Shown: piece by piece, positions 1-23,746 of the stretch | Position numbering within the stretch: position 1 is the stretch's first letter | Layout: each line of letters starts with the position of its first letter | IMG/VR virus record: IMGVR_UViG_3300042197_000785 | Location: 1-23,746 of that record | Direction: 5' to 3' (one strand) | Length of the DNA stretch: 23,746 bases | Source: a virus | Notes under the pieces: generated by a model | Database searches by the model: none | The model's input: only the letters and a program-made list of their open reading frames with translations | Told to the model about the DNA's origin: nothing | Program-made: the position numbers and the translations under genes

Positions 1-306
1 CAGCATTCCAGCTGGCGGCCTTACTCATTCCCCCACCAACCACGCCAGCCACCCACCAACCAGCCCACCAAAGTAGGCGACAACAGCCCGCCACTACCGT
101 CTCCGGCCCCCGCTTGCCGTCGATCTCCCCCACTGGGGCAGGGTCCTGGCGGGCCGTGCACGTTCGCAACGTCACAGCCGGACGCCAAGCGTCACCGGCC
201 ACTACCCTCGGCCTAGCCCACACGCAACCGGTAGTATGCCGCGCCACCCACACCCCAACATACTTATAAGGGTTTTGCTCGGTGTGTGGTTTTGTGCAGC
301 CTCGCA

Positions 307-328
307 GGGAAGGGGGGTGGGGTGGGGG
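307..328 (+). other. G-quadruplex motif
   Basis: Four G tracts (3, 6, 4 and 5 bases) are separated by loops of 2, 1 and 1 bases (AA, T, T). This satisfies the usual rule for a stable parallel G-quadruplex on the + strand. It sits just to the right of the C-rich to G-rich switch, ahead of the rightward genes, so it could affect transcription, replication or packaging. The function is inference; the motif is directly visible. Confidence 0.7.
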
Positions 329-376
329 TGTGTATCTGTGTGTGTGATGGTGTGGGTTTGGTTATCTCGTTTTGTG

Positions 377-395
377 ATACAAAATCTTTTTGTAT
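377..395. repeat. AT-rich 8-bp palindrome
   Basis: ATACAAAA at 377-384 is a perfect inverted repeat of TTTTGTAT at 388-395, with a 3-base TCT centre. It lies in the non-coding region after the G-rich tract. It could be a repressor operator or a weak hairpin. There is no T-run after a GC-rich stem, so it is not a typical intrinsic terminator. Confidence 0.5.
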
Positions 396-671
396 GTGAC
401 GTGTAGACCTGGTGTTGTCAGCTTCCCCCACGCTTCGCACTTTTTGTGCAGGTGGCCGTTGCTAGTTGTTTTTAGCCGACACCTTGTTTCAGATTACGTT
501 TCTGACGTCGCTCCCCTATTTCGATGAATAAGGGTCTACCCCAGTTCCCTGGTGTTCTGTGGCCCGCACCTTGCGAGTGGTGTACGCCCGTGGTTGCCTC
601 AACTGCTTCCCAGCGTGGAGGGCTTGATCGGTTGTGGGTTGAGTGTAGCAGATGGTGGTATGGTGTCAACT

Positions 672-1547
672 ATGGCTTCACGGAAAAAGTCTGATGGTGG
701 TGCGGAGCGGGCGAAAGGTCGTCAACGCGCACAGAATAAGAAGACGGAAGCGAAGTATGGTTTGCAGGGTTTCACCGCGCAAGCAAACAAGAATCTGCAG
801 AACCCTCGGTACATTCCTACGGCAAAACAGAGTGGTATGGGGATCATTGAGGCTTCTGGGTTTGGTGCTGCCCCTTCTGTTGGTCGTGCTGTCGCCAAAG
901 TTGCTTCTTCATCTCGAGTAATTCGTGCTGTGCAGGCTGTAAGTAGACGCGTGCTTCCTAAAGAAGTTGGCATCCATCATTCTGTTACTGGGCCTGATGG
1001 AAAACTTTTCAGAGGCACAGTCCGTCCTTCTGGGAAACAGGGTCGCACCGCGATGGATCAGATCCCAGGTAATTCTTATTTTTGGTCAACCAAAGGAAAA
1101 GGTGGGCCTGCAAAAGCCGCGAAAGAGGCAGAGTTCCAAACAAGAAACATCGCAGAAAACTGGATACTCGATGAAGGGACCAGGGCTTCTGCTTATGTGA
1201 CCAAGGTTCCTCGTGGTACATCTATGCCGGACATGAATGTTCCGGGATCGAGGGCAAGGACTGTTGTTGGTGGTCAGCAAATTGTTCGTGGTGTTGCCGG
1301 AACTGGCCCTGTTTCTCGTGGAACTATGAGTTCGTTGTCTGCGTCAGATTTGGCGAAACTTACCGCTGGAGTGAAAAGAGCAAAAGCTTTTGAGGCTGCT
1401 TCTTCAACAGCAAAAATTGCTGGAATCGTTGCTACGCCAAGCTTTGTTGCTGGTCGAGCATTGCAGGCTGGGACACCCAATTCTTCTCGGAACACTAAAG
1501 GCCGTCAAAGCGGTGGTCGTACATCTGGCAGGGCACCTAAGAAGTAA
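672..1547 (+). CDS. Basic protein with possible ADP-ribosyltransferase-like core
   Basis: A 291-residue protein of unproven function. The first 25 residues are Lys/Arg-rich. Residues 100-205 resemble the core of ADP-ribosyltransferase-type folds: a first strand with IHHS (101-104) and LFRGT (112-116), then SYFWSTKG (135-142), then an Ala-rich helix, then YVTKVPRGTSMPD (175-187), and VVGGQQIV (198-205) where the catalytic Glu strand would fall. No clear ExE is present, so activity is uncertain. The C-terminus has an Ala/Gly hydrophobic stretch followed by a Gly/Arg/Lys tail. I chose ATG 672 because the protein becomes phage-like there; ATG 660 in the same frame is an alternative, and neither has a strong Shine-Dalgarno. 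The tail resembles that of the protein starting at 4135. A virion-carried protein is possible. Confidence 0.6.
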   Translation: MASRKKSDGGAERAKGRQRAQNKKTEAKYGLQGFTAQANKNLQNPRYIPTAKQSGMGIIEASGFGAAPSVGRAVAKVASSSRVIRAVQAVSRRVLPKEVGIHHSVTGPDGKLFRGTVRPSGKQGRTAMDQIPGNSYFWSTKGKGGPAKAAKEAEFQTRNIAENWILDEGTRASAYVTKVPRGTSMPDMNVPGSRARTVVGGQQIVRGVAGTGPVSRGTMSSLSASDLAKLTAGVKRAKAFEAASSTAKIAGIVATPSFVAGRALQAGTPNSSRNTKGRQSGGRTSGRAPKK

Positions 1548-1549
1548 GT

Positions 1550-1615
1550 GCTGGCGGGTAGTGGGAGACCCGGAACGACAACCAGAAAAACGCTCTACGG
1601 AAACTACCCGCCAGC
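1550..1615. repeat. 13-bp inverted repeat with 40-base spacer
   Basis: GCTGGCGGGTAGT (1550-1562) is perfectly complementary to ACTACCCGCCAGC (1603-1615). The 40-base interval can form only short inner pairings, such as CCG (1570-1572) with CGG (1598-1600). No T-run follows, so this is not a standard terminator. It fills almost the whole gap between the first gene and the methyltransferase-terminase pair. It could be a structured RNA leader, a protein-binding site or a packaging-related site; none of these is shown. Confidence 0.75.
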
Positions 1616-1631
1616 GACTACACTTTAGCAG

Positions 1632-2126
1632 ATGAGAGGGTTTGCGCACGAGTCGTCGCATAACGAAACTGTTGAGTGGTACACCCCTAAATGGGTTTTT
1701 GACGCGCTCAACATAACTTTTGATTTGGATCCTTGTTCGCCTCAAACCGGTGGTTTTGTTCCTGCTCGACGAAAGTTATGGAAACCAGATTTTGATGGTT
1801 TGGCGGAACCGTGGGAAGGAAATGTTTGGCTAAATCCACCGTATGGTGCTGAAACTAAACTGTGGGTAAACCGGTTGGCTGAGCATGGGGAAGGGATTGC
1901 TTTAGTTTTTTCCCGTACTGGAACAAAGTGGTTTCAAAATGTTGCTCCACGGACATCAGCGGTTTGTTTTGTTTCTAAGCGGATTAGGTTTATCAACGGT
2001 TTGACTGGTGACGCTGGCGGGACCCCTGGGGCGGATTCAATGCTGATTGCTTTTGGTTCTGCCAATGCAAATGTTTTGCGGTTCTCAAATCTTGGTTCTG
2101 TTTTTGCGTATGATTGTTTTAGATGA
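1632..2126 (+). CDS. dam: Phage DNA N-6-adenine methyltransferase (Dam family)
   Basis: Predicted to transfer a methyl group from S-adenosylmethionine to the N6 of adenine in phage DNA, probably protecting it from host restriction or marking it for packaging. The 164 residues are typical of the short phage Dam family. EWYTPKWVFDAL (15-26) is the family's N-terminal signature, DLDPCSP (31-37) lies in the cofactor-binding region, and NPPYG (68-72) is the catalytic motif IV. IALVFSRTGTKWFQ (89-102) and the KRIRFING strand (116-123) also match. The start ATG lies 16 bases after the inverted repeat and has no clear Shine-Dalgarno. Its stop overlaps the terminase start (ATGA), implying translational coupling. 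It uses many T-ending codons and is AT-richer than the capsid genes. The target site cannot be read from the sequence. Confidence 0.85.
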   Translation: MRGFAHESSHNETVEWYTPKWVFDALNITFDLDPCSPQTGGFVPARRKLWKPDFDGLAEPWEGNVWLNPPYGAETKLWVNRLAEHGEGIALVFSRTGTKWFQNVAPRTSAVCFVSKRIRFINGLTGDAGGTPGADSMLIAFGSANANVLRFSNLGSVFAYDCFR

Positions 2127-4099
2127 CAGCAGGTAGGTCAGGTAGACGGCAGGTTCCGCCGCAAGATGTCGCCAGGTTTTGGCAGGCGCGTGCATCCGGC
2201 ATGTCGATCAAGGACGCAGCGAAGATCGCTGGGGTGCATTACAACACGGCACAAAAGTGGGATGCGAAAAAGAAAGCTGCGAAAGCCGAACTGGAGATAG
2301 CCCAACTTGAGGGTAAGACTCTCCGTAAGAAAGAGGGTGGTGTTCAGGCTGAGGCGTGGCAGAAGGTCATGGACGTCTCGGATCTGCCCCCAGTTATTCC
2401 GTATGACCGTTTGAAGCCTGAAGCACAGCGGGCGCTCGTGGATTTCGACTATTTCAGGCGCCGCTATCTGGGCAGGGTTCCTAGTCCGTGGCAGGTGGAT
2501 GCTGCTTACAAGATCGAGCAGTGGCTTCTGTCTGAGGAAAAAGAGTTTTTAGTGCTAAATTGCCCGCCAGGTGCAGGCAAATCCACCCTGTTCCACGATG
2601 TTGCGGTGTGGCAGATCGTGAAAAACCGGAAGATCCGTGTGATGATTGGATCCGTCTCCCAGGCGTTGGCGAAGATGTATTCGCGTCGTATCCGCGAAAC
2701 CCTAGAGCGCCAATTCCCGCTAGAACCAGACCCCATCCTCGTGGAGAAAGGGTTGGCTATCAAAGCAGAAGCTTGTCTCGCTATCGACTACGGGCGTTTC
2801 AAACCGTCTTCTTCAGGTAGTCTGTGGCGTGCAGAAGAATTCATTGTTGAACAGGAGGATTTAGGTGGATTGGATAACAAAGAACCAACAGTTAGCGCTT
2901 ACGGCATCGAATCTGAGTTCATCGGTCATCGCGCTGATCTTTGTTTGTTTGACGATGTGGCTTCTCCAGAGAATGCTAAAGAGTCGGCGGCAAGGGACAA
3001 GCTCATTGAGCGATGGGATTCGATGGCGGAAGCGCGAGTCGATCCAGGTGGACTCCTCGCCGTCATCGGCCAGCGGCTCGGGCCACTTGACCTATACGCT
3101 CATTGCCTCTCCAAAGTCACCTACGAAGAATTCGAAGACGACTACGAAGGCGAAGACGTCACCGACATCACCCAAGTCAAAGAACCCCTCAAAAAACAGA
3201 AATACCACCACCTCATCTACAGGGCGTACTACGAAGACCTCGACACCGGCAGAGAAAGCCGCCGCAACTCCAGCAGCCCGTGGCCAGAAGGCTGCCTCCT
3301 TGACCCGCAAAGGCTCTCCTGGAAAGACCTCTCGTACATCAAACACTCCAACCCAGCGAAATTTGCAATCGTCTACCAGCAAGAAGACCAAGCCGAAGGG
3401 AACTACCTAATCGAACGCGTCTGGGCCACCGGCGGAATGGGTCCAGACGGTGTTCTTTACCCAGGATGTATTGATAACGACAGGCGCCCCGGCTACATAC
3501 CTGATGGTTTACGGCCACCGATCATCTCGATAGCGTCCGTGGACCCCAGCCCCACCATGTTTTGGGCTATCCAATGGTGGCTTTTCCAACCAGAAACCAA
3601 CCTGCGTTACCTAGTGGACGTGGAACGCGTCAAACTGACCGCTGAACAGCTTCTCGGCTACGACACCACCAGCCGCGAATACTCCGGAATCATGGAAGAA
3701 TGGCAAAACCGCTCCTGGGACTACGGCTATCCCATTTCCCACTGGGTGGTAGAAGTCAACGCAGCCCAACGTTTCTTGTTGGCACACGATTTTGTGCGTA
3801 AATGGCAGGCTTTACAGCAGGTGAACGTGGTTCCGCACACCACTTCCCGCAACAAACTGGACGAAAACCTCGGTGTCGAAGCCCTGCTGCCCACATTGTG
3901 GCGTACCGGGCAGGTTCGACTGCCGACGATGCGTGAAAACTGGAAGACACTTGCGTTCATTGATGAGATGTCGTCGTGGACACGCGACAAAAAGAACGGC
4001 ACCGACCTTGTGATGGCACACTGGTTCGCAGAGTTACACATGCCGAACCTTGGTCCGGTGAAGCAGCCACCAAAGATGTGGCGTCCGTCTTGGATCTAG
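2123..4099 (+). CDS. terL: Terminase large subunit with N-terminal HTH
   Basis: The ATP-driven DNA packaging motor and nuclease that fills the prohead through the portal. Residues 26-47 (GMSIKDAAKIAGVHY onward) form a helix-turn-helix, followed by a Lys/Ala-rich linker to about 75. The ATPase follows: Walker A PPGAGKST (148-155), Walker B LCLFDD (273-278), and IGQRLGPLDLY (315-325) in the coupling position. The C-terminal RNase H-like nuclease has likely metal ligands D474 (ASVDPS), E544 (VVEVN) and D628 (GTDLVMAH). At 658 residues it is longer than most large terminases because of the N-terminal addition. No separate small-terminase gene is visible, so the fused HTH may do that job; this is inference. 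Codon use turns markedly C-ending between roughly 3040 and 3460. The start overlaps dam by 4 bases. Confidence 0.93.
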   Translation: MTAGRSGRRQVPPQDVARFWQARASGMSIKDAAKIAGVHYNTAQKWDAKKKAAKAELEIAQLEGKTLRKKEGGVQAEAWQKVMDVSDLPPVIPYDRLKPEAQRALVDFDYFRRRYLGRVPSPWQVDAAYKIEQWLLSEEKEFLVLNCPPGAGKSTLFHDVAVWQIVKNRKIRVMIGSVSQALAKMYSRRIRETLERQFPLEPDPILVEKGLAIKAEACLAIDYGRFKPSSSGSLWRAEEFIVEQEDLGGLDNKEPTVSAYGIESEFIGHRADLCLFDDVASPENAKESAARDKLIERWDSMAEARVDPGGLLAVIGQRLGPLDLYAHCLSKVTYEEFEDDYEGEDVTDITQVKEPLKKQKYHHLIYRAYYEDLDTGRESRRNSSSPWPEGCLLDPQRLSWKDLSYIKHSNPAKFAIVYQQEDQAEGNYLIERVWATGGMGPDGVLYPGCIDNDRRPGYIPDGLRPPIISIASVDPSPTMFWAIQWWLFQPETNLRYLVDVERVKLTAEQLLGYDTTSREYSGIMEEWQNRSWDYGYPISHWVVEVNAAQRFLLAHDFVRKWQALQQVNVVPHTTSRNKLDENLGVEALLPTLWRTGQVRLPTMRENWKTLAFIDEMSSWTRDKKNGTDLVMAHWFAELHMPNLGPVKQPPKMWRPSWI

Positions 4100-4101
4100 T
4101 G

Positions 4102-4110
4102 TGTTATTTT
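4102..4110 (+). promoter_or_regulatory. Putative extended -10 promoter (TGTTATTTT)
   Basis: TG-T-TATTTT fits the extended -10 form TGnTAnnnT. Initiation about 7 bases downstream would give a short leader carrying the AGGAG ribosome-binding site at 4124-4128 ahead of the GTG at 4135. It lies in the gap just after the terminase. It belongs with similar boxes at 15287 and 16900. No clear -35 is seen. Confidence 0.35.
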
Positions 4111-4134
4111 GGTTGGGCACGTTAGGAGTCTTTA

Positions 4135-4767
4135 GTGGCAACAAAGAAGCGTTCTTCAAACAAGGGACCCGGTTCTGATTTTGGTTCACTTGGCAAGATG
4201 AAGCAACCTTCCAACAAAGGTCAAACAAAATCTCAGAAAGTTGCTGCACAAGTTTGGAATAGACTCAATCCACCAGTTCCATCAAATGTCCAGCAAGGCG
4301 CAGCAGGAAACTGGCGGGCTGCTGTGGGTAAAGCTGCTAGTAATTTCATTCGCCCAACAGTAAGGGCAATTGGAAACCAACTTGGTGATGATGCTTTTGA
4401 GGGAATGGTTCGCAACATAACCAACAAGCCGTTCAACATGGGCAACAAAATCAAAGGAACCCGTTCCACGATTTATACCCCAGAAGGAGCATTTCAGGGT
4501 AAGGGTGCATTCCTTCAAACACCAGCAAGAACACCTGAACAAATTGCTGGAACGATCAAAGGGCAAATTACAAAGGCAGAAAAAGAAGCGGCAAAAATAG
4601 CTGCTGCTGGAAGACAGGGCGCTGCAACTGGCGCAAAAATTTATGGTACTGCTGGGTTGATTGGCGGTGCTGCTGGCGGAAGCGCAATCACTTACCAAAT
4701 TGTAAAGCCACGAAATGGTGGAACAAAAACTCGCGGGTCTAAATCTGTATCCAACAAAAAGAAGTAG
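4135..4767 (+). CDS. Basic Ala/Gly/Lys-rich protein, unknown function
   Basis: A 210-residue protein I do not recognise. GTG start with a good ribosome-binding site (AGGAG, 4124-4128, 6 bases away). The N-terminus is strongly basic (MATKKRSSNKG), the middle contains NFIRPTVRAIGNQLGDDAF, and residues about 135-165 form a likely amphipathic helix rich in Lys, Glu and Ala. A glycine/alanine hydrophobic stretch (TAGLIGGAAGGSAITY) precedes a basic tail ending in KSVSNKKK. The overall layout, with basic ends and a small hydrophobic segment before the tail, echoes the protein at 672-1547, and the two bracket the methyltransferase-terminase pair. Its codons are A-rich, unlike the portal gene next door. 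It could be a minor virion or DNA-binding protein; this is inference. Confidence 0.75.
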   Translation: MATKKRSSNKGPGSDFGSLGKMKQPSNKGQTKSQKVAAQVWNRLNPPVPSNVQQGAAGNWRAAVGKAASNFIRPTVRAIGNQLGDDAFEGMVRNITNKPFNMGNKIKGTRSTIYTPEGAFQGKGAFLQTPARTPEQIAGTIKGQITKAEKEAAKIAAAGRQGAATGAKIYGTAGLIGGAAGGSAITYQIVKPRNGGTKTRGSKSVSNKKK

Positions 4768-4781
4768 GACCATCTAAATAG

Positions 4782-6545
4782 ATGCGTACACCTGACGAAA
4801 TCGTAGAACTTTACTACCAGCGTAAGAGGGCCGCTGGACCATTGCACGAACAGATGCGTCGTGTACGCGAACTCGCTAACGGTGATGTGATTGTTCCGTT
4901 GAACGAGTTGGATCGCAACGCTAAAGCGTCTGTCGCCAACCTGCTTGTCCAAGGTTTGGATCAGATGTCGATGCGTGTCGCATCCACTATGCCGTCGCCG
5001 TATTTCCCGCCGATGAAGGAAGGCTCGGATCGTTCCAAGGGCAACGCCAAGATGCGCAAAAAGGCGATGCTTGCTATGTGGGATCACAACAAGATGCAAA
5101 TGAAGTTGCGTCGCCGTTCCCGCCACCTCCTCGGCTACTCACAGTCAGCAGTCGTTATCAAGCCAGACTTCCGCACGTTGATGCCAACGTGGTCTGTGCG
5201 CAACCCGCTCGACACCTACCCTGCACCAGTAGACGATCCGGACGACAACGTTCCAGAAAACGTCATCTTCTCCTACAAGGTCACCGCGTCATACCTGATG
5301 AAGACTTACGGTGACATCGTTACCGGGACGCTACGCATGGGGCGCGTTGACTCCGACACCCGTTACACGATGCTTGAATACGTTTGTGCTGACAGCATTC
5401 AACTGATTGTTCTTGGGCAGGAAGCCGACTACACCTACACGCCAGCAGAGAACGCTGGAATGTCACACATGCTTCTTGAATTTATTCCGAACCGTACCGG
5501 TGTTCCGTTGGCTGTTGTTGCGAACAGGATCACGCTTGACAGGGCGAAGGGACAGTTTGACGGTGTGCTTGGCATGTATTACACGCGTGCGCGGCTTCAA
5601 GCTCTCACCGAAATCGCTATCGAACGCGGCATCTTCCCCGAAGAATACTTGGTTGCCCGCCCCGGCGAGAACCCTGAAATTTTGCAGGTTGCTGACGGCA
5701 AGCAAGGACAACTTGGTATCGTCAAGGGTGGCGACATTCAGCAGTTGCAGTTGAATCCTGGTTACAAGACTGATACTGCGCTTGACCGTTTGGAACGTCA
5801 GGAACGTCTTGAGGGTGCGATCCCCGCAGAGTTCGGTGGCGAATCAGCAACCAACATTCGTACGGGTCGCCGTGGTGAGTCTGTGTTGGCGGCAACCGTT
5901 GACTACCGTGTGCAGGAAGCACAGTCCACATTTGAGCATTCGTTGTTGGCTGAAGACAAGATCGCTATCGCTGTTGAAAAAGCGTATTGGGGTAGTGAGA
6001 AGAAGTCGTTCTTTATTCCGGGTCGTTCGTCTGGTGGCGAATCCACTTACACGCCGAACAAGATTTGGGAATCCGATTTCCACTATGTGGCGTACTCTGC
6101 GGCTGGATCTGACGTCAACAGCCTCATCATTGGTCTAGGTCAGCGGCTCGGAACGGGTTTGATGAGCAAAGAATCAGCGCGTGAAGCGGACCCGCTCATC
6201 TCCGACCCTGATCTAGAACATGATCGCATCATCGCAGAAGGCGTCGAATCCGCGCTGCTATCGAGCATTCAGCAGCAGGCAGCAAACCCTGAAGGCCCGT
6301 ATCAGCCAGAAGACTTGGCGTACCTCACGAAGTTGGTGTTGCAGGAAGACGTGCCGTTGTATGAGGCTGTGCGTCGCACCGATCAGCGTGCCCGTGACCG
6401 ACAGGCAGCGATGGCGCCTGCTGGCGCACCAGAAACGATGCCTGGTCTAGCGATGCCTGGTATGGGTGCCGAAATGCAGGTTGCCCCTGAAACACCAGCA
6501 GGGCCGCCACCTATCGGACAGTTACTCGCACAACTCGGAGGCTAA
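4782..6545 (+). CDS. Portal protein
   Basis: Predicted to form the dodecameric ring at the unique capsid vertex through which DNA enters and leaves. The identification rests on position (between terminase and scaffold/capsid), length (587 residues, normal for portals) and sequence character. The N-terminal half has IVELYYQRKRAAGPLHEQM (residues 6-24), a helix with NLLVQGLDQMSMRVASTMP, and VRNPLDTYPAP, which resembles the wing region of portals. The middle contains VPLAVVANRITLDRAKGQ, and EFGGESATNIRTGRRGES follows in the region typical of stem/crown segments. The last ~45 residues are a low-complexity Met/Pro/Ala/Gly tail (PGLAMPGMGAEM). The start ATG follows a weak TAGGAC site. The next gene begins directly after the stop. 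Confidence 0.85.
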   Translation: MRTPDEIVELYYQRKRAAGPLHEQMRRVRELANGDVIVPLNELDRNAKASVANLLVQGLDQMSMRVASTMPSPYFPPMKEGSDRSKGNAKMRKKAMLAMWDHNKMQMKLRRRSRHLLGYSQSAVVIKPDFRTLMPTWSVRNPLDTYPAPVDDPDDNVPENVIFSYKVTASYLMKTYGDIVTGTLRMGRVDSDTRYTMLEYVCADSIQLIVLGQEADYTYTPAENAGMSHMLLEFIPNRTGVPLAVVANRITLDRAKGQFDGVLGMYYTRARLQALTEIAIERGIFPEEYLVARPGENPEILQVADGKQGQLGIVKGGDIQQLQLNPGYKTDTALDRLERQERLEGAIPAEFGGESATNIRTGRRGESVLAATVDYRVQEAQSTFEHSLLAEDKIAIAVEKAYWGSEKKSFFIPGRSSGGESTYTPNKIWESDFHYVAYSAAGSDVNSLIIGLGQRLGTGLMSKESAREADPLISDPDLEHDRIIAEGVESALLSSIQQQAANPEGPYQPEDLAYLTKLVLQEDVPLYEAVRRTDQRARDRQAAMAPAGAPETMPGLAMPGMGAEMQVAPETPAGPPPIGQLLAQLGG

Positions 6546-6938
6546 ATGAGTGACATGTACGCAAACCGCACGGATCTACAAAATCCGGCACAGAAGGTTG
6601 CCCGCCAAGTAGTACCCGGCCAAACCTATGGCGAGGGTGCTGCACAGATGCGGGCACAACAGGCTGTGCCGATGGGTCGTTCACCAGTAGAAACACAGGC
6701 TGCACCACGCCCAGTACCGGGAACACTTGGTGCGTTGAGCCGCCCAACCGAGCGCCCTAACGAGCCGATCACTGCTGGCGCACCATTCGGTGCTGGCCTT
6801 GGCCCTATCGAGGCTGGTATCCCGATGCCTGTTTCCCCGCAAGCGTCAGCATTGGAGGAGGTTCGCGCCATCGCTATGGCATCAGGAAACGATGACCTGC
6901 TGGATCTGCTTGACGCTTACGGGATGGACCTTCAGTGA
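6546..6938 (+). CDS. Small Pro/Gly/Ala-rich virion-region protein
   Basis: A 130-residue protein with no recognised enzyme domain. Most of it is low complexity and probably disordered, rich in Pro, Gly, Ala and Gln (for example PFGAGLGPIEAGIPMPVSPQ). The last ~30 residues are predicted helical and acidic (ALEEVRAIAMASGNDDLLDL). A GGAG ribosome-binding site at the end of the portal gene leads to the ATG, which follows the portal stop directly. Short proteins of this character often follow the portal in environmental phages, so an accessory head or neck role is plausible. Its end overlaps the next start (GTGA). Confidence 0.75.
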   Translation: MSDMYANRTDLQNPAQKVARQVVPGQTYGEGAAQMRAQQAVPMGRSPVETQAAPRPVPGTLGALSRPTERPNEPITAGAPFGAGLGPIEAGIPMPVSPQASALEEVRAIAMASGNDDLLDLLDAYGMDLQ

Positions 6939-9900
6939 AGCCACAAGACGCACTCGATAACAGCACATACCAGTCAACTCTAAAAAAGAAACAGCAACAG
7001 CAGGCTTCGCTGACGCCGCAACAAACGCAGCGGCTTGGTGAAATCAAGGCTCGTGCAGGCTGGATCCCACCAGACCAAGCGGTAGCACTCGCTAGAGCAG
7101 CCGCATCTGACGCTGCCGTTGACGCTGTTGCCGACATGAAAGGCCGTCAAATCATTGACGAGCAAGGATCAGATGAGGCCGAGGGCGGCTGGGCAAGAAG
7201 GTTTCTTTACAACCCACTGAAAGCCGCTTCGCGGTGGACGTTCGCTGGATTGAATTTTCTTCCAGAATTCGTGCAGGGTGGCATGGCACAGTTCGGCAAA
7301 CCAGGCGACACGCTGTTCCAAGACGGCTGGTTCACCGCAACATCTTTGGGAACAATGCTCAAGAACCCTGAGGCTCGCGGCCAAGGTTTCTTCATGTCTG
7401 AACAAGGACAAGAACTACAGGCTGAACGCGCAAGAAAATACCGCGGAACTATCAACGGTTCGGCGTGGACTGTTGGGCGAGCAGCAGCAAACTTGGTGTT
7501 CAAACCAAACTCGCTGCCATACAACACGATGTCTGGTGTCCTTGATGCGCTCGTTCTCATCAAAACCGACCCAACTGGTCCGGCAACAAAAATGTATAAG
7601 TACGCAACCAAAGGCAAATACACGGTTCCGCTTTTGGCCGCTGAAGAAACAGCTGGCATCCGTGCCGCACTGGAATCCGAGGCTGGCATCACTAAAAGTT
7701 TGGCTGGAGCTGTCCTAGACGGAAGCAAATTTGATTCGTTTGCTCGATCAAACCCACGAATGCAGTGGATGGTCAACTGGCTCACCAAAGAAAAAGATGC
7801 TTTGCGGATCGCAGAAAAGTTTGAATACAACCTTCCAAACGAACTTGTTGTCGCCCTATCTCAAGCAGATGATCCCGAAGTGGTCAAGGGAATCTTGGCT
7901 GCTGGGTGGACCGTTTCTCGTGGCGCACTCCCATCAGACATCCGACTTATCCAAGGCAATCGATTCACCAGCACTATCGGTGAACTCCTGGTCCAACGCA
8001 TGCCGCTTATTGACGGCGTACGAAAGTCACGTTATTTCACTACTGCCGAATCTGGTGCATTCAGTATCAACGGAACAGTTGACGACAACAAACAGGCGGT
8101 CAAGTCAATCGTGTCGTACCTGCGAACCGCAGGTGTCGATCAGGCTCGTGTAACACAGATAGCAAATCAGGCGCTGCGTTCATTTACCACGTCATCCACA
8201 ACGGCGTCACAGAAAAAAACGCTTGATCTGTTTGAGTCAACACTCAGAGAAGTAATGGATTTGGACGGCATTCCAAAAGAATCTATTGACGAACTTTTTG
8301 CTCGTGGCCGAGGTGGATTAGACAAAATTAGGCGTTATTTGCAAAGCCGCGCAGGTCGCCCGATTGACAACGGTTATGCGTCGTACATCTTGAACAAGAA
8401 CCGTGAATACATTCCGGACGAAGAAATTGACACGTTGCTTGGAAAACTTGGCGCTACTGGCGACTCCAAGTTGACGATTACTTCGCCGCTTGAACTGTCA
8501 GAACTTTTGGACAGGACGGTGATGATGCCGTCTATTCGTGAGGTTAGACGCTATACGCGCAACCCGTTGTTCCGTAATTTGCTTGGTGACAAGGTTGGAA
8601 AAATTCCTCTCACCGCTAAGCGAAAACTGCGTCAAATTGAAGTCATAACAGATCAGGCTGAATTCGATCGTTTGGGTGGCGAAATTAGTCAACTAATGAA
8701 AATCCGCAACCGGTCGGCCCAAGAAACAGAGGAACTGGATCGATTGAACCAGGCTCGTGCTGCTCTTATCAAGAAAGAAATGAAGCGCGTTATCACGCCA
8801 GAACAAAACGCGGCCATTGCAGCAATCGACCACATCCAAAACCAGCTGTGGAAGCCACTTGCTTTGGCTACTGGTGGTTATGTAGTGCGTAACTCGCTAG
8901 ACGCTCAAATCCGTATGGCGTTCTCCGATTTGCCATCAGTGTTCACTCATCCGTTTGAATACATCAACCTTGTCCTTGGATCTTCGAAGAAGATGACTTT
9001 ACGCATGGAAAACATTGCGAATGTGCGTCGTTCAGCAAAACCTGGTGAAGTGTTGGACGAAGGCGTTATCACTGTTGACGACTTGGTTGATGATGTGCGC
9101 AACGGGATGATGATTGACATGAGATCACAAGGTTTAGGTTCGCTTGATGTCGAAAACCACAAAATGGTTACAGGCGTATTTGACAACGTTGAACGAGGAA
9201 TGACCAACGGTTTGGAGCTGCATACCGATGGCATGGTCCAAAACATGCGTCGAACCAATGCCGAAACCCTAAATCGCGTAGTAGCACAAACACTTGCGGA
9301 ATACGGTTCTCCTAGCCAACAGGCCCGTGGGGACGCAGCTAATCGTGTTGTCAACATTTTGATGAAAGACGAAAATCTTCGCCGCGAAGTTGACGAATTG
9401 CATCAATTCGGGTTTGAGGTAACCAATCAGGCCACTGGTGCGACAGAACGCACACCAGGAATCCTTCTTTCTGGTTTACCCGATGATGAACTAAGGCAGC
9501 ATTATTACCAGTGGGCCATGCGAACAATGGTTGACAAAATTCAGGTTTTGACCGGAAACATCCCGGAAGCCCAATTTATGACAGCGTTTGGATACACGCC
9601 AATCACCGCTAAATGGAAAATGGTTGGCGCATTTGATGAAGGTGTGGAAAACCTCAAAATCCTTGAAAAAAGAACTGACCAACTTGTTGGTTCGCTAGTG
9701 CAGATTGATGACAACAACGTGGGGATCGTTACGCAAATACGAAATGCCGATACTGGCCAAGTAGTTATCGACCCGTTTGACGGTTCTGTGGTTGCTTTGG
9801 AGCGAGCAGTAGCAACAGTCCAGCCGGTACACCCGAACCAGTCTTTTGGATCGTTACTCGGTGATCGTGAAGCAAGAAAACTTCTCAACAACATGCCGGT

Positions 9901-11800
9901 TTCTGAGGATCCCAAGATCCCCGGTTTGCCGCCCGTTATCAAACGAGAACTATTGAAGACTGACCCGAAAGACAAGAACGCTTGGGACAGCGTGATGGAA
10001 ACCTACAATGCGGGAACTGACTGGTTCTTTGGCCGCCTGTACGCAAACATCAGCCGCAGGCTTGAACGCTCCCCCGTGTTTCGTGAGTTCTACTACCGAG
10101 AAGTGTACGACTATGTTGACCAACTGCGTCCAGAAGAAGCACAGAAGTTCCTTGACGATGTGCTGAAGGCGGCAAATGAGGCTGGAATGAAACCAGCCGA
10201 GTATGTCGGAGACAAGAAAATTTTGTCTGCTATGCAAAAGTCAACCAAAACTCAAGGCAACATCGGCCTGGAAGAACTTGATGATTACGCAAAATTCGTG
10301 GCACTCACCAAAACCAAGGAACTGTTGTACAACGTATCTTCCAAGTCAAACCTTGAGGATGCTTTGCGTATCATCATGCCATTCGCCCCAGCATGGCGCG
10401 AAATCATCACCACCTACACAGGATTCTTGCGTTCCAACCCGCTGAACGCAAGCCGATCCTTCCAACGGATCTACACGGGTGCCACTGGCGCAGACCCCGA
10501 TAACGATGGCCGAGGATTCTTCTATGAAGACCCAAACACCCAACAAATGATGTTCATGTTCCCAGCATCAGGAACACTTGCTAAAGCGTTGACCGGACTT
10601 GAAGCACCACTCGAAGCGCCTGTTCGCCGGTTCTCGCAAGGTCTACAAGTTGTTCCTGCGCTCGGCCCGATGGGTCAGATCGCCGCAAGCAAAATCCTGC
10701 CAATGGTTCCAGAACCAGAGTTCATCACCGAAATTATTCTGCCGTACGGATCCAAGGGCGTATCAACAGCGTTCAACCCGATGCCAGGCTGGTTGAATAA
10801 AGGTTTGCAGGCTTTGAGCGCACCAACAGGCGACCTCGGCACCGTGTTCGGCAACACCTATGTCGAAACATACCGTGCCCTATCAGCATCCGGCGACTAC
10901 GACCTGAACAACCGTGACGACCTAATCCAAATGGAGAAGGACGCCAAGTTCAAGGCCCGCATTTTGACTGCTTTCCGTGCCGCATCACAGTTCTTCGGCC
11001 CAACAGCTGGTGCAACCGAGTTCAAAATTGATACCGCTGAAGGTGATGTGTTCGTTGGTGAACTAATCAAAACTTTCTACGACATGCAAGCCAACCCGCA
11101 AATCGGGTACGACCGCGCCATCCCAACATTTTTGGAACAGTTCGGTGACGAAGTGGCATTGTACGTTTCGTCTAAGAGCAAGTCTGTTGCTGAGGGTTTG
11201 GAAGCAACAAAAGAGTTCCAGGATTGGGCCGACCAAAACGGTGAACTGGTTTCCGCATACCCGTCGGTTGCCCGCTATTTGGCTCCAGCAGGATCAGATT
11301 TCTCGTTCACTGTGTGGGATCAGCAAATCCAGCGTGGTGAGCGTGTCCGTCTATCACCGGACGAGATTCGTCGTTTGGCTCAGCAGCGCATCGGTTCCGC
11401 CATGTTTCGTGCCGCCCGCAAACAGGTTGGACCGTACCCGTCCGAGGAGGCCAAAGATCTGTTGAAACGGTATCGAGGCTTTCTGCACAAAAAGTACCCT
11501 GGTTTCCCGCTGGTCGCCGAGTTTGAGGTTGGCGCCTACTACAACCAGGTGGCTGAGTTGAAGGAAATGGTGTTAGATCGTCGTGTTGCTGGTGACGAAA
11601 CGGCGGAAGCGGTGAAACAGTATTTGATTGCCCGTGATGCCGCTATCCGTTCTGCTGGTACTACCGAGCAAGGGTTCCGTACTGCCCGTGACGCAGTTCA
11701 GCAGCGGGCAACTTTGGATGCTTTGGGTCTGTCGTTGTCGGAACGTATCCCGAACTTCGCTCGCATTTATGATCGCCTACTAGCATCAGAGGTTGAGTAA
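6935..11800 (+). CDS. Giant virion-associated protein (1621 aa)
   Basis: By far the largest gene. No catalytic motif is evident, and there is no signal peptide. The N-terminus has a Gln/Lys-rich stretch (KKKQQQQASL, 17-26) followed by helical, Ala-rich sequence and a conserved-looking NPLKAASRWTFAGLNFLPEF (93-112). Around residues 1130-1180, SKSNLEDALRIIMPFAPAWR and FLRSNPLNASRSFQRIY resemble a segment common in very large phage head and polyvalent-type proteins. Hydrophobic segments near 1210-1300 (AKALTGLEAPLEAP, QVVPALGPMGQIAASKI) could associate with membrane during ejection. Lying between portal and scaffold, it is best explained as an internal, ejected protein like those of podoviruses; a tape measure is less likely because no tail genes flank it. 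GTG start overlaps the previous stop. Confidence 0.65.
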   Translation: MKPQDALDNSTYQSTLKKKQQQQASLTPQQTQRLGEIKARAGWIPPDQAVALARAAASDAAVDAVADMKGRQIIDEQGSDEAEGGWARRFLYNPLKAASRWTFAGLNFLPEFVQGGMAQFGKPGDTLFQDGWFTATSLGTMLKNPEARGQGFFMSEQGQELQAERARKYRGTINGSAWTVGRAAANLVFKPNSLPYNTMSGVLDALVLIKTDPTGPATKMYKYATKGKYTVPLLAAEETAGIRAALESEAGITKSLAGAVLDGSKFDSFARSNPRMQWMVNWLTKEKDALRIAEKFEYNLPNELVVALSQADDPEVVKGILAAGWTVSRGALPSDIRLIQGNRFTSTIGELLVQRMPLIDGVRKSRYFTTAESGAFSINGTVDDNKQAVKSIVSYLRTAGVDQARVTQIANQALRSFTTSSTTASQKKTLDLFESTLREVMDLDGIPKESIDELFARGRGGLDKIRRYLQSRAGRPIDNGYASYILNKNREYIPDEEIDTLLGKLGATGDSKLTITSPLELSELLDRTVMMPSIREVRRYTRNPLFRNLLGDKVGKIPLTAKRKLRQIEVITDQAEFDRLGGEISQLMKIRNRSAQETEELDRLNQARAALIKKEMKRVITPEQNAAIAAIDHIQNQLWKPLALATGGYVVRNSLDAQIRMAFSDLPSVFTHPFEYINLVLGSSKKMTLRMENIANVRRSAKPGEVLDEGVITVDDLVDDVRNGMMIDMRSQGLGSLDVENHKMVTGVFDNVERGMTNGLELHTDGMVQNMRRTNAETLNRVVAQTLAEYGSPSQQARGDAANRVVNILMKDENLRREVDELHQFGFEVTNQATGATERTPGILLSGLPDDELRQHYYQWAMRTMVDKIQVLTGNIPEAQFMTAFGYTPITAKWKMVGAFDEGVENLKILEKRTDQLVGSLVQIDDNNVGIVTQIRNADTGQVVIDPFDGSVVALERAVATVQPVHPNQSFGSLLGDREARKLLNNMPVSEDPKIPGLPPVIKRELLKTDPKDKNAWDSVMETYNAGTDWFFGRLYANISRRLERSPVFREFYYREVYDYVDQLRPEEAQKFLDDVLKAANEAGMKPAEYVGDKKILSAMQKSTKTQGNIGLEELDDYAKFVALTKTKELLYNVSSKSNLEDALRIIMPFAPAWREIITTYTGFLRSNPLNASRSFQRIYTGATGADPDNDGRGFFYEDPNTQQMMFMFPASGTLAKALTGLEAPLEAPVRRFSQGLQVVPALGPMGQIAASKILPMVPEPEFITEIILPYGSKGVSTAFNPMPGWLNKGLQALSAPTGDLGTVFGNTYVETYRALSASGDYDLNNRDDLIQMEKDAKFKARILTAFRAASQFFGPTAGATEFKIDTAEGDVFVGELIKTFYDMQANPQIGYDRAIPTFLEQFGDEVALYVSSKSKSVAEGLEATKEFQDWADQNGELVSAYPSVARYLAPAGSDFSFTVWDQQIQRGERVRLSPDEIRRLAQQRIGSAMFRAARKQVGPYPSEEAKDLLKRYRGFLHKKYPGFPLVAEFEVGAYYNQVAELKEMVLDRRVAGDETAEAVKQYLIARDAAIRSAGTTEQGFRTARDAVQQRATLDALGLSLSERIPNFARIYDRLLASEVE

Positions 11801-11802
11801 CT

Positions 11803-12588
11803 ATGGCTGACGGAACGGAAGAAGTCGATACCGAATCGGGTATGTCCTGGGAAGAAATGTTTGGCGGTTTAGCCGGATCAACTTCAACAGGTGTTTTTAG
11901 CCCTGACTTCAGGTATGTGCGACGTGAAATCAACGGCCTAAACCCAAATCTGACATCTGCGCAACAGCAACAAATTGGCGCAAAAATGCAGCAGGTTGAA
12001 ATACCTAACGGACGCAAAACCTTCTACGAAGGTGAATACCTCGTCGACTCACAGGGATACATCACCCGCGCCCCATACGATCCACGTAAAGACGCATACA
12101 ACGTGTTGTTTGGTGAGATTGGTGACACCAGTCAGCGAGCATTGTTCTTAGATTTGTTGGCTTCCCGAGGCTATTACGGGACTGGAAAACCATCAGCAAC
12201 AGGGACATTGTCTAAAGACCGTACTGCTGTGGCAGAGTTTTTGGTTGCTGCAAACGCGGCAGGGTACACATGGGATTCGTATGTATCGCAGGTAGCAAGC
12301 CAGCCTGGTGGCGGTGTTCGTGGTGGTGGCGCCCGTTACCGAGTTTCTGAACCAGAAGACATTGAGGCGTACCTGCGTCAAGCATCGCTGGAACGTCTTG
12401 GCCGCACCATGACTAGAGCAGATGTTGATAAGGCTATTGCCGCAATTCAGGGCGAGCAGGCGGCTGGTGCTGCTCCTTCTCTTGGGGTTGCTGCTGAACA
12501 GCAGGTTCGCCAGTTGGAGCCGGAACGTGAACGGGCATACCGTTTTGCTCGGGCTATTGACATCGCTATGGGACAATTAGGAACCTGA
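11803..12588 (+). CDS. Conserved virion-region protein, unknown
   Basis: 261 residues, function not recognised. The first ~25 residues are acidic (MADGTEEVDTESGMSWEEMF). A central part contains GRKTFYEGEYLVDSQGYI and APYDPRKDAYNVLFGEIGDT, then a helical region RALFLDLLASRGYYGTGKPS, a glycine hinge (PGGGVRGGGARYRV) and a C-terminal helix (AEQQVRQLEPERERAYRFARA). It starts 2 bases after the giant protein and its TGA overlaps the next ATG. The three genes from here to 15280 form a translationally coupled set between the giant protein and the scaffold, suggesting a joint structural or ejection role. Confidence 0.7.
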   Translation: MADGTEEVDTESGMSWEEMFGGLAGSTSTGVFSPDFRYVRREINGLNPNLTSAQQQQIGAKMQQVEIPNGRKTFYEGEYLVDSQGYITRAPYDPRKDAYNVLFGEIGDTSQRALFLDLLASRGYYGTGKPSATGTLSKDRTAVAEFLVAANAAGYTWDSYVSQVASQPGGGVRGGGARYRVSEPEDIEAYLRQASLERLGRTMTRADVDKAIAAIQGEQAAGAAPSLGVAAEQQVRQLEPERERAYRFARAIDIAMGQLGT

Positions 12589-14279
12589 TGGATCTAACCA
12601 AACTCACCCCAGACCAGCTTGATGCCTACATCAAAGCATTGGAGGAAGCCCCGTATTCTCCGGGTGTCGGCTACCGCGTTCAATTTGAGGGACGCGTCAT
12701 GGTGCTTGATGCCACAGGTTTACAGGATGCCCTGAAGCAAGCAAATGATTTGGAGAAGGCCAGCCGCACTGGGTTGGGTGACATTGCTGGCGCTATCGGT
12801 GGTGGTGTCAGAGAGGCATTTACAACGTCACCAGAGGAGGCTGCCGCCAAAGCAACAAGGCGTGGTCAAACTGCTGAAACTAGGCGTCTATCCAAGCAGG
12901 CTGGGGCCTTCAAGGACCTTGTTTCTGCCTATGACAAGGCTGCTAAAAAGGTTGCGTCTACTGCCCAAGACATCAAGAAGGGCACTAAGAAGCCTTCTGA
13001 TTTGGTTCGTTGGGAAACTGAGCTTGTTAACGCTGAATCTGCATTGAACAAGGCCGGGTTGTTTGTGCAGGGTGACGGCAGGATCATCCAGCAAATGTCT
13101 GGTGGCGAGCAGCGTGTAGTTCGAGAACTACCCGGCATGGGCAGAAGTATCCCGCAGGGCGCATTTGGTGGAGCATCTGTTTCTCCGACCGATGACCAAG
13201 GTATGGGTCCTGAGGGTGCCGAGGTGACGCCAGTTGTCTCTAACAATGTTACGACAACATCTGGCACGACTGTAAACAAGCAGTCATCTGCTGCCCAAAC
13301 GGATTTCGTAAACCGCCAAATCAAGAACCGTGGACTGTCCGACACCCCAACCAACCGTAAGCGTTTGCGTGACGAGTTCAAGAAAATGTCGTCCTCTGAC
13401 GCTTGGCTTGAAACATTCAAACAGGACTACCCAAGCTACGCTGATTGGACATCCCAAGAGGTAGCCAACTATTTCGGGCAGGACTTCATCGATGTTTTGA
13501 TGGAAGTGTCACGACCTGATGTGGAATACAGCGACGACGAAATCGCTCGCATGGTTCGCCAAACCCAGTATTTCAACGCCACAAACAAGAACCAACAGGA
13601 TTTTGATAAGGCAACTGTTGGTGTGCAAAACCAAATGATTCAGACCGCTATCGACAACATTCGTTCGGCGTATGGTGATGTCCAGTTCAATGAGGCCGAT
13701 CTTCAGGCTCTTGGCCGCAAGGCTGCCCGCGACAAGTTGACCGGTGCTGGTTTGAAGCAGGAAGTGTTTCGTGCTGCTTTCCGTGCCCAGCCGACATCTG
13801 GTGTGCAGACGCAGGCATTGACTGGTGCCGAGGCTGACACAATCCAAGCGGTAGCCCGTTCGTTCGGTCGTTCAGCAACCAACGACGAAATCCAGTCAAT
13901 CCTTACCGGGCAGGCAACGAAGGATGGTCGCATGTTGACAAGCGAAATGTTCCGTCAACAGTTGCAGCAGGAAGCGATTGCTGCGTTCCCGCAGTTACAG
14001 AAGCAGATCGAGGCCGGGTTGTCATTGGAGACCATTGGTTCTCGTTACCGTTCGTACGCTGCCGAACTGTTGGAGAAGGACCCTGAGCAGATTGACATGT
14101 TTTCTGGCCCGTACTTGGATGCGTTTGGTTCCGCTCAAACCGGTCCAATGTCGCTTGGCGAATGGACACAGAAGGTGAAGTCGGATAGCCGTTTCGGTTG
14201 GCAGTTTACGAACCAGGCGAATCAGCAGGCTACGGACATTGCGTTGACTTTGGCTAGGGCGTTCGGGAAGGTGCAGTAA
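12588..14279 (+). CDS. Conserved virion-region protein, helical, unknown
   Basis: 563 residues, function not recognised. The N-terminus (LTPDQLDAYIKALEEAPYSP) leads into a short beta-like stretch (GYRVQFEGRVMVLDATG), then Lys/Ala-rich helices with coiled-coil character (about 85-150). A Thr/Ser/Val-rich linker (VVSNNVTTTSGTTVNKQSS, about 215-235) separates this from a largely helical C-terminal half. The C-terminal half carries repeated Trp/Tyr-containing helices (TFKQDYPSYADWTSQEVANY; GSRYRSYAAELLEKDPEQI) and ends in TDIALTLARAFGKVQ. The start has AGGA (12579-12582) 5 bases upstream and overlaps the previous stop. A two-domain structural protein of the head or neck is the likely role, from context only. 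Confidence 0.7.
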   Translation: MDLTKLTPDQLDAYIKALEEAPYSPGVGYRVQFEGRVMVLDATGLQDALKQANDLEKASRTGLGDIAGAIGGGVREAFTTSPEEAAAKATRRGQTAETRRLSKQAGAFKDLVSAYDKAAKKVASTAQDIKKGTKKPSDLVRWETELVNAESALNKAGLFVQGDGRIIQQMSGGEQRVVRELPGMGRSIPQGAFGGASVSPTDDQGMGPEGAEVTPVVSNNVTTTSGTTVNKQSSAAQTDFVNRQIKNRGLSDTPTNRKRLRDEFKKMSSSDAWLETFKQDYPSYADWTSQEVANYFGQDFIDVLMEVSRPDVEYSDDEIARMVRQTQYFNATNKNQQDFDKATVGVQNQMIQTAIDNIRSAYGDVQFNEADLQALGRKAARDKLTGAGLKQEVFRAAFRAQPTSGVQTQALTGAEADTIQAVARSFGRSATNDEIQSILTGQATKDGRMLTSEMFRQQLQQEAIAAFPQLQKQIEAGLSLETIGSRYRSYAAELLEKDPEQIDMFSGPYLDAFGSAQTGPMSLGEWTQKVKSDSRFGWQFTNQANQQATDIALTLARAFGKVQ

Positions 14280-15280
14280 TGAGTGACATCGGGCGCATTG
14301 AACCTGTTGAGTTTGAAATGTTGGCTGATCGTGAGACTCGTTTGGCTCGTGAAGCTGGCCAGATGGCGGTTGCTGAGCAGATGCGTTTGGATCGTGAGTT
14401 CCAGCAGCGACAAATTGATGAACAAACAAAACAGCGTCGACGTGACGCACGGACCACTATTGCCCAAGTCTTGGAAACCTACGGTCTTGGCGAACTGGCT
14501 GATTACACCTACAACGAAATCATCGTGAAAGAAACGGTAAACATCAACAACCCTGATGCTGTGGTGTTTGCGTTACGGGACCAGCCAAAGTATAAAGAAC
14601 GGTTTGCTGGAAACGCGGCCCGTTTGAAAAAGGGTTTGTCTGAGCTTGACCCAGCCTCATACATAAGTCTTGAGAACTCTTATCGTCAAACTTTGCGCGA
14701 CAATGGAATGGACCCAAACTTCTACAACAAACCTTCTGATTTTCGTGCTTGGATAGAAGGCGACGTTTCCCCTGCCGAGCTGAACCAGCGTGTTCAAGAG
14801 GGGTATCGTGCGGTTGCTGACGCCGATCCTGAGGTAAAGCGCCAGATGCGTGAACTGTACGGTGTAACCGAAGGTCAACTTGCTGGTTATTTCCTTGATC
14901 CTGAGCGCATGGCCCCGCTGCTTACTCGGCAGGTTCGTGCCGCCCAGATCGCTGCCCGTGGCGCAGAGCAGGCTGGCATCCAGTTGGCTGGCGGTTTGGC
15001 TGAGGAGTTGGCTGCCCGTGGCATCACCCAGGCTGAGGCACAGCGTGGTTTTGCTGAGATTGGCGCGTTGGGCGAGTTGAGGCAGGCGTTTGCTGGTGAG
15101 GAAGGTTTGACCCAAGAGCAGATCATTGGCGCCCAGTTCGGGTTTGATGTGGCTGCCCAAGAGGAATTGGCTCGTCGTCAACGTCGCCGTACCGCAGAGT
15201 TCGCTGGCGGCGGCTCGTTCGCTCGCACAACTGGCGCGACATCTGGTGCTATCTCAACAGCGGTAGGCGAAGCGCAATAG
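14279..15280 (+). CDS. Conserved virion-region protein, coiled-coil N-terminus
   Basis: 333 residues, function not recognised. Residues 15-60 form a charged, Gln/Arg-rich helix likely to be a coiled coil (EQMRLDREFQQRQIDEQTKQ). Residues 85-170 contain a distinctive segment, with LRDQPKYKERFAGNAARLKK and FYNKPSDFRAWIEGDVSPAE, which I recognise only as recurring in environmental phage head regions. The last third is an Ala/Gly/Glu-rich helical bundle (RGITQAEAQRGFAEIGALGE), and the end is Ser/Thr/Gly-rich. The start is a TAATG overlap with the preceding stop. It closes the upstream block before the non-coding leader of the scaffold gene. Confidence 0.7.
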   Translation: MSDIGRIEPVEFEMLADRETRLAREAGQMAVAEQMRLDREFQQRQIDEQTKQRRRDARTTIAQVLETYGLGELADYTYNEIIVKETVNINNPDAVVFALRDQPKYKERFAGNAARLKKGLSELDPASYISLENSYRQTLRDNGMDPNFYNKPSDFRAWIEGDVSPAELNQRVQEGYRAVADADPEVKRQMRELYGVTEGQLAGYFLDPERMAPLLTRQVRAAQIAARGAEQAGIQLAGGLAEELAARGITQAEAQRGFAEIGALGELRQAFAGEEGLTQEQIIGAQFGFDVAAQEELARRQRRRTAEFAGGGSFARTTGATSGAISTAVGEAQ

Positions 15281-15286
15281 CGTTTG

Positions 15287-15295
15287 TGCTATCGT
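15287..15295 (+). promoter_or_regulatory. Putative extended -10 promoter (TGCTATCGT)
   Basis: TG-C-TATCGT fits TGnTAnnnT and lies in the first bases of a 131-base non-coding leader before the scaffold and capsid genes. The box is nearly identical to TGCTATTGT at 16900-16908. No clear -35 hexamer is seen at 17 bases spacing. It partly overlaps a small hairpin (ATAGC / GCTAT). A dedicated promoter for the highly expressed capsid genes would make sense. Confidence 0.45.
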
Positions 15296-15411
15296 ACGAA
15301 TGTTCCAACAGGGACACCGCTGGAGAAGCCCCGCCTTCAGCGTGACAACAAGGGTGTAACTAGCAGCCATCATCGTCCCTCCGGCGGTGATGTGGGCGGA
15401 AGGAGTGGGTC
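15296..15411 (+). promoter_or_regulatory. Structured leader before scaffold/capsid genes
   Basis: Two hairpins can form. CGCTG (15318-15322) pairs with CAGCG (15338-15342), with an extra AAG/CTT helix above a GAG bulge. CATCATCG (15368-15375) pairs with CGGTGATG (15385-15392), with one T-G wobble. The second loop contains CCCTCC (15377-15382), part of which is complementary to the GGAG of the Shine-Dalgarno at 15398-15405. The leader could tune translation or mRNA stability of the capsid transcript. Pairings are visible; the regulatory role is inference. Confidence 0.4.
15398..15405 (+). promoter_or_regulatory. Strong ribosome-binding site for scaffold gene
   Basis: GGAAGGAG lies 6 bases before the ATG at 15412. 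It is one of the best Shine-Dalgarno sequences in the window and fixes the scaffold start. A second good site (AAGGA, 15866-15870) precedes the capsid GTG. Confidence 0.8.
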
Positions 15412-15861
15412 ATGTCAGACGCAAACATCGAGTTTGAGGACGAGCAAGTAGACCAACAGCCAAAGGATCCGGTACGCGCACACATGCGCAAACTGGAAGC
15501 CGAAAACAAGTCGCTACGCGAAGCAGCCCAGGCTGCCGAAACGTCGAAGCGGGAACTCATGTTCCTGAAAGCAGGGATCAACCCTGACGACCCGAAGGCA
15601 AAGTATTTTGTCAAGGGCTACGACGGCGAGTTGACTGTTGAAGCGATCCGACAGGCAGCCGAAGAAGCTAGTTACATTCCGAGTCAACGCAAGGAAATCC
15701 AGCAGGACGCAGAAGCGTTCAGCAGGGTGAACAGGGCAGCGACTTTTGGTGAAACCAGCGAACCCGTGGTCGACTACGCGGATAAGATCCGCAAAGCGAA
15801 GTCCCCTGACGAGGTGATGCAGATTTTGGCCCAAGCAAGGCAAGAAGCAGAAACCCTCTAA
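15412..15861 (+). CDS. Capsid scaffolding-type protein
   Basis: Predicted internal scaffold that guides coat-protein assembly and is lost before maturation. The call rests on the position directly upstream of the major capsid gene, on length (149 residues), and on an acidic, helical composition. The N-terminus is acidic (IEFEDEQVDQQ), residues 20-52 form a probable coiled coil (MRKLEAENKSLREAAQAAE), and FLKAGINPDDPKAKYFVKGY (51-70) is a segment typical of phage scaffolds. The C-terminus is a short helical segment (SPDEVMQILAQARQEAETL), a usual site for coat binding. The start is set by GGAAGGAG. It lies 15 bases before the capsid gene and probably shares its transcript. Confidence 0.75.
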   Translation: MSDANIEFEDEQVDQQPKDPVRAHMRKLEAENKSLREAAQAAETSKRELMFLKAGINPDDPKAKYFVKGYDGELTVEAIRQAAEEASYIPSQRKEIQQDAEAFSRVNRAATFGETSEPVVDYADKIRKAKSPDEVMQILAQARQEAETL

Positions 15862-15876
15862 CAAAAAGGAAATAAA

Positions 15877-16854
15877 GTGAGCAAGACCCAAGTAAGCTCG
15901 CTCAACGTCTCCAAGGCGGCGTATGAGCAGTTGGCGTACTTCGCGCTCCGCAGCGAACTGTTGTTCGACCAGGCAGCCGACGTCCAGCCAACGAATCAGT
16001 CCATGCCAGGTTCGTCCGTCATTTTCACCAAGTTCGGTGACTTGTCGGCAGCAACCTCCGCCCTCACCGAGGACACCGACGTAACCCCAGTCGTGATGAG
16101 CGACGCACAGGTGACCGTCACCCTCGTCGAGTACGGCAACGCAATCAACACGACCGCCAAGCTCCGTGGCACCTCGTTCCTCGATGTGGATGCGGCTGCC
16201 GCAAACATCATCGGTTACAACGCTGGCGACTCCATCGATCAGGTGGTTCGTGAAGTGCTTGCGGCTGGCTCGCAGAACATCTTCTACGGTGGCGGTGGTG
16301 CTTCGGCCCCATCAAGCCGTGCAACGGTTGGTTCTGACGACATCATCGTTGCCAACGACATCCGCAAGATGACGGCCTCGCTTCGCAAGAAGAACGTCGC
16401 AACCTACAACGGTTACTACATGGGCTTCATCCACCCGGATGTGTCGTTTGATCTCCGCAAGGAGACGGGCAACGCTTCGTGGAACGCCCCGCACGTCAAC
16501 GTGGACACCGCCGGTATCTACAACGGCGAAATCGGAACCTTTGAGTCGGTGCGTTTTATTGAGACGCCACGCGCAAAGATTTTCGAGAACGCGTCGGATG
16601 GCTCTGGCTCTTCAACGGGTTCGAGCGCAACGGTGGACGTGTACTGCACCCATGTGATGGGTCGCCAGTCGCTCGCCAAGGCGTACTCGGTCGTTGACGG
16701 CAACGGCGCATTCCCGAAGATCGTGGAAGGCCCGGTTGTTGACGTGCTGCGTCGCTTCAACCCGATGGGTTGGTACTGGTTGGGTGGCTACGGCCGCTTC
16801 CGTGAAGAGGCACTCGGTCGTATCGAGTCGGCTTCGAGCATCGGCTCCAACTAA
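15877..16854 (+). CDS. Major capsid protein (N4 gp56-like family)
   Basis: Predicted HK97-fold coat protein that forms the icosahedral shell. The 325 residues match the N4 gp56-type family: TKFGDLSAATSALTEDTDVT (51-70), VTLVEYGNAINTTAKLRGTS (81-100), YYMGFIHPDVSFDLRKETG (180-198), IYNGEIGTFESVRFIETPRA (214-233) and VDVYCTHVMGRQSLAKAY (253-270). A Gly/Ser-rich insertion (240-251) probably is a surface loop. The start is GTG with AAGGA 6 bases upstream; this is clearer than any in-frame ATG. Codons end mostly in C or G, consistent with high expression. A strong terminator begins 20 bases after the stop. Confidence 0.9.
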   Translation: MSKTQVSSLNVSKAAYEQLAYFALRSELLFDQAADVQPTNQSMPGSSVIFTKFGDLSAATSALTEDTDVTPVVMSDAQVTVTLVEYGNAINTTAKLRGTSFLDVDAAAANIIGYNAGDSIDQVVREVLAAGSQNIFYGGGGASAPSSRATVGSDDIIVANDIRKMTASLRKKNVATYNGYYMGFIHPDVSFDLRKETGNASWNAPHVNVDTAGIYNGEIGTFESVRFIETPRAKIFENASDGSGSSTGSSATVDVYCTHVMGRQSLAKAYSVVDGNGAFPKIVEGPVVDVLRRFNPMGWYWLGGYGRFREEALGRIESASSIGSN

Positions 16855-16873
16855 TCAACTTCGGTTGAGTAAG

Positions 16874-16900
16874 AGGCCCGCCCTTCGGGGCGGGCCTTTT
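16874..16900 (+). terminator. Intrinsic terminator after major capsid gene
   Basis: A perfect 10-bp stem, AGGCCCGCCC (16874-16883) with GGGCGGGCCT (16888-16897), is closed by a TTCG tetraloop (UUCG in RNA) and followed by a short T run. The T run is brief but the stem is very GC-rich. It ends the scaffold-capsid unit and abuts a promoter-like box. Confidence 0.88.
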
Positions 16901-16908
16901 GCTATTGT
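16900..16908 (+). promoter_or_regulatory. Putative extended -10 promoter (TGCTATTGT)
   Basis: TG-C-TATTGT starts at the last T of the terminator and matches the box at 15287 in eight of nine bases. It would restart transcription for the fibre and glycosyltransferase genes. The leader that follows can form a 7-bp hairpin, GGGGTGG (16914-16920) with CCACCCC (16939-16945). No -35 is recognisable because the upstream bases are the terminator stem. Confidence 0.45.
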
Positions 16909-16955
16909 GTCGCGGGGTGGGCGGCTTCCCTCCACCGTCCACCCCACCTGAACTT

Positions 16956-17282
16956 ATGCCGATTTTTCGCCCACCAACAGATGACTTCACTCGGTATGGC
17001 GACTACACCCAGATGGGCGTACAGCGGTTCCTTTGGCGTTTTTACGATGCTGAGCCGCGTGGCCGGAATGTCTACAAACTGAATGACGGAACTTTTACCG
17101 AGGCAGACATTCGTGACGAAGGGCAAATAGTCCGTGTCTACCACGGGGGTCACGACAACTATGTGACTGACGCTGAGGCTGACGATCTCGTTGCGGCTGG
17201 GTACACGATTCTCCCAGGCACCTTTGAACTTAGTTCTTCTTATTCTGGCGAAATTGGTGGCGGTGCTACTCTTGGTGTCTAA
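16956..17282 (+). CDS. Small conserved phage protein, unknown
   Basis: 108 residues. I chose ATG 16956 (MPIFRPP) because the open frame upstream runs into the terminator and starts with an implausible TTG. There is no clear Shine-Dalgarno. The centre, [15 protein letters not shown] then [20 protein letters not shown] and LVAAGYTI, is a pattern I associate with small proteins beside fibre or neck genes of environmental phages, but no function is established. The C-terminus is Ser/Gly-rich. The stop overlaps the collagen-like gene start (TAATG), so the two are probably translated together and the proteins may associate. Confidence 0.75.
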
Positions 17283-18478
17283 TGGCTGGTGAAGGGTACA
17301 GAAAGTTCACTCAAGAGACGTTGGATGTTTCTGAGATAAACGATTACCTGGCATCCCAGGTTGTTGCTGTTTTTGATTCTGCTGCGGATCGTGAAAATTA
17401 TTTCAATACGGGTGGGGCGTTCAGTGTTACTGAGGGGATGATTACGTTCCTGAAGGATGTGAATCAGCTTCAGGTGTTTTATGAGACTGGTTGGACTGCG
17501 TTTGGTGCGCAGGGTTCTACTGGTGCTCAGGGTGCGCAGGGTCCTCAAGGGGTTCAGGGTGCTCAAGGTGCGCAAGGGGCTGCGGGTTCGACTGGCCCGC
17601 AGGGTTCGACTGGCCCGCAGGGGCCTCAGGGTCCACAGGGTGCGACGGGTGGCACTGGTTCACAGGGCGCTCAGGGTGCGCAGGGTGCGATTGGCCCACA
17701 GGGTCCTCAAGGCAATCAGGGTCCTACTGGTTCGCAGGGTGCTGTTGGGCCTCAGGGCGCCAAGGGCGACACGGGCGCACAGGGTGATGCTGGTCCTACT
17801 GGTGCGCAGGGACCGCAAGGTAATACCGGGCCGCAAGGTGCTGCTGGTGCACAGGGCGCTCAAGGCCCGCAGGGACCTCAAGGACCTCAAGGCGATGTTG
17901 GTCCACAGGGCGCTACTGGCGCTCAAGGTGCGACGGGCGCTCAAGGTGCTCAAGGTGCGCAGGGGGCTACTGGCCCGCAGGGTGCGCAGGGTCCTGGTGT
18001 GGCGGTTGGTGGTACTGCTGGCCAGTTGCTTTCGAAGGTTGATGGCACGAACTACAATACGACTTGGATTAACGCTCCAGTTACAGTTGTAGATGCGCTG
18101 AGCGCCGCAACCGTGGCTACATCACAAACCACTACTAGCGGGACGTATACCGATTTATCAACCTCTGGCCCGACTGTTACGGTCACGACAACGACTAAAG
18201 CGCTAGTTATTCTTACCGCATACTTGACGGGTAATGTTGGTGCCGAAGAATACTTTATGAGTTTTGCGGTATCAGGGGCAACAACCATTTCTGCCGCTGA
18301 CACCCAAGCATTACGCGTCGACATTTCAACCGCTAACGAAGGCACACAAATGAGCGCGGTTTATCCAGTCACACTCACCGCAGGGTCAAACACGTTTACA
18401 GCCAAATACAGACGTGGTGGCCCCGCTGGAACACTTACAGCAAGCGACCGAAGCATTACGGTGATTTCTTATGCGTAA
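17282..18478 (+). CDS. Collagen-like fibre or decoration protein
   Basis: A 398-residue structural protein with three parts. Residues 1-74 form an N-terminal domain ([20 protein letters not shown]) that probably anchors to the virion. Residues 75-239 are 55 consecutive Gly-X-Y triplets without a break, expected to form a trimeric collagen helix. Gln occupies Y in 35 triplets and Thr in 12; GAQ (16) and GPQ (15) dominate; there is one Lys. Residues 240-398 form a beta-rich C-terminal domain beginning [20 protein letters not shown], a common tail-fibre transition, followed by a Ser/Thr-rich stretch and strands ending in SITVISYA, which may trimerise or bind a receptor. The gene lies upstream of three glycosyltransferases, so glycosylation is a reasonable hypothesis. 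The start overlaps the previous stop. Confidence 0.9.
17504..17998 (+). repeat. Gly-X-Y coding repeat
   Basis: Fifty-five 9-base units, mostly variants of GGT-GCN-CAR and GGN-CCN-CAR, encode the collagen helix. Codon choice varies between units, which limits exact identity, but slippage or recombination could change the length. Because the repeat is so regular, long frames also appear open in other phases here; they are artefacts. Confidence 0.92.
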
Positions 18479-18710
18479 CCTTGGCTTGATTCGACAGGCT
18501 TGCCATAACCTAGGTATGGTTGAGCCAATCAGCATTGAGCCTGATGGCACCGTGTGGCTTGGCTCGGACGATAACCGCATCTATCCTGACATGGCGCCAA
18601 TTTGGGTTGAGTGTGACCGTGTTATTGACGCGCAGGCCGCCGCGAAGCAAGTTCTTCTTGACCGTCTTGGTATCACTGCTGACGAGGCAAGGTTGTTGTT
18701 CGGCGTCTAA
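18471..18710 (+). CDS. Small fibre-adjacent protein
   Basis: 79 residues, starting 8 bases before the end of the collagen-like gene. The middle ([20 protein letters not shown]) looks like a short beta sheet, and the end is a helix, [20 protein letters not shown]. Proteins ending in a '[12 protein letters not shown]' helix occur next to phage fibre genes, where they may be small accessory or assembly factors. The function is not established. Overlap with the fibre gene implies coupled translation. Confidence 0.75.
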
Positions 18711-18717
18711 CACCCTT

Positions 18718-18724
18718 GGAGGGG
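18718..18724 (+). promoter_or_regulatory. Ribosome-binding site of GT-A glycosyltransferase gene
   Basis: GGAGGGG ends one base before the ATG at 18726; the GGAGG core is 3 bases away, closer than usual. It is nevertheless the clearest support for this start. Confidence 0.6.
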
Positions 18725-18725
18725 C

Positions 18726-19532
18726 ATGAAAATCTCTGTCGTAACCACGACATACAACACACCCCCTGACGTACTCGCCCGTACCTGGGCATCGCTAAAA
18801 GCCCAACGGTACAAGAACTGGGAGTGGGTTATCTGGGATGACTCCACCACCACCGACGTGTGGCAACAGGTGTATGGCTTTGCTTCAGACGAACGCTACA
18901 AAATCAGTATGCACCGCTCCCACGTCCACAGCGGCTCGATAGGTGCAGTCAAACGCAAAGCGTTCATGGTCTCCACAGGGGACATCCTGCTCGAACTAGA
19001 CCACGATGACGAACTCACCCCAGACTGCCTACGCGAAGTCGCATCCGCCTTCTACGAAAATCCTGCCACAGGCTTCGTTTACTCTGACTGGTGCGAACTG
19101 CTACCAGACGGACAATCAGGGAAATACCCTGACGGCTGGGCGTTCGGCTACGGCAACCACTACTGGTCCGACGAACACGGGGTGTGGGTCATGCAAGCCC
19201 CACCCGTAAACCTCACCACCATGAGCCACATCGTCTCCGCCCCAAACCATGTGCGAGCGTGGCGAGCCGACGCATACAGGGCACTCGGCGGCCACAACCC
19301 AGACCTCCCCATTGCAGACGACTACGAACTGTGTGTCCGCACCATCCTCGAATACCCGCACACCCAGATACCGAAGATGCTTTACAAACAGCACATCGGG
19401 GCACACACCGCCCAACGGCAACGCAACGGACTCATCCAGGCACTTGTCGCGCAGATAGAAGCCAACTACCATGATGCCCTAGCGAAAGTGGATTGGGATG
19501 ATAAAGCATCAGGAAACGCACCCAGGGCTTGA
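18726..19532 (+). CDS. Glycosyltransferase, family 2-like (GT-A fold)
   Basis: Predicted to transfer a sugar from a nucleotide-sugar donor. MKISVVTTTYNTPPDVLART (1-20) is the standard GT2 start, with the first Asp pair at WDDS (37-40). DHDD (92-95) is the metal-binding DxD-type motif, and GGHNPDLPIADDYELCVR (188-205) carries the acceptor-side acidic residues (D198/D199). There are no membrane segments, so it is likely cytosolic. The 268-residue length is normal for a single GT-A domain. Codons end predominantly in C, a sharp contrast to the T/G-ending codons of the next two glycosyltransferases, which suggests a different origin. Donor and acceptor are unknown; the collagen-like protein just upstream is one candidate, host-type surface glycan another. 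Confidence 0.88.
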   Translation: MKISVVTTTYNTPPDVLARTWASLKAQRYKNWEWVIWDDSTTTDVWQQVYGFASDERYKISMHRSHVHSGSIGAVKRKAFMVSTGDILLELDHDDELTPDCLREVASAFYENPATGFVYSDWCELLPDGQSGKYPDGWAFGYGNHYWSDEHGVWVMQAPPVNLTTMSHIVSAPNHVRAWRADAYRALGGHNPDLPIADDYELCVRTILEYPHTQIPKMLYKQHIGAHTAQRQRNGLIQALVAQIEANYHDALAKVDWDDKASGNAPRA

Positions 19533-19776
19533 CGTCGAAGGATGCTTCGGCTGCAAGATCGCCGGGCTATCAATAGCAGCATCGGCTACGCCTACCCGCA
19601 AGGGTGGCGCACGAGCGCAGGTCATCAACCAGAAAGACAAGGTTCTGGAGAAAGATCTTGACGCGTACAAGCGCCTACGCAACGAGGGGCTACAGCCAAA
19701 GGCAATCGACGGGTCTGCCCAGGTCGAGAAGCGCGCCGAATACAAGTGGCAGGTTGAGACAGGGTTGGGAATGTGA
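19498..19776 (+). CDS. CxxC miniprotein (HPGLDVEGCFGCK type)
   Basis: 92 residues, overlapping the preceding gene by 35 bases. The N-terminus has HPGLDVEGCFGCKIAGLSI (8-26), with Cys16 and Cys19 in a CxxC arrangement. This motif is familiar in small proteins of actinobacterial phages, though its function is unknown; one CxxC could bind zinc with the nearby His, or be redox active. The second half is charged and helical (DKVLEKDLDAYKRLRNEGLQ). The final GTGA overlaps the next gene. Its place within a glycosyltransferase run suggests an accessory role, but that is only context. Confidence 0.75.
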   Translation: MIKHQETHPGLDVEGCFGCKIAGLSIAASATPTRKGGARAQVINQKDKVLEKDLDAYKRLRNEGLQPKAIDGSAQVEKRAEYKWQVETGLGM

Positions 19777-20441
19777 CTGTCTCGGATGTGGCGTTGGTCG
19801 GGTTTTGTTGGGGTGATTTTTGGGAACGGTTCGGCACCCAATGGATTGGGACTATTGAGGCACTGAACCCGCAACCTGAGCGCATCTTGTTGCTGACCGA
19901 TAAACCTGTGAGCCTGCCGTTCGGCTGGGATCAAGAACATACGGAACACAGCACGATTTGGGATGTCATCAACACCGGGTATGTAAAGGCTGAAACCAAG
20001 TATGTGGCTGGTTTAGCAATGGATGATCTAATGCCCAAAGATGCGCTGTATGACCTAAAACTCGATGTTGATGTCGTGGTATCAGGGCATCGAGACACAC
20101 TCGGGAACATCAACATTCCTACCCGCGAACGGTACGAGAACTGTTTGGATGAGCCGTGGTATCCGCTATCTGGTTACCATGTGATGCGGTCAGACCTGTT
20201 CACCGAGATACCTTTGCGCCCGGTTGATTGGTGCGACTGGATCAACATGTTTGAGTGGTATCAGCATGGTTTGAACCTGCATTTTGATGGCAGGGTACGT
20301 CAGTTGTATACGATCCGTGACGGCCAGTATTCGCAACCCAAAAACCCGAAGCAGGCTCGCGCCAACATCAACCTGATGCGCGACCTGATCCGTAACGGTG
20401 GGGTGAAACCTGGGGCGGTGTGGCCGCCTGAGCCGCTATGA
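19773..20441 (+). CDS. Predicted GT-A type glycosyltransferase
   Basis: 222 residues resembling compact GT-A transferases. The N-terminal strand and turn are DVALVGFCWGDFWERF (5-20), followed by QWIGTIEALNPQPERILLLT (23-42), typical of a nucleotide-binding half. IWDVINTGYVKAETKYVAGL (62-81) leads into MDDLMPKDAL (83-92), where DD at 84-85 would be the metal-binding motif; a second acidic stretch, LDVDVVVSGH, follows at 97-106. PLSGYHVMRSDLF and VDWCDWINMFEWYQHGLNLH fit the acceptor part. GTG start, overlapping the stop upstream; the ATG of the next gene overlaps its stop. Substrates are unknown. The fold call is less certain than for its two neighbours. Confidence 0.65.
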   Translation: MTVSDVALVGFCWGDFWERFGTQWIGTIEALNPQPERILLLTDKPVSLPFGWDQEHTEHSTIWDVINTGYVKAETKYVAGLAMDDLMPKDALYDLKLDVDVVVSGHRDTLGNINIPTRERYENCLDEPWYPLSGYHVMRSDLFTEIPLRPVDWCDWINMFEWYQHGLNLHFDGRVRQLYTIRDGQYSQPKNPKQARANINLMRDLIRNGGVKPGAVWPPEPL

Positions 20442-21532
20442 AGCATCAGTATTGGCACGGCTTCACTGACGCACGGTTTGGTTATGGCTCGATGCTGGTC
20501 GGATTCATTGAGAACAAACCCGAGGACGTGCACCTTGATCCGAAAGCCAGTGTGAATGTTCACATGGGTGTCCCGTTCTCGATCAAAGGTTGGTACAAGG
20601 GTGCGTATCGGGTGTGTTTCACGATGTGGGAAACCGATGTTCTGCCTCCACGGTTTGCTCGATGGCTGTCCCAGTATGACGAGATACTTGTGCCGTGTCA
20701 TCACAACATCGCTGTGTTCCATGAGCATCACCCGAAAGTGAACTACATTCCGCTGGGGGTGGACACTGGCTGGTGGACGCCGCAGCCACGGGAAGAAAAC
20801 AAAGTGTTCAGGTTCCATGCAGCTGGGTCGTTGTGGCGCAGGAAAGGTTTGGACAAGGTGGTGGAGGCGTTCAACAAACTGGGTTTGCCTGACACCGAGT
20901 TGCACATCAAAGCCGCACCCCACGCCAGTGACGTCCCCCAGGAGCCTTTGGGTGACCGCGTGTTCCTGCATCGGCAGTGGATGGATCGAGAAACCCAGCG
21001 GGACTGGTTCAATCAGGCTGACTGTTTTGTTGCCCCTGCCCGTGGTGAAGGGTTCGGGTTGATTCCGTTGCAGGCTATTGCGCTTGGTGTCCCAACGATT
21101 GTGAGTGACAGTTCGGGTCAAGCCCAGTTCGCTCATTTGGCTACCTCGGTGGTGTCCAGTCGCAAGGAAATCTGCTTCATGGGTGGCCGGTGGGACGAAC
21201 CAAACCTGGACCACCTAGTGCAGTTGATGAGGTTCCACTATCAGAACCGCAAAAGCCTGTGGATCGAGGCTCAGACTAAAGCGAAAAAGGCTGACGAGTT
21301 CTCATGGGCGAAAGCGGCCCAAAAACTGGCTGACCACTTGCCTTTGGGCCGCAAGCTCGGTAACGTGAAGTTTGAAGAGCCGCGTGTCATGTTCCCGATG
21401 GAGGTAATCCGTCGATCCGTTTGCGAGATAAACGGGCAACGCTGGGAGTTTGAACCCGGCAAGGTGTATCAGGTGGCTGAGAATGTGCATGACATAATGG
21501 TGGCTAACGGTGCTGTGAAGGAGAAGTCGTGA
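20438..21532 (+). CDS. Glycosyltransferase, family 4-like (GT-B fold)
   Basis: Predicted retaining sugar transferase of 364 residues. The donor-binding half shows FHAAGSLWRRKGLDKVVEAF (126-145), with the Arg/Lys phosphate contacts, and PARGEGFGLIPLQAIALG (200-217), the E-X7-E region. The second Glu of that motif is Gln212 here, which could alter donor contact. The acceptor half includes CFTMWETDVLP (60-70) and YIPLGVDTGWWTP (103-115). A C-terminal extension (about 325-364), RSVCEINGQRWEFEPGKVYQ onward, is not part of the usual GT-B domain and resembles a small beta module seen in other phage virion proteins. It overlaps the previous gene by ATGA and the next by GTGA. Confidence 0.87.
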   Translation: MKHQYWHGFTDARFGYGSMLVGFIENKPEDVHLDPKASVNVHMGVPFSIKGWYKGAYRVCFTMWETDVLPPRFARWLSQYDEILVPCHHNIAVFHEHHPKVNYIPLGVDTGWWTPQPREENKVFRFHAAGSLWRRKGLDKVVEAFNKLGLPDTELHIKAAPHASDVPQEPLGDRVFLHRQWMDRETQRDWFNQADCFVAPARGEGFGLIPLQAIALGVPTIVSDSSGQAQFAHLATSVVSSRKEICFMGGRWDEPNLDHLVQLMRFHYQNRKSLWIEAQTKAKKADEFSWAKAAQKLADHLPLGRKLGNVKFEEPRVMFPMEVIRRSVCEINGQRWEFEPGKVYQVAENVHDIMVANGAVKEKS

Positions 21533-21687
21533 AGGGCAAGAAGAAGGTCAAGAAGGTAATGCGGGAGTTCAAGGCTGGAACCCTGCATTCTGGTAAGGGC
21601 GGCAAAGTGGTGAAGTCTCGTAAGCAGGCTGTCGCTATCGCGTTGAGCGAGGCTGGCATGAGCAAGGGGAAGCGTCGTGGCAAGTAA
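21529..21687 (+). CDS. Small basic protein, DUF6496-like
   Basis: 52 residues, Lys-rich. The core MREFKAGTLHSGKGGKVV (11-28) followed by KSRKQAVAIALSEAGMSKGK (29-48) fits a small family (DUF6496, from memory) of widespread phage and bacterial proteins of unknown role. The start is GTG with AAGGAG (21518-21523) 5 bases upstream, overlapping the stop of the glycosyltransferase gene. DNA or RNA binding is plausible from the charge. First of five consecutive-type basic miniproteins. Confidence 0.8.
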   Translation: MKGKKKVKKVMREFKAGTLHSGKGGKVVKSRKQAVAIALSEAGMSKGKRRGK

Positions 21688-21838
21688 GAAGAAAGCGTTT
21701 TGGGATACGAAGAACCCACGCAAGAAGTCGAAGTCTTTGTCCCCGCAGCAGAAGAAGGCTGCGATGGCTCGCGCAAAGGAAGCGGGTCGCCCGTACCCGA
21801 ACCTTGTGGATAACGCGTGGGCGTCTCGTCGTGGCTAA
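21677..21838 (+). CDS. Small basic protein (GRPYPNLVDN type)
   Basis: 53 residues, overlapping the previous gene by 11 bases and starting at GTG after a GGGGAAG site. The N-terminus is MASKKKAFWDTKNPRKKSKS; the helix LSPQQKKAAMARAKEAGRPY (21-40) and PNLVDNAWASRRG complete it. The GRPYPNLVDN segment is a recurring signature of tiny phage proteins with no known function. The regular Lys/Ala helix suggests nucleic-acid binding or a minor virion component. Confidence 0.75.
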   Translation: MASKKKAFWDTKNPRKKSKSLSPQQKKAAMARAKEAGRPYPNLVDNAWASRRG

Positions 21839-22094
21839 AACTCCAGCATGGACTCGCAAGGAAGGCAAGAACCCCGAGGGCGGTTTGAACGCGAAGGGTC
21901 GCGCATCTGCCAAACGTCAGGGCATGAACTTGAAGCCGCCAGTGTCGGCTGCTCAGGCGAAGAAGTCTCCGAAGGCTGCTGCTCGACGCCGTTCTTTTTG
22001 CGCCCGATCTGCTGGTCAAATGAAAATGTGGCCCAAAGCAGCCAAAGACCCAAATAGCAGGCTTATGAAGGCTCGACGTAAATGGGATTGCTAA
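21831..22094 (+). CDS. Small basic protein, DUF6321-like
   Basis: 87 residues starting at GTG 21831, overlapping the previous stop; the open frame extends 27 bases further upstream but the family start WTRKEGKNPEGGLNAKGRAS (7-26) supports this choice. The second conserved block is RRRSFCARSAGQMKMWPKAA (55-74) then DPNSRLMKARRKWDC at the C-terminus. The pattern matches DUF6321 as I remember it, a family common in phages with unknown function. Two Cys and many Arg/Lys suggest nucleic-acid contact. It overlaps the nuclease gene by 13 bases. Confidence 0.8.
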   Translation: MAKTPAWTRKEGKNPEGGLNAKGRASAKRQGMNLKPPVSAAQAKKSPKAAARRRSFCARSAGQMKMWPKAAKDPNSRLMKARRKWDC

Positions 22095-22492
22095 AGGCTT
22101 GCTCTAATTGCAAGGTTGAAAAACCGTACAACGCAGAGTTTTTTAGGCTAAACAAAAACAAGAAAAGCGGTCTTGACAGCTGGTGCCGTCAGTGCGCAGC
22201 TGAATACAAAAGGGAAAACCGTTTCCCTGATGGGGTGGTGGATAAAACCCGTGCCAGACTTGCTAGATCACTAACCGAATGCGTTATCTGCGGGATTGAA
22301 ACCAGCCCCGCGGTTGACCACGATCATCAAACTGGTTATGTCCGAGGTGGACTATGTTCAAATTGCAATCTAGGTCTTGGACATTTCAAAGATAGTCCAG
22401 AGTTGCTGCGACTAGCCGCCTTGTATCTAGAGGGTCGTTGTGCCTGCGGCGACTGTCAACCAATGTGGGGTGGGATTGTTGACGCGTGGTAG
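22082..22492 (+). CDS. Recombination endonuclease VII-type nuclease
   Basis: Predicted His-Me (beta-beta-alpha-metal) nuclease that cuts branched DNA, such as four-way junctions, so that genomes can be packaged. Zinc ligands CVIC (67-70) and CSNC (92-95) surround the active strand VDHDHQTGYVRGGLC (78-92), with D79-H82 as catalytic and metal residues; NLGLGHFKDSPELLRLAALY follows as in the family. An N-terminal CSNC (7-10) and CRQC (35-38) pair makes an additional zinc-ribbon, and three more Cys lie near the C-terminus (120-125). At 136 residues it is close to the usual length. It is AT-richer than its neighbours and interrupts a run of basic miniproteins, so it may be a late insertion. No strong Shine-Dalgarno. 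Confidence 0.88.
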   Translation: MGLLKACSNCKVEKPYNAEFFRLNKNKKSGLDSWCRQCAAEYKRENRFPDGVVDKTRARLARSLTECVICGIETSPAVDHDHQTGYVRGGLCSNCNLGLGHFKDSPELLRLAALYLEGRCACGDCQPMWGGIVDAW

Positions 22493-22517
22493 TCTCGTTC
22501 GGTCGAAAGGACTAGAG

Positions 22518-22622
22518 ATGCCAATGGTTGGTGGAAAGAAGTTCCCTTACACTGCTAAGGGTAAGAAGATGGCTAAGGCTGCCGCGAAGAAGGCCGACAA
22601 GAAGATGAAGGGCAAGAAGTGA
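22518..22622 (+). CDS. Lys-rich 34-residue miniprotein
   Basis: Begins MPMVGGKKFPYTAKGKKMAK and ends in alternating Lys/Ala/Gly. The start has AAAGGA about 7 bases upstream. The MPMVGGKKFPYT opening is a recurring phage miniprotein signature; no function is known to me. The high Lys content suggests DNA binding or a capsid-stabilising peptide. GTGA overlap with the next gene. Confidence 0.7.
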   Translation: MPMVGGKKFPYTAKGKKMAKAAAKKADKKMKGKK

Positions 22623-22726
22623 AGAAGCAGGGTTACACGTCGTCTAAGAGCATGAAGTCAATCCCGGTTCCTGCGTATGCGAAGCCTGGTGCGAAGCGCG
22701 GCAAGAAGGGCAGCAAGAAGAAGTAA
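22619..22726 (+). CDS. Lys-rich 35-residue miniprotein
   Basis: Reads MKKQGYTSSKSMKSIPVPAY then a Gly/Lys tail (GAKRGKKGSKKK). GTG start coupled to the previous stop; the stop is directly followed by the ATG of the adaptor gene. Coding status rests on exact coupling on both sides and on the similar composition of its neighbours, because the gene is very short. Confidence 0.6.
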   Translation: MKKQGYTSSKSMKSIPVPAYAKPGAKRGKKGSKKK

Positions 22727-23611
22727 ATGTCCACCGCTGGTGCGCTGCTTGAACGCGTTCAAAGGCAGTTGTTGAGTGGAACCGTTGAGGAACGGAACAA
22801 ACTTGAAACGTCTGTAGACGCTGACGACACCGAGTTCGTCACGACCTACGACTTGAACGGTTTGCGTCCCGGCACCGTGTTTGAGATTGATTCAGAGTTG
22901 TGTTACATCTGGGCTGTTACGGCTGGTAGCAAAACGATGACGGTTGAGCGCGGCTACGCGGGCACGACCGCTACTAGCCATACGGCTGGTGCGATCATCA
23001 CGTTGAACCCGAAGTTCCCGAAAGCCCAGCTGCTTGACGCGTTGAACCAAGACATTGATGACCTGTCCAGCCCCGTGAACGGTCTGTTTCGTGTCGTCGC
23101 TACCAGCCTCACCTATAACGGGGCGGATCGCCAAATCAATTTGACTGGCGCAACCAACATCATTGATCTGATCGATGTCCGGGTGCGGTACCTGTCGGAT
23201 GATTACCCGGTGATTCGTGGTGTTCGTCTGCAACGGGATCTACCGACCAGCGATTTCGCGTCAGGGTTCGCCATCGTGTTCGATGATGAGTGTGTGGCTG
23301 GCACAATCCGTGTCCGTTATAAGGCCCCGTTTGTTCGTGCAGCTGGTTTGTCTACTGATTTGCAAACCACTTGTTTTGTGTCGCTGTCGATGGAAGACAT
23401 TCTTGAGATGGGTGTGATGGTGCGCATGTTGCAGTCTCGTGAAATCAAACGGAATTTTATTGAGTCTCAGGGTGATACTCGTCGTTCGGATGAGGTGCCG
23501 CCTGGTGCGATGCGTGATTCGTTCTCAAACATTTTGCGGTTGCGGCGTGACAGGATTATTGCTGAGAAGGCGAAGTTGGCGAGGCAGATCCCTACGACCA
23601 TAAGGGTCTGA
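22727..23611 (+). CDS. Probable head-tail adaptor (neck) protein
   Basis: 294 residues. The N-terminus LLERVQRQLLSGTVEERNKL (8-27) is helical; the next part is a small beta domain containing GLRPGTVFEIDSELCYIWAV and MTVERGYAGTTATSHTAGA, a pattern seen in structural proteins of phage necks. A central beta region (LTYNGADRQINLTGATNIID) is followed by a helical C-terminus (MEDILEMGVMVRMLQSREIK and LRLRRDRIIAEKAKLARQI). This helical-bundle-plus-beta layout and the position after capsid genes favour an adaptor sitting under the portal, but I cannot exclude another minor virion protein. ATG follows the previous stop with no gap. Confidence 0.6.
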   Translation: MSTAGALLERVQRQLLSGTVEERNKLETSVDADDTEFVTTYDLNGLRPGTVFEIDSELCYIWAVTAGSKTMTVERGYAGTTATSHTAGAIITLNPKFPKAQLLDALNQDIDDLSSPVNGLFRVVATSLTYNGADRQINLTGATNIIDLIDVRVRYLSDDYPVIRGVRLQRDLPTSDFASGFAIVFDDECVAGTIRVRYKAPFVRAAGLSTDLQTTCFVSLSMEDILEMGVMVRMLQSREIKRNFIESQGDTRRSDEVPPGAMRDSFSNILRLRRDRIIAEKAKLARQIPTTIRV

Positions 23612-23612
23612 C

Positions 23613-23746
23613 ATGGCGGTTACGATTACGCGTAACTCGTTTCCGTTCAGGGATACACCAGCGTTCTATTCGGGTACTGGTGCCACCCAGTTGGTGCCGA
23701 ACATTTTTCCGGTGGCTATCAATGGTCGCCCGTACATGGTGGATGT
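23613..23746 (+). CDS. Virion protein, N-terminal part only
   Basis: Starts 1 base after the adaptor stop and runs off the window; 44 codons are visible. Sequence MAVTITRNSFPFRDTPAFYS continues to LVPNIFPVAINGRPYMVD. The openness to the edge, adjacency and beta-rich character suggest a structural tail or neck protein, perhaps large. No domain can be assigned from this fragment. Confidence 0.6.
   Translation, partial: MAVTITRNSFPFRDTPAFYSGTGATQLVPNIFPVAINGRPYMVD

Follow-up and report, generated by a model that had tools for sequence, protein, structure and literature searches.

The 13-bp inverted repeat at positions 1550 to 1615 of the window is probably a minus-strand structured RNA gene of about 66 nt (RNA1, read from 1615 to 1550), and RNA1 is conserved across a group of uncultured bacterial viruses. 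By window we mean the whole stretch of DNA analysed, a 23,746-base IMG/VR virus record that is classed as linear and in which no end repeats were found. In the scheme that we propose from sequence comparison, the promoter TGNTANNNT at 1630-1622 would point left and start the RNA where the hairpin begins, at about 1615, and the transcript would fold into a 13-bp outer stem and an inner stem with a UA bulge, leaving UCUCCC as an internal loop on the 3′ side. In the opposite direction, the same -10 region would start a leaderless mRNA of the following gene, and a second structured RNA, RNA2, would be made further left from a promoter of its own. We infer that RNA1 and RNA2 act as regulators at the RNA level during infection.

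The repeat is real and has the form given in the sequence-only reading of this DNA. Its arms, 1550-1562 (GCTGGCGGGTAGT) and 1603-1615 (ACTACCCGCCAGC), are 13 bases long, exactly complementary and separated by a 40-base centre; no other perfect inverted repeat of 13 bp with a spacer of 10-60 nt occurs in the window, and 30 first-order shuffles of the window contained none. It also nearly fills the intergenic gap, as had been claimed: the hairpin occupies 66 of the 84 bases from the stop of a plus-strand ORF (672-1547, no family match) to the start of dam at 1632, and the ORF stops 2 nt short of the hairpin. The dam-type gene (1632-2126, plus strand) codes for an N6-adenine methyltransferase (Pfam PF05869, E 1.1e-13) and is followed by terL, the terminase large subunit gene (2123-4099, plus strand; PHROG 38, E 2.1e-66), which served as the anchor for comparison with other phages. 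The fold of 1535-1630 is more stable than its shuffles on either strand (z -4.55 on the plus strand and -4.33 on the minus strand).

On the minus strand, the predicted RNA1 hairpin (1550-1615, 5′ base near 1615) is delimited by its fold, by the match to a covariance model and by covariation. The outer stem P1 pairs 1615-1603 with 1562-1550 over 13 bp; the inner stem consists of P2a (1601-1598 with 1572-1569), the UA bulge (1597-1596) and P2b (1595-1591 with 1577-1573), and is closed by an apical loop (1590-1578), with the internal loop UCUCCC on the 3′ side (1568-1563). The covariance model, R1, was built from the minus-strand sequences of seven other phages with a structure that we supplied and with the promoter excluded. 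It matched the window on the minus strand at RNA1 (39.2 bits, E 2.5e-8 in the window) and found 43 other elements at E < 1e-4, one per locus; because R1 was built on minus-strand sequences, its scores on the two strands are not compared as evidence. Among 23 distinct sequences, 15 of the 20 pairs changed on both sides (12 of 13 outer and 3 of 7 inner pairs), a level reached in 0 of 500 shuffles, and 98.4% of the cells were paired (again 0 of 500 shuffles), compared with 32-46% when the partner was slid by 1-3 columns; the alignment was fitted to R1, which biases these figures toward the structure. Compensatory changes, for which an alignment of relatives had been proposed, are thus found above both the shuffled and the slid controls, as for a conserved structured RNA: the arms swap sequence and stay paired.

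The usual minus-strand form has an outer stem of 9-13 bp, a CCG/CGG pairing with a UA-type bulge, a GAGC/GCUC pairing, an apical loop that varies and a 3′ internal loop rich in pyrimidines. Eight of 44 distinct hairpins, including those of L048, L050, L059 and L065, lack CTCC entirely and have a different interior. Wobbles on the minus strand comprise 17 G.U and 0 A.C, with 7 other mismatches; this strand bias is modest evidence, since in the best-sampled family the changes are confined to one arm and the opposite arm is all G/U, so that any transition makes a wobble. In another family, two C.A cells occur at the end pair.

A scan of viral contigs with TerL gave 80 loci, the best 80 of 186, and the hairpin was found upstream of terL in 63 of these best 80. 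Of the 63, 43 were found with R1 at E < 1e-4, two by an earlier R1 search (L027, where the contig end cuts the hairpin, and L044, E 0.18), 15 more by a strict repeat scan requiring a TANCA motif 9-14 nt further on, and three (L047, L055 and L075) by a scan for promoter plus stem. L027 was omitted from the second R1 search, and the coordinates for L021 and L026 are those of R1, the strict scan having picked the wrong hairpin there. A loose hairpin scan allowing G.U pairs and mismatches proved too noisy and was given up for the strict one. No accepted hairpin was found in 17 of the 80 loci (L005, L028, L039, L060-L064, L066, L067, L071, L072, L074, L076 and L079-L081), several of which are short on the upstream side; L066 gave one weak promoter-plus-stem candidate, which was left out of the 63. 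On reading the 150 nt upstream of terL, many loci showed a hairpin like that of the window, before either terL or a cassette gene, and in L002, whose TerL is 95% identical to that of the window, the hairpin stands directly before terL. A second TerL scan placed RNA1 in 10 of 32 loci examined; the loci of the two scans overlap in contigs, and two of the 10, L099 and L102, are the same contigs as L075 and L069. Searched with R1, five of six relatives had RNA1 at a single place per contig, and the sixth, G003, has the divergent L046 form. Two loci (L069 4919-4978 and L070 4922-4970) have between RNA1 and terL a second hairpin, which has CGAGGAGG on the plus strand, giving two tandem elements. L120 has a reduced element: on its minus strand, immediately in front of terL, there is a 42-nt hairpin, GUCGGCUACAGGACCUCCAGGUUCCUCCUUCCUGUAGCCGAC, in which CCUCC occurs twice.

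Proximity to terL in the relatives and the perfect inverted repeat would suit a DNA element, either a packaging (pac/cos) site, as the sequence-only reading had raised, or a two-half-site operator. The arms are replaced as matched pairs among relatives (GTTGGTGGG, GCTGGCGGG, GCCGGTCGG, GTCTACCGG and others), which is unlike a sequence-specific protein site, and the 17 of the best 80 loci (of 186) that gave no accepted hairpin, some of them short upstream, also argue against it. In addition, ten TerL-bearing contigs of 38-40 kb end at varied distances from terL and not at the hairpin, a weak argument given that assembly ends need not be genome ends. We consider a DNA element extremely unlikely, and the packaging site was set aside as unsupported. 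Integron-type attC sites and N4-type hairpin promoters were considered as further candidates.

A plus-strand terminator or insulator working without a U-tract, which would keep transcripts of the upstream gene from running into the dam/terL promoter, is also compatible with the conservation and covariation of the stem, and by reading the hairpin follows the upstream stop codon by a few bases in the window, L002 and L024. However, no T-run directly follows the hairpin on either strand, as had been noted from the sequence, so that the GC-rich hairpin plus T-run of an intrinsic terminator is lacking. The terminator scan does not list 1550-1615. By reading, L006, L011, L018 and L068 already have a GC hairpin with a T-run just before RNA1, and on this side of RNA1 L019 and L007 have a divergent ORF. 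A terminator would also leave the inner stem, the CUCC loop and the spacing of the minus-strand promoter unexplained, and we regard it as unlikely.

The minus-strand RNA gene that we favour is preceded by a putative extended -10 promoter, TGCTAAAGT, at 1622-1630 on the minus strand, 6 nt before the first stem base. It has no -35, and a scan for the TTGACA/TATAAT consensus does not list it. All 44 elements found with R1 have the motif TGNTANNNT on the minus strand, separated from the first stem base by 5-7 nt (6, 7 and 5 nt in 24, 13 and 7 elements, respectively), as expected of an extended -10 at a fixed distance from the proposed start; these 44 have 24 distinct promoter sides and 16 distinct motifs, seven are R1 seeds, and many are near-identical. 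At random positions, with a spacing of 4-9 nt, the motif occurs in 0.26% of cases, and on the mirror side, 5′ of the hairpin on the plus strand, it occurs in 0 of 73 elements. The 73-element set is partly circular with respect to the promoter, because some of its elements were chosen with that motif, and the 44 elements found by R1 are the fair test. Four near-full-length relatives contain TGNTANNNT 2.0-3.4 fold less often than first-order shuffles do, as can be the case for promoter motifs, although coding constraint may contribute. In Mycobacterium tuberculosis, one account links TGNTANNNT, as an extended -10, to higher activity and reports that no -35 motif was found (PMC3898074). Our guess is that the hosts of these phages are actinobacterial.

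The other direction has a signal of its own. TACACT (1619-1624, plus strand), a -10-like TANNNT 7 nt before the ATG of dam, is a putative promoter for a leaderless dam/terL message and overlaps the RNA1 promoter. An ORF starts within 40 nt of 46 distinct elements, and in 42 of these TANNNT precedes the start by 4-12 nt, compared with 4.9% by chance. This plus-strand signal partly follows from the minus-strand motif, because TANNNTA reads TANNNT on both strands and the base after the minus-strand TANNNT is A in 43 of 53 cases. A plus-strand leaderless promoter as the sole cause of the TANCA motif was dropped, since the reverse complement of that motif is TGNTANNNT at a fixed spacing, and was kept as the second direction. 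A -10 region shared by both directions is the simplest account of the two motifs and is of a kind described in bacteria (PMC12825309); judging by these motifs, the other direction probably starts a leaderless mRNA, of dam here and of terL in many relatives.

These two signals also bear on the suggestion that the hairpin is a structured leader controlling the packaging operon. The hairpin stands 15-24 nt before the ORF start in 45 of these 46 elements, and a good fold is obtained for the plus strand too, both of which would suit a plus-strand leader of the dam/terL message; a read-through transcript from upstream would still carry the hairpin. Nevertheless, the extended -10 was found 5′ of the hairpin on the plus strand in none of the 73 elements, the fitting promoter is on the opposite strand in all 44, and TANNNT between the hairpin and the start codon predicts a leaderless message that begins downstream of the hairpin. 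Such a leader is very unlikely in our judgement; from the structured-RNA idea of the sequence-only reading we keep the conserved structure near terL, with its compensatory changes (15 of 20 pairs, 0 of 500 shuffles), and give up the assignment to the packaging operon.

The dam gene itself is apparently a cassette between RNA1 and terL. Dam as the ancestral neighbour of the hairpin was rejected: tblastn with Dam gave no match in the TerL loci (best 80 of 186), and a protein scan of viral contigs for close relatives of Dam confirmed none. The interval from RNA1 to terL resembles a hot spot for insertions, with dam here and different contents in L003, L014, L016, L021, L026 and L031. The cassettes of the relatives are methyltransferase or HNH-like ORFs, mostly by reading, and the phage of L014 has an N6_N4 methyltransferase by search. 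Elsewhere in the window, a 1621-aa protein is encoded at 6935-11800 between the portal and capsid genes; a 1517-aa protein in a similar place in L082 had no PHROG match. A collagen-like protein with Gly-X-Y repeats (17282-18478, by reading) is followed by two glycosyltransferases, at 18726-19532 and 20438-21532, identified by family matches.

The conserved unit is made up of promoter and hairpin, and in most cases nothing beyond the hairpin belongs to it. When elements were paired whose hairpins are at least 95% identical, 76 of the 146 pairs had 3′ flanks at most 40% identical, and unrelated flanks beside near-identical hairpins indicate that conservation stops at the hairpin. A scan of window 300-2200 revealed no terminator-like site on the minus strand; a T-run is present 133 nt past the RNA1 hairpin. 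In G001, G003 and G005 the RNAs are followed, on the same strand and opposite to terL, by a block of small ORFs (simple ORF calls), and in G002 and G007 the ORFs there are mostly on the opposite strand, so that the small-ORF block is present in 3 of 5 mapped near-full-length relatives. G001 has recombination and methyltransferase genes on the terL strand. L019 (4733-4888) and L007 (4750-4905) have similar 51-aa ORFs on the minus strand (MGKQLGTSGRI... and MGRKLGTSGRI...) about 20 nt after RNA1.

It is possible from this arrangement that RNA1 begins a longer leftward transcript and acts in cis, on RNA polymerase or on the next gene, as a put-type nascent-transcript element or another 5′ leader. 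The inferred +1 falls at RNA1 or close to it, much as HK022 putL follows PL directly; the put RNA is described as two stem-loops and has a documented antitermination activity (PMC9378689). The small ORFs that follow on the RNA1 strand in G001, G003 and G005 would also fit, and the 51-aa ORFs mean that RNA1 could be a leader in L019 and L007. In contrast, RNA1 is one interrupted hairpin rather than two stem-loops, the plus-strand ORF at 672-1547 separates it from RNA2 in the window, the flanks of near-identical hairpins are unrelated in those 76 of 146 pairs, and the following ORFs of G002 and G007 are mostly on the other strand. We regard a cis-acting RNA of this kind as somewhat unlikely, and an HK022 put-like effect of the nascent RNA on RNA polymerase, to which we give the same standing, is the main alternative mechanism for RNA1.

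RNA1 has a neighbour on the same strand. The core of RNA2, a larger, multibranched structured RNA of about 168 nt, is placed at 427-594 on the minus strand by a covariance model, R2, and by two-sided pair changes. R2 was built from 11 other phages without the window, the core limits being set on an alignment that includes it, and matched window 594-427 on the minus strand with 125.9 bits (E 1.1e-38). Across nine sources, six matched (L017, L068, the window, L006, L002 with 55 bits and L077 with 36 bits), and L046, L048 and L073 gave no match. The consensus of 12 sequences, including the window, has 46 pairs, of which 26 show two-sided changes (pair counts without a shuffle control). A promoter-like site, TTGACA, 16 nt, TGC-TACACT (TTGACA/TGCTACACT), was found by consensus scan at 642-669 on the minus strand (10 of 12 matches, the second hexamer being preceded by TG), the scan giving 2 sites compared with 1.0 expected in shuffles. 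TGCTAC is at the equivalent place in 12 of 12 RNA2 rows, which were picked with a -10 pattern; minus-strand sequences left of RNA1 that were picked with this pattern, having a TGCTAC-type -10 at their start, are conserved over about 170 nt. A putative second form of RNA2 (L046, L047, L048, L051, L056, L059, L063 and L065) has 47 pairs, 10 of them two-sided. Beyond RNA2, window 1-430 has no convincing ORF and contains CA/CC-rich and GT-rich stretches, and a similar GT-rich stretch occurs at L002 4212-4291.

Exact patterns found at least 120 stretches of the first RNA2 form and 39 of the second in viral contigs. With the first form counted at this lower bound of 120, a TerL relative was present in 143 of the 159 RNA2 stretches found, and in 64 of the 66 that have at least 4.5 kb on the terL side; at a strict cut-off, an RNA1-like hairpin was present in 55 of the 159, and 87 RNA2 stretches with at least 1.5 kb on the RNA1 side had none. 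Since a TerL relative accompanies so many RNA2 stretches and an RNA1-like hairpin only 55, RNA2 is the more constant and more widespread partner, and it is probably the more interesting of the two. Base pairing between RNA1 and RNA2 was rejected: over 18 phages, native pairs were no better than swapped ones (-32.9 within a phage and -33.6 kcal/mol between phages).

Neither RNA has been recognized in the collections that we searched. Rfam release 15 gave 0 matches at gathering thresholds in the window and nine relatives, and the sub-threshold matches of RNA1 and RNA2 were to unrelated families at 13-16 bits. ARAGORN found no tRNA or tmRNA in seven loci. Three regions compared by BLAST with 50,697 phage records yielded either no match or a single chance-like hit of 28 nt, a plasmid search gave no match, and a TerL scan of GTDB genomes confirmed no relative. 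Among the GTDB genomes, the RNA2 pattern was found in a single stretch, in a Bacteroides MAG (L330), where R2 matched 26 nt with 15 bits (E 2.2e-4 in 8 kb); this was taken as chance because the matched 26 nt are the stretch selected by the pattern itself. Judged by titles and abstract openings, the literature searched in full text, with subscription journals mostly outside it, gave no account of RNA1 or RNA2.

As to function, the likeliest mechanism, which we propose tentatively, is that the CUCC loop of RNA1 pairs with Shine-Dalgarno-type GGAG sites and tunes translation. CUCC resembles the 16S anti-Shine-Dalgarno sequence, a likeness that suggests pairing with Shine-Dalgarno sites. Of 44 distinct hairpins, 35 have CUCC not followed by GG in the 3′ half of the core, compared with 24% in shuffles, and 5 have it in the 5′ half, related sequences inflating the 3′-half count; in the predicted fold of the window it is unpaired. 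It is missing from the 3′ half in nine of the 44 (L044, L048, L050, L055, L057, L059, L065, L075 and L132). We count against our best explanation that the portal gene of these phages looks, by eye, to be led by a Shine-Dalgarno sequence. One could also imagine RNA1 as an anti-Shine-Dalgarno mimic that blocks messages led by such sites while the leaderless terL and cassette messages, begun at the shared bidirectional -10 element, escape, RNA2 being a second, larger partner acting on another host machine, which we find very improbable.

Two structured RNAs beside terL, both without an Rfam match, offer a handle on RNA-level control in environmental phages, and the covariance model can be used to annotate such contigs. 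If the proposal is right, a minus-strand start is expected near 1615, RNA1 should be either a discrete species of about 66 nt or a leader, and the following gene should have a leaderless message.

S. aureus RNAIII is an sRNA whose C-rich loops pair with Shine-Dalgarno sites. RNA1 resembles such C-rich-loop sRNAs in being a predicted stable hairpin that displays a pyrimidine-rich CUCC/UCCC loop; those sRNAs, however, are bacterial and have known targets, whereas any targets of RNA1 are putative. GOLLD is a large structured RNA carried by phages, and RNA2 is likewise a conserved structured RNA carried by phages, although its core is only about 168 nt and, unlike GOLLD, RNA1 and RNA2 have no Rfam match. 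RNA1, as predicted, is like HK022 putL and putR a structured phage RNA of around 70 nt, and putL stands directly after its promoter (PMC9378689); put has two adjacent stem-loops and RNA1 a single hairpin with an inner stem, and the phages are unrelated. Finally, the extended -10 promoters of M. tuberculosis (PMC3898074) and bidirectional promoters (PMC12825309) are similar to the region studied here in their motif, their leaderless mRNAs and their pseudo-symmetric -10 region, but in these phages one direction seems to serve a structured RNA and the other a late-gene cassette.
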